From: Synechococcus sp. NOUM97013
Lineage (GTDB): Bacteria; Cyanobacteriota; Cyanobacteriia; PCC-6307; Cyanobiaceae
DNA: 64,000 bases
NCBI RefSeq assembly: GCF_014279815.1
Contig: NZ_CP047941.1
Span: forward strand, 1,054,001 to 1,118,000
Direction: 5' to 3'
In this document: positions 1 to 64,000 of the stretch, in pieces
Numbering within the stretch: the first letter of the stretch is position 1
How the letters are laid out: every line of letters starts with the position of its first letter
Made by a program: the position numbers and the translations under genes
Notes under the pieces: model-generated
The model's input: only the letters and a program-made list of their open reading frames with translations
Database searches by the model: none
What the model was told of the DNA's origin: nothing

Positions 1-15
1 TGAACTCTGACCTCT

Positions 16-837
16 GTGCGTGATTTCCTGGCTGCGGCCGTGCAACTCACCAGCAGCTCCGATCCCGAGCGCAATTTCGCCGCTGCCGAGGAACAGATCG
101 ATCTCGCCACACGCCGTGGCGCTGAGCTGATCGGCTTGCCCGAAAACTTTGCCTTCATCGGTGATGACGCGCGGCGGCTGGAGATTGCTCCAACTCTTGC
201 GGAACAGGCTTCGCGCTTTCTCGTCACCATGGCGCGCCGCTACCAGGTGGTGATTCTTGGCGGAGGCTTCCCTGTTCCCGTCGGGGACGATGCGCACACC
301 TATCAGCGGGCCCAACTGGTGGGTCGTGATGGTCAGATTTTGTCCAGTTACGACAAGATCCACCTCTTCGACGTCGACCTGCCTGATGGCAGTTCCTATC
401 GGGAGTCCGCAGGCTTCAGTTCCGGGGCTGAACTGCCACCTGTGGTGGATGTGCCAGGACTGTGCAGGGTGGGGGTGTCCATTTGCTACGACGTGCGCTT
501 CCCTGAGCTCTACCGACATCTGATCGGAGCAGGAGCTGAGTTGCTGATGATTCCCGCCGCCTTTACGGCCTTTACGGGCAAGGATCACTGGCAGGTGCTG
601 TTGCAGGCCCGTGCGATTGAAAACACGGCCTATGTGCTCGCACCCGCCCAGACAGGAACTCATGCCGGGCGCCGTCAGAGCCATGGTCACGCCATGGTGA
701 TTGATCCGTGGGGAACGGTTCTGGCCGATGCCGGGGTCAGTGCCGGTGCTGCGATTGCCCCGGTCGATCTTGATCATCTCCAGCGCATCCGCACGCAGAT
801 GCCCTGTCTGCAGCACCGCAGAACTGCCTTGTTCTGA
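16..837 (+). CDS. Carbon-nitrogen hydrolase (nitrilase superfamily, Nit-like amidase)
   Basis: A 273-residue nitrilase-fold protein. The Glu-Lys-Cys triad is visible as E43 in GLPENF, K114 in YDKIHLFD and C157 in SICYDVRFPE. The FDVDLPDG and YDVRFPELYR signatures resemble the Nit1/Nit2 branch, whose members hydrolyse small amides such as deaminated glutathione or omega-amides; the exact substrate is inferred only. The start is GTG, and length is normal for the family. It precedes the cell-wall genes amiC and murI with a gap of 5 bases and is probably cotranscribed with them, though no functional link is evident. Confidence 0.9.
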   Translation: MRDFLAAAVQLTSSSDPERNFAAAEEQIDLATRRGAELIGLPENFAFIGDDARRLEIAPTLAEQASRFLVTMARRYQVVILGGGFPVPVGDDAHTYQRAQLVGRDGQILSSYDKIHLFDVDLPDGSSYRESAGFSSGAELPPVVDVPGLCRVGVSICYDVRFPELYRHLIGAGAELLMIPAAFTAFTGKDHWQVLLQARAIENTAYVLAPAQTGTHAGRRQSHGHAMVIDPWGTVLADAGVSAGAAIAPVDLDHLQRIRTQMPCLQHRRTALF

Positions 838-842
838 CCCTG

Positions 843-1934
843 ATGCCTCGGCTTCCCCGTCGTCTCAGTGCTCTGCTGGTCGCTGCTGCCGTGCAGTCCA
901 CAGGATTGTTGTGGTCTTTGCCAGCCCGTGCTGCCAGTGCTTTGGCGGCCTGGTCACTGGGCAGCGACGGTGTGTTGCAGCTGCGGACGGCCACGGGTGC
1001 ACGCCTGGATGCTTTTTTCGAAGCGGGTGAAGCGGGCCGGGGGCCCAGGGTCTGGATCGATTTCCCAGGGGAGCTGAGTCGACCTCGCAAACTGCGCGGT
1101 TCCGGCCCCGTTCGTGAGGTCCGTCTGGGCAAGCCCAATCCGGGCGCGACTCGGCTGGTGGTGGAGTTTCAGCCTGGGGTTCAACTCGATCCGGGGCAGC
1201 TTCGGCTGATCGGCACGTCACCAGATCGTTGGAAGTTGATGTTTGAGGGCCTGCCGACCCGGGGGTTGCGCACCATTGGCGAAGGTGATCTGAACCGTGC
1301 CAGTTCCGGTCAGTGGGGCGGCGTGCGCATCCAACCCACCAAAACGCCTGTGAATGCGGCGGGGCTTCCTGATGTGCCGCGCGGCCGTTATCGGGTGGTC
1401 ATCGATCCGGGCCACGGTGGACCTGACCCTGGGGCCGTGGGAATTCGAGGCATTCGTGAGGCTGAAATTGTCCTGGATATTTCCCTGCAAGTGGCTCGCT
1501 TGCTGGAAGCCAAGGGTGTTCAGGTCACCTTGACGCGAACGGCTGAAGTGGATGTGGACTTGCCTCCGCGCGTCGCTCTGGCCAACCGCCTCGGTGCCAC
1601 GGCCTTTGTGAGCATTCACGCCAATGCGATCAGCATGTCGCGCCCCGAGGTGAACGGCATTGAGACCTTCTACTTTTCTGATCCGCGCTCCGCGCGTCTG
1701 GCTGCCCACATTCAGCAGCAGGTGCTGAATGTGTCGCCCGGCAGTCCGAACCGTGGTGTTCGCAAGGGCCGCTTTTTCGTGATCCGCCGCACCACCATGC
1801 CCTCGGCCCTGGTGGAAACAGGATTTGTGACCGGAAACATCGATTCGCCGCGCCTGGCCGATCCAGCACATCGGCGTCGTTTGTCACTGGCGATCGCCAC
1901 CGGCATCCTCGAGTATCTGCAGGGCCTGCGATGA
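843..1934 (+). CDS. amiC: N-acetylmuramoyl-L-alanine amidase (Amidase_3, AmiC type)
   Basis: A 363-residue periplasmic cell-wall amidase that cleaves the amide bond between N-acetylmuramic acid and L-Ala in peptidoglycan. A hydrophobic Ala-rich N-terminus (residues 1-30) looks like a signal peptide. It is followed by an AMIN-like beta domain (about 35-140) and the Amidase_3 domain (about 178-360). Predicted zinc and catalytic residues are H191 in IDPGHGG, E206 in REAEIV, H259 in SIHANA and E325 in VETGFV. The 3' end overlaps murI by four bases (ATGA), suggesting translational coupling of two wall-metabolism genes. Cyanobacterial AmiC proteins act in cell separation and septal peptidoglycan remodelling; that role is inferred from the family. 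Confidence 0.9.
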   Translation: MPRLPRRLSALLVAAAVQSTGLLWSLPARAASALAAWSLGSDGVLQLRTATGARLDAFFEAGEAGRGPRVWIDFPGELSRPRKLRGSGPVREVRLGKPNPGATRLVVEFQPGVQLDPGQLRLIGTSPDRWKLMFEGLPTRGLRTIGEGDLNRASSGQWGGVRIQPTKTPVNAAGLPDVPRGRYRVVIDPGHGGPDPGAVGIRGIREAEIVLDISLQVARLLEAKGVQVTLTRTAEVDVDLPPRVALANRLGATAFVSIHANAISMSRPEVNGIETFYFSDPRSARLAAHIQQQVLNVSPGSPNRGVRKGRFFVIRRTTMPSALVETGFVTGNIDSPRLADPAHRRRLSLAIATGILEYLQGLR

Positions 1935-2719
1935 GCATTCGTCTTGGCCTGTTCGACAGCGGCCTGGGAGGTCTCACCGTGCTCCGCCGTGTCCTGGAGC
2001 GGCATGGTTCCCTGCCCGTGATCTATCTCGGCGATACGGCGCGGGTGCCCTACGGCAGCCGTTCGCCATCAGAGATCCGCGCCATCGCCAGCGAAGTGGT
2101 CGGTTGGCTACGTCAACAGAACGTGTCCACGGTGGTGATGGCTTGCAACACCACCAATGCATTGGCCAGAGAAGTGACGGAAGGTCAGGCTGGCGTCCCG
2201 GTTGTGGGCCTGATCGGTGCCGCTGCGGCAATGGTGCGCGAATCGCGTGTCGGGGTTCTTGCCACCCCCGCCACGGTGGCCTCCGGTGCCTACCGCGAAA
2301 GCATTGAGGCCCTGCATCCCGGAACCCTGGTGGTGCAGCAGGCATGTCCTGATTTCGTTCCGCTGATTGAGTCAGGGGATCTGCGCTCGGATGCGCTGCG
2401 CGAAGCGGCCGTTCAGTACCTGCAGCCGCTGCTTGAGGCTTCTGTGCAATCGATTGTCTTGGGTTGTACCCACTACCCGTTGCTGGTGCCGCTGCTCACG
2501 AATCTGCTGCCGGACTCCATTCGTCTGATTGATCCAGCGCTTGGTGTTGCCAGCCAGTTGGACGCGTTACTGGGCACGCCCATCCCCGGCGGATTGGATC
2601 AGCCTCTGGCGTTGACAGAGACACGCATCTGCGTGACTGCGGATGCCGATGGCTTTGCAGACCGTGCCACCCCCTGGCTGGGGCAACGGCCGAGGGTCGA
2701 GCTGGTGGGTCTGCAGTGA
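1931..2719 (+). CDS. murI: Glutamate racemase
   Basis: Interconverts L- and D-glutamate in the cytoplasm, supplying D-Glu for peptidoglycan. At 262 residues it has normal length. The N-terminal signature FDSGLGGLTV and the two catalytic cysteines, C72 in ACNTTNA and C179 in GCTHYPLL, are present. The ATG overlaps the amiC stop (ATGA). Next downstream is the polyprenyl diphosphate synthase gene. Confidence 0.96.
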   Translation: MSIRLGLFDSGLGGLTVLRRVLERHGSLPVIYLGDTARVPYGSRSPSEIRAIASEVVGWLRQQNVSTVVMACNTTNALAREVTEGQAGVPVVGLIGAAAAMVRESRVGVLATPATVASGAYRESIEALHPGTLVVQQACPDFVPLIESGDLRSDALREAAVQYLQPLLEASVQSIVLGCTHYPLLVPLLTNLLPDSIRLIDPALGVASQLDALLGTPIPGGLDQPLALTETRICVTADADGFADRATPWLGQRPRVELVGLQ

Positions 2720-2759
2720 TCGGTCAATGCCTTCTAGGATCTCCGCACCGAGGGGATTC

Positions 2760-3731
2760 ATGACCACCGTCACCGAGTTGTTGCAGCCGGTTGAGGCGGA
2801 TCTTGAGATCCTGCTCAGCGATCTTCGGAGCCTGATCGGCGCCGGACATCCCATCCTTCAAGCTGCCGCTGAGCACCTTTTCAGTGCTGGAGGGAAAAAG
2901 CTTCGTCCCGGCATCGTTCTGTTGATCTCACGGGCTTTAGCCGCTGACGGCCAGCTGACTCCCCGTCATCGAAGGCTGGCCGAAATCACCGAGATGATCC
3001 ATACGGCCTCGTTGGTTCACGATGACGTGGTCGACGAAGCCGCGACACGCCGAGGTGTTGAAACTGTCCATAGCCGCTTCAACCATCGCGTCGCTGTCCT
3101 GGCTGGCGACTTTCTGTTCGCTCAGGCCAGCTGGCATCTGGCCAATCTCGACAATCTGGATGTCGTCAAACTGCTCAGCCGAGTGATCATGGATCTGGCT
3201 GATGGTGAAGTGAAACAAGGGCTGTTCCGCTACGACACGGGCCAGACCTTCGAGTCCTATCTGGAAAAGAGCTACTGCAAAACCGCCTCTCTTGTGGCCA
3301 ACAGCGCTCGGGCTGCCGGTGTTCTCAGCGGATGTACAGACCCTCAGCTCGAATCGCTGTATCGCTACGGACGCCAGCTGGGTCTGGCTTTCCAGGTGGT
3401 GGACGACATCCTTGATTTCACGGGCAATGATCAGCAGCTCGGCAAGCCTGCAGCCAGTGACCTTTCCAGTGGTTATCTAACGGCACCGGCGCTATACGCC
3501 TTGGAGCAGAACCCTTCGATGGGCGTGTTGATCGAGCGTGAATTCAGCAACGATGGTGATCTTGAAGAGGCCTTGGCCTTCATTCGCCAGTCCGATGCGA
3601 TTGCCCGCACCCGTCAGCTGGCTGAAACTTTCGCGCAGGAATCCCGGGAAGCGTTGACTTGGTTGCCGGACTCCGCTTCGAAAACAGCTTTGATCGAACT
3701 GCCTGATTTTGTGCTCAGCCGTTTGTATTGA
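2760..3731 (+). CDS. sds: Long-chain all-trans polyprenyl diphosphate synthase (solanesyl type)
   Basis: A 323-residue class I prenyltransferase that condenses isopentenyl diphosphate with allylic diphosphates. Both aspartate-rich motifs are present: first DDVVDEA (D88, D89, D92) and second DDILD (D215, D216, D219). The small Ala/Ser-rich residues before the first motif and the overall length fit solanesyl/nonaprenyl synthases that make the plastoquinone side chain; exact chain length is inferred. An in-frame start exists further upstream inside murI, but the ATG at 2760 begins the conserved MTTVTELLQPVE segment and is preferred. The convergent HAD gene ends at the next base. Confidence 0.92.
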   Translation: MTTVTELLQPVEADLEILLSDLRSLIGAGHPILQAAAEHLFSAGGKKLRPGIVLLISRALAADGQLTPRHRRLAEITEMIHTASLVHDDVVDEAATRRGVETVHSRFNHRVAVLAGDFLFAQASWHLANLDNLDVVKLLSRVIMDLADGEVKQGLFRYDTGQTFESYLEKSYCKTASLVANSARAAGVLSGCTDPQLESLYRYGRQLGLAFQVVDDILDFTGNDQQLGKPAASDLSSGYLTAPALYALEQNPSMGVLIEREFSNDGDLEEALAFIRQSDAIARTRQLAETFAQESREALTWLPDSASKTALIELPDFVLSRLY

Positions 3732-4442
3732 TCAGCTTGTGCTGATGAGCGTTTCAAGGTGCTGACACGCTTGGTTCAAATTGCTTATCAGGGTCAAGCG
3801 ATCGCCGTTTGCTTGTTGAGGGATTGATTTTTTGGGGACTTCGAGAGGTCCGGCGTTGATGAGTTTCCAGACGATGCAGCCTGCGGTGAGCGCCGACTGA
3901 GTTCCCGCTTCAGAGTCTTCAAAGGCCCAGCAGTGCTCGGTTTGGACGTTCAGCCGCTTCGCAGCCAAAAGATACGGATCGCCCTCCGGTTTGCCGGCCT
4001 TCAGTTCGGGATCGTCACCGCAAACCATGGTCATCCATGGCCCAAGCCAGGGGTGATGGGTGATTTTGTTCATCACCGATGGTTTATCGCTGCTTGTGAC
4101 GAGGGCGATCGGGATGTGGAAGCGTTGCGCACTGCTGATCAAGGCTTCTGCCCCGTCGATGGCTGAGGCGTAGGGCAGCAACTTCACGGCGATGGGTTGA
4201 CGCACCATCAACAGTTGATCTGGGGTGACTGATGAGTCGAGCCAGGAACACACCTGGCGTGCATTGTCGAGTCTGCGGCGGCCCTGCAGGCTCAACAGTT
4301 GTGCAGTGGTCAGTTGGGTGCCGAAATAAGCAGCTGCTTCGGACCAGGCACGCGCATGCAATGGCTCCGTATCGAGCAACAATCCATCCAGATCAAACAG
4401 ACAGGCTTGGGGCGCTGCGCTGGGTCGGTTCAGATTGGGCAT
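3732..4442 (-). CDS. HAD-superfamily phosphatase (beta-phosphoglucomutase-like)
   Basis: A 236-residue HAD hydrolase of subclass I. Motif I is FDLDGLLLDTEP with nucleophile D17 and acid/base D19; motif II is VTSSDK; the motif III lysine lies in AGKPEGDPYL; motif IV is FEDSEAG. A helical cap sits between motifs I and II. This arrangement resembles beta-phosphoglucomutase and sugar-phosphate phosphatases, but the substrate cannot be read from sequence. It abuts the polyprenyl synthase gene tail to tail with no gap. Confidence 0.85.
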   Translation of the reverse strand: MPNLNRPSAAPQACLFDLDGLLLDTEPLHARAWSEAAAYFGTQLTTAQLLSLQGRRRLDNARQVCSWLDSSVTPDQLLMVRQPIAVKLLPYASAIDGAEALISSAQRFHIPIALVTSSDKPSVMNKITHHPWLGPWMTMVCGDDPELKAGKPEGDPYLLAAKRLNVQTEHCWAFEDSEAGTQSALTAGCIVWKLINAGPLEVPKKSIPQQANGDRLTLISNLNQACQHLETLISTS

Positions 4443-4681
4443 CTCTGCTTGCAGCAGCCGATCGAAATGTTCTTAGCCCTCAAGGATCTGGTGACGCTGG
4501 TCGGTTGGCGGAAATTCTCCTCAAACCATTGCTGATCAGACAAGCGACCCCCTCCCACCGGGCACAAGCTTCATTCTGGATCTCTCCCTAGCGTTCAACA
4601 ACGTTCCGGAAAGTCCTGCAAGGCCTGACTAGGGCTCTTCATGCTGCCGAGATCCTCAAGATCAATGTCACGGAGGCTTTG

Positions 4682-4888
4682 ATGGCACTGAGGCCCGCGA
4701 TCGTCCATCCTGTAAGCGTTCCAAGGTCTGAGGACCCAACGAGAGAACTCAACAATCAAATCTCGGAGCTTCAAGCTCGAGTCGCCTTCCCTCAACATTG
4801 GAGTAGCGGGGAGCACGAAATGAATCTGTACAGGCTTCGCAAACTGCTCCACCAAAAACGTCAGTTGAGCGATGACGCTGAAAAGTGA
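4682..4888 (+). CDS. Small hypothetical protein
   Basis: A 68-residue frame, not recognised. A good Shine-Dalgarno (GGAGG) ends about 6 bases before the ATG, which raises the chance that it is real. The second half (about 22-65) is charged and could form amphipathic helices (RELNNQISELQARV, LYRLRKLLHQKRQL). No signal peptide or membrane segment. The stretch from 4443 to here holds nothing else I can support. Confidence 0.45.
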   Translation: MALRPAIVHPVSVPRSEDPTRELNNQISELQARVAFPQHWSSGEHEMNLYRLRKLLHQKRQLSDDAEK

Positions 4889-4927
4889 GGATGCACCCAT
4901 CAATTGTTGGTGATGCTGCCTTCAGCC

Positions 4928-5254
4928 TCAAGTCTCAGAAGTGGCATTGAGGTGGATGCCCTTCATGGTGTTTTTCAAGTTGGCAACATCTTGAAGACCT
5001 TCCGCGCTGAACCAAGGTGCGTGGTCCCAGCTGAACCCTTCGCCAAAGGTGTTGTCAGGAGCCACAACGTACCAATGGCAATCCACGTCAGGTGCATCCA
5101 CAGAGCATTGAGACCAGTCATTGGCCCACTGCGGTACCTGGACCCACATGACCGCCGCAAAAACCAAAGAGAACAGGGATTGCAACATGAGTCCGGCGAG
5201 ACAGGTTGAGACCCTAAGGGAAAGATTTGTTTTTGTGAGGAGGCAGTCCTGCAT
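4928..5254 (-). CDS. Hypothetical membrane-anchored or exported protein
   Basis: A 108-residue protein with one strong hydrophobic segment near residues 18-38 (TCLAGLMLQSLFSLVFAAVMW) followed by a hydrophilic Trp- and Asp-rich domain (NDWSQCSVDAPDVDCHW, FSWDHAPWF) with two cysteines that could form a disulfide outside the membrane. An upstream in-frame ATG at 5287 would add 11 residues; 5254 is chosen because it leaves a plain N-in anchor. Family not recognised. It diverges from the small gene at 5264. Confidence 0.6.
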   Translation of the reverse strand: MQDCLLTKTNLSLRVSTCLAGLMLQSLFSLVFAAVMWVQVPQWANDWSQCSVDAPDVDCHWYVVAPDNTFGEGFSWDHAPWFSAEGLQDVANLKNTMKGIHLNATSET

Positions 5255-5263
5255 AGTGCATGC

Positions 5264-5485
5264 ATGAAACAGCCGAACGTCAAGCAACTCAGATCGCTTC
5301 GGCTCTCCGCTTTAGCGCGGGATCATAGGGCGATTGCTGAACTGAATGCACGAATCTCCAACTCGCCTGACTACCTGGTGGAAGAGCTGATGAATCGGCA
5401 CGGCTGGCCTGCCCATGAGGCCATTTGCGCCGTTCAGCAGCTGCAAGAAACAGCCCTTCGTCATACCTCAGACCAGGCGGACTGA
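5264..5485 (+). CDS. Small conserved-looking hypothetical protein
   Basis: A 73-residue soluble, probably helical protein rich in Arg, Leu and Ala (RSLRLSALARDHRAIAELNARI). No membrane segment and no known motif. It has clean boundaries and is divergently arranged with the 4928-5254 gene, sharing a promoter region of only about 10 bases. From its stop to acs (5486-5730) I see no gene; that stretch probably carries the acs promoter. Confidence 0.6.
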   Translation: MKQPNVKQLRSLRLSALARDHRAIAELNARISNSPDYLVEELMNRHGWPAHEAICAVQQLQETALRHTSDQAD

Positions 5486-5730
5486 TCTTCTGTCTGATCG
5501 GTTCTCACCCCCGTTCAGGAGGTCGTGCTTCGAAAAGGTTTGAGCCAAGGTTCTGTCTGGCTGAGATGTGGCATCTATCTTTTGATCTAGGCGAAAACGG
5601 GCAATCCCGATGTGATGCGTTGCGACCGGCGTAGTGATCAGTGAAAGCTGCTCAGCATCTGCCGGCACTTGTTGACACCTGATGTCAGCGGCAATCAGTC
5701 ACAGCCTGCATCCCGACTAGAACACCCCCG

Positions 5731-7704
<1,974 letters not shown>

Positions 7705-7712
7705 GCCTCGAA

Positions 7713-8438
7713 TCAGATCCTCGCCAACAGCGCATCCGTCAGTCTGCGGATGCGCTTTTTCTTCGCTGGGTCATCGGCCCAGTCACCGAGCAGGCCCTGG
7801 CGTAGGCCAGCACTGGCGGGAGTGAGGTGATCTCCAGACATCTGCAGAAATTCACTGGCATCCTGATCTCGGCTTTGCAGAGCCTGAAGAAGATCCGGGC
7901 TTTGATCCAATGCGTCATCCCCGAACCGAACCACCAGATTGTTGGGCTGGAGGTAGTAGCGCTGGATCAGTTTCAGGGTTTCCTCAGGCCCTGGGCTGAA
8001 CTCCGTCACCACCCCGAGGGCTGGGGCGACGGTACCCAGCAACGGAATCGAGCGATCAGCCTTGAAATTGTTGAAGCTCAAAGCTGCTAAGCCCAGACAG
8101 CCCCGCCCCCCATCTGGTGCCAAGAGGTGCAGTTTGCAGCCCAGGCTGTGACCGAGGCGAAGGGTTGTGAGGGGATACCCCAGGCGTTGCTCGAGGCTCT
8201 GACGGCATTGACGCAACTGTTGCCAGGCTTCTCGCGCCTGCAACTGATGGTCGAAACCGGGGACATAGCTCCAGGCATGAATGGCCAGTTGATCAGCAGC
8301 CAGTGACTCCAGCAGCCGTTTGTAACTGATCTGGGGACTGGCAGCGAGATAGCTGCCTCCAACAAATTCCACCACGCCTCGGATGGCGGTGGATGGCCAC
8401 AGGCACCAGCATTGATCGCGACGCTGCCAGCGGTTCAC
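7713..8438 (-). CDS. DUF1350 family protein (predicted alpha/beta hydrolase fold)
   Basis: A 241-residue protein matching the cyanobacterial/plastid DUF1350 family, with the typical opening GVVEFVGGSYLAASPQISYKR and an alpha/beta-hydrolase-like GHSLGCKLHLL elbow near the middle. Function unknown. The ATG overlaps the stop of the upstream peroxiredoxin gene by four bases, so the two are probably one operon and translationally coupled. Its extreme C-terminus (KKKRIRRLTDALLARI) encodes the acs terminator stem on the opposite strand. Confidence 0.85.
   Translation of the reverse strand: MNRWQRRDQCWCLWPSTAIRGVVEFVGGSYLAASPQISYKRLLESLAADQLAIHAWSYVPGFDHQLQAREAWQQLRQCRQSLEQRLGYPLTTLRLGHSLGCKLHLLAPDGGRGCLGLAALSFNNFKADRSIPLLGTVAPALGVVTEFSPGPEETLKLIQRYYLQPNNLVVRFGDDALDQSPDLLQALQSRDQDASEFLQMSGDHLTPASAGLRQGLLGDWADDPAKKKRIRRLTDALLARI
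7729..7760 (+). terminator. Intrinsic terminator for acs
   Basis: A perfect 10-bp stem (AGCGCATCCG at 7729-7738 pairing with CGGATGCGCT at 7747-7756), an 8-base loop and five T. It begins 25 bases after the acs stop. It lies within the last codons of the convergent DUF1350 gene, so it serves the + strand transcript while being coding sequence on the other strand. Confidence 0.8.
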
Positions 8439-8893
8439 CCTTTCGCCAGCTGTTGGACGATGGTTTCGGCTTCTTTCACATGCGCTGGACCATCGAGAAG
8501 ATCGTTGAACACGTGACGGATCACGCCTTGCTGGTCAATCACGTAAGTGACGCGTGAGGGCAGCAGGCCAAAGGTTTTGGGAACCCCAAAAGCCCGACGC
8601 AGCGACTGTGTGCGATCACTCAGCAAAGGAAATGGGAGGTTGTAGCGCTGCGCAAAGCGTCGATGGCTCACCGCGTCATCGCCGCTCACGCCCCACACTT
8701 CCGCACCCAGTCGGGTGAGCTCACTGTGACGATCCCGGAACGTGCAGGCTTCAGCCGTGCATCCGGGGGTTTCATCCTTGGGGTAAAAGAACAGCACCAG
8801 AATCCGACCTTTCACGTCATCCAGGCGTCTGGTCTCACCGGATTGATCCTCCAGGGAAAAGGATGGAGCCGGGTCACCGATCTTCAGAGCCAT
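8435..8893 (-). CDS. prxQ: Peroxiredoxin Q / BCP-type thiol peroxidase
   Basis: A 152-residue thioredoxin-fold peroxidase that reduces H2O2 and organic hydroperoxides with thioredoxin as electron donor. The peroxidatic and resolving cysteines are C45 and C50 in TPGCTAEACTFRD, the spacing of the PrxQ/BCP alpha-helix type. The start MALKIGDPAP at 8893 is preferred to an ATG 21 bases upstream because family members begin there. It is first in a two-gene operon with DUF1350. Confidence 0.94.
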   Translation of the reverse strand: MALKIGDPAPSFSLEDQSGETRRLDDVKGRILVLFFYPKDETPGCTAEACTFRDRHSELTRLGAEVWGVSGDDAVSHRRFAQRYNLPFPLLSDRTQSLRRAFGVPKTFGLLPSRVTYVIDQQGVIRHVFNDLLDGPAHVKEAETIVQQLAKG

Positions 8894-8979
8894 GGGAGGT
8901 CGTGGTTCCCACAAACCCTAGGAAGTGGTCGGCGATGGCGAGAGAATGGTGGCTGGCCCATCGTTCCCTCCTCCTCACC

Positions 8980-9873
8980 ATGAGCGAGTTCCCGCCAGTG
9001 CCCGGTCAGTTGGATCTGCTTCAGGTCTTGGGAACGCCGACTGAAGCTGCCGATCCTCCCATTGATCAGCCTCTGGCTAAGCGGCAACCCGAATCCATAG
9101 CCGCTCCAGATCGCCAGCTGAATCAACCTGCAGCCGCTCCACTGCCTAATTCCCGAAGGAAACAAGGCGATGTTTCTGAACAGCTGCTGATTGTCGACAC
9201 GGAAACCACGGGCCTTGACTCGGACACGGATCAATGCCTCGAGGTGGGGGCGATCCTTTTCTCCGTGTCATCACGTCAGGTGCTGGCCCAGGTGTCCTTT
9301 CTGCTTCCTGTCGACAGCAATCCAGCAGAAGCGATCAATCGCATTCCTGCATCAGTGACGCGGATGCCACAACCCTGGCAACAGGGTCTGGCCTATTTCC
9401 AGGAGCTCATGAGCAGTGCTGATCTGCTGGTGGCACACAACGCTGCCTTCGATCGCCAATGGTTCGGCCAGGGGGTGCTGCCCCCGGCATCACGCCCCTG
9501 GTTGTGCACGCTTGAGGATGTTCGCTGGCCTGCGGAGCGACAGCTCAGGGCGCGGCCATCGGTCATTGATTTGGCCTTGGCTTACGGCGTCCCGGTTTGG
9601 GCAGCCCATCGTGCCCTGACGGATTGTCTCTACCTGGCCGAAGTGTTTCGCCGTTGTGATGATTTGGAGCTGCTGATCGAACGCGGGCTCGAGCCTCGTT
9701 GTCTGATGCGCGCTCAGGTGTCATACGACGACAGGCATCTCGCTCGAGAGGCTGGATTCCGCTGGAATGATCCGGTGAAAGGGGCTTGGGTTAGGCGTCT
9801 TTCGGAGAGGGAAGCTGAGGAGCTCGCCTTCCCTGTGGTTCCCGTCGACAACGCCATACCGATGGCGTGCTGA
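8980..9873 (+). CDS. DEDDh 3'-5' exonuclease (DNA polymerase III epsilon-like)
   Basis: A 297-residue protein with a low-complexity Pro/Gln/Ala-rich N-terminus (1-66), then an RNase T/DnaQ-type exonuclease domain. Exo I is IVDTETTGLD (D73, E75), Exo II is VAHNAAFD, Exo III is HRALTDCLYL. The C-terminal segment (RAQVSYDDRHLAREAGFRWN) resembles the small tail found in other cyanobacterial DnaQ-like exonucleases. It could be a proofreading subunit or a stand-alone exonuclease; the extra N-terminal region argues against a minimal DnaQ. The ATG at 8980 is chosen because upstream in-frame starts overlap the peroxiredoxin promoter. Confidence 0.85.
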   Translation: MSEFPPVPGQLDLLQVLGTPTEAADPPIDQPLAKRQPESIAAPDRQLNQPAAAPLPNSRRKQGDVSEQLLIVDTETTGLDSDTDQCLEVGAILFSVSSRQVLAQVSFLLPVDSNPAEAINRIPASVTRMPQPWQQGLAYFQELMSSADLLVAHNAAFDRQWFGQGVLPPASRPWLCTLEDVRWPAERQLRARPSVIDLALAYGVPVWAAHRALTDCLYLAEVFRRCDDLELLIERGLEPRCLMRAQVSYDDRHLAREAGFRWNDPVKGAWVRRLSEREAEELAFPVVPVDNAIPMAC

Positions 9874-9943
9874 TTTGCTTCAGCAGTCCGAAGCCTCATG
9901 GGAGGTTTGCCACGGGATGGATTCAGCTGGCCAGGCTGGGTCC

Positions 9944-10213
9944 ATGGCCTTTGCAAAGCCTTCACTCACGGTTCGTTCACGCCTGCAGCGATGGCAGCAG
10001 GTGCGGACCTGGGCGAGGTTGATTCGAGAGGCCGAATGTCTCTGGCATGTGGATGTGCGGGAGCTCAAGCGGCTTGGAGCGCTGGAACTGGCACAGCTGT
10101 TGAAAGAGGTGCCAGTCGGGCAGCGTTCACGCGTGAATCGCTGGCTTACGCGTTATGCCGTGTCTACGCGGTTGCCCTGCCGTTGCCGTGAGTCTTCTGA
10201 TCACCGGAGTTAA
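9944..10213 (+). CDS. Small basic hypothetical protein
   Basis: An 89-residue Arg/Leu/Trp-rich, probably helical protein (LTVRSRLQRWQQVRTWARLIREAE). The start is uncertain: in-frame ATGs at 9917 and 9944 are both possible. Another frame (9898-10191) overlaps it, but its composition is less protein-like. No family recognised. It sits between the exonuclease and the phosphate-binding protein on the same strand. Confidence 0.5.
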   Translation: MAFAKPSLTVRSRLQRWQQVRTWARLIREAECLWHVDVRELKRLGALELAQLLKEVPVGQRSRVNRWLTRYAVSTRLPCRCRESSDHRS

Positions 10214-10305
10214 TCTTCGGCGCCCAAGGTGCTTTTTGGTTGTTGCACCCGAGATGTTGATCGCTTGGCTGTGCTGCTGATAAATCCTGTTGATTGGTTC
10301 AGATC

Positions 10306-11304
10306 ATGCTGATGCGGATTTGTATGAGAGGCCTCCGACTGGGTCTCGTCACATCCCTGTCTTTGGTAACGGCCACCGGATTGTCCGCTGCATCGGCGCA
10401 ACGTCTGAGGATGTCTGGTGATGTCGCCCCAAAGCGCCTGTATCAGCGCTTGTTGGCTCAGTTGTCCGATTCTGGCGGTCCACGGGTTGATTACCAGGTT
10501 GGTCGCCCCGCGTCTGGGCGCCTTGGCCTAACGGCTCAGCGTGTTGATCTCGGAGTCTCGGATTCACCGATGCGGCCAGAGGACATGGCCAAGGTGAAAC
10601 AGGGAGTGGTTCAGATCCCAGTGGTGGGTGAGGCGATTGCCATTGCCTACAACAAGCCAGGTTGTGATTTGAAGCTCAGCCAGGAGCAGCTCGTGCTGCT
10701 GGCCATGGGCGAAATCACCAACTGGGAGCGGTTCGGTTGTGCGTCAGGTCCGATTGCTTGGATCCACCCGGCTGATGCATCCAGTGCCACTTTGGCGTTG
10801 ACGCAGTCCATGCAACTGTTTTCAACCCAATGGACGCTTGGAGTCGACAACATCGTGCTCTGGCCTGGTCGCAATGCCGTGGCTGTACGCAGCATTGCCG
10901 GGGTCGCTGAACGTCTGACTCAACAGGAGGGCTCGATGGGTTATCTCCCTGGTTCGGCGATGCAAGACTCACTCAGAGCTGCTGCAGTTCAGAACCGAAA
11001 AGGTGAATTCGTGCTGCCTTCACCTGCAGCAGGTGCGGCAGCTTTGAATGCCATTGCTCTGGATTTCAATCTGGCTGGCTTTGCCCCCAATCCCGTCGCC
11101 GAGGGTGCTTACCCGATTACACGCCTCAGCTGGTTGTTGGCTTACCGCTCAGGCAATCGAGAAAGTACAGAAGCTGTTCAAGCAGTGATCACGTTCCTGT
11201 TGAGTGATCAAGCACAGCGTGAGGCCGCAGGCTATGGATGGATTCCATTGCGTGGCCTCATCCTTGAAACAGCGCGAGCTGCAGTTGCAAAGATTGCAAT
11301 TTAG
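10306..11304 (+). CDS. sphX: Phosphate ABC transporter substrate-binding protein (PstS/SphX-like)
   Basis: A 332-residue periplasmic binding protein with a Sec signal peptide (about residues 7-30, ending ASAQ). The body has PBP-like features of phosphate-binding proteins: YQVGRPASGRLGL, DLGVSDSPM, GEAIAIAYNKPG and GEITNWERFG. No permease or ATPase genes are adjacent. In marine Synechococcus a pstS/sphX copy sits next to the CRP-family regulator ptrA, and the same pairing occurs here. Expression is probably induced by phosphate stress (inference). The start could be ATG 10306 or ATG 10324; a TTG at 10294 is less likely. I did not find a convincing two-half Pho box upstream. Confidence 0.85.
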   Translation: MLMRICMRGLRLGLVTSLSLVTATGLSAASAQRLRMSGDVAPKRLYQRLLAQLSDSGGPRVDYQVGRPASGRLGLTAQRVDLGVSDSPMRPEDMAKVKQGVVQIPVVGEAIAIAYNKPGCDLKLSQEQLVLLAMGEITNWERFGCASGPIAWIHPADASSATLALTQSMQLFSTQWTLGVDNIVLWPGRNAVAVRSIAGVAERLTQQEGSMGYLPGSAMQDSLRAAAVQNRKGEFVLPSPAAGAAALNAIALDFNLAGFAPNPVAEGAYPITRLSWLLAYRSGNRESTEAVQAVITFLLSDQAQREAAGYGWIPLRGLILETARAAVAKIAI

Positions 11305-11455
11305 TGCTCTATTGTTAATAGAACTAAGCGTGTTCGTTTACGCAATTAATCAAAGCATTGACTGGTCTTAAGCGCCTCATAAGCATCTGTTTGCCGGCTC
11401 TTGGTGACTAGCTTCAGGCAAGGCTAATAGTGTTATTTAGGACACGCTTGATGCC

Positions 11456-12103
11456 ATGTTCAGTGCACCGAAAAAGACGTTTCATTCGTCAGATGCCTTT
11501 CGGCGGGGATTGGAATCCAATTTCCAAAAACGCCATCTGGTTCATCTTTCCTCCGGCAGCACAGTTCCTCTGCACAAATCTTGCTTGTGGATCGTTGTGC
11601 GGGGAATGGTCAGGCTGGGTGCGCTGACGGTGCATGGTGATGAGTTGATGTTGGGCCTGGCTGGGCCGAATGAATCATTCGGTGAGCCCCTGAGCAATGT
11701 GCCTGCGTTTGAAGCCATCGCCTTGAGCGACTGTGATTTGCTTTGCATCCCGATTGAGGAGATTCATGACTCTCCTGGGTTGGCTCAGGATTTGCTCAGC
11801 ACGGTGATGTTGAGGCAGCGACAGGCAACTCACCTGCTTGCTGTGGTGGGTCTCCGTCGCATCGAAGAACGTGTTCGCGGTTTTCTGGAGTTGTTGGCTG
11901 TGGATTACGGACAGCCCTGTGAGCACGGATTGCGATTGCCTGTGCGGCTCACCCATCAAGATATGGCCAATGCCCTGAGCACCACAAGGGTCACGGTGAC
12001 CCGGATCATCGGTCAGTTGAAGGATGAGGGTTGGCTGCTGCTGGACCAGCAACGGCATCTGGTGATGACCCATCCCAAGCGTTCTGAGCTTCGCAAGCAT
12101 TGA
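11456..12103 (+). CDS. ptrA: CRP/FNR-family transcription regulator (PtrA-like)
   Basis: A 215-residue regulator with an N-terminal cyclic-nucleotide-binding-like beta-barrel (about 15-115), a dimerisation helix (about 125-150) and a C-terminal winged helix-turn-helix (THQDMANALSTTRVTVTRIIGQLKDEG, about 167-193). Position directly after a PstS/SphX gene matches ptrA of marine Synechococcus, which is needed for the second-tier phosphate-stress response. The name rests on synteny and family, not on a search. The 151-base gap upstream is AT-richer than its surroundings and probably holds a separate promoter. Confidence 0.82.
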   Translation: MFSAPKKTFHSSDAFRRGLESNFQKRHLVHLSSGSTVPLHKSCLWIVVRGMVRLGALTVHGDELMLGLAGPNESFGEPLSNVPAFEAIALSDCDLLCIPIEEIHDSPGLAQDLLSTVMLRQRQATHLLAVVGLRRIEERVRGFLELLAVDYGQPCEHGLRLPVRLTHQDMANALSTTRVTVTRIIGQLKDEGWLLLDQQRHLVMTHPKRSELRKH

Positions 12104-12141
12104 TCACAGGCGATCATTCACGAGCTGCGGTCGTGATCAAC

Positions 12142-12173
12142 CCAAAAAAAAGACCTCTCAGGAGAGAGGTCTT
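12142..12173 (-). terminator. Intrinsic terminator of tRNA-Pro transcript
   Basis: On the - strand a perfect 10-bp stem (AAGACCTCTC/GAGAGGTCTT, arms 12164-12173 and 12150-12159, 4-base loop) is followed by a run of T encoded by the A tract at 12144-12151. It lies 23 bases past the tRNA 3' end. On the + strand the stem is not followed by T, so it does not serve ptrA well. Confidence 0.85.
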
Positions 12174-12195
12174 CATTGGGAGATGGATCGTCAAA

Positions 12196-12269
12196 TCGGA
12201 GCGGCGGGATTTGAACCCACGACCCCCACTACCCCAAAGTGGTGCGCTACCAAGCTGCGCCACGCCCCG
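12196..12269 (-). tRNA. tRNA-Pro (anticodon GGG)
   Basis: A full cloverleaf can be folded: acceptor CGGGGCG/CGCTCCG with one G-T pair, D stem GCGC/GCGC, anticodon stem CCACT/AGTGG with loop TTGGGGT giving anticodon GGG, and T stem GTGGG/CCCGC with loop TTCAAAT. The discriminator base is A. The 3' CCA is not encoded. It reads proline codons CCC and CCT. Confidence 0.95.
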
Positions 12270-12286
12270 ACGGCGAATGCAAGCTA

Positions 12287-12634
12287 TCACAGGGCATTGC
12301 CCCGTCTGGTGCGTCGTTTAATCCGGGTCAGAAGTCGGGTTGTGAGTTGCTCTCGGTTTTCACTCGCATAGCCCCAAACACGCAGTTCTCGCGCCAGCGC
12401 ACGCAGCGAGCAGAGGTTCATCGAGGCCAGTTGGAGTTCGGGAAGCGTTCTCCAGGCCTTCGACGCCATCGGCAGGTTGGAGCGTGAGCTGGTTTCCCCG
12501 AGATTGAGCGTGCCGTCGGCGATCCACTCGGGAATCAACACCACCAGCACGGCGATCAACCCGTACAGCTCGACGAGCCCCCTTGGCAGCGGATGCAGGC
12601 GACGGGGGCCTTGCGGTTCGGCAGGGGACGGCAA
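12287..12634 (-). CDS. Hypothetical membrane protein with Rho-N/SAP-like C-terminus
   Basis: A 115-residue protein with one hydrophobic segment at about 20-36 (VELYGLIAVLVVLIPEW) and a basic helical C-terminus (MNLCSLRALARELRVWGYASENREQLTTRLLTRIKRR). The C-terminus has the helix-extended loop-helix pattern of Rho-N/SAP nucleic-acid-binding modules. Function unknown. It lies 17 bases upstream of tRNA-Pro on the same strand and could be cotranscribed with it. Confidence 0.65.
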   Translation of the reverse strand: MPSPAEPQGPRRLHPLPRGLVELYGLIAVLVVLIPEWIADGTLNLGETSSRSNLPMASKAWRTLPELQLASMNLCSLRALARELRVWGYASENREQLTTRLLTRIKRRTRRGNAL

Positions 12635-12699
12635 GGCGCTCGAAGGAACCAGACCCTTTTGACTTTGGCAGGTCTCTCTGCCGAGAGGCGCAGGAGTGG

Positions 12700-12879
12700 T
12701 CAGATCGCCAGGGATCCCTCAACGGGTGACTCGATCGTCGAAGGCGGTGTTGTGTCTTTCCAGAGAAAGGGGCGGTCCTGATCGGAGCCGGGACGAAACA
12801 GAAACGCCATGCCGATCACCAGCACGATGGTCAAGGCGATCACCGCCAGAACAACTCTGTCGGGTAGCGGCTCATTCAT
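12700..12879 (-). CDS. Small single-pass membrane protein
   Basis: A 59-residue frame. An N-terminal acidic patch (MNEPLPD) is followed by a hydrophobic helix at 9-29 (VVLAVIALTIVLVIGMAFLF) and a polar tail with Pro and acidic residues. Its ATG overlaps the msrA stop (ATGA at 12876-12879), which supports it as a translated, coupled gene. Family not recognised. Confidence 0.6.
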   Translation of the reverse strand: MNEPLPDRVVLAVIALTIVLVIGMAFLFRPGSDQDRPFLWKDTTPPSTIESPVEGSLAI

Positions 12880-13598
12880 GCCTGCAGCTGAATCGGACGG
12901 TTGTCACCACGCAGGATGCAGTGGCTGATGCTCCAGTCGTAGTGCGACCACACCTGGCGAGGCAGTCGGTACTGCGCTCCTGGAAATTCTCCCAGCGCCA
13001 GTCCGGTGGGCATGGCAGAGCAGTAGGGCCTGCTGCCGGGACGGGCCAGGTACTGCTGGTGGTAGGCCTCAGCGAAATAGAAGGTGCGGTCTGCAGCAAT
13101 TTCAGTGGTGATGGTCCCCTTGCCGGCTTCCGACAACTGGCGTTGATAGGAGTCACGGCTGGCAAGGGCCAACTCCATCTGACGGGCGTTGGTGGTGTAC
13201 ACCGCTGAACGGTATTGACTGCCCTGGTCGTTGCCTTGGCGGTCTCCTTGGGTGGGGTCGTGGCATTCCCAGAACAGCTTGAGCAGATCACTCACATCGA
13301 TGGCTGGTGCGCTCCAGACGACACGGACGACCTCGGTGTGACCTGTTCTGCCACTGCAGACCTGCTCGTAGGAGGGAGTTTCGCTCTGCCCCCCCGCATA
13401 GCCCACAGCTGTTGAGACGACTCCGGGCAGTCGCCAGAAACCTTTTTCAGCACCCCAGAAGCATCCACAACCAAAGATTATTTCCTCTTGGTCGTCCATC
13501 AAGGGTGCGTGGAGAGGAGTGCCTAGAACCACGTGGCGGGCTTCGGCGTTGTTGTTCTGTTGACCTTGCTGAGAACCCGTCAGCCAGTTGGGCAGCAT
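12876..13598 (-). CDS. msrA: Peptide methionine-(S)-S-oxide reductase
   Basis: Reduces Met-S-sulfoxide in proteins and free Met, using thioredoxin. The catalytic C46 is in the GCFWG motif (FGCGCFWGAEKGFW); GYAGG and the YHQQYL region near the C-terminus are present. At 240 residues it is slightly longer than the minimal enzyme because of a 40-residue N-terminal extension of low conservation; translation may start at M34 instead. It is followed, with a 4-base overlap, by a small membrane protein gene. Confidence 0.94.
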   Translation of the reverse strand: MLPNWLTGSQQGQQNNNAEARHVVLGTPLHAPLMDDQEEIIFGCGCFWGAEKGFWRLPGVVSTAVGYAGGQSETPSYEQVCSGRTGHTEVVRVVWSAPAIDVSDLLKLFWECHDPTQGDRQGNDQGSQYRSAVYTTNARQMELALASRDSYQRQLSEAGKGTITTEIAADRTFYFAEAYHQQYLARPGSRPYCSAMPTGLALGEFPGAQYRLPRQVWSHYDWSISHCILRGDNRPIQLQA

Positions 13599-13940
13599 GG
13601 GATTGATGTCGCGATTGCAACCCTAGGCAGATGTCTGGGGATCCAGGCGGATGTGATCCAGCAGTATTTCGCCCACCGAACTCCCCTAACTGACCGCAGC
13701 AACGAGATGGATGCGTTGTGCGCGGGTTCGGCTAGTACAGGAAATAACGCAACTTTCAAAGAAATCCTTGAGAAAATGCCTGGCAGGTTCTGCTCCAATC
13801 GGTTTTTTATCGGCAGATCTGCTTCCCGGCATCCCCATCATTCCATCCGTGAATGTGGACGGTTTTGGTTGCTTTGCTAGAGGCTGAGATATCGCGTTCC
13901 TGATAGGGGCCAATACTTGGTTGTAGTTCCATGACCTCCA
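13599..13940. other. Gene-free stretch upstream of msrA
   Basis: No convincing coding frame on either strand. Short open frames exist but have no recognisable composition or ribosome binding site. The msrA promoter is presumably at its left end. It is the start of a lower-GC, gene-poor zone that continues to about 16.3 kb. Confidence 0.5.
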
Positions 13941-14149
13941 ATGTCAGAAGAGCAACTCAAAGCCTTTCTAGAATTGGTTAAATCTGATGTACGAGCCTTC
14001 AGGAAAAGCTCATAGCATCAGTCTTCCCTGACGCTGTGATTGATATCGCCAAAGAAACAGGGTTCCTTGTGGAGAGAGGAGCTGCAGGGTGCGGCGGCGG
14101 ACGGATACGGGTGGTTAGCGAGGTGTCACGATTGATGAGATTACAGTGA
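13941..14149 (+). pseudogene. Frameshifted Nif11-type leader peptide (prochlorosin-like precursor relic)
   Basis: The first 16 codons read MSEEQLKAFLELVKSD, the canonical start of Nif11-family leader peptides of RiPP precursors such as prochlorosins. This frame then stops early. Shifting by one base at about 13990-13994 restores the family continuation LQEKLIASVFPDAVIDIAKETGF. After that the usual acidic leader end is missing and the frame runs through GAAGCGGGRI to a stop at 14147-14149. One frameshift plus a probable internal deletion make this a decayed gene. No LanM-type synthetase, peptidase or transporter for it is in the window. Confidence 0.8.
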
Positions 14150-14627
14150 GACGAAACTTACGCCTTCAAACTCCTGCGTTTTGGTAGGTGATTTTCATTG
14201 TCTCAAAAGTCTGACCAACTCTATTAATCAGCCCTCAATGCCTGGTGCCATTGCTAACAAAAAATCACTCAGCCTGTCGTCAAATTAATCCATAAAAAAA
14301 TAAAACACTGTAAGTATAGTCTCACTCTTCTTTGGCGCTACATCTACTTACGGTCCCTCGACGCACTGGCTAAATACTTGCTCGCTTGCGCTACCGCTGA
14401 CAATTTTTGCTTATCATTTGCAAAGAGTTTTAGGAAGCAAAAGGCGGAACATCTTGGGTTGACGGTTCTGGATTGTCCTGTTGCATGGCCTTGTGCCTTC
14501 TGCCTGTCTGCCAATGAAGATCGGCTTGTTCATGTAATGGCGGAGACGCGCCGAATGGGCAAATGCGGATATAGTTGCCAGAAGATTTGCTCCAAAGCTA
14601 AAGTTTGAATGAATTCTAGTTGCTAAT
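14150..14627. other. AT-richer gene-free stretch
   Basis: No supported gene. There is an A-rich patch at about 14291-14306 and one open frame at 14378-14608 with improbable composition. It separates the Nif11 relic from the FG-GAP protein and probably contains the promoter of the latter. Confidence 0.5.
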
Positions 14628-15908
14628 ATGGATATCTCTTCGCCAAGTTTATGGGATAGTAATGTATTTTCTGATCCGCCAGCTAGGCCAAATTATTTCA
14701 CAGATATTCACCCATTTGGTGGCGATAATGTGCTGACTAGTCTTGCAAAAGACTACATATACGATATTTTCCAGTTAACTCCGATCAAGTCAGATAATGG
14801 ATCTCATTCTACTAATGAATTTGATATCGTTTCTGATGAGACAGTAGAGTCTGATGGAAAAGATGACATCATTATCGGTACAGGCATTGGTAATCCGACG
14901 GGACCGTTAGTGCGCGTCATTGATCCAGTTACAGGTGCTGACAGATTCAATCCCTTTTTTGCGTTCGAGCCAAGCTTCAACGGTGGTGTTCGGGTGTATG
15001 GCGCGGACGTCACCGGTGACGGCGAGCCTGACATCATTACTGCTCCAGGACCGGGTCGACCGGGTGAAGTCAGGGTCTGGGAGCTCATCGACGATAGAGC
15101 TGTTGAAAACATTGCTTATAATTTCTTCCCGTTTGGAGCAGATTACACCAGTGGCTTAGAAATCTCAGTGGGATCGATTACAGCTGCCGGAAAAATTGAA
15201 ATTGCTGCAGCTCAAAGTTTTGGAGGGCTTGTCAGCATCTTTGGAGTGTCATCGACTGCTGCTAACCCTAGTCTGCTAGGAAGCGCTTTCAGTGGTGACA
15301 CCGACTGGGAAACGGGATTTGTCAGGCCAAGACCGCTTAGACAATTGCGACCTTTTGGATCTACGTACCTTGGCGGCGTAACAATTGAGACGGCTGATGT
15401 CGGCACTTTGAGTGGAAGCAATGTGTCATCAGTCAATCCCGATGGCATCATGGAGCTTTTCTTGGGAAGCGGCTTCGGTATTCAGGCTCAGGTGAGGGGA
15501 TACAACGGAACGACAGCTGGACCGACGCTCTTCAATTCATTCAATGTGATTCGAACTGGATATAATCGGGGCGTATCAGTCGCTCGTCTGCCATCGAGCA
15601 CAGCAAATGCAGCTGATCGAATTCTTGTGTCAAGTGGTTTCGATGGAAACTCGCTGGTTGAAATTTATAACGGAAGAAATTCCACACGTGATAATAGTTT
15701 CCTTGCGTATGCTGGTAGCCGAGCAGAAGTGCTTAGTGCCGCGATTGATGACGATTTAATATTTAACGTACAGGGTTTGCTCGGAAAACAAGGTGGTGTG
15801 CAAAATGCGTTCTTACCATCTGATGAATCGCAATTCACGGTCACTCGCCCGTTGCCTCAGTCAAGAGTGATCTCTCCACCACTGCAGATTGCTATTCAGA
15901 GAAATTAA
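14628..15908 (+). CDS. FG-GAP-like beta-propeller repeat protein, orphan
   Basis: A 426-residue protein. After an 80-residue unmatched N-terminus come about four degenerate repeats of the type phi-F-x-F-(5-7)-GGV-x-V-x-x-ADV-x-GDG-x-x-D-I-I-x-x-GxGx-x-V-x-V: DDIIIGTG at 79-86, FFAFEPSFNGGVRVYGADV with the calcium-loop-like DVTGDGEPD at 127-135, FFPFGADYTSGLEI at about 166-179, RPFGSTYLGGVTIETADV at about 241-258, and FNSFNVIRTGYNRGVSV at about 302-318. Such repeats form calcium-stabilised beta-propellers in secreted or surface proteins. I see no Sec signal peptide, so export would need type I secretion or an unnoticed signal; intracellular location is also possible. GC is lower than in neighbouring genes, suggesting transfer. 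Confidence 0.7.
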   Translation: MDISSPSLWDSNVFSDPPARPNYFTDIHPFGGDNVLTSLAKDYIYDIFQLTPIKSDNGSHSTNEFDIVSDETVESDGKDDIIIGTGIGNPTGPLVRVIDPVTGADRFNPFFAFEPSFNGGVRVYGADVTGDGEPDIITAPGPGRPGEVRVWELIDDRAVENIAYNFFPFGADYTSGLEISVGSITAAGKIEIAAAQSFGGLVSIFGVSSTAANPSLLGSAFSGDTDWETGFVRPRPLRQLRPFGSTYLGGVTIETADVGTLSGSNVSSVNPDGIMELFLGSGFGIQAQVRGYNGTTAGPTLFNSFNVIRTGYNRGVSVARLPSSTANAADRILVSSGFDGNSLVEIYNGRNSTRDNSFLAYAGSRAEVLSAAIDDDLIFNVQGLLGKQGGVQNAFLPSDESQFTVTRPLPQSRVISPPLQIAIQRN

Positions 15909-16292
15909 GGCTGAAATCATTTCTTACTGGAATTTTTTTCATGCGCTCAAGCTAGGTTTTGTCACCGATGGACGTTGATGCGTGAAGTTCTATCTCTCGG
16001 TCGCTGAGAAATGGTGCACGCCGCTTGCTCAGTTCACCGCTGCCACCATGATCCGCAGCCAGCGAGCTTTTTATTAGCCAGCAATCTTGAATCCCGATTG
16101 ACAGAAACTCCATGGGGTGAGACACGACTGATGGCGAGAAAGCCATCGGCGACGATGACATACCATTTTTTTGATCGCTTCCCTGCATTTCGGATCAATC
16201 TGTAGGCGCCGCTTAGCTTCCACCGATGTTCATCAGCTTCGTTTGTTGGTTGATCTATTCTCAGTAAATCAACCAGCAGTAATGATCGGTAA
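15909..16292. other. Gene-free stretch after FG-GAP gene
   Basis: No supported gene. Open frames on both strands (for example 15952-16188 on the minus strand) have no recognisable content. This marks the right edge of the gene-poor zone. Confidence 0.45.
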
Positions 16293-16538
16293 TCAGTTGG
16301 CGGGGTCGAAGCGAATGTGATTGAGCAGGGTGGTCACGAATGCGAACAGCAGAAACGGCAGGCTGAGCACCAGAATCAGGCCCACGCCGACGAGCGCGAA
16401 CAGCGGACGCGATGAGCCCATCAGGGCCAGTCCTGCGGCCAGGCTGACGAAGATCACAGCCATCCAGGCCAGGATCTGACCGTAGATGTCACCGAAGGTG
16501 AGGGTGCAGCGAACTGTGAACGGGGTGCCTGACGTCAT
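16293..16538 (-). CDS. Small hypothetical two-helix membrane protein
   Basis: An 81-residue protein. After a polar N-terminus (MTSGTPFTVRCTLTFGDIYG) there are two hydrophobic helices at about 23-41 (ILAWMAVIFVSLAAGLALM) and 47-70 (LFALVGVGLILVLSLPFLLF), then a short polar tail. The start at 16538 is preferred to an upstream in-frame start because it gives a usual N-terminus. Located downstream of the ABC exporter on the same strand, 72 bases away. Confidence 0.65.
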   Translation of the reverse strand: MTSGTPFTVRCTLTFGDIYGQILAWMAVIFVSLAAGLALMGSSRPLFALVGVGLILVLSLPFLLFAFVTTLLNHIRFDPAN

Positions 16539-16610
16539 GATTCGGAGGCAGTGCCTCCAGCTAAGCCACTGCGACGGAATTTGTCGCCCGTTCATTGCGC
16601 AAGCGTTGCG

Positions 16611-18362
16611 TCAGGCAACTGACTCCAGCCGTTCTGCAGCCTGTTCCCGCTCCCAGAGACTGCGGTACAGGCCCGGTTGTTGGATCAATTCAGCGTGATG
16701 ACCCTGCTGGACCAAACGTCCTTGATCCAACACAAGGATCCGGTCACAGGCCGCGGCAGCCGAAAGCTGATGACTGATCATCACGATCGTTCGGTTGGTC
16801 TGACGGCGAACCGAGGCCAAGATTTCAGCAGCAGTGTTGTTGTCCACGCTGGCAAGGGCGTCATCAAGCACTAACACCGGGGATTTGAGCAGGAGAGCTC
16901 GTCCCAAAGCCGTGCGTTGGCGTTGACCACCGCTCAAGGTGATGCCTCGTTCACCCACGAGGGTGTTCATGCCATCAGGGAAACCGCGGACGTCACCCAG
17001 CAAACGCGCCTGTTCCGCTGCCGCTTCAACACGTTCCATCGATGCGTCGGGTTCCCCGTAGCGAAGGTTGTCGGCAAGGCTGCTGGTGAACAGATATCCC
17101 TCCTGTGGAACCAGAGCGATTTGATCGCGCAGATCATTCAGTCGCAAGCGGGTGAGGTCGTGACGATCTAGAAATAATTGACCTTCCGGAACGTCGACCA
17201 TGCGGCCAAGGGCTCGGGCCAGGGTGGTCTTGCCACAGCCCACAGGTCCAACGACGGCAACCAGTTCTCCCGATCGAATCTTGAAGCTGAGACCGTTCAA
17301 TGTGTCCGTTTCACTGCCGTCGTAGCGGATGTGCAGATTGCGCGCCTCAAGGTCACCCCGCACAGGAAGTTCCAGCAGTTCCGGATCGCGCGGGTTGCGG
17401 ATCATCGGGCGACGGGAGAGCAGTTCTTCAACCCGCTCGAGGCTCACCTGGCCGGTCTGCAGGGTGTTGAGGGTGAATCCGAGCAGAGCCGTTGGGATGA
17501 CCAGAAGCTGCACGTAAAGAATCAGAGCCACAAGGCTTCCGATCGACAGCGTGTTCTGCTGAAGCTGGACACTGCCGAGGGCTAGCACCAGCAGAACGGA
17601 AATCGAAGAAATCCCTTCCAGCAGCGGGAATAACGTGCTGCGCGTCCGTGCCAGCTGGATGGCAGCATCCCGATAACTGCGGTTGCGTTGGTTGAACGCT
17701 TCCAGTTCCTGTTGTTCTTGGCTGTAAATCTTGATAGCAGCGATGCCGGAGAGATCTTCCTGGATCAGTTCGCTGAGCCCAGCTAAAGCCTCCTGTTGAC
17801 GGCGCTGCTGGCGCATCATCCTCCCGCCAAACAGGCGCACGGCTCCCAGCATCACTGGGTATGGCGCGATCGCAGCCAGCGTGAGGCCAAGATCGATCCT
17901 CAGCATGGCTGGCAGCGTGAAGGAATAGGCCAGGGCGGTGTTCGTGAGGCTGAGAACGGCGAAGCCCAGCAGCCTGCGCACGTTCTCCACGTCGCTCGTG
18001 GCACGGCTGATCACTTCGCCACTGCCTGTCTGTTGAACCCATCCGGGCTCCTGCTGCAGCATGTGATCGAACAGCTTCTGACGCAGTTCGACCTCCACCT
18101 GTCGCCCGACACCGAAGACCAGCTGCCGGGAGATCAAACGCACCACCCCCATGGTGGTGGCCAGCAGCACAATCCAGCCGGCCTGAGCCAACACGTCCCT
18201 GTAGGCGAAGCCTTCCTGCAGGTCATCAATGACCCCTTTCACTTCGAGAGGGATGGTCACACTGAGGATGTTGACCACCACCAGCGCGATCGCGCCGAGC
18301 ATCACCTTGCGTCGGTGAGGCTTCAGATACCGGCCGATCAGATCGAGGCGAAAGGCGGCCAT
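16611..18362 (-). CDS. ABC transporter, fused permease-ATPase (MsbA-like exporter half)
   Basis: A 583-residue type IV exporter half-transporter that would act as a homodimer in the membrane. The N-terminal six-helix domain spans about 20-320. The ATPase domain has Walker A GPVGCGKTT at about 371-379, an ABC signature LSGGQRQR at about 475 and Walker B VLVLDDALASVD at about 494-505. The Gly-Lys-Thr and Asp-Asp pairs differ slightly from the canonical DE: the residue after the Walker B aspartate is D instead of the catalytic glutamate, which often means reduced ATPase turnover or heterodimer use. Substrate unknown; lipid, drug or peptide export are all possible. Confidence 0.88.
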   Translation of the reverse strand: MAAFRLDLIGRYLKPHRRKVMLGAIALVVVNILSVTIPLEVKGVIDDLQEGFAYRDVLAQAGWIVLLATTMGVVRLISRQLVFGVGRQVEVELRQKLFDHMLQQEPGWVQQTGSGEVISRATSDVENVRRLLGFAVLSLTNTALAYSFTLPAMLRIDLGLTLAAIAPYPVMLGAVRLFGGRMMRQQRRQQEALAGLSELIQEDLSGIAAIKIYSQEQQELEAFNQRNRSYRDAAIQLARTRSTLFPLLEGISSISVLLVLALGSVQLQQNTLSIGSLVALILYVQLLVIPTALLGFTLNTLQTGQVSLERVEELLSRRPMIRNPRDPELLELPVRGDLEARNLHIRYDGSETDTLNGLSFKIRSGELVAVVGPVGCGKTTLARALGRMVDVPEGQLFLDRHDLTRLRLNDLRDQIALVPQEGYLFTSSLADNLRYGEPDASMERVEAAAEQARLLGDVRGFPDGMNTLVGERGITLSGGQRQRTALGRALLLKSPVLVLDDALASVDNNTAAEILASVRRQTNRTIVMISHQLSAAAACDRILVLDQGRLVQQGHHAELIQQPGLYRSLWEREQAAERLESVA

Positions 18363-18371
18363 CGCGGTCCC

Positions 18372-18545
18372 TGTACAGCCATCAACCTAGGCACTGACCA
18401 GATCTCACCGATGGGATCTCCCCCATGGCGATGCCAATGGTCTGCGTGTTCGCACCTCAGCGAACTGGCCATCCTTTCCTTTTTGAGGGATAGTGTTGAT
18501 GTCCCCATCACCCGGCCCGGAGTGCATCTGCACCCGGGCTTTTTT
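18372..18545 (+). ncRNA. Candidate structured leader or small RNA upstream of trpD
   Basis: This noncoding stretch contains a hairpin GTTCGC(6)GCGAAC near 18450-18467 and an inverted pair around GATGTCCCCATC, and it ends in a strong terminator (18515-18545). It could be a free-standing small RNA or an attenuated leader of trpD. No known family (6S, SRP RNA, Yfr1) matches by eye. Endpoints are approximate at the 5' side. Confidence 0.35.
18515..18545 (+). terminator. Intrinsic terminator or attenuator 45 bases upstream of trpD
   Basis: Stem GCCCGG/CCGGGC plus GTGCA/TGCAC with a single bulged A and a two-base loop, 11 bp in total, followed by six T. No + strand gene ends before it, so it must terminate either a small RNA or trpD leader transcripts. 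Confidence 0.8.
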
Positions 18546-18589
18546 CTGCCTGTGGTCTGACCGGGCTCAGGCTTCTTCTCTCCACATCC

Positions 18590-19636
18590 ATGGTCTCTTC
18601 GACTCTTTCCTGGCCTCAGGCTCTGGAGCATCTGTTGAATGGAGGTGTGCTCAGCCCCAATGACGCTTCGGCGTTGATGGAGGCCTGGTTATCGGAAGAC
18701 CTCACACCCGTGCAGACCGGCGCGTTTCTGGCGGCCCTGAGGGCGCGGGGTGTGAATGGTGCTGAACTTGGGGCCATGGCCTCGGTGCTGCGCGCAGCCT
18801 GTCCTTTGCCGGGTGCGCGGCCCGATCTGCTGATGGTCGACACCTGTGGCACTGGTGGTGACGGTGCCGACACGTTCAATATTTCAACGGCTGTGGCCTT
18901 CACCGCCGCAGCATGCGGTGCCTATGTGGCCAAACATGGCAACCGCAGCGCGAGCGGCAAGGTGGGTTCAGCGGATGTGTTGGAAGGTCTGGGTCTCCAT
19001 CTCAAAGCTCCTGCGCAACAAGTGGTGGAGGCCCTGCCTGAGGCTGGTGTGACCTTTCTGTTTGCCCCTGCCTGGCACCCTGCTCTCGTGAGCCTGGCGC
19101 CTTTGCGTCGCAGTCTCGGCGTACGTACCGTCTTCAATCTGCTGGGTCCGCTCGTCAATCCCCTAAGGCCCAATGGCCAGGTGCTGGGTGTTGCGACGGA
19201 TGATCTGCTCGATCCCATGGCTGAAGCCCTCTGCGCGCTCGGCCAGAAGCGCGCCGTGGTAGTGCATGGAGCGGGCGGTTTGGATGAAGCTTCCCTTGCT
19301 GGCCCCAATCCGGTGCGCATTCTTGAGGATGGGGTCATTCGCAGTGAGATGCTTTCGCCTGCCGATCTCGGGCTTGAGGAGGCTCCTCTCGAGGCTTTGC
19401 GAGGAGGTGATCTCGCCTGCAATCAGGCCATCCTCAGTGATCTGCTTCAGGGCCGTGGCACCAAGGCGCAGTCTGAAGTGGTGGCTTTCAACACCGCACT
19501 CGTGCTCTGGGTCGCCGGTGTCGAGATGGATCTCAAAGCCGGAGCTCAGCAGGCGCTGTTGGTGCTGCGAGATGGCTTGGCCTGGGATCGCCTTCAGCGT
19601 TTGAGCAAGGCCCTGACCCCCGCCGAGGGAGGATGA
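18590..19636 (+). CDS. trpD: Anthranilate phosphoribosyltransferase
   Basis: Transfers phosphoribosyl from PRPP to anthranilate in tryptophan biosynthesis. A 348-residue enzyme with the PRPP loop [15 protein letters not shown] (about 86-100), [18 protein letters not shown] and the second metal-site region. Normal length. It heads a + strand run with carA, but no other trp gene is nearby, as is usual in cyanobacteria where trp genes are scattered. Possible attenuation by the terminator at 18515-18545. Confidence 0.95.
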
Positions 19637-19670
19637 GCACACGAGCGTTGCTGAAGGGACCGGTCTGCTC

Positions 19671-20816
19671 ATGACTGCTGCTGCATCCAGGGAGCCGGCG
19701 TTGCTGGTGTTGTCCGATGGAACGGTGTTTACGGGGCTGGCGTGTGGAGCCCCTGGCAGCGTGGTGGGAGAGGTCGTTTTCAACACGGGAATGACCGGAT
19801 ATCAGGAGGTGATGACCGATCCCAGTTATTCGGGGCAACTGGTCACTTTCACCTACCCCGAGCTGGGCAACACCGGTGTCAATCCGGACGATCAGGAAGC
19901 TGACAAGCCCCATGCCAAAGGGCTGATCGCGCGTCAGATGGCTCCCTTGGCCAGCAATTGGCGCTCTCAGCAAAGTCTTCAGGACTGGTTGGCGGGCCAT
20001 GGCGTGATCGGCATTCATGGCATCGACACGCGTGCTCTGGTCCGCCATCTGCGCGAGACCGGTGCCATGAATGGCGTGATCAGTTCCGATGGTCGCTCAC
20101 CAGCAGAGCTGCTGGAGCAAGTGCGGTCGGCTCCGTCGATGGAAGGCCTGAACCTGGCTGACAAGGTCACGACCTCTGAGCCCTATTCCTGCAGTGAGCC
20201 CTGCGCTGTGGATTTTGACCGGCGTCTTCAGAGCGGGAGACCCCAGGATCCCTACCGCGTGGTGGCCATCGATTTCGGAATCAAGCGCGCGATTCTTGAT
20301 CGCCTGGTCGGTCACGGTTGCTCGGTGATTGTTCTGCCGGCATCAACAGACCTTGACACGGTGTTGTCCCATCAGCCCGAGGGCGTGTTCCTCTCCAATG
20401 GGCCTGGAGATCCTGCAGCGGTCACCCATGGCATCGAGCTGGCCAAAGGGCTGTTGCAGCAGCAGAATCTACCGCTGTTTGGAATCTGCCTTGGCCATCA
20501 GATCCTCGGACTGGCGATGGGGGGATCCACCTTCAAGCTGGGCTACGGACATCGAGGCCTCAACCACCCTTGCGGAACCACAGGACAGGTGGAAATCACC
20601 AGCCAGAACCATGGCTTTGCCTTGGATGCGGCGACCCTGCCGGCCGACACAATCGAGGTCACGCATCTCAATCTCAATGACCGCACCGTTGCTGCGATGG
20701 CCCATCGCAGCCAGCCGATCTTTGGCGTTCAGTACCACCCCGAAGCCAGTCCTGGCCCCCACGATGCTGACCATCATTTCGCCAGGTTCGTTGCACTGAT
20801 GTCAGATCGCCGCTGA
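19671..20816 (+). CDS. carA: Carbamoyl-phosphate synthase small (glutaminase) subunit
   Basis: Supplies ammonia from glutamine to the CarB subunit for carbamoyl phosphate synthesis (arginine and pyrimidine pathways). A 381-residue protein: N-terminal small-subunit domain with [11 protein letters not shown], then a class I glutaminase with nucleophile C273 in FGICLGHQ and H356/E358 in [10 protein letters not shown]. carB is not in the window. Confidence 0.96.
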
Positions 20817-20946
20817 ACCGTGGTGCGAGGGGTGCAGCATCACTACACTTCGCACGACGCAAAGCGGGAGGTTTGGTCCCATCACTGAACTGCAGCGACT
20901 AACGGTTTCGCTCCGGGGCGGCTTTGAGCAGCAGGATTCCTGTCTG

Positions 20947-21246
20947 GTGTTTCATTTCACCGGTCAGTTGGATGCTTACTCCGAAAAGCAGTTCATCAGT
21001 TATGTAGGAGACGTTCTCAAGACGAACGCCTCACCGGCAGTGTTTGATCTCAGCAAGATCGACTTCCTTGATTCCTCCGGGCTTGGTGCACTGGTTCAGC
21101 TCGCCAAACAGTGCAAAGACGCCAAGCGCAGTTTCGTCGTCGTTGGCAATGCCCGCGTGCCCCAGACTGTGAAGCTGGTGCGTCTCGAGGGCTTCCTGCA
21201 TCTGGTGAACGATTTGGAATCCGCTTTCACTCAACTGGCTGCTTGA
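20947..21246 (+). CDS. STAS-domain anti-sigma factor antagonist (SpoIIAA/RsbV-like)
   Basis: A 99-residue STAS protein from a GTG start. The phosphorylation-site loop reads KIDFLDSSGLGALVQL, so a partner serine kinase/anti-sigma factor is likely; an RsbW-like ATPase lies at 58357-58818. The same frame stays open upstream and encodes TELQRLTVSLRGGFEQQDSCL, which looks like the missing first STAS strand. No ATG, GTG or TTG exists there, but an ATC at 20881 sits about 10 bases after GGGAG. The natural protein may therefore begin at 20881 (121 residues) with a non-canonical start. Confidence 0.85.
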   Translation: MFHFTGQLDAYSEKQFISYVGDVLKTNASPAVFDLSKIDFLDSSGLGALVQLAKQCKDAKRSFVVVGNARVPQTVKLVRLEGFLHLVNDLESAFTQLAA

Positions 21247-21653
21247 CCGACTGGATCCGGCTGCAGCACTCCCTTCCTGCAGGAGCGACCGATCTGGGGC
21301 CGCTCCAGCTTGCCTGGCTTGGAGATGCCGTTTGGGAGCTGCATCAACGTCTTCGACACTGCCGTCAGGCGGGAAGATCCAAAGATCTTCACCGTGCGGT
21401 GGTCTCGGAAGTTCGCGCCGATGCACAAGCGGCAGCGCTACAGCGTTTGGAGCCCTGGCTGACGGACGAGGAAAGAGATTTGGTCCGTCGAGGACGCAAT
21501 CGTGCCGGTCGTGGTCCTCGCGGCGGTGACCCTGCGGCCTATGGCAAGGCCACGGGATTTGAGACAATGGTGGGCTGGCTCTTTTTGCAGAATCCAGCGC
21601 GGCTTGCCCAGCTACTGGATCGACTCGAGGAGACCGAATCAGCCCTGTCATAA
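21243..21653 (+). CDS. mrnC: Mini-ribonuclease III (MrnC-like)
   Basis: A 136-residue RNase III catalytic domain without a double-stranded RNA-binding domain. Landmarks are LAWLGDAVWELHQR (signature with catalytic Asp/Glu), RGRNRAGRGPRG and YGKATGFETMVGWLFL. Mini-III matures 23S rRNA ends in Gram-positive bacteria, and cyanobacteria carry one or two such homologues. No ATG precedes the conserved region; TTG at 21243 overlaps the STAS stop (TTGA), favouring translational coupling. Confidence 0.85.
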   Translation: MTDWIRLQHSLPAGATDLGPLQLAWLGDAVWELHQRLRHCRQAGRSKDLHRAVVSEVRADAQAAALQRLEPWLTDEERDLVRRGRNRAGRGPRGGDPAAYGKATGFETMVGWLFLQNPARLAQLLDRLEETESALS

Positions 21654-21664
21654 CCATCGATCTC

Positions 21665-23203
21665 ATGAGCTCCCGTTTCGACCGCCGCCCACCACGTCCT
21701 TCTCGCGGTGGTGACTCAGGAGGTGGACGTCCGTCCCGTGGAGGGCCGCGTGGTCGGCGTCCGCGTCCAGAAGGTGGTTCTTCCTACGGACGTCGGCGTG
21801 ATGGTGAAGACGGGGGTGGCGAGTCCTCCTGGCGAGGCTCCCGCGATGGCGGTGAGTTCCGCGGACGCCCTGCATCCCGTGGTGGGTCATTTCGAGGTTC
21901 CTCCCGCGACAGCGGCAGGCCGATGGTCCGTGGTGATCGCCGCGAGCGTCGTTTCGATGAGCGCTCAGGTGGAGACCGTCGCTTTGAATCTCGCCGCTTC
22001 GATGAGCGCCGTTCTGATGACAGGCGCTCTGATGAACGCCGTTTCGACGATCGCCGGTCCGGGGACCGTCGTTCTGGAGATCGCCGTTTTGATGAACGCC
22101 GCTCAGAGGATCGCCGGTTTGGTGATCGGCGCCCGGGTGGCCGTCGTTTCTCGGATGGAGAAGGCCGCGTCATGCGGTCAGGTCGATCGGAACGAGCTGA
22201 CCAGCGTTTTGATGAACAACCCCGTGGTGAGGCCAGTGCGCATGGTTCCGAGGGTGTAGCCGATGATCTGCTTTGGGGACGTCACGCCACCCAGGCAGCA
22301 TTGGAGGCCGGACGGCCCATCCATCGCATCTGGTGCACCAGTGAGATGCGAAGCGCTCCAAAGTTCATGGCGTTACTGCGGGATGCGAAAGCCTCTGGCG
22401 TCCTGGTGGAGGAAGTCACTTGGGCGCGTCTGGCTCAGATGACCGGTGGTGCGGTGCACCAGGGCATTGCCCTGCAAACGGCTGCGGCCGACACCCTGAA
22501 CCTGGAGGATCTTGTGGAGGGCTGCGCTGCGTTGCAGGAAGCGCCTCTGCTGCTCGCTCTCGACGGTCTCACGGACCCCCATAACCTCGGGGCGATCGTT
22601 CGTTCCGCTGAAGCGCTTGGCGCCCATGGCGTGGTGTTGCCGCAGCGGCGCAGTGCGGGTCTGACCGGTTCAGTGGCCAAGGTGGCTGCGGGCGCCTTGG
22701 AACATCTTCCTGTGGCTCGCGTCGTCAATCTCAACCGGTCGTTGGAGACCTTGAAGGATGCCGGCTACCGGGTGATCGGTCTGGCTGAAGAAGGGGATCA
22801 GACCCTGGAGGAGGTGGATCTTGACGGTCCGTTAGTCGTGGTCACTGGCTCCGAGGGCCAAGGACTGTCGATGCTGACCCGACGCCATTGCGATCAGTTG
22901 ATTCGGATCCCTCTTCGCGGTGTGACCCCGAGCCTGAATGCCTCGGTTGCCACTGCGCTCTGTCTGTATGAGGTGGCGCGTCGGGGTTGGATGAAAGGTC
23001 TGTCGGGCCAGAACCCCTCACCTCCGATTGTTCGCCCGCAGCTGTCTGTGGCCCATCTGCAGTCCCCAGAAGCGCCAGAGGCCAAGGCGGATGATGCGCA
23101 GACTCAGCCGGAGGTGGCCGACCCAGATCCAGGTGTGGACCTGCAGATGGAACGCCCCGCCGAAGCGGTGTCCACCACCTTTGACGGCAGCATTGATCTC
23201 TAG
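21665..23203 (+). CDS. rlmB: TrmH/RlmB-family 23S rRNA (guanosine-2'-O-)methyltransferase with Arg/Asp-rich N-terminus
   Basis: A 512-residue SPOUT methyltransferase. The C-terminal part (about 195-450) has the substrate-binding domain (LLWGRHATQAALEAG) and SPOUT motifs ALDGLTDPHNLGAIVRSAEA, VVTGSEGQGLS and IPLRGVTPSLNASVA, typical of group 3 TrmH/RlmB enzymes that 2'-O-methylate 23S rRNA. The first 190 residues are a Gly/Arg-rich segment followed by a repeat array of RRFDERRSDDR type. A further 65-residue acidic/Pro tail follows the methylase. It is 11 bases after mini-RNase III, so two rRNA-processing genes are paired. Confidence 0.9.
   Translation: MSSRFDRRPPRPSRGGDSGGGRPSRGGPRGRRPRPEGGSSYGRRRDGEDGGGESSWRGSRDGGEFRGRPASRGGSFRGSSRDSGRPMVRGDRRERRFDERSGGDRRFESRRFDERRSDDRRSDERRFDDRRSGDRRSGDRRFDERRSEDRRFGDRRPGGRRFSDGEGRVMRSGRSERADQRFDEQPRGEASAHGSEGVADDLLWGRHATQAALEAGRPIHRIWCTSEMRSAPKFMALLRDAKASGVLVEEVTWARLAQMTGGAVHQGIALQTAAADTLNLEDLVEGCAALQEAPLLLALDGLTDPHNLGAIVRSAEALGAHGVVLPQRRSAGLTGSVAKVAAGALEHLPVARVVNLNRSLETLKDAGYRVIGLAEEGDQTLEEVDLDGPLVVVTGSEGQGLSMLTRRHCDQLIRIPLRGVTPSLNASVATALCLYEVARRGWMKGLSGQNPSPPIVRPQLSVAHLQSPEAPEAKADDAQTQPEVADPDPGVDLQMERPAEAVSTTFDGSIDL
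21937..22160 (+). repeat. Degenerate tandem repeat encoding RR(F/S)(D/G)(E/D) units
   Basis: About 14 units of roughly 12-15 bases (CGTCGTTTCGATGAGCGCC-like) within the N-terminal region of the methyltransferase, giving residues about 92-165 as DRRFDERRSDDRRSDERR-like sequence. Both strands stay open through it, which produces a spurious antisense Arg/Ser frame. Confidence 0.85.
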
Positions 23204-23305
23204 CGACCGCTGCTGATCATGACCACGGTCTCTGACGAGCGTTGGTTGGCCCGCTACCGCCAACGCTGAATCAAGGCACAATGTCGAAGTCTTCACTGCT
23301 CCGAC

Positions 23306-23551
23306 ATGAGCCCGCTGACTCGACCGATGCGCTCGCTTGCCAACGGTCTCGGACTCGCTTGGTGGGCTCGGGTTCAGACCCAAAGCCCCGATGTCACGTA
23401 CTGGTTTGGTCCCTTCGTGCGGCGCTCCACCCTTGAACGAGAGCTCTCCCCCTTCCTGGACGATCTCAAATCGGAAGCTCCTGGATCGTTGGAGCACTCC
23501 GTGCTGCGCTGCCGACGCAGTGAGCCCTTCACCATCGAATCAGCATCCTGA
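23306..23551 (+). CDS. DUF1816 domain protein
   Basis: An 81-residue protein matching the cyanobacterial DUF1816 family: GLAWWARVQTQSPDVTYWFGPFVRRSTLERELSPF is its hallmark block. Homologues occur alone or attached to CpcD-like and other phycobilisome-linker-related proteins; function is unknown. Start at ATG 23306. Confidence 0.85.
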   Translation: MSPLTRPMRSLANGLGLAWWARVQTQSPDVTYWFGPFVRRSTLERELSPFLDDLKSEAPGSLEHSVLRCRRSEPFTIESAS

Positions 23552-23627
23552 TGGGTGCTGATGGCTGGCAGCTGGCTGATTGCTTGCACCTGGCTGATAG
23601 CGTCGCATCTGCACGAAAGTCCTGACC

Positions 23628-25091
23628 ATGGCGATCGCCGAATGGCGTCAGCAACTGGCAAACGGTGAGGTGTCCGCTCGCGAACTCACCGACCATCACC
23701 TGGCCAGGATCGAGGCGGTCGATCCCAGTCTCCATGCCTTTCTGGAGGTCACAGCTGAGCGTGCCCGTGCTGATGCTGATCGCATTGATGAAGCGCGTTG
23801 TGCTGGCGAAGAGCTGCCGCCCCTCGCTGGGGTTCCTCTCGCGATCAAGGACAATCTCTGCACCAAAGGGGTCCGCACCACCTGCTCCAGCCACATGCTT
23901 GAGCACTTTGTTCCTCCCTATGAGTCAACGGTGACCAACCGGCTCTGGGCATCTGGAGCTGTTTTGCTCGGTAAGACCAATCTCGATGAATTCGCCATGG
24001 GCGGATCCACAGAGACTTCGGCGTTCGGACCGACAGCCAATCCTTGGAACACCGACCATGTGCCAGGGGGTAGTTCCGGTGGCAGCGCGGCCGCAGTGGC
24101 GTCCGGTGAATGCTTGGCCTCGATTGGTTCCGACACCGGTGGTTCGATTCGTCAACCTGCGTCCTTCTGCGGTGTCGTGGGTCTGAAACCCACCTACGGA
24201 CGCGTCAGCCGTTACGGATTGGTGGCTTTTGCCAGTTCGCTTGATCAGGTGGGCCCGTTCACCTCGACCGTTGCTGATGCAGCGGAATTGCTGCAGGTGA
24301 TAGCCGGTGAGGATCCACGCGATTCCACTTGTCTCAAGGCTCCTGTTCCTGACTACAGCGCAGCACTGAACGCACCGATTGATGGATTGCGCGTCGGACT
24401 GGTTCGGGAATGTTTCGATCAGGAGGGTTTGGATCCTCAGGTGAAGGCATCGGTGCTGGCGGCTGCCGATCAGCTGCAGGCCTTGGGGGCTGAACTGGTC
24501 GACGTCTCATGTCCGCGGTTCAACGACGGCATTGCCACTTATTACGTGATTGCTCCGTCGGAGGCGTCCGCCAACCTTGCGCGTTACGACGGCGTCAAAT
24601 ATGGCTACAGGGCTGAGGATGCCGCTTCGCTCGCTGCAATGACGGCCAAAAGCCGTGCTGAGGGGTTTGGCAGCGAAGTGCAGCGACGGATTCTGATTGG
24701 CACCTATGCCCTGTCGGCCGGTTACGTGGACGCCTACTACAAGAAGGCGCAGCAGGTGCGCACCTTGATCCGCCGCGATTTCGACGCGGCCTTCCAAGGG
24801 GTGGACGTGCTGCTGACTCCCACGGCACCCGGCACGGCATTCCGCAATGGCTCCCATGCGGATGACCCGCTGGCGATGTATCTGGCGGATCTGCTGACGA
24901 TTCCTGCCAACCTGGCTGGCCTGCCTGCTATCAGCGTTCCTTGCGGCTTCGACAACGGAGGTCTGCCAATTGGTGTTCAGCTGATCGGCAATGTGTTGGA
25001 AGAGCCTCGTCTTCTTCAGGTGGCGCATCAGTACGAACTGTCGGCGTCTGTGATGAAGTCCCGGCCAGAGGCAGCTTTCGTGCCTGCCTAA
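23628..25091 (+). CDS. gatA: Glutamyl-tRNA(Gln) amidotransferase subunit A
   Basis: Amidase subunit of GatCAB, which generates ammonia for transamidation of Glu-tRNA(Gln). A 487-residue amidase-signature protein with the Ser-cisSer-Lys triad K74 (AIKDN), S149 (GGSSGGS) and S173 ([11 protein letters not shown]), at the family spacing. gatB and gatC are not adjacent. Next is dnaE, 86 bases downstream. Confidence 0.97.
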
Positions 25092-25177
25092 GGTCCTTTT
25101 TTGCTGCAAAACACTGCATCTGGTGTGGAGTGTCTGCTGTGACCGCTGCATCTTGCGCGGCGGCCTAGGCTGGTTCT

Positions 25178-28100
25178 ATGGCATTTGTTCCCCTTCACAA
25201 CCACAGCGACTACAGCCTGCTGGATGGTGCGTCTCAGCTGCCCCAGATGGTGGAGAGGGCAAAGGAGCTTGGAATGCCGGCTCTGGCCCTCACCGACCAC
25301 GGGGTGATGTACGGCGCTGTCGAGCTGCTGAAGCTGTGTAAGGGGACGGGAGTCAAGCCGATCATCGGCAATGAGATGTATGTCATCAATGGTTCGATTG
25401 ATGACCCTCAACCCAAGAAAGAGCGTCGCTACCACCTGGTGGTGCTGGCCAAGAATGCCGTCGGCTACCGCAATTTGGTCAAGCTCACCAGCATCAGTCA
25501 CCTTCGGGGGATGCGAGGCCGCGGCATTTTCTCGCGCGCCTGCATCGATAAACATCTCCTGCAGCAATACAGCGAAGGGCTGATCGTCGCCACCGCTTGT
25601 CTCGGTGGAGAAATCCCGCAGGCGATCATGCGGGAACGGCCCGATGTGGCCCGAGATGTGGCCCGTTGGTATCAGGAGGTATTCGGCGACGATTTCTATC
25701 TTGAGATTCAGGATCATGGATCTCCTGAAGATCGCATCGTCAATGTCGAGATCGTCAAGATCGCGCGTGAACTGGGGATCAAGGTGGTGGCCACCAACGA
25801 TGCCCACTACCTCACTCGCAATGACGTTGAGGCCCATGACGCGCTGCTCTGCGTGCTCACCGGAAAGCTGATCAGCGATGAGAAGCGTCTTCGCTACACG
25901 GGGACGGAATATCTCAAAACTGAAGAGGAGATGGGGCGCTTGTTTGCTGATCACCTCGAGCCGGATGTGGTTCAGGAGGCGATTGCCAACACGGTGGCTG
26001 TGGCCGAAAAAGTTGAGGACTACGACATCCTCGGCCGCTATCAGATGCCGCGTTTCCCGATCCCTGAAGGCCACACACCGGTCACCTATCTGCGCGAGGT
26101 GACGGAGCAGGGCCTTCGTGATCGCCTTGGTCTTTCATCGGCCGACAGCATTGACGAGGGCTATGCCGAGCGCATGGCTTATGAACTGCAGATCATGGAG
26201 CAGATGGGGTTTCCCACTTACTTCCTGGTGGTGTGGGACTACATCCGCTTCGCACGTGAACAGAACATTCCGGTTGGCCCTGGTCGTGGTTCCGCTGCCG
26301 GATCTCTTGTGGCGTATGCGCTGGGCATCACCAATATCGATCCGGTGAGTAACGGACTCCTGTTTGAGCGTTTTCTCAACCCAGAACGCAAGTCGATGCC
26401 TGATATCGACACCGACTTCTGCATTGAGCGTCGTGGTGAGGTGATCGACTACGTCACACGTCGCTACGGCGAAGAAAAGGTGGCGCAGATCATCACCTTC
26501 AACCGGATGACGTCGAAGGCGGTGTTGAAAGACGTGGCCCGGGTGCTCGACATTCCCTATGGCGATGCTGATCGCCTGGCCAAACTGATCCCAGTGGTGC
26601 GGGGCAAGCCGGCCAAGCTCAAGGCGATGATCGGGGATGAATCCCCAAACCCCGACTTCAAGGAGCGGTACGACAAAGACCCGATCGTGAAGCGTTGGGT
26701 GGATATGGCGATGCGCATCGAGGGCACCAATAAAACCTTCGGTGTTCACGCCGCTGGAGTGGTGATTGCTGCCGACCCTCTCGATGAACTGGTTCCTCTT
26801 CAGCGCAACAACGATGGCCAGGTGATCACGCAGTACTTCATGGAAGACGTGGAGTCGATGGGTCTGTTGAAGATGGATTTTCTGGGGTTGAAGAACCTCA
26901 CGATGATCGACAAGACTCTGGAGCTGGTGGAGCAGAGCAGCGGTGAACGCATCGACCCCGATCAGCTACCACCGCAGGATGAGGGCACCTTTGACTTACT
27001 GGCCCGCGGCGACCTTGAAGGGATTTTCCAGCTTGAATCCACGGGGATGCGACAGATCGTGCGTGATCTGAAGCCATCGTCGCTTGAAGATATTTCCTCG
27101 ATCCTGGCGCTCTACCGACCCGGTCCTCTGGATGCGGGGCTGATTCCCAAGTTCATCAACCGCAAGCACGGTCGTGAAGCCATTGACTTCGCCCACAGCA
27201 CTCTGGAACCAATCCTGAGCGAGACCTACGGGATCATGGTGTATCAGGAGCAGATCATGCGCATTGCACAGGATCTAGCCGGCTATTCCCTTGGAGAAGC
27301 TGATCTTCTCCGTCGTGCCATGGGAAAGAAAAAGGTGTCAGAGATGCAGAAGCATCGCGGCATCTTCGTGAAAGGTGCAACGGAACGCGGCGTGGATGAG
27401 AAGGTCGCCGATGAATTGTTTGACCAGATGGTGCTTTTCGCTGAGTACTGCTTCAACAAGAGCCACTCCACGGCTTATGGAGCAGTTACGTATCAGACGG
27501 CCTATCTGAAGGCGCATTATCCAGTCGCTTACATGGCGGCACTGCTCACCGTGAATGCAGGTGCCAGCGACAAAGTGCAGCGCTACATCTCGAACTGCAA
27601 TGCCATGGGTATCGAGGTGATGCCGCCCGATGTGAATGCTTCGGGAACGGACTTCACACCAGTGGACAACCGAATTCTGTTTGGCCTTTCGGCAGTCCGC
27701 AATTTGGGTGATGGGGCCATCCGGGCTCTGATCCGCTCCCGCCAATCCGATGGCGCGTTCCAGTCGCTGGCGGATTTGTGTGATCGTGTGCCCTCCAGTG
27801 TTGTCAATCGGCGCAGCCTGGAAGCTCTGATCCACTGTGGTGCTCTTGATGCCCTAGAGCCTCAGGCCAATCGGGCTCAGTTGATCGCGGATTTGGATCT
27901 GTTGATCGACTGGGCCGGATCCCGAGCCCGTGATCGCGCCAGTGGTCAGGGCAACCTCTTTGATCTGATGGCAGCCCCTGCCGATGATGCATCAGACGGC
28001 ACGACCGATCTGAGTTTGGCTCCGAAGGCCGCTCCGGTGAAGGACTATCACCCCAGTGAAAAGCTGAAGCTGGAAAAAGATTTGGTGGGCTTTTACCTGT

Positions 28101-28699
28101 CTGATCATCCGCTCAAACAACTCACGGCACCGGCTCGGTTGTTGGCGCCCATCGGTTTGGGAAGCCTGGAAGAGCAGGCCGATAAAGCCAAGGTGAGTGC
28201 GATTGCCATGGTGAGTGAGATGCGTCAGGTCACCACGCGCAAGGGCGACCGGATGGCGATTCTTCAGCTCGAGGATCTCACCGGTTCCTGTGAGGCGGTG
28301 GTGTTCCCCAAGAGTTACGCGCGTCTCGCTGATCATCTGATGGCTGAGGCACGTCTGCTGATCTGGGCGGCGGTGGACCGTCGCGATGAACGCGTGCAAT
28401 TGATCGTGGATGACTGCCGGGCCATCGACGACCTGCGCCTTCTGCTCGTCGAGCTCGACCCTGATCAGGCTTGTGATGTGGCGGTTCAGCACAAGCTGAG
28501 GGAATGTCTCCATGCCCATCGACCCGATCAGGACGAGCTGGGTGTCAGGGTGCCTGTGGTTGCCGCCGTGCGTCGGGGTCCAGAGGTGAAATATGTCCGC
28601 CTTGGCCCACAGTTCTGTGTGAAGGATGTGGTGGCTGCGCGCAAACACCTGCAAGACAGCTCTTTCAACGTCAGCTGCAGTGATCCGTTGCTGAATTAA
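25178..28699 (+). CDS. dnaE: DNA polymerase III alpha subunit, unsplit
   Basis: The replicative polymerase, 1173 residues. An N-terminal PHP domain ([21 protein letters not shown]) is followed by the Pol3 palm with catalytic D409/D411 in PDIDTDF and D567 in [10 protein letters not shown], then the HhH and OB domains ([20 protein letters not shown]). In many cyanobacteria dnaE is split by a trans-splicing intein between FAEY and CFNKSHS; here the junction is continuous (C758) with no intein. Full family length. Confidence 0.98.
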
Positions 28700-28709
28700 A
28701 CCGGAACAC

Positions 28710-29087
28710 TCAACTCTGTTTCTTCGCTTTGATCGAGCTGCGCAGGCGTTGAAGGTTTGGTTTCAGGTGTTCCAGTCCCAGTAGGCTTCCAGGCTGGGGT
28801 TCCCAGCTGGCGGAGAGCACGCCATAGCTGAGACCGATCAGTCCAAGCAGAAAAAAGAAACCGGAGGCCACCAGCGTGATCCCTGGCGGTATATCGAGAA
28901 TGCCTCGACTGACCAGTAGGTAACTGATCACAAAAACGGCCATCCCCAGCACGGAGGGGACCCCGGTGGAGATGGCGACGCGACGTGCCATACGGTCCGC
29001 AACCTCGCGGGGAATTCCTTGACTCCCACCGGAGGGTGAGGCCGAACGTCGCGGTTCGAAAGGGAGCGGATCGCGTCGTTCAGCCAT
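28710..29087 (-). CDS. PAM68-like protein (DUF3464), photosystem II assembly factor
   Basis: A 125-residue thylakoid protein. A polar N-terminus is followed by two membrane helices (about 43-63, VPSVLGMAVFVISYLLV, and 71-93, LVASGFFFLLGLIGLSYGVL). The WEPQPGSLLGLEHLKPN segment after the second helix is typical of the PAM68 family, whose plant and Synechocystis members help assemble CP47 into photosystem II. It is convergent with dnaE at 10 bases and upstream of nothing on its strand; rpsO lies 26 bases before it and may share a transcript. Confidence 0.85.
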   Translation of the reverse strand: MAERRDPLPFEPRRSASPSGGSQGIPREVADRMARRVAISTGVPSVLGMAVFVISYLLVSRGILDIPPGITLVASGFFFLLGLIGLSYGVLSASWEPQPGSLLGLEHLKPNLQRLRSSIKAKKQS

Positions 29088-29113
29088 GGATCGTGAAAAC
29101 TGCCGGGTGCGGC

Positions 29114-29383
29114 TCAGCCGCGGATACCCAGTTTGGCGATCAGGCTGGTGTACCGCTGCTCGCTCTTGCCACGCACGTAGCTGAGAAGGCGCTTGCGTCG
29201 GCCGATCATCTTCAGCAGACCCTGACGGGAGGAATAGTCGTGGATGTTCTGCTGCAGGTGGCTGCTGAGCTTCGAGATGCGCTCGCTCAACATCGCCACT
29301 TGAACCTCTGCCGATCCTGTGTCGGTGGCGTGGGTTTGGTGCGTGTTGATCAGCTGCTGCTTTTCAGTGGTATCGAGCGACAT
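29114..29383 (-). CDS. rpsO: 30S ribosomal protein S15
   Basis: An 89-residue S15 with the conserved [18 protein letters not shown] and [16 protein letters not shown] blocks, binding the central domain of 16S rRNA. The ATG at 29383 ([11 protein letters not shown]) is the family start; an upstream in-frame ATG at 29410 is less likely. Confidence 0.97.
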
Positions 29384-29439
29384 GCGCGGCGTCTTGCCCA
29401 GACAGTGCAAACAACCAATTTACCTTCTCGAGGTCCCTG

Positions 29440-30087
29440 TCAGGCCGATTGGCTCAACCAGCGCAAGCTGGCGCGTAACCAACCCTCAGCGTCGTTGGCG
29501 TCAGGCAGGTCAGTGGCCGAGGCGACGGCACGCATGGCACGCCTGATTTCCAGGTCTTCGTAGCCGAGCGTTTCCAGAGTGAGTTGAAGTTCCTGCAGCG
29601 ATTCCGGATGGATCGGCAGAGCTTGCACGTCGCTGCGATCGACGAGGGACAAGCTGGGCTCTTCACTGCTTGGAGCCCACGCACCTAAACGATCCCGCAG
29701 CTCCACGGCGATCCTCTCTGCCGTGCGCTTGCCGACGCCCTGGGCTTGTGTCAGGCGTTTCAGATCGCCATCGATGATGGCGGCCACCAAATCGGCGGCT
29801 GTGCAGCTATCGAGCAATGACAAAGCCACTTGCGGGCCGACGCCATTAACGCCGATCAAGGTCCTGAACAGATCCCGGTCCATCTGTAACGGGAATCCAT
29901 ACAGGTGCGAGCCGTCCTCGCGATGGACCTGATGAATCCAGAGTGTGCAGCTGTCTCCATCAACTGATGTTTGATCCCGACGGGTGAGTTGCACCTCATA
30001 GCCCACGCCTCCGCAGGCGATCACCAAGCCGTGGCGTCCACCCTGCTCCCACGTCTGGATGCGTTCGCCTTGAAGCCAACCGATCAC
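29440..30087 (-). CDS. ruvA: Holliday junction branch migration protein RuvA
   Basis: A 215-residue DNA-binding subunit of RuvAB. Domain I is an OB fold (1-65), domain II carries helix-hairpin-helix motifs (TLIGVNGVGPQVALSLLD and QGVGKRTAERIAVEL), and domain III is a C-terminal helical region that contacts RuvB (LETLGYEDLEIRRAM). Followed by rpsO 56 bases downstream. ruvB is not in the window. Confidence 0.96.
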   Translation of the reverse strand: MIGWLQGERIQTWEQGGRHGLVIACGGVGYEVQLTRRDQTSVDGDSCTLWIHQVHREDGSHLYGFPLQMDRDLFRTLIGVNGVGPQVALSLLDSCTAADLVAAIIDGDLKRLTQAQGVGKRTAERIAVELRDRLGAWAPSSEEPSLSLVDRSDVQALPIHPESLQELQLTLETLGYEDLEIRRAMRAVASATDLPDANDAEGWLRASLRWLSQSA

Positions 30088-30237
30088 GACGGTCTCCAGG
30101 GATGAATGGGCGAATTCACGTGGACTTCCGACTTAGGAGGGATTGACCACAACCATGATGCCGCCGCTAACACCCCAACGATGCAGCTCTGACTGGCAGC
30201 TGTTTTCGGACCTTCACCAGCGCGGGTGAGGACTCGC

Positions 30238-30402
30238 TCAGTCTTGATCCCGTGGAGCTTGAACATTTGATTCCTGCTCCGCTGCGAGTTCGCGAAGGTA
30301 GCGGCGATGCTGCGGCGATTCGTGGCCAGTGAGAGTCTGAATTTTGTTGTTTTTTGCAGAAAGAAATCTTCCCCTCGAAGGGGTGAATGTTGCGTGAGTC
30401 AT
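30238..30402 (-). CDS. Small hypothetical protein (doubtful)
   Basis: A 54-residue frame from ATG 30402 with a polar, helical C-terminus (HRRYLRELAAEQESNVQ). No family, no strong ribosome binding site seen. It is the most plausible frame in the 543-base stretch 30088-30630, which otherwise holds nothing I can support; a second tiny frame at 30473-30589 (+, four Cys/Ser-rich residues clusters) is weaker. Confidence 0.3.
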   Translation of the reverse strand: MTHATFTPSRGRFLSAKNNKIQTLTGHESPQHRRYLRELAAEQESNVQAPRDQD

Positions 30403-30630
30403 GCAAGCTTCAAAAGGTATTTGTTTTCGCGCTTCGATCCCGATAGGGCGTCTTGCGTACCGCCATACTCTCATGGACGGAATGGCGCCGCAATCCTTGG
30501 TCATCAATTGCTGTTCTTGCCAGGTCAATCTCAGCCCTGAATCGTGCAAATCGATTGGCATCACGTCGTCATGGCGTGTGGCGACGTGATGATGTTGCTG
30601 ATATGACGCCTGGAGCTCACTGATCTGAGA

Positions 30631-31215
30631 TCAGCCTGCCAGCGTGGCCGGAGCTGCTGCTTTATCGCGCAGTTCCGCATCGATCAACAGCAGAGCTGCA
30701 GGTTGATTGGCAGCGAACTTCACGCGGCCGAGCAGATAAGCCGCCTCGTGTTCAGAAAGTCTTTGGCCTTCCACTATCGGGTCGAGAAAGACAGTGGTTC
30801 TCATGTCATTGTCTTGCTCGGCAGTTTTGTAAAGCTGCAGAACGGATGATGTGACGTCGGCTTCCATTCGGAACACATCCGAAATCACAGCTTCAGTATT
30901 GCTCCATTGCTGGCAGGGAGGTTCGATCGTGTCGAGCACCACGGTTTGGCCGCGGGAAATCAGGTAATCGGCGAACTGCGCAGCATGCTGTTGTTCTTGA
31001 TTGCCTTCGTCGCGCAAGTAGTTGGCAAATCCAACAAGTTCACGTTCCGCGAACCAGATGGCCGTGGCGAAATAGGCCGCTGCAGACTGCCGTTCCATGT
31101 TGAGGTGTGCCTGCATGTGCTCGAGCAGTTCGGCCGACATCGGTTCGGCCATGGCCCGACCGGAAGGGCCTGTTGCCACGTTGCTGGATGTCTGGATGGG
31201 TGAGGTATAGGTCAT
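30631..31215 (-). CDS. Ferritin (bacterial, SynFtn-like)
   Basis: A 194-residue ferritin that stores iron as ferric oxide in a 24-mer shell. The four-helix bundle carries ferroxidase ligands in HLNMERQSAAAYF and FANYLRDEGNQEQQHAAQF, with further Glu residues in LYKTAEQDND and EHEAAYLLGRVK. A 25-residue disordered N-terminus precedes the bundle. Two Fur-box-like palindromes lie upstream (31306-31322 and 31368-31384), which suggests iron-dependent control, although ferritin would be expected to respond oppositely to uptake genes. Confidence 0.9.
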   Translation of the reverse strand: MTYTSPIQTSSNVATGPSGRAMAEPMSAELLEHMQAHLNMERQSAAAYFATAIWFAERELVGFANYLRDEGNQEQQHAAQFADYLISRGQTVVLDTIEPPCQQWSNTEAVISDVFRMEADVTSSVLQLYKTAEQDNDMRTTVFLDPIVEGQRLSEHEAAYLLGRVKFAANQPAALLLIDAELRDKAAAPATLAG

Positions 31216-31305
31216 GTTTTCCCCTGTGGTGTGTTCCGTAAGCGTGTGTCAATTATGCCTGAAAGATTGACTTAGTGCCAAGAAATCGACGGGCAAGTTT
31301 TGTTT

Positions 31306-31322
31306 TTGAGAATCATCTTCAA
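31306..31322. promoter_or_regulatory. Fur-box-like palindrome 1
   Basis: TTGAGAATCATCTTCAA. Its 7-1-7 core TGAGAAT-C-ATCTTCA matches the consensus TGATAAT-N-ATTATCA at 11 of 14 positions. It is 91 bases upstream of the ferritin start. Function not shown. Confidence 0.4.
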
Positions 31323-31367
31323 ATGCATTTGTTGTTTTTGGTTTGATGATTGAAGTGCTTATTTTTC

Positions 31368-31384
31368 TTGATCTTCATTCTCAA
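31368..31384. promoter_or_regulatory. Fur-box-like palindrome 2
   Basis: TTGATCTTCATTCTCAA; its reverse complement shares 13 of 17 bases with box 1 and has the same 11 of 14 match to the 7-1-7 Fur core. It lies between ferritin and the lipoprotein gene at 31516, so it could control either. Confidence 0.4.
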
Positions 31385-31515
31385 AAAGGGTCGGGTCGTG
31401 GTGTGGCTTCCCGTTCGATCCCGTCACGCGTGCTGAGGGTGCAGCCTGTCGGCCTGGTGCCACAGTTTCGAGAGTGCTGCAACATTGCAGTGATCTCGCG
31501 TCGTGCTCTCTCTCC

Positions 31516-31959
31516 ATGCTTTCACTGTTCAGGCTTTGGCGCAGAGCCGTTCTGTCGTTGCTGGTGATGGGACTGATCTTGGTGGGGTTGTCCGCTTGCT
31601 CCGTCAGTGATCGACCGTCTCGGGGGGTTCTGCTCAGTGCTCTGGGGCAGCAGATTCAGCTCACTCAGACCGCCATTGCCCAGTCGCTTGATCTGCAGGC
31701 CTCTGGTGTGCCGGAAGTCAGCCGGGTTCGGATCGAGGAACAGGAGAGTCTGCGCATCGGCGATCAGAAGGGCGTGCATCTCACCGGTCGTTTTGATTGG
31801 CGACTTCCAGGCGATGCCGTGAAGGTGGATAGTCCCTTCGAGCTGTTTCTGGAACGGGGGGACCGCGGCGAAAGCTGGAGATTGGCTCTTCCCAGTGGTT
31901 CTGATGACGGCAGTTCCCAGATCTGGATCACCTATCCCCTGGCGATTGATCCGGCCTGA
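31516..31959 (+). CDS. Lipoprotein of unknown function
   Basis: A 147-residue protein with a lipoprotein signal peptide: hydrophobic core SLLVMGLILVG and lipobox LSAC, so cleavage precedes the Cys at about residue 27. The mature part is a soluble alpha/beta domain ending QIWITYPLAIDPA. Family not recognised. The start MLSLFRLW at 31516 is chosen over 31474 because it gives a normal signal peptide. The 3' end overlaps the convergent permease by 32 bases. The 300-base stretch before it holds only the two Fur-like boxes. Confidence 0.75.
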   Translation: MLSLFRLWRRAVLSLLVMGLILVGLSACSVSDRPSRGVLLSALGQQIQLTQTAIAQSLDLQASGVPEVSRVRIEEQESLRIGDQKGVHLTGRFDWRLPGDAVKVDSPFELFLERGDRGESWRLALPSGSDDGSSQIWITYPLAIDPA

Positions 31960-32854
31960 CGGGCTGCCTGGCGCTGAGGCTGATCAAGGTGGCACCCAGC
32001 ACACAGAGTGCTCCCACCACCACGGTGCCGCTGATCGGTTCAGCGAAAAACAGCACACCCCAGAGCGTCGCGAAGACCACCTGCACGTAATTGATTGAGG
32101 TGGCTCGCGCTGCCGGCAGAGCTGCGAGCCCTTGCGTCAGCCACACCTGCCCCAGCTGGGTGAATAAACCAACGCCAAGCAGCCATATCCATTCGCTGCT
32201 GGTGGGTTGCACCATCGTGTTCACCAACAAAGGCAAGGTTGCTGGCACCGACACCAGCGGGAAATAAAACACGATCACTAGGGGATGCTCCCGCACAGAG
32301 AGCTGGCGCACACTCACATAGGCCAGAGCCGTCATCAGCGCTCCACCCAGGCCGATCAGTGCCGCCATGGCCGGAAGACCTTCTACATCTTGGCCAATCC
32401 ATTCCGGTTGGATGACGAGCAGCACACCGATTAATCCCAGGAGGATTGCCAGGCTGATCCGCTTGCGGATCGGCTCACCCAGCAGCGCCCAGGCGCACAG
32501 AGCCGTGAAGGTGGGGTAGGTGTATTGCAGCAGGGTTGCTGCTGCCAGAGGCAGTCCCGCCAGAGCTTGAAAAAACAGCAGCAGGGCCACGGTGCCCAGC
32601 CCCCCGCGCAGAATCAGCAGTCCCTTTTGATGCCCCCAGGGAGACACCCGCAAACGCGCCAACATCGACAGTGTGATCACGATGCTGATCACGGAGCGGA
32701 TCAGCACGATCTGGGCGACCGGCAAGCGGCCGCCCAGGTGTTTCACGCACACGGTCATCAAACTGAAGGCAAGAGCTGCCCCGATCAGGGCTAGCCCTGC
32801 CCTCCAGTCCTTTGTTGACTGGGACCCTCGGATGGTCGCCAGCAGGCCCTGCAT
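31928..32854 (-). CDS. DMT-superfamily (EamA) permease
   Basis: A 308-residue integral membrane protein with two EamA repeats and about ten helices; repeat 1 ends near YTYPTFTALCAWALLGEP and repeat 2 near TSINYVQVVFATLWGVLFFAEPISG, both typical. These permeases export amino acids, nucleotide sugars or other metabolites; substrate not predictable. The start at 32854 is preferred, with an alternative at 32893. Divergent from dnaG. Confidence 0.88.
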   Translation of the reverse strand: MQGLLATIRGSQSTKDWRAGLALIGAALAFSLMTVCVKHLGGRLPVAQIVLIRSVISIVITLSMLARLRVSPWGHQKGLLILRGGLGTVALLLFFQALAGLPLAAATLLQYTYPTFTALCAWALLGEPIRKRISLAILLGLIGVLLVIQPEWIGQDVEGLPAMAALIGLGGALMTALAYVSVRQLSVREHPLVIVFYFPLVSVPATLPLLVNTMVQPTSSEWIWLLGVGLFTQLGQVWLTQGLAALPAARATSINYVQVVFATLWGVLFFAEPISGTVVVGALCVLGATLISLSARQPVRPDQSPGDR

Positions 32855-32934
32855 CGCTCGGTCCGTGCGTATCCGGCTAACGATGCCATCCATCGGATCT
32901 GGCCGCTTTCGCCGGTGTCTTCCACAATGGGCCG

Positions 32935-35034
32935 ATGGCTATGCCCCGCCTTCACCCCCGCACCATCGAGGCCGTCAAGGAGCGCGCTGACATCGTTGAT
33001 GTGGTGGGCGAGCACGTGGTGCTCAAGAAAAAGGGCCGCGAGTTTGTCGGCATCTGTCCGTTTCATGACGACAGCAAACCGTCGATGACGGTGTCACCGG
33101 CGAAGCAGTTCTACTACTGCTTCTCTTGTGGGGCCGGGGGCAATTCCATCAAGTTTTTGATGGAGTTCCAGCGCCAGAGCTTCAGCGATGTGGTGCTGGA
33201 TCTGGCACGCCGCTATCAGCTGCCGGTGGAGACCGTTGATGGACCCCAGCAGGAGCGGCTCAAACAACAGTTGTCACGCCGCGACAAACTTCACCGCGCT
33301 TTGACGCTTGCCGCGGGTTGGTTTCGTTCGCAGCTCAGAACATCAGAGGGTGCTGATGCCCTGCGCTATCTGCGCGAGGCACGCGGCTTGAATGAAGCCA
33401 CCCTCGAACAGTTTGAGCTCGGGTATGCACCCGATCAATGGGACGGTCTGCTCAAACACCTTCAGCAGGTGGAGGGACTTGCCCCTGAGCTCCTGGAAGC
33501 TGCGGGTCTGGTAGTTCCGCGCAAAGGCGGCAATGGCTTCTACGACCGTTTCCGTCACCGTGTGATGGTGCCCATCCGCGACCGGCAGGGCCGTGTGATC
33601 GGTTTCGGCGGTCGCAGCCTGGATGGGGGTGAGCCCAAATATCTCAATTCTCCAGAAACGGAGGTGTTCGAGAAGGGCAAGCATCTGTTTGGACTGGATC
33701 GGGCGTCATCAGCGATTCGTAAAGACGACCGGGCTGTGGTGGTTGAGGGCTATTTCGATGTGATTGCCCTGCATGCAGCTGGGGTGACCAATGCCGTGGC
33801 CTCTCTTGGCACAGCCCTCAGTGGTCAACAGATCACGCAGCTGTGCCGATGCAGTGACGGCAAGCGCATCGTGCTCAATTTCGATGCTGATGGTGCTGGT
33901 GTCCGCGCTGCCAATCGCGCCATTGGAGAAGTGGAACAGCTTGCCCTTCAAGGGCAGCTTGAGCTGCGGGTGTTGCACCTGCCGTCCGGCAAGGATCCGG
34001 ATGAATTTCTCAAGGACCATGGCGCCGGTGACTACCGCGCCTTGCTGGACCAGGCACCGCTCTGGCTGGACTGGCAGATCGAACAGGTTCTTGAGGGCAG
34101 GGATCTCACGAAGGCCGACCAGTTCCAGCGTTCGGTGTCGGCCCTGGTTGAGCTGCTCGGCAAGTTGCCGCAGTCAGCGATTCGCACCCACTACATCCAG
34201 CAAGTGGCGGAACGCCTCAGTGGTGGCCAGGGGCGCTTGGCGCTGCAGTTGGAGGAGGACCTTCGCCAACAGGTGCAGGGGCAGCGTTGGCATGGCCGTT
34301 CCACTCGCCATGAAAAAGCCGGTGAAGCCAGTCAGCGTGAGCGTTGTGAAGCGGAAATTCTGCGGCTTTATCTGCACTGTCCCTCGTATCGCGGCGCCAT
34401 CCGTCAAGAACTGAGACGACGGGAGCTCGAGGATTTCGCCTTGCAGCACCATCGGCTGCTCTGGTCTGAAATCACAGATCTGGAAGAGGGCAATCTCGGC
34501 AGCGTGCGCCTGGAGTCGATCAGCCGCGGACAGGATCGCGGCGATGAGCTGGCCGATCTGGATTTACCTCGCCTGCTCACGGATCAGCTGCTGCTTGAAA
34601 ACAGCGACCTGGTTGGACGGTTAACCCCTCTGCTGGAGCCAGGTGAGCTGCAGCGTGTTGCTTTGGCACGCCCCATGGAGCAGCTGCGTGGGACGGCCGC
34701 CATGCTGGAGCGGCAGAAAAGCCACAAACGCTGTCGGCATCTGCTCGAAGCCTGGACCGGTCAACGGCTGGAGACGCTCGAGCGCTGCATTGCGGTGCTG
34801 ATCGACCAGGAAAGGGATCAGAAATCCACCGAAGTGATGGACATGGAACAACGCATCCAGGGCATGTTTGAGGATCTCAACGCCGAAGCGCTGCGGTTTC
34901 AGGAGCTCTATTACAGCGAGCGTCGCCACATCCAACACCTCGATCAGCAGCGTTGTGCCGGCTACACCCCGGAAGCGCAATCTCAATCTGGTTCCGATGC
35001 GGCTGTTGAACCGGCCCCGTCGGTCAACGGCTGA
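32935..35034 (+). CDS. dnaG: DNA primase
   Basis: A 699-residue primase that makes RNA primers for replication. A CHC2 zinc domain at the N-terminus (C41, H44, C62, C65 in CPFH and CFSCGAGG) is followed by the RNAP basic subdomain with GFGGR and a Toprim domain (VVEGYFDVIALHAAG, NFDADGAGVRAANRA), then a C-terminal helicase-binding domain. Length is normal for cyanobacteria. Start may be ATG 32935 or ATG 32941. It overlaps the convergent HExxH gene by 52 bases. Confidence 0.97.
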   Translation: MAMPRLHPRTIEAVKERADIVDVVGEHVVLKKKGREFVGICPFHDDSKPSMTVSPAKQFYYCFSCGAGGNSIKFLMEFQRQSFSDVVLDLARRYQLPVETVDGPQQERLKQQLSRRDKLHRALTLAAGWFRSQLRTSEGADALRYLREARGLNEATLEQFELGYAPDQWDGLLKHLQQVEGLAPELLEAAGLVVPRKGGNGFYDRFRHRVMVPIRDRQGRVIGFGGRSLDGGEPKYLNSPETEVFEKGKHLFGLDRASSAIRKDDRAVVVEGYFDVIALHAAGVTNAVASLGTALSGQQITQLCRCSDGKRIVLNFDADGAGVRAANRAIGEVEQLALQGQLELRVLHLPSGKDPDEFLKDHGAGDYRALLDQAPLWLDWQIEQVLEGRDLTKADQFQRSVSALVELLGKLPQSAIRTHYIQQVAERLSGGQGRLALQLEEDLRQQVQGQRWHGRSTRHEKAGEASQRERCEAEILRLYLHCPSYRGAIRQELRRRELEDFALQHHRLLWSEITDLEEGNLGSVRLESISRGQDRGDELADLDLPRLLTDQLLLENSDLVGRLTPLLEPGELQRVALARPMEQLRGTAAMLERQKSHKRCRHLLEAWTGQRLETLERCIAVLIDQERDQKSTEVMDMEQRIQGMFEDLNAEALRFQELYYSERRHIQHLDQQRCAGYTPEAQSQSGSDAAVEPAPSVNG

Positions 35035-35981
35035 TTCAGCTGACCGCGCACGAGTTTGGCCAGCAATGGCATCGCATCGATCGGCCACTGGTGCCTGGCT
35101 ATCAGTTCTTCCAGTTCAGCCGCACGTTGCAGCACCATCTGAAAGGCCTGATGGTGCTCGCTTGGCTCCAGGGTTGAGACATAAACGTGGGCGCGTGCAT
35201 CACTGTCGGGATGCGCGTGCATGGACAGTCCCAATCCTCGTCTGAACAGATCCGCATCAAAACGGCCGAGTGCTGCAGTCATCCCGAGGGCATCCGCGAC
35301 CAGTTCGTCGTAGAGGTTGATCCGCATCTCACCAACCAGCCGACGGCAGGCGATGTGGGTCAGCTCATGTTCCAGCCGCCAGGTCTGAGAAAGCGCAATC
35401 CATTGGTCAGCGGAGGGCTGATCGGGAATGGAGTCGGCTGGCAGTGAGGAATAGGGCGCTCTGTGCAAGAGCAGAATCTGACAGCGCGTCCGTCGGTCCA
35501 CCTCCCTGATCAGTCCCCAGTGGATCAGGCCTGAGATGGCCTGGGCATGCACGGTTGGTTGCACCGGTACTTCTTCGCAGCGGTTAGCCAGACAGCGCAC
35601 CGCCAGCACGAAATCTCTGTGATCCCTGAAGCTGAGCACCGGCACGGCACCGGTGGGGTGGGGAGCCAGGCTGATCGATGGCCCTGCAGGGTCATGGAGT
35701 TGAGGCGCTTGGGCCAGATCAGCGGCTTGCGCTGGCTCACCTCGCATCACCAGCCGCTGGTAAGCCTCCCCGCTGCGCACGTTGTTGCCTGGCGTGAGTA
35801 GCAGCTGGGGCAGCAGCAGGCGAAGCGCATCCCATGGCCGTTCTGTTCGGGAGTGGTTCAGCCATTGCCTCCACCAGTGTTCTCTGGCATCAGCGCCGAT
35901 GGGTAGTGACGGCCAGACGGCATTCGCCTCCTTGAAGGGTCGGCAGTACTCCGCAAGGGTCTGCATGGCCAACTGGTCCAC
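34983..35981 (-). CDS. Predicted zinc-dependent protease-like protein (HExxH)
   Basis: A 332-residue protein with HELTH in the segment WRLEHELTHIACRRLVGEMRINLYDELVADALGM. HExxH plus a downstream acidic residue in YDELVADALG resembles the gluzincin/M48-like arrangement in which the second Glu or Asp is the third zinc ligand. The N-terminal half is unmatched. No signal peptide or membrane segment, so a cytoplasmic role is likely. Family not named by me; an in-frame ATG at 35966 is an alternative start. It overlaps the 3' end of dnaG. Confidence 0.6.
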   Translation of the reverse strand: MDQLAMQTLAEYCRPFKEANAVWPSLPIGADAREHWWRQWLNHSRTERPWDALRLLLPQLLLTPGNNVRSGEAYQRLVMRGEPAQAADLAQAPQLHDPAGPSISLAPHPTGAVPVLSFRDHRDFVLAVRCLANRCEEVPVQPTVHAQAISGLIHWGLIREVDRRTRCQILLLHRAPYSSLPADSIPDQPSADQWIALSQTWRLEHELTHIACRRLVGEMRINLYDELVADALGMTAALGRFDADLFRRGLGLSMHAHPDSDARAHVYVSTLEPSEHHQAFQMVLQRAAELEELIARHQWPIDAMPLLAKLVRGQLNQPLTDGAGSTAASEPD

Positions 35982-36032
35982 TCTGCAAGGGGTCTAGCCA
36001 TGCCCCGTTTTGGATGCCCGTCCGCTCAGCAG

Positions 36033-36800
36033 TCAGCGTCCCAGCCAGCCGCCGTCCACCACAAGGGTTTCCCCGTGCATGTAGCGGGACGCTTCACTCG
36101 CCAGGAACACCACCGGCCCCCTGAGGTCATCCGGTGATCCGAAGCGACCGGCTGGCACACGCTCCAGGATTTGCCGGTGGCGGATCGGGTCGGTTCGCAG
36201 CACATCGGTCATGTCCGTTTCGATGTATCCCGGTGCGATTGCATTGACCCTCACGCCTCGACCTGCCCATTCATTGGCCAGTGAGCGGGTGAGATTGGCC
36301 AGGCCAGCTTTGCTGGCGGCGTAGCTGGCCACATGCAAGCCCCCCTGATGGCTCAGCACTGAGGCGGTTGAAATGATGCTGCCCCGGCCCCGTTCAAGCA
36401 TTGAGGCGCCGATGCGGCGACTGATGCGGAAGCAGGCGCTCAGGTTCACCTCCAGAACCTGATCCCACAGATCGTCACCGTGCTCTTCTGCCGGTGCCCG
36501 TTCAACGATGCCCGCGTTGTTCACGAGCACATCGATGCTGGGATGCTGCGCCAGCAGCGTGTTCAGTGTCTGGTCAACGGAGCTGCGGCTCCCTAGATCG
36601 CAGCGATAGCCCCAGAAACGTCGCCCATGGCGGCGAATGCTGGCTCCCACCGCACCGCCGTCCGTTTCCATCGATGCACTGAGCCCAATGATGTCGGCAC
36701 CTGCCTCAGCCAGGGCCTCGGCCATGGCGCGTCCGATTCCACGGCGACATCCCGTGATCAGCGCCACCTGGCCATCCAGCTGGAACATTGAATCCTGCAT
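36033..36800 (-). CDS. Short-chain dehydrogenase/reductase (KduD-like)
   Basis: A 255-residue Rossmann-fold oxidoreductase. Cofactor motif TGCRRGIGRAMAE, NNAG, and the Ser-Tyr-Lys triad in STASVLSHQGGLHVASYAASKAG are all present. The closest recognisable relatives are 2-deoxy-D-gluconate 3-dehydrogenases and other sugar-acid dehydrogenases; substrate inferred only. The start at 36800 removes a non-conserved upstream extension. Confidence 0.87.
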   Translation of the reverse strand: MQDSMFQLDGQVALITGCRRGIGRAMAEALAEAGADIIGLSASMETDGGAVGASIRRHGRRFWGYRCDLGSRSSVDQTLNTLLAQHPSIDVLVNNAGIVERAPAEEHGDDLWDQVLEVNLSACFRISRRIGASMLERGRGSIISTASVLSHQGGLHVASYAASKAGLANLTRSLANEWAGRGVRVNAIAPGYIETDMTDVLRTDPIRHRQILERVPAGRFGSPDDLRGPVVFLASEASRYMHGETLVVDGGWLGR

Positions 36801-36913
36801 CGCTGTGTGGCGTCCTTGGTGTGTGGAGTCCCCTGGCCCCATTGTTGGGCTTCCAGGCCCTGGGCAGCGCACCGGCTCGGGGGCATGATCAAGGCGATCG
36901 TCTGGCCACGCTG

Positions 36914-37171
36914 ATGTCCGAATTCTTCGAAGCGATCTGGAATGACGAGGGCATCGGCGATGGCGGAGACCTGCAGGAGGCGTTGCAGGCCTATGTGGCC
37001 GTCAAACCTGACGACAACGACTGGATCGCCGCCTGTGCCACTCAGGAGGTCCCACCGCGGATCGAGCGGTTTGCCTCCTTCGATGCCTACCTCGACAATG
37101 AGGATGCCCTCGAGGTGATTCCCGTGACACCGCAGATGATTGTGGTGGCAATCGAACAACTGCCGGTCTGA
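36914..37171 (+). CDS. Hypothetical protein
   Basis: An 85-residue acidic soluble protein (FFEAIWNDEGIGDGGDLQEALQAYV; FASFDAYLDNEDALEV). Family not recognised. The start MSEFFEAIWNDE is chosen at 36914. Its last base is the first of the next gene's ATG, so both are probably coupled. Confidence 0.65.
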   Translation: MSEFFEAIWNDEGIGDGGDLQEALQAYVAVKPDDNDWIAACATQEVPPRIERFASFDAYLDNEDALEVIPVTPQMIVVAIEQLPV

Positions 37172-37467
37172 TGTCTGATTCTTCCGTTGATTTCGCTGCC
37201 TGTGAGCCGGTCAATGACCTCTGGCCGTCATTGGTTGAAACCCTCGGCCTCGAACGATCGCAGCGTGCCGTGCGTCAGGCGCTGGATCTCCAAGCCATGA
37301 GCGGTAGCGCAGCAACTGTGCCTGTGCTCTTCTGCGAAACCTGTGGTCTTGCCTTAGCCAGCACTGATCTTCTGCGCGAGCAGACCGGTTTAAACAGTCA
37401 TGGAGATCGCTTTGTTGTGCTGTTTTCGAGCCGATCAGCGACTGTGCAGCTGGTTTGCCCCACGTAG
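37171..37467 (+). CDS. Hypothetical protein
   Basis: A 98-residue soluble protein with a CETCG segment and one C-terminal Cys; no recognised fold. The ATG overlaps the previous stop by one base (TGATG). Together with the small genes to 37937 it forms a run of short + strand unknowns. Confidence 0.6.
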   Translation: MSDSSVDFAACEPVNDLWPSLVETLGLERSQRAVRQALDLQAMSGSAATVPVLFCETCGLALASTDLLREQTGLNSHGDRFVVLFSSRSATVQLVCPT

Positions 37468-37538
37468 ATCGCCATGGAGAACACGGACAGCGTCTTGATT
37501 CGTCGACAAGATGATTGCTCGCGATCAGTTGCCATTTC

Positions 37539-37718
37539 ATGACCGGTGAGCCAATCGATCCCACTGGGTTCAATCCCCTCGCCATGGTCGACATGTGGGA
37601 AGACATGCATGCCCTGGTTGCGGCGTGGGAGTCAAAGCACAGTGCCAACCCTGCTGTTGCCGCCGCAGCGCTCGAGGAGTTTGCAGCGGCGCTGGTTCAA
37701 CGACCGAAGCCGTTTTAG
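37539..37718 (+). CDS. Small acidic hypothetical protein
   Basis: A 59-residue protein, mainly helical (MVDMWEDMHALVAAWESKH, AVAAAALEEFAAALVQ). Start at ATG 37539; an in-frame upstream start at 37515 is less likely. Not recognised. Confidence 0.55.
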   Translation: MTGEPIDPTGFNPLAMVDMWEDMHALVAAWESKHSANPAVAAAALEEFAAALVQRPKPF

Positions 37719-37738
37719 ATCCCTGTGGTCTTGAACCC

Positions 37739-37816
37739 GTGTTCTGGACGGTGGTCGTCGCCTGTGTTGCGCCGATCTGGTTACGGTTTGCACTGCTGAC
37801 GCTGATCCATGAGTGA
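37739..37816 (+). CDS. Possible 25-residue membrane peptide
   Basis: GTG-started frame encoding mostly a single hydrophobic helix (FWTVVVACVAPIWLRFALLTLI). Its TGA overlaps the ATG of the next small membrane gene by eight bases, suggesting coupling. Very short, so uncertain. Confidence 0.25.
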   Translation: MFWTVVVACVAPIWLRFALLTLIHE

Positions 37817-37937
37817 TTACACCGTTGCTATCTGGGCCACGATCGGACTGATGGTGGTGTTCACGGTTCCCGTGGTCTGGCAGTTTCTGCAACCCAATGA
37901 CGACGACTTCGGTGATCTCACCAAGCGTCCGAAATGA
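37809..37937 (+). CDS. 42-residue single-pass membrane protein
   Basis: MSDYTVAIWATIGLMVVFTV starts a short N-terminal polar patch and one helix (about 6-26), followed by an acidic tail QPNDDDFGDLTKRPK. The composition resembles small thylakoid complex subunits, but it matches none I know (not PsbN, PetL, PsaM or NdhQ by eye). Confidence 0.55.
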   Translation: MSDYTVAIWATIGLMVVFTVPVVWQFLQPNDDDFGDLTKRPK

Positions 37938-37954
37938 CCCCTGGTTGATGCGCC

Positions 37955-38902
37955 TCAGTCCAGCTGAACGCCGACCTGCATCGAGACGCTGTTGTTGATG
38001 CGCGGTGTCTGCAGCTCGTTGTAAATCAACTGACCGTTCAACGAGGTGAACAGGCGTTCGTTGCCCATCGGGAAAATCTTGAGGCCAACCGAGAACACGT
38101 TGTTGGTTTTGATGCCATCGCTAAAAGCGCCTGTGTAGGTGTTGGTCACATTCAGGCGCAGTGCTGAGTTGGGGTTCCATTGCAGTTCGGCGCGGGCCGA
38201 GCCTGCTGCGTACGCCTGTCCGCACACTGGGTCAGCCGCACAGCCTGTACCTCCCCACGTGCTCTGCATCGATGGACCCAGTGACACCCTCACGCGTGTG
38301 CTGTCGTTCTGGAACAGGTCGTAGCCCAGGCCAATGGATCCCAGGATGGTGTCGGTGCCGATCTTGTTCAGCGTGTCGTAACTGAAGCGTGTGGCGGCAT
38401 AAGCATTCAGCCGGTTGCCAAGCGATCGGGTGTAGCGCAGTTCGGCATCGCCTTCATTGGTGTCGGTGCTTGCTTTGCTTTCACCCTTGTCGCGTGACAC
38501 GTCATATTCAGCACGACCCTGAAGCACCACCTCATTGGCACCCTCGGTGTAGCTCACCTTCAGTTGCCCGGTTGCGCCGCTGTCAAAGTCATCGTCGGTG
38601 TTGGAGCCCGACAGGCCACCAGACAAGCTCAGTTTCCAGGGTTTGTGTTGCGGCGGTGGGACCAACGCCGTTCTTGGAATGCTGAGACGTCCCAGCACTG
38701 GATGGTCCAAGACGATCGTGCTGTCGTTGGTGTCGGCTTCGATCAGTTCCCCGTGAAGCTTGTCGCCATTGCGCAACTCGAGTGTGACGGTCTCCGCGTG
38801 GGCCGCGGCTCCAAAGCAGATCAGGCCTGCGGTGAGAAATGCACTTGTCTTCAACACGCGTCCAGTTTTTAACTTCGGGCAGATTTTTTCATAACGCTCC
38901 AT
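37955..38902 (-). CDS. DUF481-like outer-membrane beta-barrel protein
   Basis: A 315-residue protein. A Sec signal peptide (about 1-36, ending AHAE) precedes a small beta domain (VTLELRNGDKLHGELIEAD) and then repeated amphipathic strands with alternating polar residues, typical of YdiY/DUF481 porin-like barrels (LRYTRSLGNRLNAYAATRFSY; LGYDLFQNDSTRVRVSLGP). The last residue motif VQVGVQLD has the hydrophobic/aromatic pattern of a barrel end, though without terminal Phe. Function unknown. Confidence 0.8.
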   Translation of the reverse strand: MERYEKICPKLKTGRVLKTSAFLTAGLICFGAAAHAETVTLELRNGDKLHGELIEADTNDSTIVLDHPVLGRLSIPRTALVPPPQHKPWKLSLSGGLSGSNTDDDFDSGATGQLKVSYTEGANEVVLQGRAEYDVSRDKGESKASTDTNEGDAELRYTRSLGNRLNAYAATRFSYDTLNKIGTDTILGSIGLGYDLFQNDSTRVRVSLGPSMQSTWGGTGCAADPVCGQAYAAGSARAELQWNPNSALRLNVTNTYTGAFSDGIKTNNVFSVGLKIFPMGNERLFTSLNGQLIYNELQTPRINNSVSMQVGVQLD

Positions 38903-38911
38903 ACCGTCCTG

Positions 38912-40186
38912 TTACGCCTGGACCACAGGGACATCACTCAGGCGCGTTGTGGCCGCTTGCCCCAGCCGCTCTCGCCGCATGCCCCAGGCGGGATGCAGGC
39001 CACAGGCGGCCCATTGCACGGTGCCGCTGCCGTAGCGGCGGTTGAGGCCATCGATCGTGCTCATCAGCGTTGCCCGTCGTTGCTGCTCGTGTTCACTGCA
39101 GGGCACGAGCAGGTGGTGCTGCAGGTGGTCGGTGCTCTGCAGGTGCTGCATCAATACACCGGCTTTCGTCAGCTGGCGATGGGGCTGAAAGATCCGCTCC
39201 ACCAGGGGCAGTGCCGCATGCAGCAGCGTCTGTGTGTCATTGCTGGGTAGATCCAGATGGATGCTGGCGCTGCGGCTGTAGAAGGCGGGGACAAACGGAC
39301 TGGTGCGGGTGTAGACGCTCAGCGAAGCAGCTCGCTGCTGTTGCTTGCGCAGTTTTTCGGCCGCACGCACCACGTAGGTGGCCACGGCTTCACGCAGCTC
39401 TGTGAGTGAGTTGATCGGTTGGCTGAAACTGCGGCTGACGCAGGTCTCCTGTTTTGGAGAGGGGGCCAGATCGAGGGGCAGGCAGGCGTGGCCCTGCAGT
39501 TCCCGTTGCAGGCGCAGTCCCACCACACCCGCTTTGGCGCGCAGTGGACCGCTGGCCGTGTCACGCAGTTCCCGGGCATTGCGAATGCCACGCGCTCGGC
39601 ACCAGTGGGCGAGTTTTCGACCGATGCCCCACACGTCTTCAATGTCGATCGTTTCCAGCCAACGGTCTGCTTCGCTGCAATGCCCCAGATCAAACAGACC
39701 GGCATGGCCGGGATTCACTTTGGCCAAACGGTTGGCGAGTTTCGCTTGTCCTTTGCTCGCCCCTAGGCCGATGGCGATCGGCAGCCCCAGGTTGCGTCGG
39801 GCCAGGGCCCGCACCTGGCGTCCCCAGGGCAGCAGATCCAGCGTCGACGGTCGACTGATCTGGGCGAAGGCTTCATCGATGGAATACACCTCAAGGTCTT
39901 CCACCTGGCTCTCCAGCAGACTCATCAATCGCTGGCTCATGTCGGCGTAGAGGGCGTAGTTGGAGCTGCGTACCACGACGCCTTGCTGCTCCAGATCGCT
40001 TCTCACCTTGAAATAAGGCGTTCCCATTTTGATGCCGAGAGCCCGGGCTTCGGCGCTGCGGGCCACGATGCAGCCGTCGTTGTTGGAGAGCACGACCACC
40101 GGTCGGCCGAGTAGAGCCGGGTCGAGGCTCTGCTCGCAGGAGGCATAGAAGTTGTTGGCGTCGATCAGGGCCGTCACCCGGGCCAT
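38912..40186 (-). CDS. umuC: UmuC-type Y-family DNA polymerase V subunit
   Basis: A 424-residue translesion polymerase. Catalytic motifs are ALIDANNFYASCE (first Asp near residue 8) and YSIDEAF (Asp-Glu at about 103-104). A C-terminal little-finger domain and a UmuC-specific tail follow. It lies 5 bases after umuD in an operon controlled by a LexA box (40668-40684), so it is expected to be DNA-damage induced. Confidence 0.96.
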   Translation of the reverse strand: MARVTALIDANNFYASCEQSLDPALLGRPVVVLSNNDGCIVARSAEARALGIKMGTPYFKVRSDLEQQGVVVRSSNYALYADMSQRLMSLLESQVEDLEVYSIDEAFAQISRPSTLDLLPWGRQVRALARRNLGLPIAIGLGASKGQAKLANRLAKVNPGHAGLFDLGHCSEADRWLETIDIEDVWGIGRKLAHWCRARGIRNARELRDTASGPLRAKAGVVGLRLQRELQGHACLPLDLAPSPKQETCVSRSFSQPINSLTELREAVATYVVRAAEKLRKQQQRAASLSVYTRTSPFVPAFYSRSASIHLDLPSNDTQTLLHAALPLVERIFQPHRQLTKAGVLMQHLQSTDHLQHHLLVPCSEHEQQRRATLMSTIDGLNRRYGSGTVQWAACGLHPAWGMRRERLGQAATTRLSDVPVVQA

Positions 40187-40191
40187 GGCGT

Positions 40192-40635
40192 TCAGAGCGG
40201 GTGGATCACATGCACGGCCACGCCCCAGATCTGCACGTCACTACAGGTCTGTAGTTCCAGGGGCGGGTAGTCGGGATTGGCCGCTTCCAGGCGCAGGCGG
40301 CCCTGATGACGCACCAGTCGTTTCAGGGTGAAACCGCCGTCGAGAACAGCCACTACGACGCGGCCTGGTCGAGGGTTGAGGCTGCGGTCCACCACCAGCA
40401 GATCGCCGTCATGAATGCCGGCACCGGTCATGGAATCACCGCTGACCCGGAGAAAGAACGTGCTGGTGGGATGACGGATGAGTTGATCGTTGAGGTCGAT
40501 GCCCACATCCACGTAGTCCTCTGCAGGAGAGGGAAAGCCAGCGGCGACCTGTTCACCGGCGAGGGGCAGCTGCAAGGGTGTCCGCTGCGCTCGCAGGGGT
40601 TGCGGTGGATGAAGGCAAGGGCGATCGATCGCCAT
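40192..40635 (-). CDS. umuD: UmuD-type S24 autoprotease, DNA polymerase V subunit
   Basis: A 147-residue LexA-like peptidase. Self-cleavage site A32-G33 (AAGFPSP), nucleophile S68 in RVSGDSM and general base K105 in FTLKRL are all present, so RecA-stimulated autocleavage to UmuD' is expected. The ATG at 40635 is chosen; an upstream in-frame start at 40650 is possible. It heads the umuDC operon. Confidence 0.95.
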   Translation of the reverse strand: MAIDRPCLHPPQPLRAQRTPLQLPLAGEQVAAGFPSPAEDYVDVGIDLNDQLIRHPTSTFFLRVSGDSMTGAGIHDGDLLVVDRSLNPRPGRVVVAVLDGGFTLKRLVRHQGRLRLEAANPDYPPLELQTCSDVQIWGVAVHVIHPL

Positions 40636-40667
40636 GGCAACAGACCCCACTGATGAAACGCATTAGA

Positions 40668-40684
40668 TAGTACAGCTGTTCTAG
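40668..40684. promoter_or_regulatory. LexA (SOS) box of umuDC
   Basis: TAGTACAGCTGTTCTAG with core AGTAC(4)GTTCT, the cyanobacterial form of the LexA operator (RGTACnnnnGTWCT-like). It is 33 bases before the umuD start. Confidence 0.8.
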
Positions 40685-40685
40685 T

Positions 40686-41396
40686 TCATGGGTGGGTCTG
40701 GTGCAGCGTTTGCAGAATGCAAGTGGTCAGCGCGTCAGCGATGGCGGACTGGGCGTCGCTGTCGAAATGCACGCCATCAAGAGGAGAAGGGGCCGCGACG
40801 CGCTGAACATCGAAGCTGGCCACCTGCAGCTCCTCAGCGAGGCTCAGGTAGCGCGCTGCGACAGCCTTCGATTTCGTATCAGCCCCAGCAAATCCCCAGG
40901 TCAACGATTGCGGCGTGATCCTCATCAAAGGCGGTGTCATCAACACGATGTGGGGTGTGCGTTTGGGACGATCACGCGGCCCGCAATGGACTGCCTGGCG
41001 GATGTCGTGAATGAGGATGCTGGCGCCGGCAGCGATCTGTTCAGCGGCCAGGTTGAGGTAGTGCTTGCAGTCGTTGCAGCCCAACGCCAGCACCACGACA
41101 TCGATCGGTTTGTGGGAGTGCAGAGCTGTCTTCAAATGGGAGCGTCCACTGCAGCTGTAGTCCGCGCCATAGCTGACGGCACCGATGGGGTCATCCAGCA
41201 GCCAGGTGCGGGAATTCAGACCGTCTTCCACCGTGCGCCAGAGGGGCCCTGTGGAAGCCTCATTGAGGCGGTGTTCCAGTTGATTCGGCCAGCGCGTTGC
41301 ATAGGGCAGTCGACCGCTGCCATCAGGGTTGAACCCCCAAGTGTTCGAGTCGCCGAAGCAGAGCACCGTCTTCGGCTCTTGACGCGCTGGAGTCAT
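40686..41396 (-). CDS. SGNH/GDSL-family hydrolase
   Basis: A 236-residue lipase/esterase-like hydrolase with nucleophile S17 in FGDSNTWG, block III GCNDCK and the C-terminal D-x-x-H in DGVHFD. The CFGDSNTWGFNPDG start resembles arylesterase-type SGNH enzymes. Substrate unknown; no signal peptide, so cytoplasmic. Confidence 0.88.
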   Translation of the reverse strand: MTPARQEPKTVLCFGDSNTWGFNPDGSGRLPYATRWPNQLEHRLNEASTGPLWRTVEDGLNSRTWLLDDPIGAVSYGADYSCSGRSHLKTALHSHKPIDVVVLALGCNDCKHYLNLAAEQIAAGASILIHDIRQAVHCGPRDRPKRTPHIVLMTPPLMRITPQSLTWGFAGADTKSKAVAARYLSLAEELQVASFDVQRVAAPSPLDGVHFDSDAQSAIADALTTCILQTLHQTHP

Positions 41397-41886
41397 GGCA
41401 GGGATGGCGGTTGCGCACTCTCAGTTCAGCGATGAATCAAGGCTGCGGCCATTCCGGCTGGAATCGGGGGAGGATGCGGCGAATGATGTTGTCTTAATGG
41501 CGGACGCTCCGTACCTCGTGGCTCTTGCGCTGGTGGAGCAGGAGGGGCGTCGCGCCCTCCCGCTGACCGGTCGCACCCTCCCTGCCGAGGCTGTTGCGAC
41601 AGAGCCGACGACCATCGCTCATGCGCTGGCTCTGGAACTGTTGCTGCGCCTTTGGCAACGCAGTGATGAGGGGGCGTTGCAGCGGGCTTGTGGTGTGGAG
41701 AGTCTGTTGCTGGTGGAGTTGCCGATGGAAGCGCTGCCTGAAGCGCTGCCCACCCTCAAGGCCGCTTGGTTGAACAGCGGTGATGTTGAGGCCTTTCAGC
41801 ACGGCCTTCGGGCGATCTGCGGTCGCGCCTGGACGATGCGCATCGCCAAATTTGAGCCCGTCACCCTGACGCCTTGGCCCGCTTGA
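41395..41886 (+). CDS. Hypothetical protein
   Basis: A 163-residue Leu/Ala-rich acidic protein, probably helical (HALALELLLRLWQRSDEGALQRA). Not recognised. Its first ATG (41395) overlaps the divergent SGNH gene start (CATG), which is unusual; the real start may be the in-frame MADAPYLVALAL at 41497 (129 residues). Confidence 0.6.
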   Translation: MAGMAVAHSQFSDESRLRPFRLESGEDAANDVVLMADAPYLVALALVEQEGRRALPLTGRTLPAEAVATEPTTIAHALALELLLRLWQRSDEGALQRACGVESLLLVELPMEALPEALPTLKAAWLNSGDVEAFQHGLRAICGRAWTMRIAKFEPVTLTPWPA

Positions 41887-41959
41887 TCAAAGAACAATCC
41901 TGTGATGTTCGACCTGGTAGTGCTCGAGGTGTTGCGTGCTGGACTGCTCTGACGTCGCG

Positions 41960-42652
41960 ATGGCTGAGCATGAGGTCAGGCGAAGTGTTCAAGCCATGCC
42001 CGACAACCCGTTTGTGACCCCAGAACAGGTCATGGGTGCTGCGCAACAGAGTGCGCAGGGGCATCGCAAGGGAACCACGTCGGCCTTTTTCTTGAATGCC
42101 GAATGGGCGCTGCGCCGTCAGTTGATCACGGACCACGACCAACGACAGGCGGCTGCTTGTGAGCGGATGCTGCGACTGCAGATGGTGGACATCGTTCGTT
42201 CCAATGGCGTCGGTGATTTGTTTGCTTGGCGCGATGAAGACATCGCCAAGATCTGTCGCGAAGAAATGACGGCACGGAGCGATGAGGTGGTGCAGGCTTT
42301 TGATGACGACAACCGTGCAGCGCTGGCAGCGGGTGAGGTGTGCGGATTCACCGGTGAGGATCTGCTGCCGGGATCACAGGATTTCGGTGCATCCGCTGCA
42401 GAAACCGCGGATCACACCCATCGCAACGATCCACTGCTGCTGGAACATCTCGAGCGTCAGCGCGGGGTGCGCAAGGGAACATTTGGTGCGTTCTGTGCCA
42501 ACTACCGGCTGGCTCGTCAGCAAGCCGATCCAAGTTATTCAGCCGCTGCGGACATGATGCGTGAGTTGATGCCCCATATACGCCAGCTGGGCTATTTCCA
42601 GTGGTGGCGTTGTTGTGATGATTGGGCGGAGGCTTTGGTGGCTGAACCTTAA
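41960..42652 (+). CDS. Hypothetical protein
   Basis: A 230-residue acidic soluble protein with Trp- and Glu/Asp-rich segments (LFAWRDEDIAKICREEMTAR; YFQWWRCCDDWAEALVAEP). No motif recognised. In-frame upstream start at 41936 is an alternative. Followed by an AT-rich 143-base gap. Confidence 0.65.
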   Translation: MAEHEVRRSVQAMPDNPFVTPEQVMGAAQQSAQGHRKGTTSAFFLNAEWALRRQLITDHDQRQAAACERMLRLQMVDIVRSNGVGDLFAWRDEDIAKICREEMTARSDEVVQAFDDDNRAALAAGEVCGFTGEDLLPGSQDFGASAAETADHTHRNDPLLLEHLERQRGVRKGTFGAFCANYRLARQQADPSYSAAADMMRELMPHIRQLGYFQWWRCCDDWAEALVAEP

Positions 42653-42795
42653 TCAGTCCGGCAAACTACCCATGCTTATCAAAGACATAACGGAAAAGAA
42701 GTTGTGAATCGTGTGGCATTGCTGCTAGTTGTAGGGATTAGTTTAAAATGGTAAAAAGATATTATTTCACTCTGGGTGGTAATTATGAGAGATGA

Positions 42796-43140
42796 TTACT
42801 CGCCCATGTCATTGACCATGTCCGTCATTTTTTGAGGACATTGTTTTCCAAGGGCGAGCATGATGGCCATGCTCATTTCGGTTGAATCCTGATCGCTGAT
42901 CTCATCGGACATCACGAGCTTCAGGATTTCGGGATCGGCCGTCATGGCGACAACGGTGGCAGCCTCCAAGGACTCAATCCGTTGCTCCTTGCTTGCGTTC
43001 TTGCTGTAAGAGGCGCAGGCCTCCTTCGCAAACGAGTCACCAAAGGCACTCCAGACAGGCGCTGCAGGTGCATCCGGTGTTGTTGCAATCAAACAAGTGC
43101 CGAAGACAACGCTTGAAGCAATCGATCTGAGCACTCTCAT
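42796..43140 (-). CDS. Small exported hypothetical protein
   Basis: A 114-residue protein with a Sec signal peptide (MRVLRSIASSVVFGTCLIATTPDAPA) and a mature Lys/Glu/Met-rich helical domain with three Cys (FAKEACASYSK, LGKQCPQKM). Start at 43140 rather than 43224, because this puts the signal peptide at the N-terminus. Not recognised. Confidence 0.65.
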   Translation of the reverse strand: MRVLRSIASSVVFGTCLIATTPDAPAAPVWSAFGDSFAKEACASYSKNASKEQRIESLEAATVVAMTADPEILKLVMSDEISDQDSTEMSMAIMLALGKQCPQKMTDMVNDMGE

Positions 43141-43216
43141 TGTTTGATTGATTTGCCGGCACTGTAAAGCGCGCGTTTTAACAGCGCTTGGGCCCCGCCC
43201 GTTGCCATCACCAACC

Positions 43217-43651
43217 TCATGCACGGTGATAAGGGCTCCCCTGCAGGATCGCCTGAGCCCGATACAACTGCTCCAGCAACAGCAGCCGGGCTAGTTCGTG
43301 AGGAAATGTCATCGGCGACAAGCTCATTTGCCAGCGCGCCGATTCTTTGAGTTCATCGGTCAGTCCGTCTGCTCCACCGATCACGAATGCCAGCCGCTCT
43401 GAGCCAAAGTCCTGCAGCCGCTGAGCAAAGTCGATGGATGTCAGGGTTTTGCCCTGTTCCATCAGCAGAACAGGTTGCTCATCAGGACGCAGGGCCTGGC
43501 GAATGGCATCAGCTTCTTTGTGGCGCGAGCTGTCACGCAGTTCGGTCACGCTCAGTCCCGGAAGGCGCTTGAGATAAAGCTCAATGCCTTCCTGCACCCA
43601 GCGTTTGCGCACTTTGCCGATGGCGATGATCCGGTATCGAGAGATGTTCAT
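43217..43651 (-). CDS. rlmH: 23S rRNA (pseudouridine1915-N3)-methyltransferase RlmH
   Basis: A 144-residue SPOUT enzyme that methylates pseudouridine 1915 in helix 69 of 23S rRNA on 70S ribosomes. Signature blocks are [25 protein letters not shown] and [19 protein letters not shown]. Full length. Confidence 0.95.
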
Positions 43652-43691
43652 GAACCTGTGATCGCAGCGAGATTCAACAGATCAGAGCGCC

Positions 43692-44135
43692 TCAATCGTC
43701 GTCGTCGTCTTCCAGCAGCAACTGGCTGAAGGCCACATAAAGGCTGTCTTCTTCGCTGCCGGCAGGCACGTTGGGTCGTTGTGGACGCGTGTTCTTGCCT
43801 TTCCCTGTGGATCGTGCCGGTGGTGACGGCAAACCCGTTGCGGATCTCTGCGTCGACTGACTGGGTGGTGAAACCTGGCGCTGGCGACGCTCATCCTCCA
43901 GGCGCTGCTCCGTGGAACGCAATCGGCTCATCAGATGCTCCGGCACGGTTCCGTCCTGGCTGACCTTCATCAGCTCATGGAACAAGGCCTCGGGATTCTG
44001 CTCAGTCTCGACCTTGTGTTTCGGGCGGTTGCTCCTGGTGGATGGCTTGGTCTCCGTCTCCGGATTGGGGAGGGCCTTGGGGAGTTGGCGACCCAGTTCC
44101 TTGAGGCGTTCGAGACTGCGGGGATCGAAGCTCAT
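43692..44135 (-). CDS. Hypothetical protein, low complexity
   Basis: A 147-residue hydrophilic protein rich in Pro, Ser, Arg and Gln, with an acidic C-terminal run of five Asp. The middle (about 84-125) looks disordered; a short helical block lies at about 45-80 (EALFHELMKVSQDGTVPEHLMSRLR). Not recognised. Its ATG overlaps the stop of the pentapeptide gene by one base (TGATG). Confidence 0.6.
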   Translation of the reverse strand: MSFDPRSLERLKELGRQLPKALPNPETETKPSTRSNRPKHKVETEQNPEALFHELMKVSQDGTVPEHLMSRLRSTEQRLEDERRQRQVSPPSQSTQRSATGLPSPPARSTGKGKNTRPQRPNVPAGSEEDSLYVAFSQLLLEDDDDD

Positions 44136-44635
44136 CAGCAGCCGAGGGTGTCACTGGTCAGACGACCGGTCACTGGATTGGTGCCTTCAGCGGCAGCGCA
44201 GAGTGTTTTCAGCGCATCCCCACGAAAGGGCACATTGGTGAAATCAGCTCCGGTGATCGTCACATTGATGAACCGGGTGTTGAACGCGAAGGCGTCCTCC
44301 AAAATGGCATTAGTGAGGTTGGTGCCATCCAATACGGCCGAATCGAGGGTGGCGTCGCGGAGGTTGGTGCCGGTGAGATTGGCATCCTGCAATTTGGCGC
44401 CATACAGGCTGGCGCCCTGGAGGTCGCTGCCAGAGAGATCGGCTTCACGCAGATTGGTGAGGTTGAAAGTGACGCCCTGCATCTCGCGATTGGAAAAATC
44501 GGCACCGATCAACACCTGTTTGGCGTAATCCATCGCGGCCTGAACAGGAGCCATCGCCAAGCCGAACACCAGCATCAGTGCGAGCAGAGGGGCCAGCAGC
44601 TGTCGTCTCATCACCAGGCGAAAACGTTTCGGCAA
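44135..44635 (-). CDS. Pentapeptide-repeat protein, predicted thylakoid lumen/periplasm
   Basis: A 166-residue protein with a signal peptide (about 9-34, ending VQAA), then a run of A(D/N)LXX pentapeptides (about 45-115: GADFSN, TNLREADLSGSDLQGASLYG, ANLTGTNLRDATLD). The C-terminus has a two-Cys tail ending TLGC. Repeats form a right-handed quadrilateral beta-helix. Similar short lumenal pentapeptide proteins are common in cyanobacteria and plastids; molecular role unknown. Start might be M9 instead of M1. Confidence 0.85.
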   Translation of the reverse strand: MPKRFRLVMRRQLLAPLLALMLVFGLAMAPVQAAMDYAKQVLIGADFSNREMQGVTFNLTNLREADLSGSDLQGASLYGAKLQDANLTGTNLRDATLDSAVLDGTNLTNAILEDAFAFNTRFINVTITGADFTNVPFRGDALKTLCAAAEGTNPVTGRLTSDTLGC

Positions 44636-44734
44636 CCCTAGGGCTCTTCACTGCCCAAAAAGCGGCTCTGGTCGCGCTGTCTTCCGCTTTGAACTCTCAC
44701 CGAGGGGAATGTTGAGTTCAGCCCTTGGGCCGGA

Positions 44735-45133
44735 GTGGTCGTCATTGATGTGCATGAGAACCCTGGCCGATGGGCGGAACAGCACGCTCGGCAGCTCTTG
44801 GTTGGCAATGGTTGGCACTGTTGTGCTGAACGATGGCGGTGTCGCCATGGGGAAATCGATCTGCTGATGATCAAGACAGCACCAGATGGTTTTCGTTTGC
44901 TCGCGGTTGAAGTGAAAGCGCGTCGACAGAAGGGCCTTGATGGTTGGGGGCTGAAGGCGTTCAACAGGACCAAGCGACAGCGGCTAAAACGCGCCTTGGT
45001 GTGCTGGCAAATGCAGCAGCCTTGGAGCTGGGATCTGGGCTTTGAAGTGGTGCTCGCGTTGGTTCCTTTGCCGCCGGCTTCATGCCCGGTGCGCTGGATT
45101 CGTGTTGCCGACCTTGGGGCGGATCCTGATTGA
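44735..45133 (+). CDS. YraN/UPF0102-family nuclease-like protein
   Basis: A 132-residue protein with the PD-(D/E)XK-like core: GRWAEQHARQLL, EIDLLMI (Asp) and LLAVEVKARR (Glu-x-Lys). This matches the YraN family, a predicted Holliday junction resolvase-like fold of uncertain function. Start uncertain: an in-frame MHENPG-like start just downstream is also possible. Confidence 0.8.
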   Translation: MVVIDVHENPGRWAEQHARQLLVGNGWHCCAERWRCRHGEIDLLMIKTAPDGFRLLAVEVKARRQKGLDGWGLKAFNRTKRQRLKRALVCWQMQQPWSWDLGFEVVLALVPLPPASCPVRWIRVADLGADPD

Positions 45134-45186
45134 AGCAATGCATGCCGTTATGAATTGGGTGTTGAAGGCATTGGTGCTGCAATCAA

Positions 45187-45726
45187 TCAACTGTGTTGCC
45201 AGTCGATTCCTGATGACGCTCTTATTGGCTGCATGGATCTTTCACTGGCCAGAATCATCCAGCCAGAACCTGAGCCTTCAATCTCCCACCGGCTCCTGAA
45301 TTGATCGCGGTTATAGAGCACTTGGTCACCTGCATTCCCCCCGATCTCGAGATAGTCACCTGTTAGGAGATCGGCTTCGCCAAAGTGATCGCAGATCACG
45401 AGATCGCTATTTTCGACTCCAGTAATCACAGACCAATGACCTCCTCCAGAGGGACCTTCATGGCGTAAATCTCCTTTGTGTAGCCAGCCGACCGGTACAG
45501 GAATTACCTTTTCAATCTGTTGCTCCACAAGCGCGAAGCTGCCGTTGGTGATGAAGTCGCACCGCACACCGAACGAGCAAAGTGCTTCAACATGCGCAAA
45601 GGGATCTGTGGTGTCCCCAAACTGTTCCAACACTGCTAAATAATCGAGATCCCCATTGGCCTCGGAAAGCACGCTGGACTGCAAAAAAAACCAACAGTCC
45701 CAGGCTTGCTGGGCAGTCATGACCAT
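45187..45726 (-). CDS. C39-like (papain-fold) peptidase-like protein
   Basis: A 179-residue soluble protein resembling the C39_2 peptidase-like family. Candidate triad: C11 (AWDCWFF), H97 (GGGHWSVITG) and D113 (ICDHFGE). The repeated FGDTTDP / GVRCDF and the DYLEIGG sections fit. The N-terminus is shorter than usual, and a TGA in frame lies directly before the ATG; so the extra N-terminal region seen in some relatives is absent. Such proteins occur near lysozymes in phages and bacteria. Function not established. Confidence 0.5.
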   Translation of the reverse strand: MVMTAQQAWDCWFFLQSSVLSEANGDLDYLAVLEQFGDTTDPFAHVEALCSFGVRCDFITNGSFALVEQQIEKVIPVPVGWLHKGDLRHEGPSGGGHWSVITGVENSDLVICDHFGEADLLTGDYLEIGGNAGDQVLYNRDQFRSRWEIEGSGSGWMILASERSMQPIRASSGIDWQHS

Positions 45727-45756
45727 GATTCAACTGCGTCTCGCATTGAGTCTGCA

Positions 45757-45867
45757 GTGATTGAGAGCAGGACTGGTTGGCTTCAGCGAACTGGTTCCTT
45801 TAAACTCGTCAGCGATGGTTATGGGCCTGCCCTTGAACTTGCCATCGTCCCACTCACCGCTGATTAA
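45757..45867 (+). CDS. Small hypothetical ORF coupled to the next gene
   Basis: A 36-residue frame from a GTG start, reading IESRTGWLQRTGSFKLV onward. Its TAA overlaps the ATG of the next gene by one base (TAATG), arguing for real translation. Family not recognised. It overlaps no other gene and lies just upstream, divergently, of the C39-like gene. Confidence 0.35.
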   Translation: MIESRTGWLQRTGSFKLVSDGYGPALELAIVPLTAD

Positions 45868-46130
45868 TGGATTTTGACATTGTCATTCTTTCGGAGAATG
45901 TTTCCTCTTATCCGAAGATTGAGTGGTCAGAATGGAAGGATCAACTTTCAAGAAAAATGACCAGCGAAGGTGATTGTTGGTCTCGGTCTGTGCTTGCAGG
46001 GCAAAATATCTGGGAATGTCTTGATTCGCATCGCATCGATTCCTGTCATTTGGTGGCTTGGAAGCCTGTGACGGATACGCTGTATAAAGTCAGTCTTCCG
46101 GCGCATCCGCATCCCTCGGATCAGAATTGA
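45867..46130 (+). CDS. Hypothetical protein
   Basis: An 87-residue protein, not recognised, with two conserved-looking Trp/Cys blocks (EGDCWSRS, IWECLDSH). GC is lower than in neighbours. It begins at a TAATG overlap and overlaps the convergent uridine-kinase-like gene by 10 bases. Confidence 0.55.
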   Translation: MDFDIVILSENVSSYPKIEWSEWKDQLSRKMTSEGDCWSRSVLAGQNIWECLDSHRIDSCHLVAWKPVTDTLYKVSLPAHPHPSDQN

Positions 46131-46756
46131 GGACGCTGAATAATTGATGGCTCTGCTCCTTGCTCGCTGCTCCATCGATTGATCACGGTTTCGAGATCTT
46201 TTTTCGGGTTGCGGATGATCACATCTGCTTGCTGCTTCAACGGCTGAATGAAATCACGTTCACCCGGAATCATGTTGTTCCACGTTTGATTCAAGATCGA
46301 GACGATCGATCGATTCCGCTCGCGCGTGTCACGCAACAATCGGCGCAGGATTCGAAGTGAGAGGGATGTGTCGACATAAAGCAGAAGGTCTGGAGGCATG
46401 CGTTCCATCAAGACCTGTGGGCCGAAGGCACCCTCCAGGATCACCAGGTCCCAGCCGGGAGGCATGTCGGTCCAACTCACGGCCTTGGTGCCCATGTCGT
46501 ATTGACGGCGTTGCTGCAGGTTTCCCTGTGAAAGCCCCTCCAGGTCGCTGATCAGTGCCTCCGTGTCAATCGCGGCAATGGTGTCGTAGCCGTAAAGGGG
46601 ATCTGGAACCCAGTCTTTGCGGTAGTAGTCATCGGCTGCGATGACGACAGGCCGGTGCCCCAGCTGATTCAAGGCTTTGGCGAGGCAGCGGCTGAAATGC
46701 GTTTTGCCTGCTGCCGATGTTCCCGTGATGAAGATCAGCGGGATCCTGGCGCTCAT
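46121..46756 (-). CDS. Uridine kinase-like P-loop kinase
   Basis: A 211-residue P-loop kinase. Walker A is GTSAAGKT (residues 12-19), followed by DDYYRKDW (substrate-binding Asp) and VILEGAF (Walker-B-like). This matches the uridine kinase/phosphoribulokinase superfamily; whether uridine, pantothenate or another substrate is used cannot be read from sequence. Divergent from rsmA. Confidence 0.82.
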   Translation of the reverse strand: MSARIPLIFITGTSAAGKTHFSRCLAKALNQLGHRPVVIAADDYYRKDWVPDPLYGYDTIAAIDTEALISDLEGLSQGNLQQRRQYDMGTKAVSWTDMPPGWDLVILEGAFGPQVLMERMPPDLLLYVDTSLSLRILRRLLRDTRERNRSIVSILNQTWNNMIPGERDFIQPLKQQADVIIRNPKKDLETVINRWSSEQGAEPSIIQRPQF

Positions 46757-46828
46757 CCCAGAACGGCGTCGTTGTTGCGCTCATCATCCCGTGCTTAGTG
46801 CCTCGCTGGGGCACAGTGATTTTGTGGC

Positions 46829-47680
46829 GTGAATCGCATGAGCTTCGGAGGACATACCGCCCGCAAACGCTTTGGTCAGCACTGGCTGCGAGATGAACGT
46901 GTGCTGGACAGCATTCTTGACGCTGCTGAGCTGCAAGACGATGACCGTGTCCTGGAGGTGGGGCCTGGGCGAGGCGCGCTGACGGAGCGACTGTTGCGCA
47001 GCGCAGCAGCCGCTGTTCACGCTGTTGAGTTGGATCGTGATCTGGTCGCGGGTCTTCGGGAGCGCTTCGCTGCAGACCCGCGTTTTTCGTTGAGCGAAGG
47101 CGATGTGCTCGAGGATCCGCTCACCTTTCCTGACGGCGGACGGGCTTCCAAGGTGGTGGCCAACATCCCGTACAACATCACGGGGCCGCTTCTGGAGCGG
47201 TTGATCGGTCGGCTGGATCGTCCGGTGGACCCTCCCTACGGATCGTTGGTGTTGCTGGTGCAACAGGAGGTCGCTCAACGGATTCGTGCCCGTCCCGGAC
47301 ACACCAGCTTCAGTGCGCTCAGTGTGCGCATGCAGCTGTTGGCGCGCTGCGAAAGCGTCTGCCCAGTGCCTCCCCGCTGCTTTCAGCCCCCACCGAAAGT
47401 GCAGTCGGAAGTGATTCGCTTGGATCCTCTGCCTGCGGATCAGCGCCCAGCCCCTGAGCTTTGTCGACGCGTGGAAACCCTTCTGAAACAGGCTTTTCTT
47501 GCCCGCCGCAAGATGCTTCGGAACACATTGGGCGGACTGTTGCCTCCTGATCAACTGCAGGAGCTGGCGGCGGCGGCAGGCATTGATCTTCAGCAGAGAC
47601 CTCAGGAAGTGGCCCCTCAGTGCTGGGTGGCTCTGGCCAGGGGTTTGAATCAAGCCGATTCCGCTGCGTCTCGCTCATGA
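46829..47680 (+). CDS. rsmA: 16S rRNA dimethyladenosine transferase
   Basis: Dimethylates A1518 and A1519 of 16S rRNA. A 283-residue enzyme with the opening [12 protein letters not shown] motif [12 protein letters not shown] and catalytic NIPYNI. GTG start at 46829, or ATG at 46838. Its stop overlaps the ispE start by four bases. Confidence 0.96.
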
Positions 47681-48609
47681 CGGCTCCGGTCTGCGTCAGC
47701 GCTCCGGCCAAGATCAACCTTCACCTCGAAGTGCTCGGGTTGCGGAGCGATGGCTTCCACGAGTTGGCCATGGTTATGCAGAGCATTGATCTGGCTGATG
47801 AGCTCCGCTGTGAAAACACAGCAGATGGGTCCATCACCCTCTCCTGTGATCAGCCTGGTCTGAGCTGTGGTGATGACAATCTGATCATTCGTGCAGCGCA
47901 GCTTCTGCGGGCCCGGTCAGGTTTCGCTGAGCTTGGCGTGCGTATGCACTTGAGCAAGCGCATCCCGATTGGCGCGGGTCTGGCTGGAGGGTCCAGTGAC
48001 GGTGCTGCAGCACTTGTGGCTTTGAACCGTCTCTGGGGCTTGGGGCAAAGCCAGGCTCAACTTGAAGCGCTGGCAGCCGACCTGGGATCGGATATGCCCT
48101 TCTGCGTGGCGGGTGGAACCCAGCTCTGCTTCGGTCGTGGTGAACGGCTGGAATCCCTGCCTCCCATCAGTCATCCCCTCGGCGTGCTGTTGGTCAAGAA
48201 CCCTGAGGTGAGTGTGTCGACGCCCTGGGCTTACGGCGAATGTCGCAAGGTTCGTTCCGATCACTACCTCGACGGGGAGGAGGCGTTCGAACAGCGGCGT
48301 CAGGTCCTCCGAGCTGCTGATTGGCTGCATCCATTGCAGGCCAGCACTCCACCGCCGCTGCGCAACGATTTGCAGGCGGTGGTGGCACCGCAGACGCCAT
48401 CCGTCCGAAAGGCGCTGGACATCCTCGATCCGTTGCCAGGGCGTTTGCGCGTCGCAATGAGCGGTTCAGGTCCCAGCTGTTTCGCGCTGTTTTCCAATCA
48501 GGCTGCGGCGGATCAGGCCAGGCAGCAAGTGGAAGCTGCTCTGGCTTCTGAAGGTCTCAAGGCCTGGAGTTGCTCTCTGCTCCCCCACGGCGTCAAGCTG
48601 GCGGCATGA
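47677..48609 (+). CDS. ispE: 4-diphosphocytidyl-2-C-methyl-D-erythritol kinase
   Basis: Fourth step of the MEP isoprenoid pathway. A 310-residue GHMP kinase with [13 protein letters not shown], the ATP loop [17 protein letters not shown] and the C-terminal GSGPSCFAL. Overlaps both neighbours (rsmA 4 bases, DUF3082 4 bases), so rsmA-ispE-DUF3082 is one operon. Confidence 0.96.
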
Positions 48610-48911
48610 GCGACAGCACTCCTCCAACCGAAGAACCCCGCAAGGGCCCGCTGAGTTTTCTCTCCGGTTCAGTCACCAGCCTTCTCCTGTCCTGGTTGAG
48701 CTTCGGATTGAGCAAAGGTCTGGTGGCGTATTTCGCAGCGCACCCCCCCACCTTCAGCAATGCCATCGGTCAGAGCATTGCCTCAGCCTTGAAAACACTG
48801 TTCATCGGAATGGGTTTTCTGGCCACCTTCAGTTTTGCCTTCATCGGCCTGGGATTGTTTCTGGTGTTTCTTCGCAGTCTTTTCACGAAAGACGAGGTGG
48901 ACGCTGCCTAG
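48606..48911 (+). CDS. DUF3082 membrane protein
   Basis: A 101-residue protein of the cyanobacterial DUF3082 family: polar Pro-rich N-terminus, then two hydrophobic helices (about 25-43 and 67-91, [25 protein letters not shown]). Function unknown. ATG overlaps the ispE stop. Confidence 0.8.
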
Positions 48912-48935
48912 CGTGAGTTGTGTGCAATCCGGACC

Positions 48936-49031
48936 ATGACGCTTCACGATCTCGGTCAGCTCGTGCTGCTGCTCTCTCCAGGACTGCTTCTTTCGGTACT
49001 GCTCCTCTCTACCTTTGCCGCCGGGGGCTGA
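48936..49031 (+). CDS. 31-residue single-pass membrane peptide
   Basis: MTLHDLGQLVLLLSPGLLLS opens a short frame that is almost entirely one membrane helix ending FAAGG. It lies between DUF3082 and pdhB, both + strand, with its own ATG. It resembles tiny photosynthetic or respiratory subunits in size, but I cannot match it to PetL, PetM, PsbT, Psb30 or NdhQ. Confidence 0.45.
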   Translation: MTLHDLGQLVLLLSPGLLLSVLLLSTFAAGG

Positions 49032-49093
49032 ACCCGCCTGGACTGAGATAGCTTGGCCGCTGACGCCGGCATGGCCGGGATTGCAGCAACGCC

Positions 49094-50077
49094 GTGGCAG
49101 GGACGCTTCTCTTCAACGCACTTCGCGAGGCCATCGATGAGGAAATGGCCCGTGATCCTCACGTTTGTGTGATGGGTGAGGACGTCGGCCAATACGGCGG
49201 CTCCTACAAAGTCACCAAGGATCTCTACGAGAAATACGGCGAACTCCGCGTGCTGGACACTCCGATTGCGGAGAACAGCTTCACCGGGATGGCCGTGGGT
49301 GCTGCGATGACGGGCCTGCGGCCCATCGTCGAAGGCATGAACATGGGCTTCCTGCTCCTGGCCTTCAATCAGATCTCCAACAACATGGGGATGCTGCGGT
49401 ACACCAGCGGCGGCAATTTCACGATTCCCACAGTGGTGCGCGGCCCTGGTGGTGTGGGACGGCAGTTGGGTGCTGAGCACAGCCAACGGCTGGAGGCTTA
49501 TTTCCATGCAGTGCCTGGAATCAAGATCGTCGCCTGCAGCACGCCGACCAATGCCAAAGGTCTGATGAAGGCCGCGATCCGTGACAACAATCCAGTGCTC
49601 TTCTTCGAGCACGTTCTCCTCTACAACCTCACCGAAGAACTGCCGGACGGTGATTACACCTGCGCCCTGGATCAAGCTGACCTGGTGAAGGAGGGGAGTG
49701 ATGTCACGATCCTCACTTACTCACGCATGCGTCACCACTGCCTGAAGGCCGTCGAGCAGCTGGAAGCGGATGGGATCAATGTCGAACTGATTGATCTGAT
49801 CAGCCTCAAGCCCTTCGACATGGAGACGATCGCCCGTTCCATCCGCAAGACCCACAAAGTGATTGTGGTGGAGGAATGCATGAAGACCGGTGGCATCGGA
49901 GCGGAACTGATCGCCTTGATCACCGAGCAGTGCTTCGATGATCTCGATGCTCGTCCGGTGCGCCTGTCCAGCCAGGACATTCCGACCCCATACAACGGCA
50001 ACCTCGAGAATCTGACGATCATCCAGCCGCATCAGATTGTGGAAGCGGCTCAGACCATCGTTCGCCAGGGGCTCTGA
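49094..50077 (+). CDS. pdhB: Pyruvate dehydrogenase E1 component, beta subunit
   Basis: A 327-residue transketolase-type beta subunit that, with PdhA, decarboxylates pyruvate for acetyl-CoA synthesis. Signature [18 protein letters not shown] and [20 protein letters not shown] start. It is followed after 3 bases by secD, so pdhB-secD-secF is one transcription unit despite different roles. Confidence 0.95.
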
Positions 50078-50080
50078 TTC

Positions 50081-51553
50081 ATGGCCCGACAACAGGGCTG
50101 GTTTGCCCTCATCCTGGCGTTGGCGATTGCCTCAGCGGCTGTGCTGACGAGTTTTCCGCTCCAGCTTGGCTTGGATCTTCGTGGTGGCAGTCAGCTCACC
50201 CTTGAGGTGCAGCCTTCAGGCGAGATCACCAAGGTGCGCGCCGAACAGCTGGAAGCGGTCAAGGCGGTGCTCGATCGACGCGTCAATGGATTGGGCGTGG
50301 CGGAATCCACCCTGCAGACCGTTGGCGAGAACCAGCTGGTTCTTCAGTTGCCCGGGGTGACCGATCCCACGCGCGCTGCGCGGGTGCTGGGAACCACAGC
50401 CCTGTTGGAGTTCCGTGCGCAAAAGCCCGGCACTGAAGAAGAAGTGCAGAGCCTCAGGCAGTTGCGTGGACAGCTACGCAGTGTTCTCGCCGCTCGCTCA
50501 ACGGCCGACGATTCTGACGATGAGGGCCTCGATCAGGAGGCACTCAATCAGGTGCAGAACGAGTTGGGTCTCGAGGGCACTGCCTCCTCTGAACAGGAAC
50601 AACTGGAACAGCTCTTGGAACGCACCAATCGCGAGATTGCTGATCGCTTCGAGCCCACCGATCTGACAGGCAAGGATCTCGTCGGTGCTGGACGTCAGCA
50701 GCAGCAGAACAGCCCCGGTTGGGAGGTCACCCTCAATTTCAACGCCGAAGGAGGCGAGAAATTCGCTGAACTCACCAAGTCGATTGCCGGAACGGGGCGT
50801 TTACTGGGCATCGTTCTCGATGGTGCTCCCATCAGTGAAGCCACGGTGGGACCTCAATACAAAGCCGCAGGAATTTCCGGAGGGACCGCTTCGATCACGG
50901 GCAACTTCACCGCAGAGGAAGCCCGTGATCTCGAAGTTCAGCTGCGTGGCGGTTCGCTACCACTGCCGGTGGACATTCTTGAAGTGCGCACGATCGGCCC
51001 ATCGCTGGGTGCCGAGAATGTGCGTCGAAGCCTGATTGCGGCGCTTTCCGGTCTGGTGCTGGTGGGTCTGTTCATGCTGGTGGTGTACCGACTGGCTGGA
51101 TTTGTGGCAGTGCTGGCACTCAGCCTTTACGCGCTGTTCAACCTGGCGGTCTACGCCTTGATTCCGGTCACACTCACTCTGCCGGGCATTGCCGGTTTCA
51201 TCCTCAGCATCGGCATGGCCGTCGATGCGAATGTGCTCATTTTCGAGAGGATCAAAGACGAGCTCAGGCGCGGCAACACCCTGATCCGCTCCATTGAAAC
51301 GGGCTTTGCTACGGCCTTTTCCTCGATCGTCGATGGCCACCTCACCACCCTGATCAGCTGTGCAGCTTTGTTCTTCCTCGGAACTGGTCTGGTGAAAGGT
51401 TTTGCTGCCACCCTCGGCATCGGCGTGTTGCTGAGCCTATTCACTGCCCTCACCTGCACGCGCACGCTTCTGCGTTTCTTGATGGGGTATCAGGGCCTGC
51501 GACGCCCGACCAATTTCCTGCCCGCACGGCAACTGCCCACGACTGCGTCCTGA
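50081..51553 (+). CDS. secD: Protein translocase subunit SecD
   Basis: A 490-residue proton-driven factor that pulls proteins through SecYEG. An N-terminal helix is followed by the periplasmic domains with LGLDLRGGSQLTLEV, then five helices near the C-terminus with the signature GMAVDANVLIFERIKDELRRG. Partnered with SecF three bases downstream. Confidence 0.96.
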   Translation: MARQQGWFALILALAIASAAVLTSFPLQLGLDLRGGSQLTLEVQPSGEITKVRAEQLEAVKAVLDRRVNGLGVAESTLQTVGENQLVLQLPGVTDPTRAARVLGTTALLEFRAQKPGTEEEVQSLRQLRGQLRSVLAARSTADDSDDEGLDQEALNQVQNELGLEGTASSEQEQLEQLLERTNREIADRFEPTDLTGKDLVGAGRQQQQNSPGWEVTLNFNAEGGEKFAELTKSIAGTGRLLGIVLDGAPISEATVGPQYKAAGISGGTASITGNFTAEEARDLEVQLRGGSLPLPVDILEVRTIGPSLGAENVRRSLIAALSGLVLVGLFMLVVYRLAGFVAVLALSLYALFNLAVYALIPVTLTLPGIAGFILSIGMAVDANVLIFERIKDELRRGNTLIRSIETGFATAFSSIVDGHLTTLISCAALFFLGTGLVKGFAATLGIGVLLSLFTALTCTRTLLRFLMGYQGLRRPTNFLPARQLPTTAS

Positions 51554-51556
51554 ACC

Positions 51557-52555
51557 ATGCCCATCACGTCTTCAGGCGCTGACGAGCGTCCTCTTCGTTT
51601 TCCACTCACAAGCCGTCGACGACAGGTCTGGATCGTGTCCGCGGTCGTTCTCCTGTTCAGCTTGCTCGGCATCATCCTCAGCTGGACGGATCCCCAGATC
51701 GGTTTCCCCCTGAGGCCCGGGCTCGATTTCACCGGCGGCACCCAGATCCAGTTGGAACGGCAATGCGGTGATCGCTGCGATCAGCTCAAAACACCTGATG
51801 TGGAATCGGTGCTTCAGCAGATCAAGCTGCCGACGGAAGCCACTGAAACCTCTGTGCCCAAGTTGGACAACGCCAGGGTGCAGCTGCTTGACGGTGGTGA
51901 ATCGCTGGTGCTGCGCATGCCAGCGCTTTCGGCAGGGCAGGGGCAATCCGTCATCGATGCGATGGAACCTGTCGCGGGCCCATTTCTTGCCGGTGGTCAG
52001 TCCGTGGACACCATCGGTCCCAGCTTGGGCGGTCAGCTGTTGCGCAGCAGTTTGATCTCCCTCCTGGTGGCCTTCACCGGCATTGCCCTCTACATCTCAG
52101 TTCGCTATGACCGACGCTTCGCTTTGCTGGCACTGGTTGCCCTGGCGCACGACGTCGTGATCGTTTGCGGGGTGTTCGCCTGGCTCGGCCTCAGCAATGG
52201 ATTGGAAGTCGACAGTTTGTTCGCCGTGGCCTTGTTGACGATTGCCGGTTACTCGGTCAACGACACGGTTGTGGTGTTCGACCGAATTCGAGAGCGTCAA
52301 CGCGAAGATGCCGAGCTGCCACTCACCGTTCAAGTCGACCGTGCGGTGTCAGCGACACTCACGCGAACGCTCTACACCAGTGGCACCACCTTGCTGCCTT
52401 TGTTGGCGTTGATCTTTTTTGGTGGGTCCACCCTGTTCTGGTTTGCGATTGCTCTCGCCCTCGGCGTCGTTGTCGGAAGCTGGTCCAGCATTGCTCTGGC
52501 TCCCTCCTTGCTGAGCCTGTGGCCCTCACGTTCCAGTGCTGCCGCCAGTGCCTGA
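51557..52555 (+). CDS. secF: Protein translocase subunit SecF
   Basis: A 332-residue partner of SecD with six predicted helices, the LRPGLDFTGGTQIQLE motif after helix 1 and GYSVNDTVVVFDRIRERQRE in helix 4. Slightly longer N-terminus than E. coli SecF. Confidence 0.96.
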   Translation: MPITSSGADERPLRFPLTSRRRQVWIVSAVVLLFSLLGIILSWTDPQIGFPLRPGLDFTGGTQIQLERQCGDRCDQLKTPDVESVLQQIKLPTEATETSVPKLDNARVQLLDGGESLVLRMPALSAGQGQSVIDAMEPVAGPFLAGGQSVDTIGPSLGGQLLRSSLISLLVAFTGIALYISVRYDRRFALLALVALAHDVVIVCGVFAWLGLSNGLEVDSLFAVALLTIAGYSVNDTVVVFDRIRERQREDAELPLTVQVDRAVSATLTRTLYTSGTTLLPLLALIFFGGSTLFWFAIALALGVVVGSWSSIALAPSLLSLWPSRSSAAASA

Positions 52556-52802
52556 GTCCGCCGCTTCCGCAAGGACTGTGTCCCAGCGGTGGATCCCGTT
52601 GCTGCTGTTGATCCTGGCTCTGGTCGATCTCAGAACAGAACTGCGTCTGTTGGCGGATCAACTGACGATCACCTCACTGATCTTCGCGGTGCGCCATCAC
52701 ACTCTGGCCGTGGTGGTGCTGGTGCTGCAGCCTTCGCTTTGGAGCCATTACGGCCCCAGACGGACTCGGTTGGTCAGAAGCGGAACTGCCGGTAAGCCTT
52801 GA
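52548..52802 (+). CDS. Small hypothetical membrane protein
   Basis: An 84-residue protein with two hydrophobic segments (about 14-29, RWIPLLLLILALVDLRT, and 44-66, LIFAVRHHTLAVVVLVLQPSLW), not recognised. GTG start at 52548 (or 52536) overlaps the secF end. Its 3' end overlaps the convergent gene by 29 bases. Confidence 0.6.
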   Translation: MPESAASARTVSQRWIPLLLLILALVDLRTELRLLADQLTITSLIFAVRHHTLAVVVLVLQPSLWSHYGPRRTRLVRSGTAGKP

Positions 52803-53400
52803 TTTTGAGGGTGGTCTGCTCATCGGATGTGATTTCTGCACCTGCATTCACATCGAACTCAACGCAGTTGAAGCGTCGATAGTCCTGCACTAGCGTGCAG
52901 GTCCGTCTGGGCTGATTCTTTCGCGCCACGCGGACCGTTTCGATCAGCTTGGTGTTCGGGATCTCACTGGCAGCGCTCAGACCGGGAACGGCCGATCCGG
53001 CAATGTCAGGTGTCTGCTGGAACGAGCAAAGCTCCTTGGCGAGATCACTTGCCGCCTTGTTCAAGCAGGCTTCATAGGACGCCTCGATTTTGGCTCTCCG
53101 CTGTTCATCCGCCAGCAACTCAAGCTTGCGACGTTCTTGGGGGGTCAAAGGCACAGACCGTTGGATCCTCTGGGTGGTGGTCACGGTGTAGGTCCCACCG
53201 TTGTGGATCCATTGGTCGACTTCCCGTTGTGCCTGCTGTTGCGTGTCAAAGACAGGTGAGACCACATCGGCTGCGCCGCTGGTGTTGACGCGGCGAAGAT
53301 TGGCGTAGAACAGGCCTGCGTAGATCAAAAGACCGACGACGCCGCTGGCGGCAACCGTGGCAAAGACAGCCAGGGATGAGGGCCGCTCCAAGGCGTTCAA
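52774..53400 (-). CDS. Hypothetical protein with N-terminal membrane anchor
   Basis: A 208-residue protein with one helix at about 10-30 (LAVFATVAASGVVGLLIYAGLF), then a Gln/Thr-rich, mostly helical and basic domain with three cysteines in EACLNKAASDLAKELC and RRTCTLVQDYRRFNCVEF. Family not recognised, but the pattern is consistent with a conserved anchored periplasmic protein. Confidence 0.65.
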   Translation of the reverse strand: MNALERPSSLAVFATVAASGVVGLLIYAGLFYANLRRVNTSGAADVVSPVFDTQQQAQREVDQWIHNGGTYTVTTTQRIQRSVPLTPQERRKLELLADEQRRAKIEASYEACLNKAASDLAKELCSFQQTPDIAGSAVPGLSAASEIPNTKLIETVRVARKNQPRRTCTLVQDYRRFNCVEFDVNAGAEITSDEQTTLKIKAYRQFRF

Positions 53401-53508
53401 TTCAGGTCAGGCGAAAGTTAGCAGTCATTTACGGATGTCCGCCCCCGCTGCCTGCAGCCCCTTGCTGAGGATGTTCGTAGGCTGGCGACATCCTCGGGAT
53501 GGACGGCC

Positions 53509-53991
53509 ATGTCTCTTGATTTGGATGCTAAGAAAACACTGCTGCGCAAGATTCCCCACGGTCTGTTCATCTGTGGCGTCGCTGAAGGCGATGCAGTGAA
53601 CGGCTTCACAGCCAGCTGGGTCACGCAGGGGTCCTTCGAACCTCCACTGGTGGTGATGGGGGTGCGGGCTGACAGCACCAGCAACGGCATGATCCAGCGC
53701 ACGCGACGTTTTTCCCTCAATGTTCTGGCTGCCGATCAGAAGGATCTGGCAGCAACGTTCTTCAAACCACAGGCTGCAGTGGGTGGGCGCTTTGAAGCTG
53801 CCCCCTTCGAACTGGGATCGATGGGCCTGCCGATTCTCAAGGACGCGCTGGGTGGCGTGGAGTGTGAACTGGTGGGCGAGTTGGCGCATGGTGATCACAC
53901 CGTGTTTGTCGGTGAGGTCAAGTCAGCCGTTCTGCACCGCGATGGTGATGCTCTTGAACTCAGCACCACCGGTTGGCAGTACGGCGGCTGA
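53509..53991 (+). CDS. Flavin reductase-like domain protein
   Basis: A 160-residue FMN-binding split-barrel protein (flavin_reduct family) with PHGLFICGV, VNGFTASWVTQGSFEPPLV, FSLNVLA and GMIQRTRRFS. Similar domains form the C-terminal module of cyanobacterial flavodiiron proteins and also free-standing flavin reductases. Partner enzyme not evident nearby. Confidence 0.85.
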   Translation: MSLDLDAKKTLLRKIPHGLFICGVAEGDAVNGFTASWVTQGSFEPPLVVMGVRADSTSNGMIQRTRRFSLNVLAADQKDLAATFFKPQAAVGGRFEAAPFELGSMGLPILKDALGGVECELVGELAHGDHTVFVGEVKSAVLHRDGDALELSTTGWQYGG

Positions 53992-53996
53992 ATGGG

Positions 53997-54998
53997 CTAG
54001 GTCCAGCGGTCCATGACCTCTCGGACCACCACCTGCTCAATTCCCACTTGAAGCACCACCACCAATGGCAGTGCCAGCAGCACTCCAGGCAGTCCCAGCA
54101 GAGCGCCGAGGCTCAGCTGGGAGGTGAGTGCAACGGTGGGCAGCAGATTGACGGTTCGCCTGAGCAGCAGTGGGGTCAGCACAAACGCTTCGAGGTTCTG
54201 CAGGACTAGTCGCAGCACCAGCACCTGCAGCATCAAGCCTGGTGAAATCAGCAGCGAGACGCCCATTGGCAGCAGCGTTGCGGCCGTCGGTCCAATGGTG
54301 GGAACAAACGTCAGCAAGCCGCATACCAGGGCACTCAGCAGCGCCAGAGGCACTCCAAGGGCAGCGAGGCCAGCCCAGGTCAGCAGAAACACGGCGGAAG
54401 CTGAGAGCGTCATGCCGGCCAACCACCCACCCAGCGCTTTGCGGCACTGATCGAGTAGCTCGGCCACCGAGGTTCTTGCCGGACGAGGCGTCAGCGCAAT
54501 CACCATGCGTCGGTGGGATGTCGGGTCGAGAGCCAGAAGGACAGCCAGCAGACTCATCAACATCACCTGAACAACGCCGTTGGCGGCTCCGCCTGCAACC
54601 CCAAGCAGCTGAAAACCCACAGGCTGGATTCGCTCCCAGCTGAATTGATCTGGCAGGTTGCTTTCCAAATCAGCGAACAGCGGCTGATTGGCCAGCAAGG
54701 TCCGGAATGTGGCAAATAGAGAAGGCAGCAGTGTTGTGAGTTGTTCGAACTGGGTGATCAGCTGTGGCAGGAGCACCTGCACGATGACCAGTCCAGCGAT
54801 CAGAACCATCAGCAGCACGATCAGCAGCGCTAACGGCCGGGGAATTCTCCAGCGCACGATCAGAGGCTTCACCGGTACATCGAGGGCGACCGCCAGCACC
54901 ACGGCACCAAAAAGCACCAACAGCACCCAGCGCAGCTGCCAGATCAGCAGTGCCAACACGATCAGGCTGAGGCTGATCAGCAGATTGCGTGGATTCAT
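53997..54998 (-). CDS. AI-2E family (UPF0118/PerM) permease, copy 2
   Basis: A 333-residue membrane protein with about eight helices and the family C-terminal block FVPTIGPTAATLLPMGVSLLISP and QNLEAFVLTPLLLRR. It overlaps the upstream paralogue by four bases. Members of the family include AI-2 exporters and Na+/H+ antiporters; in cyanobacteria the substrate is unknown. Confidence 0.87.
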   Translation of the reverse strand: MNPRNLLISLSLIVLALLIWQLRWVLLVLFGAVVLAVALDVPVKPLIVRWRIPRPLALLIVLLMVLIAGLVIVQVLLPQLITQFEQLTTLLPSLFATFRTLLANQPLFADLESNLPDQFSWERIQPVGFQLLGVAGGAANGVVQVMLMSLLAVLLALDPTSHRRMVIALTPRPARTSVAELLDQCRKALGGWLAGMTLSASAVFLLTWAGLAALGVPLALLSALVCGLLTFVPTIGPTAATLLPMGVSLLISPGLMLQVLVLRLVLQNLEAFVLTPLLLRRTVNLLPTVALTSQLSLGALLGLPGVLLALPLVVVLQVGIEQVVVREVMDRWT

Positions 54999-56071
54999 GC
55001 CAGTGCCCGACGCTTCTTCCAGGGATCGAGAACGTCATGGATGACGATTTCCCGGATCAGCACCTGCATCACCACCGCCAGCGGCAGGGCCATGAGCAGA
55101 CCCAAAGGGCCGAAAAGCACCGTGAAAATGAATTGCGCTGTGAGGGTCAGGCCTGGAAGAAGATTCACTTGGTGCTGCATGACCGAGGGAGTGATCACGT
55201 AGCTCTCGATGTTTTGAATCACCACATAAAGCCCAAGCACTGCGACCGCTTTCCAAGGCGCATCAAGAAGGGCCACAGACATGGGGAAGACCGTGCTCAA
55301 GGTTGGCCCCACGTTGGGAATGACGTTCAACAGTCCGGCCAGCAATGCATTGGCCATCACCAGTTTCACGCCCAGCAGGGACAGTCCGATGCCTGCCAGC
55401 ACAGCGACGCACAGAGAACTGATCAGCACCCCAACCATCCAACTGCTTAGTGCTTCGCCGCACTGCGAAAGAATCACACGGGCACGACGTCGGTAGAACG
55501 ACGGCACCATCAGGATGGCGACATTGCGATAGGCCTCCGGTTGGATCGCCACCATCAGGGCCACAGCGATCACGAACAGCAACTGAACAAGACCGCCGCC
55601 GAGATTCCCGGCCAGTCCAAGCAGACCTTTAAGTCCGCCGCTGACGCCGGAAGCCAGGGCGCTGCTGTTCGGAAGTGCTGTCAGGCCGCTGGAAATTGCG
55701 GTGCTGGAACCGTTGCTCAATCCTGTTCCTGACACCAGAGAAGAGGCATGGTTGATCCAGCCCATCACGATTTGCTGGAGTTCCCGAGCAGCCGCCGGAA
55801 GCTGCTGGATCAGCTGCTGAAACTCGCTGAAGAAGGGCGGAATGATCACCGAAACCGCCACGGCGACGATCAGCAGCAGGCAACTCAGGCAGAGGATCAA
55901 AGCCAGAGGACGGGCCATGTTCCAGCGCTGGCGAAGAACACCCACAAGGGTGCAAAGCGCCATAGACAGCACCACTGCTGCAAACAGATGGATCAGGACC
56001 TCACGCAGGTTCCAGAGCAAAAGCCCGGATGTCAGCAACGCCGCCAGTCCGAGCCAGTGCTGAAATTTCAA
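54995..56071 (-). CDS. AI-2E family (UPF0118/PerM) permease, copy 1
   Basis: A 358-residue paralogue of the next gene, with the same fold and motifs ([37 protein letters not shown]). It is 4 bases from psb28, with overlapping ATGA, so psb28-permease-permease is one operon. The central loop (about 95-150) is Ser/Gly-rich and longer than in copy 2. Confidence 0.87.
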
Positions 56072-56457
56072 CCTTCAGAGCTTTCTTCGCTCGCCGCATT
56101 CTCGCCGTTGTTTTGGGAATAACCCATTCCGTTCGCATCTGCATACCTTTGAGCGAAACGCATGAAGCGCTCGAAATCCGCTTCGCTCTTCCAGGTGTAG
56201 GTGGCTTCGAGGGCGAAGGGCTTGCCGTTAACGAAGCGTCCATTCACCTCGCGGGTGACCATCTCACCCTCCTCATCGACCATCCACATTCCGGCGATAT
56301 TTCCCATGGTTTCCGGTGCGAGAGCTTCAGGCTGCTCAAACACGAATGTCGCCTGTCCGGTGCGACCGTCCCGACTGCGGGTCATGCGGATATCGGGAAC
56401 CACGGGCTCGTCGGTTCCGCGGAAGAACTGAATCGCCGCCTTGTCGCCTTCTGCCAT
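56068..56457 (-). CDS. psb28: Photosystem II protein Psb28
   Basis: A 129-residue Psb28 that binds PSII assembly intermediates near CP47 and protects them. Conserved blocks are [25 protein letters not shown] and FVFEQPEAL, ending MYSQNNGE-like; the C-terminal 20 residues are acidic and Ser-rich. First gene of the operon with the two AI-2E permeases. Confidence 0.93.
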
Positions 56458-56482
56458 GGGTCGTCCGCTTTGGGATTGGATA

Positions 56483-57529
56483 TTAAGAGCAGATCATGGG
56501 TGTGACGCAGCCTTTGCTGAGAAGGCACTTTGCTGAGTCTTCGGTGCTCAAGCCTTCTAGGTTCACGGTGTCTCGTGCTGGAGAACGCTCCAGCTCCTTG
56601 TCGTAGCAACGGTCGTAGTAATCGAGCATGGCCTGACAGGCTTCAGCCCAGTTCTGTTGATCGATGGCATCAAGGGCCTTTTGGGTGCGCTGGGGGCCTA
56701 GTCGTTTACTAATGCGTTGCGTCGCCTCCCGTAAGTCCTGCTGTTGGTGGCAGCCGTAAACCTGCACGAGTCGTTCCACGCGTTCTTGCTCGCTGCGTTG
56801 AATCTCCAGGACCGGTGCTGTTTGCATCTGGCTGAACAGGCCCTTGGGAATCCGGCAGCGGCCGACCTGGATGCTTTCGGCTTCCAGCCAGATCTCTGGC
56901 GCCTGGCTGATGTTCAACGTATCCAGTCGTTCAGCCAACTTGTTTTCGTAGTGCTCACTGCTGGGTTGTGCTGGAAGTCCGAGATTTCCGAAACTGCTGC
57001 CGCGGTGATGCGCCAGTCCTTCGAGGTCTACGACGCCAACCCCATCACGCTCCAGTTGCAGCAGGAGATCTGTTTTGCCTGTGCCTGTGCGACCCCCGAG
57101 CACACGCAATGGCCAGGCAGCCTCAAACTGTGCCAAAACCCAGCGGCGATATCGCTTGTAGCCCCCCTCCAGCACTGTGACCGGGTGATCGCTCAAGCTC
57201 GCTAACCAGGCCATGCTGTTGGAGCGCATGCCGCCACGCCAGCAATACAGACGAAGAGGCTTCCCATGTCCGCCTGCCGCCTCCCTGAGGGCCACTGAGA
57301 GCTTGGCGAGGGAGGGTCCACAGAGTTCCAGCCCTAGTTCGATCGCCTCCAGGCGACCCTGCTGTTTGTAGGTCAGCCCTACCTGATGGCGCTCTTCGTT
57401 GCTGAACAACGGAACATTGATGGCCCCTGGCCAGTGCCCTTGTTGGAATTCCGCTGGCGTTCGGGCATCGATCACGGGGCCTGCCGCCGAGCGGAAGCTT
57501 TCAAGATCGATCACGATGGTTTGGCCCAT
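56483..57529 (-). CDS. mnmH: tRNA 2-selenouridine synthase (MnmH/SelU)
   Basis: A 348-residue enzyme that replaces 2-thiouridine sulfur by selenium, or acts in geranylation, at the wobble position of some tRNAs. An N-terminal rhodanese domain has active-site Cys in [11 protein letters not shown], and a P-loop domain has [12 protein letters not shown]. selD is not in the window. In-frame starts at 57538 and 57604 are alternatives. Confidence 0.9.
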
Positions 57530-57578
57530 GCCTGACATAGTGGGCCAACGCCGAGCTCGTGAGCACCGGCTCGACACC

Positions 57579-58292
57579 ATGCTTTCCGGACGACCTCCCT
57601 CCACTCAACTCGACCTTGACCAGCTGCTTGACCGCCTGGCCACGGGTTCCGCTCGTCAGAAGCGCTCAACGGCTGCTGCGCTTGAAAAGGCAGCCGATGA
57701 ACTCTCAGGCAAGGCCTCGGAGGCTTTGAAGGGCTACTCCAGGGATGGTGATGACTGGGGAGCTGGCTGGATCCTTCAGATTCTTCAGCGTCATCATCCA
57801 GAAACCCTTGCGGCCATTCCTGCGGCCAGTTCGGGATGGTTCAACACGCCATCGGCTTGTGGCATTGACTTCAGCGGCCTGCAGGTGGCTCTGCTGCAGG
57901 AAGACTTTGAAGAAGCTGATCGTCTCACCAGCTGCGTTCTGCGTGAGCTCGCTGGGGATCAAGCGGTGCAGCGGGGTTATGTCTATTTCAGTGAGGTCCC
58001 TCGGATGCAGGCATTGGATCTCACCACTCTGGACCGGTTGTGGATTGCCTACTCCCAGGGACGCTTTGGATTCACGGTGCAGTCGCGCTTGCTGAATGCT
58101 CTTGATGGGCGTTACGACCGGCTTTGGCCCCGTATCGGCTGGAAAATCGATGGAAACTGGACCCGATACCCAGGGGCGTTTCAGTGGTCGATGGAGGCGC
58201 CTGAAGGTCATATGCCACTGGTGAATCAACTCCGCGGTGTTCGTCTGATGGATGCGTTGCTGCAGCACCCGGGACTGGCTCACCGATCCTGA
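57579..58292 (+). CDS. GUN4-domain protein
   Basis: A 237-residue protein with an N-terminal helical region (about 1-80) and a GUN4 core (about 90-237) containing RGYVYFSEVPRMQALDLTTLDRLWIAYSQGRFGFTVQ and the RYPGAFQWSMEAPEGHMPL end. GUN4 binds protoporphyrin IX and Mg-protoporphyrin and stimulates Mg-chelatase. The core is complete, but several paralogues exist in cyanobacteria, so this may not be the main chelatase cofactor. Divergent from mnmH by 49 bases. Confidence 0.85.
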   Translation: MLSGRPPSTQLDLDQLLDRLATGSARQKRSTAAALEKAADELSGKASEALKGYSRDGDDWGAGWILQILQRHHPETLAAIPAASSGWFNTPSACGIDFSGLQVALLQEDFEEADRLTSCVLRELAGDQAVQRGYVYFSEVPRMQALDLTTLDRLWIAYSQGRFGFTVQSRLLNALDGRYDRLWPRIGWKIDGNWTRYPGAFQWSMEAPEGHMPLVNQLRGVRLMDALLQHPGLAHRS

Positions 58293-58356
58293 TCGTCCGT
58301 AACGCTGGCAGAAGTCGCCTGGGCCGGTAAGGTCAACTGAGGATGAAGCGGTCTTG

Positions 58357-58818
58357 ATGCTGACCCGATTTCTGCCTTCGATGCGATGGGCTGATTTCAT
58401 CCTGCCGTCGACCTTCCAGCTCACTCCGCTGATGGAGCTGTTGCTTGAACCGGTGGAGTGCGAGGAAACCTCCTGCAGGCTGCAGCTGGGTCTCCAGGAA
58501 GCGCTGGTGAATGCCGTTCGCCATGGCAATGACGCTGACCCTCGTAAGTGTTTGAGGATCCGCCGCATTCTCACCCCGAACTGGTTGATCTGGCAGATCC
58601 AAGACGAGGGAGATGGCCTGCCACTGCAGGCCCGCGTGGGGATATTGCCTGAGCAGTTGGATGCCGATCAGGGGCGTGGGTTGTTCCTGATGCACCAGTG
58701 CTTTGACGACATCCGCTGGAGCTCCCGTGGCAATCGCGTGCAGCTGGCCTGTCGCCGGCCTGGAACCTCCGTTGGCGTCAGTGATGCGGACAGCCTGGAT
58801 CTTTCAATTCCCGCTTGA
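58357..58818 (+). CDS. RsbW/SpoIIAB-like serine kinase, anti-sigma regulatory ATPase
   Basis: A 153-residue GHKL ATPase. N box QEALVNAVRHGN, G1 box DEGDGLP and G2-like GRGLFLMHQC are present, without a histidine phosphotransfer domain. Predicted partner is a STAS antagonist like that at 20947-21246; a direct link is not shown. TTG at 58354 is an alternative start. Confidence 0.85.
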   Translation: MLTRFLPSMRWADFILPSTFQLTPLMELLLEPVECEETSCRLQLGLQEALVNAVRHGNDADPRKCLRIRRILTPNWLIWQIQDEGDGLPLQARVGILPEQLDADQGRGLFLMHQCFDDIRWSSRGNRVQLACRRPGTSVGVSDADSLDLSIPA

Positions 58819-59026
58819 TCCAGCCAAGTGCCTGCTGTGTGAGAGCCTCCACATCCTCGCGGCGACCGTTTTGAACCAGCTGCGAGAGCGCAGCGGCAAG
58901 CAATTCGGCTCCGCGACGGTCGGCATTGGTTTTGAGTTTGTGCCAATCGCGATCGCCAATGCTCAGGTTCTGGTGAAGATCCCTGGCTTGTTCAATGGCC
59001 TGTTCTGGCCAGTTCGTCGGCGACAC
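58778..59026 (-). CDS. Small conserved hypothetical protein (DUF6439-like)
   Basis: An 82-residue helical soluble protein with the block DWHKLKTNADRRGAELLAAALSQL. I recall similar cyanobacterial proteins of unknown function. It overlaps the 3' end of the RsbW-like gene by 41 bases. Confidence 0.6.
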   Translation of the reverse strand: MSPTNWPEQAIEQARDLHQNLSIGDRDWHKLKTNADRRGAELLAAALSQLVQNGRREDVEALTQQALGWIKRELKDPGCPHH

Positions 59027-59082
59027 GTGGTGATCTCAAGCGCGTTGTCTCACTATCGTGACCGATAACAGCCGAGGGCGGC

Positions 59083-59337
59083 ATGGGCAGACAACATCGC
59101 CGCCGAGCCCCATTGCATGCGCTTCAAGACCTGTTGCGACTTGAACCCAGGGCCTGGGAAACCGGAGACCTTCGATCTCGGCGACGATCCCAACAGCGAC
59201 GGATGCTTCGAGAACTCACAACCATGAATTCCGACGGATTGGCGTGGTTGCAGTCCAGAGAGCGGGGTTCACGTTTCTGGAGAGCCTTGCGCTGGGGAGG
59301 GCCGGGGCTACTGCTCGGATGGTGGCTCGGGCGATGA
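59083..59337 (+). CDS. Small hypothetical basic protein
   Basis: An 84-residue Arg/Leu/Trp-rich protein, weakly hydrophobic at its C-terminus (RWGGPGLLLGWWLGR). Not recognised; it lies between a divergent small gene and a convergent one. Confidence 0.5.
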   Translation: MGRQHRRRAPLHALQDLLRLEPRAWETGDLRSRRRSQQRRMLRELTTMNSDGLAWLQSRERGSRFWRALRWGGPGLLLGWWLGR

Positions 59338-59340
59338 GAC

Positions 59341-59655
59341 TCAGGCCGCTGCCACGGGCTCGTTGACGACAACCAGGGAGTCGGGTGCGTCTGAGAGAGC
59401 GTCATCCAGAGGGGGAGTGTCGAGCCCTTGCGTTGGCATGGTTTGGCCATTGATCCAGGCCTGGTGCAAGGCCCGGCGTCGACGATCCTCTGCCAGGACT
59501 AGGCGGTCAGCTGCTGCCTGAGGGCTTTCACCAGGTTCCATGGCTGTCCTGAGACAGATGCCGAAGCCATGGGCTTCTACCTGCACCTTGCCTTCCATCA
59601 ACACCACCTGGAAGGTCCAGCCCCGCAACCAGCGGATCCGGAATGGATTCGTCAT
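59341..59655 (-). CDS. Hypothetical protein
   Basis: A 104-residue soluble protein with a Gly/Val-rich beta-like N-terminus (WTFQVVLMEGKVQVEAHGFGICL) and an Arg-rich helical part (AAADRLVLAEDRRRRAL). The start at 59655 is chosen over 59712. Not recognised, though conserved-looking. Confidence 0.6.
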   Translation of the reverse strand: MTNPFRIRWLRGWTFQVVLMEGKVQVEAHGFGICLRTAMEPGESPQAAADRLVLAEDRRRRALHQAWINGQTMPTQGLDTPPLDDALSDAPDSLVVVNEPVAAA

Positions 59656-59730
59656 GGACGAAGGGACGTAATGCCAGCACCCTATGGGGTTCCCCATTGG
59701 ATGCAAGGGCATGTGTCAGGGAATCACTGC

Positions 59731-60825
59731 TCAGGTGAGTTCAGGTTTTGTCGCGGTCCAAACGCGCGTCATGAAATGCGATTCGGCGTTGATATCGCTG
59801 AATCCGGCGTCGATCAGACGTTGATTGATGTCATCGCTGATGAAATCGCGGTAGTAGGGCTCATGGAACACCCGTCGGAAGTTCTCCATCGCGATATCGA
59901 ACTGGGGTGAATCGGCCAGTTGCACGGAATCAGCCAGCACGAGCACACCACCTGGTTCCAGCAAGCGATAGCAGTCCTGAAGCACCGCTTGCCGTGCATC
60001 ACCAGGAAGCTCATGGAACAGGAACACGCAGGTCACCGCTTGGAAACCGCCGTCGTCAAACGGCATTCGCTCGGCATTGCCTTGCACGAGTTGAACCAAC
60101 GGACCTCGCGCGTTATTCAGCCATTTGTTGGCCTGTCTGAGATAGGCCTCAGACAGATCAACACCCACAAGCGTGGCCTGGGGCACAGCTGCTCTGATCT
60201 GATGCAAGGTGCGGCCAGTACCGGTGGCAACGTCGAGAATCCTCAGGCTGCTCTCGCCCCGTTCTGAAAATCGCTGCAGACCTTGCTTGAGGCCTGGCAG
60301 GATGCGACGGCGCATGGCATCCGCTGCTCCGTTGAACAGGATGTCCACCTGCAGGTCGTAAAGCTCTGCGGAGTGATCACTCAGGTAGCCATCGGTTTGA
60401 TGATGGAAGTTCTGAAGGTAATAGTCGGGGTAGAGGTCCCGATTGTTCAGATCAGGAAGGTCCTGAACATCTCTTGCCCGCCGTCTGGCCCAGTTGGAGG
60501 GGAGGTCTAGCCAAACACGTGGATATCGCTCTGCCCATTCAAGCCAGGGAATATCAAACAAAAGCGACTCTGGGTAGAAACCAGCTTGCGCGTCGTTCCA
60601 GTCGAGTTCGTGCAGGGCATCAAGCGACTGCCGCAGCTCGTTCATCATGGCGTCTGGAACAGGCTGGGTCTGCGGAACCACATCGGGCGCGACCACTTCC
60701 ATCACCTTGGTGCTCAGTTCCTTGTGCACCAGCCCAGCGAGACTCCGGCCCTGTTGCATGGTCCGGTAGGCAAGTTCGGTGATGCTGGGCGCCATGAAGA
60801 GGGTCTCAGTTCCAAGCTGCACCAT
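59731..60825 (-). CDS. SAM-dependent methyltransferase
   Basis: A 364-residue protein with a 150-residue N-terminal region (EALWYPESLLFDIPWLEWAE-like) and a C-terminal class I methyltransferase: motif I LDVATGTGRT, motif II LVGVDLS, and post-motif FLFHELPGDARQAVL. The LLEPGGVLVLADS block is typical of UbiE/COQ5-like and other small-molecule methylases. Substrate unknown. In-frame starts at 60897 or 60795 are possible. Confidence 0.85.
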   Translation of the reverse strand: MVQLGTETLFMAPSITELAYRTMQQGRSLAGLVHKELSTKVMEVVAPDVVPQTQPVPDAMMNELRQSLDALHELDWNDAQAGFYPESLLFDIPWLEWAERYPRVWLDLPSNWARRRARDVQDLPDLNNRDLYPDYYLQNFHHQTDGYLSDHSAELYDLQVDILFNGAADAMRRRILPGLKQGLQRFSERGESSLRILDVATGTGRTLHQIRAAVPQATLVGVDLSEAYLRQANKWLNNARGPLVQLVQGNAERMPFDDGGFQAVTCVFLFHELPGDARQAVLQDCYRLLEPGGVLVLADSVQLADSPQFDIAMENFRRVFHEPYYRDFISDDINQRLIDAGFSDINAESHFMTRVWTATKPELT

Positions 60826-60947
60826 TCCAATCGATTCGAGCCTCTGCTGTGGACTGCGCTCAGAACGTTGCGAAAAGAACTGTGAAGACCTGGGCAAAAT
60901 GGTAGCCGTTGTTACAGAATTGACTCACTGAGCCGCAGGAGGCCGCC

Positions 60948-61220
60948 ATGAAACAGCAAGCCGCTCCCGTTGCAATTCCCCTTCGTTACTCGGGCAATGT
61001 GCTCGAGCGACGCCAGCACGCTGCCGCTGAATTCATGGCCTGGGCTGACCATCACGCTCACGATGTTCTGCGTCGGGAAGCTTTGCAGGTTCAGGTGGAG
61101 GACCATGTCGATCATTTCGATCGGCGTAGTGCTCTGGCGCAGCAGCAGGTGTATGCCCGTCGTCGCAGCCATCAGCGCCACCTGCATGACAGTGCAATGG
61201 CCCAGTTGCGGCACGTTTGA
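60948..61220 (+). CDS. Small hypothetical protein
   Basis: A 90-residue His/Gln/Arg-rich soluble protein (HVDHFDRRSALAQQQVYARRRSHQRHLH). Not recognised; probably helical. The 256-base stretch after it holds nothing I can support. Confidence 0.55.
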   Translation: MKQQAAPVAIPLRYSGNVLERRQHAAAEFMAWADHHAHDVLRREALQVQVEDHVDHFDRRSALAQQQVYARRRSHQRHLHDSAMAQLRHV

Positions 61221-61476
61221 AATTGCTTAAAAGTTGAAAACTGCTTGCTCGAGGCGCTTTTGAATCAGATGAGAAGTGCGTTGTTGCGGGTGGTTCGTTG
61301 GCGAGGCAGATCTTTGCAAACTGCCTTGACCTTTAGGGGTGCGATGATTCGATTTCATCATCCTGATCTGTGCTGCTGTTAATGAACAGCAGCTCCTGAC
61401 TTGCTCATAGGCATTTTTTCTAAGTGCCTGGTGGCGTCTGGATTAAAAGGTAGGCGACAGGCTCTAGACGCAAGAG

Positions 61477-61800
61477 CTAGCTGTTTTCGGGTCGACCTGC
61501 TTTGTAGACCGTTAGGACATAGCCATTGTGTTCGAAGGTTGCTGTTTCGGAGGTATCTTGTCGTTTGTAATTTTTATCTTTGTTTGAATTGGGAAAAATA
61601 AAACTGTAATCCTGGCTGTAAAAGCTGATAGAGGTGTCTTCGTCAGCTCCACTCTTGTCTTCAAAAAGGCATTTCCCTGCGAGTTCTTCCTTGTTTGTAT
61701 CCGGCCATTCGAGTGTGCACCAGGCAGTGTCTTTGCTGGAGCAGGAAGATAGCAATGCGGCAGTTATTGCAAGAGCTGTAATAGCGGTCGATTTTTTCAT
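61477..61800 (-). CDS. Lipoprotein, hypothetical
   Basis: A 107-residue lipoprotein with signal peptide ITALAITAALLSSC (lipobox LSSC). The mature region is charged and Ser/Asp-rich (FEDKSGADEDTSISFYSQDYSFIF), with two further Cys. Not recognised. AT-richer than neighbours. Confidence 0.7.
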   Translation of the reverse strand: MKKSTAITALAITAALLSSCSSKDTAWCTLEWPDTNKEELAGKCLFEDKSGADEDTSISFYSQDYSFIFPNSNKDKNYKRQDTSETATFEHNGYVLTVYKAGRPENS

Positions 61801-61893
61801 TGAATGATCGTTTTGACTACTTTAGTTGTTCCTCTCAGGATTTTGTTGCTGTTTTGTTGTCTGTCTGTAACTAAATCTGACTGAATTGGCAAT

Positions 61894-61919
61894 AAAAAAA
61901 GGGCCTCGCTAAAGACCCT
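61894..61919 (-). terminator. Intrinsic terminator of glnA
   Basis: On the - strand AGGGTC/GGCCCT form a 6-bp stem (with one G-T pair, 8-base loop) followed by seven T (61894-61900). It lies 39 bases past the glnA stop. Confidence 0.75.
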
Positions 61920-61957
61920 CTGGAATGCATTGGTTTAAGTGTGATCGACGTCTGATA

Positions 61958-63379
61958 TCAGGCGTCGTAATACATGGTGAATTCGTGGGGATGCGGGCGC
62001 TGGCGCAGTTGCTGGACTTCTTCGTATTTGAGGTCAATCCAGTTGTCGATGAAGTCCTTGGTGAACACACCACCTTCCAGAAGGTAGTGATGATCAGCAT
62101 TGAGGGCTTCCAGTGCTCCGTTCAGGGAAGCGGGCACCGTGGCGATCTGCTTGAGCTGCTCGGCAGGGAGTTCGAACAGATCGACGTCCACGCCTTCGCC
62201 GGGGTCGATCTGATTCTTGATACCGTCAATGCCAGCCATCATCATGGCGCTGAAGGCCAGATAAGGGTTGGCGAGGGCATCGCCTGAGCGGAATTCGAGG
62301 CGCTTGGCCTTGGGGCTTGGCCCTGTCAGTGGAATGCGCACAGCAGCCGAACGGTTGCCTTCGGAATACACGAGATTCACCGGCGCTTCAAAGCCCGGCA
62401 CCAGTCGCTTGTAGCTGTTGGTGGTGGGGTTGGTAAAGGCGAGGAAGGATGGGGCGTGCTTGAGGATGCCGCCGATGTACCAACGAGCAGTCTGGGACAG
62501 GTTGGCGTAGGTGCCTTCACCGAAGAACAGCGGCTGGCCACCCTTCCAGAGGCTCTGGTGCACGTGCATGCCGGAGCCGTTGTCATTGAAGACCGGCTTG
62601 GGCATAAATGTGGCTGTTTTGCCGTACTGCTTGGCCACGTTGCGCACGACGTACTTGTATGTCATCACGTTGTCGGCGGCCTGAATCAGTTCGGCGAACT
62701 TCATGCCGAGCTCGTGTTGGCCTGCACCAGCCACTTCGTGGTGGTGCTTTTCGATGGGGATGCCCAGCTCAGCCATCTTCAGGAGCATTTCCGAACGGAT
62801 GTCCTGGGCTGTGTCGTTGGGGGCAACTGGGAAGTAACCCTCTTTCTCTTGAATCTTGTAAGCGAGGTTTCCGCCCTCTTCCACTCGACCGGTGTTCCAA
62901 GCCGCTTCGATGGTGTCAACGCTGTAGAAGCTGCCGCCTTCGGCCGAGTTGTAACGAACGTCGTCAAACAGGAAGAATTCCGGCTCAGGGCCGAAGAAAG
63001 CCATATCGGCCAAGCCTGTGCTGGAGAGATAGGCCAGGGCTTTCTGCGCCAGGGCACGAGGGCAGCGCTCGTAGGGCTCGCCGGTGCGCGGGTCCTGGAT
63101 CGAACAGATCAGGCTGAGGGTCTTATGGCGATAGAAAGGATCGATCCATGCGGTTGAAGGATCGGGGACCATCGCCATATCCGAGGCGTTGATGGCCTTC
63201 CAGCCGCGGATGGAGGAACCGTCGAACGCCAGGCCTTCAGTGAACGACTCAGGCTCGATCAGGTCTTGGCAGACGGTGAGGTGCTGCCACTTGCCATGCA
63301 GGTCCGTGAACTTCAGGTCGATCAGCTCAATGCCTTCTTCCTTGATCAGACGAAGGACGTCCTGTGCTGTTTTGGCCAT
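61958..63379 (-). CDS. glnA: Glutamine synthetase type I
   Basis: A 473-residue GSI-beta-like enzyme that joins ammonia to glutamate, the entry of nitrogen in cyanobacteria. Motifs: [31 protein letters not shown] (metal and glutamate sites), [10 protein letters not shown]. The adenylylation-site tyrosine of enterobacterial GS is a phenylalanine here (F402 in VDLFELP), so control by adenylylation is unlikely. The start MAKTAQ at 63379 is chosen over upstream in-frame ATGs at 63472. I see no clean NtcA site (GTA-N8-TAC) upstream. Divergent from apcF. Confidence 0.97.
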
Positions 63380-63591
63380 AGCGGGGGCGTGTTCCCGGAA
63401 TTCGGTACGACCGTAAATATCGCTCAGTACCCGCTTTGTATCAAGGGGCACCTTTTTCATTTCTGTGTGCATGGCTTCGACCGTCTGTCGTGTTGGTAAC
63501 CGTTTCTGTCAGATTCACGTGATCCCCTTTGCTGGCACGGTTTCGCGCGGTTGCCGGTGTTAGCTTCCGGCCAAAGTGAACAGGGCCCCGC

Positions 63592-64000
63592 ATGCGCGAT
63601 GCCATCACCGGTTTGATCGGCCAGTACGACCAGCTCGGTCGTTATCTCGATCGCTCCGCCATCGATCGCATCGAGAGCTATCTCGAAGAAGCGGACGTGC
63701 GTGTTTTGGCCGTCGAGATCATCAATCGGGAAGCAGCCGAGTTGGTGCGTGAAGCCAGCCAGCGTCTGTTTCAGGCTGATCCTGAATTGCTTCTGCCCGG
63801 AGGGAATGCCTACACGACGCGGCGCCTTGCGGCCTGCCTGCGCGATATGGATTACTTCCTTCGCTACGCCAGCTACTCCTTGATTGCTGGCGACAGCACG
63901 ATCCTCAATGAGCGAGTCCTCAACGGACTCGATGACACCTACAAAAGCCTCGGAGTTCCCACCGGTCCCACCGTGCGCAGCATGGTTTTGCTCGCTGATG
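63592..64000 (+). CDS. apcF: Allophycocyanin beta-18-type subunit (partial, 3' end cut)
   Basis: First 136 codons of a phycobiliprotein. The YTTRRLAACLRDMDYFLRYASY block carries the phycocyanobilin-binding C82, followed by ILNERVLNGLDDTYKSLGVP. The divergence from typical ApcB and the RDAITGLIGQYD opening favour the beta-18 core subunit ApcF, which replaces one ApcB in the phycobilisome core. It runs off the window. Confidence 0.88.
   Translation, partial: MRDAITGLIGQYDQLGRYLDRSAIDRIESYLEEADVRVLAVEIINREAAELVREASQRLFQADPELLLPGGNAYTTRRLAACLRDMDYFLRYASYSLIAGDSTILNERVLNGLDDTYKSLGVPTGPTVRSMVLLAD

What the first reader, a model, noticed from the sequence alone, without database searches (positions are those of the whole stretch)
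13941..14149. Decayed Nif11-type RiPP leader peptide gene
The translation starts exactly like prochlorosin/Nif11 leaders (MSEEQLKAFLELVKSD), and after a one-base shift continues with the family block LQEKLIASVFPDAVIDIAKETGF. A frameshift and loss of the leader's acidic end plus core suggest a recently lost lantipeptide precursor. It means the lineage carried, or still carries, Nif11 precursors elsewhere.
Basis: partly seen in the sequence, partly recalled or inferred. Interest (0 to 1): 0.65.

Follow-up and report, generated by a model that had tools for sequence, protein, structure and literature searches.

The report
Broken cyanobacterial lanthipeptide precursor gene
A marine cyanobacterium that still carries many genes for small cyclic peptides has here one worn-out copy of such a precursor gene, stranded in a short strain-specific DNA insertion; this is ordinary gene decay in a fast-changing gene family.

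Summary
Window 13941-14149 is a decayed prochlorosin-type (Nif11-leader) precursor gene. Block one (MSEEQLKAFLELVKSD) is followed by a net +2-nt shift, then block two (LQEKLIASVFPDAVIDIAKETGF). In either remaining frame the tail lacks Cys together with Ser/Thr, so no lanthionine ring is possible. The gene's 3' element (14159-14254) is present with a weak hairpin. Elsewhere the genome has 27 Nif11 matches, two open LanM genes and a C39-peptidase exporter. The pseudogene lies in a 2.67-kb, low-GC insertion found only in this genome, between msrA and its usual neighbours; 27 of 27 congeners with both genes have the short arrangement. The insertion's ends share an imperfect ~27-bp copy of the target. 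It also holds an intact FG-GAP-like gene, found in one of 30 other congeners, where it lies near a precursor array. Several lesions make a sequencing error unlikely. This is an ordinary dead member of a known, fast-turning family.

The parts
13919..13940 (+). 22 nt before the ATG conserved with intact precursor genes
   Evidence: DNA match of the best hits starts at query position 20; alignment
13941..14015 (+). ORF remnant 1: MSEEQLKAFLELVKSDVRAFRKSS, stop TAG 14013-14015; residues 1-16 are leader block 1
   Evidence: TIGR03798 22.7 bits
13989..13996 (+). lesion 1: 8 nt where 9 of 9 aligned intact genes have 6 (net +2 nt)
   Evidence: coordinates
13997..14065 (+). leader block 2 in the shifted frame: LQEKLIASVFPDAVIDIAKETGF
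14066..14075 (+). lesion 2: 26-47 nt of the leader's middle missing here, depending on the relative, if 14076-14103 is the leader end
   Evidence: (8 alignments shown)
14076..14103 (+). probable surviving leader end (EELQGAA, 1-nt gap, GG)
   Evidence: best DNA score 30, reached by 1 of 200 shuffles; mean score over 62 genes 19.5 against 15.1 (sd 0.66), reached by 0 of 200; 5 of the 12 frame-aware alignments shown agree, 7 place it in the leader's middle instead
14104..14149 (+). core-region remnant; frame of block 2 gives RIRVVSEVSRLMRLQ, stop 14147-14149; ATG frame gives DGYGWLARCHD, stop 14133-14135; neither has Cys plus Ser/Thr
   Evidence: translation
14159..14254 (+). 3' element shared with other precursor genes, with a weak hairpin at 14173-14188
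13665..16301 (.). strain-specific insertion between msrA and its usual neighbours (GC 47% against 57-60% beside it)
13638..13664 (.). left copy of the ~27-bp target sequence (3' end of the small gene, LLDHIRLDP)
16302..16328 (.). right copy of the ~27-bp target sequence, inside the small gene
14628..15908 (+). intact 426-aa FG-GAP-like gene carried in the insertion; DNA 14448-16008 82% identical to G004
   Evidence: FG-GAP 21.2 bits, just below its cut-off 22.1
16074..16180 (.). fragment similar to DNA just after a Nif11 gene in congener G024
12876..13598 (-). msrA (peptide methionine sulfoxide reductase), left neighbour
   Evidence: PF01625 193 bits
16293..16595 (-). small conserved gene; end changed by the insertion (FDPAN; LDPQTSA in G004, LDPMTSA in four others)
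   Evidence: no Pfam match
16611..18362 (-). ABC transporter, right neighbour

Best explanation
This is a dead copy of a prochlorosin-type precursor gene (procA/syncA kind). An intact ancestor would have encoded a Nif11 leader ending in EEL.GAAGG, then a short core. A LanM would modify it and a C39-peptidase exporter would cut it after the GG; that pathway is inferred from the family and was not shown here. The copy, with its own upstream and 3' elements, lies with an FG-GAP-like gene in a 2.67-kb insertion between msrA and the small gene/ABC transporter. It lost function through a +2-nt shift, probably a 26-47-nt deletion in the leader and a 1-nt gap at the GG, and further substitutions. From its start at most a 24-residue peptide could be translated today. 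The route of insertion is unknown.
For: Profile and DNA matches. Alignments place the lesions. 27 Nif11 matches in the genome, at least five of which also look damaged by my reading (L007 internal TAA; L023, L025, L026, L027 truncated or interrupted). Two LanM above cut-off (749 and 474 bits, cut-off 304), the first directly behind an ABC exporter with a C39 peptidase domain. Gap between msrA and ABC 3015 bp here, 326-357 bp in 27 of 27 congeners with both genes. FG-GAP-like protein in 1 of 30 other congeners (81%), about 5-18 kb from precursor genes of that genome's array. Four residues never seen in 60 intact leaders.
Against: The frame-aware alignments are split: the two best (score 141) and 7 of the 12 shown set EELQ against the leader's middle (AEDIQ), with one frame change and no large deletion; 5 of 12 (best 138) set it at the leader end. 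DNA alignments favour the end. The gene is broken in either case. The leader blocks score no worse than the weakest intact leaders (6 of 60 lower). The third-codon share of differences is lower than among intact genes (57 of 110 against 654 of 999), but the 110 come from five overlapping comparisons of 21-23 differences each and no test was made. The hairpin count in the region equals the shuffle mean (1 against 1.0). The exporter and its partner are below the NCBIfam equivalog cut-offs. No syntenic ortholog exists, so an intact ancestor at this site cannot be shown; FG-GAP gene and precursor are not adjacent in the same way in G004, so joint arrival is inference. 254 bp at the left of the insertion match nothing in 30 congeners.
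Confidence: 0.9

Rival explanations
1. Sequencing or assembly error in an intact precursor gene.
For: The frame change at 13989-13996 alone could be an error, and the leader blocks are well preserved.
Against: A second frame change under either alignment, probably a 26-47-nt deletion and a gap at the GG, no ring-capable core and four unseen residues do not come from one error. The assembly is one contig, rated 100% complete. Reads were not available.
Confidence: 0.02
2. The remnant is kept for a new use: the 24-residue truncated leader is made and competes for the leader site of LanM or acts as a small regulator.
For: The start, 22 nt upstream and residues 1-16 are well preserved; LanM is present in the genome.
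Against: No ortholog at this site in congeners, so selection cannot be tested. Position 12 holds a residue seen in 0 of 60 leaders. No sigma-70-like site was found upstream of it; the one hit of the scan lies downstream, and the scan covers one promoter type only.
Confidence: 0.03
3. Chance resemblance, not a Nif11 gene.
For: Each block is below the curated cut-off when scored alone.
Against: Two collinear blocks with E 1.7e-9, DNA similarity at 3e-31 that includes bases upstream of the ATG, and a shared 3' element.
Confidence: 0.005

Closest known systems
Prochlorosin / synechococsin precursors (ProcA/SyncA; NCBIfam TIGR03798, Pfam PF07862)
   Same: Leader blocks, probable leader end, 5' and 3' flanking elements; lies away from lanM, as the family can (PMC10783134, passages seen)
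   Different: Reading frame broken, part of the leader missing, no core able to form a ring
Other damaged Nif11 genes of the same genome (L007, L023, L025, L026, L027)
   Same: Nif11 leaders with stops or truncations, by my reading
   Different: Different lesions; these five are still found by the PF07862 profile at E <= 0.001, this one is not
TnpA_REP-associated lanthipeptide genes (Laurenceau et al., preprint; title seen only in the reference list of PMC10783134)
   Same: Precursor genes dispersed in picocyanobacterial genomes, here with a repeated 3' element; whether that element is the repeat of the preprint is unknown to me
   Different: No PF01797 transposase in this genome or in G004

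Membership tests
Nif11-leader RiPP precursor (TIGR03798 / PF07862) | Leader similarity over the family profile | tested here: met
   22.7 and 13.0 bits in two collinear frames, each alone below the curated 32.3; E 1.7e-9 by tblastn over both
Nif11-leader RiPP precursor (TIGR03798 / PF07862) | One open reading frame from leader to core | tested here: not met
   Stop TAG at 14013-14015; frame changes at 13989-13996 and again at about 14066-14078
Nif11-leader RiPP precursor (TIGR03798 / PF07862) | Leader end with double glycine before the core | tested here: inconclusive
   Remnant at 14076-14103 above shuffles at DNA level, with a 1-nt gap at the GG; frame-aware protein alignments split 5 to 7
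Prochlorosin (class II lanthipeptide) | Core with Cys and Ser/Thr | tested here: not met
   RIRVVSEVSRLMRLQ has no Cys; DGYGWLARCHD has no Ser/Thr
Prochlorosin (class II lanthipeptide) | A class II LanM in the genome | tested here: met
   TIGR03897 749 and 474 bits, cut-off 304
Prochlorosin (class II lanthipeptide) | That LanM is of the ProcM group | not tested
   no tree was made
Prochlorosin (class II lanthipeptide) | Peptide is made and modified | not testable with these tools
   needs expression data
TnpA_REP-mobilised unit | Y1 transposase (PF01797) in the genome | tested here: not met
   0 matches in G000; 8 of 31 genomes of the genus have it

The most novel reading that the evidence does not exclude
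Precursor units move with neighbouring genes as small islands that duplicate about 27 bp of target. Here such an island cut msrA off from its conserved neighbours and altered the end of another gene, so lanthipeptide turnover remodels housekeeping loci.
Probability: 0.2. Interest if true: 0.4.

Novelty: new member of a known kind. Interest (0 to 1): 0.17.

Why it matters
It is one worked example of birth and death in the prochlorosin family: a precursor unit present at a site that is empty in 27 of 27 congeners with both flanking genes, broken by indels, while the genome keeps open LanM genes and many other precursors. The result is modest and illustrative, not a new mechanism.

Tried and rejected
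A second Nif11 remnant elsewhere in the window was sought by tblastn with 62 precursors; the 15 best rows printed all lie at this site.

Led nowhere or went against the reading: the insertion matches no phage or plasmid record. The FG-GAP protein found no relative in genome contigs (only close relatives are found that way). The 254 bp at the left of the insertion match nothing in 30 congeners. The promoter and terminator scan gave counts no higher than shuffles. The ~27-bp repeat was not tested against shuffles. A generality test on another precursor region (L116) showed one intact precursor (L004) inside a block shared with G004 and one damaged one (L027) in a stretch not shared with G004, so precursors do not always sit in strain-specific insertions. 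The preprint on TnpA_REP is not held.

Full report
Setting. The window is positions 1054001-1118000 of a 2.55-Mb, single-contig genome. Its nearest named relatives, by an ABC transporter in the window, are marine Synechococcus (e.g. AG-673-F03, 90%). The organism's own name was not given by any search.

Observation. From ATG 13941 the frame reads MSEEQLKAFLELVKSDVRAFRKSS and stops at 14013-14015. The next frame reads LQEKLIASVFPDAVIDIAKETGF and runs on to a stop at 14147-14149. The first 16 residues score 22.7 bits and the second block 13.0 bits against TIGR03798; each is below the curated cut-off of 32.3 alone, but they are collinear, profile positions 1-16 and 20-42. Pfam Nif11 sees only the first block, 21.8 bits against a cut-off of 23.8. 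tblastn of 62 precursors joins the two blocks at E 1.7e-9. DNA 13919-14064 matches an intact precursor gene of G004 at E 3.1e-31 and 80% identity; 20 of 60 genomes, the own one among them, have a match. This is beyond chance.

Anatomy. Intact genes have 6 nt between the codons for D16 and L19; here there are 8 (13989-13996), a net gain of 2 nt against 9 of 9 intact genes aligned (these 9 were chosen from the 62). After the F codon (ending 14065) only 10 nt remain before GAGGAGCTGCAGGGTGCGGC, where the relatives shown have 36-57 nt before the same stretch: a deletion of 26-47 nt depending on the relative. The stretch 14076-14103 then looks like the leader end: its best DNA score against 62 intact genes is 30, reached by 1 of 200 dinucleotide shuffles, and its mean over the 62 is 19.5 against 15.1 (sd 0.66), reached by none of 200; all 8 alignments shown put it at the leader end, most with a 1-nt gap at the double glycine. 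The multiple alignment agrees. Against this, frame-aware protein alignments are split: the two best (score 141) and 7 of the 12 shown set EELQ against AEDIQ in the leader's middle, with a frame change at 14072-14075 and no large deletion; 5 of 12, from score 138 down, set it at the leader end. I prefer the leader end but hold it as probable. The gene is broken under both. The tail reads RIRVVSEVSRLMRLQ in one frame and DGYGWLARCHD in the other; neither holds Cys together with Ser or Thr, which a lanthionine needs (family knowledge). From 14159 the DNA matches the element that follows other precursor genes. In an array of G004 that element begins with CCCCTGCATTGACAGGGG and a T run; here only a 5-pair stem is seen, and one such hit is what shuffles give (1 against a mean of 1.0).

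Decay. In the two leader blocks four residues (L12, I24, F28, T39) occur in none of 60 intact leaders; 6 of the 60 score lower on the leave-one-out profile, so the blocks themselves are within the range of intact ones (two of 62 leaders were dropped by an alignment filter). The nearest intact gene is 82% identical, against a median nearest-neighbour identity of 88% among the 62; 11 of those are lower. Of differences to the five nearest genes 57 of 110 fall in third codon positions, against 654 of 999 among intact genes and their nearest neighbours. The five comparisons overlap and hold 21-23 differences each; no test was made, and I take this as weak support for relaxed selection only. The copy is neither very recent nor ancient.

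The genome's other parts. PF07862 has 27 matches in the genome, 24 over the cut-off, none of which is this site. By eye at least five carry stops or truncations (L007, L023, L025, L026, L027). Two LanM genes are open and above the cut-off (749 and 474 bits, cut-off 304). The first follows two ABC transporters that match the NHLP export families below their equivalog cut-offs; one has a C39 peptidase domain (108.8 bits).

Insertion. In 27 of 27 other genomes of the genus with both genes, msrA and the ABC transporter lie 326-357 bp apart; here they lie 3015 bp apart. and searched 31 genomes; G002, G015 and G016, at 63-73% completeness, lack both orthologs, and in G022 the ABC gene is cut by the contig end. 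Of 26 named loci, 20 were searched for msrA; 16 have it, with gaps of 131-504 bp by the coordinates (some are the same genomes as G handles, e.g. L129 and G003 by coordinates). Of seven congeners aligned, five match both flanks; the match stops at 13664-13665 and resumes at 16302-16303. In these five, 26-27 bp of the target are matched by both ends. The left copy still reads LLDHIRLDPQTSA, the old end of the small gene; the right copy reads LLNHIRFDPAN. The two copies differ from each other, so the insertion is not fresh, or the repeat reflects how a break was repaired; it was not tested against shuffles. The insert has 47% GC against 57-60% beside it. It holds the pseudogene; an intact 426-aa FG-GAP-like gene (Pfam score just below cut-off) found in 1 of 30 other congeners, G004 (81%), about 5-18 kb from precursor genes there; a fragment like DNA just after a Nif11 gene in G024; and 254 bp without a match in 30 congeners. 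ABC transporter, small gene and msrA run in one direction; co-transcription is inferred from gene order.

Route. A title in the reference list of PMC10783134 links lanthipeptide genes to TnpA_REP transposases (the preprint is not held). It is found in neither this genome nor G004. So this transposase is not present to explain the insertion now. The same paper says that precursor genes can be scattered in the genome and that insertions and deletions diversify the core (passages seen). The words decay, truncated, frameshift, non-functional and remnant and pseudogene do not occur in its main text. The listings of searches showed no paper whose title concerns such pseudogenes; this is a weak test, as the key papers of subscription journals and preprints are not held.

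Verdict. A dead precursor of a known family in a strain-specific insertion. The find is real, well explained and of low surprise.

Noticed in passing
14159-14254 and downstream of other Nif11 genes (e.g. in L119, L120, L121, L123, L112): A repeated 3' element (terminator-like hairpin plus about 60 nt ending near TCAATCAGCCTTCAATACCTGGCACCATCGC) follows precursor genes in several congeners. A stretch at L116:10924-11048, which shares 32 nt of it, matches about 30 listed places in G017 (capped list).
   Followed up: partly
14628-15908: FG-GAP-like 426-aa gene in the insertion, present in 1 of 30 other congeners (G004); no relative found in genome contigs.
   Followed up: partly
16293-16301: The insertion replaces the last residues of a conserved small gene (LDPQTSA in G004 to FDPAN here).
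   Followed up: partly
L020/L022 (G000:C1:500461-500940): One open frame of 199 aa with two Nif11 matches and no double-glycine end, unlike a precursor.
   Followed up: no
L118:8606-11803: A second LanM (474 bits), far from the first; its substrates are unknown.
   Followed up: no
L006 (G000) and L119 (G004), minus strands: Precursors of two genomes share an almost identical 36-residue core (C.RGTRDTHLARGCGPLDQCQRTALDGGTTTQWWCN) on diverged leaders, unusual for such variable cores.
   Followed up: no
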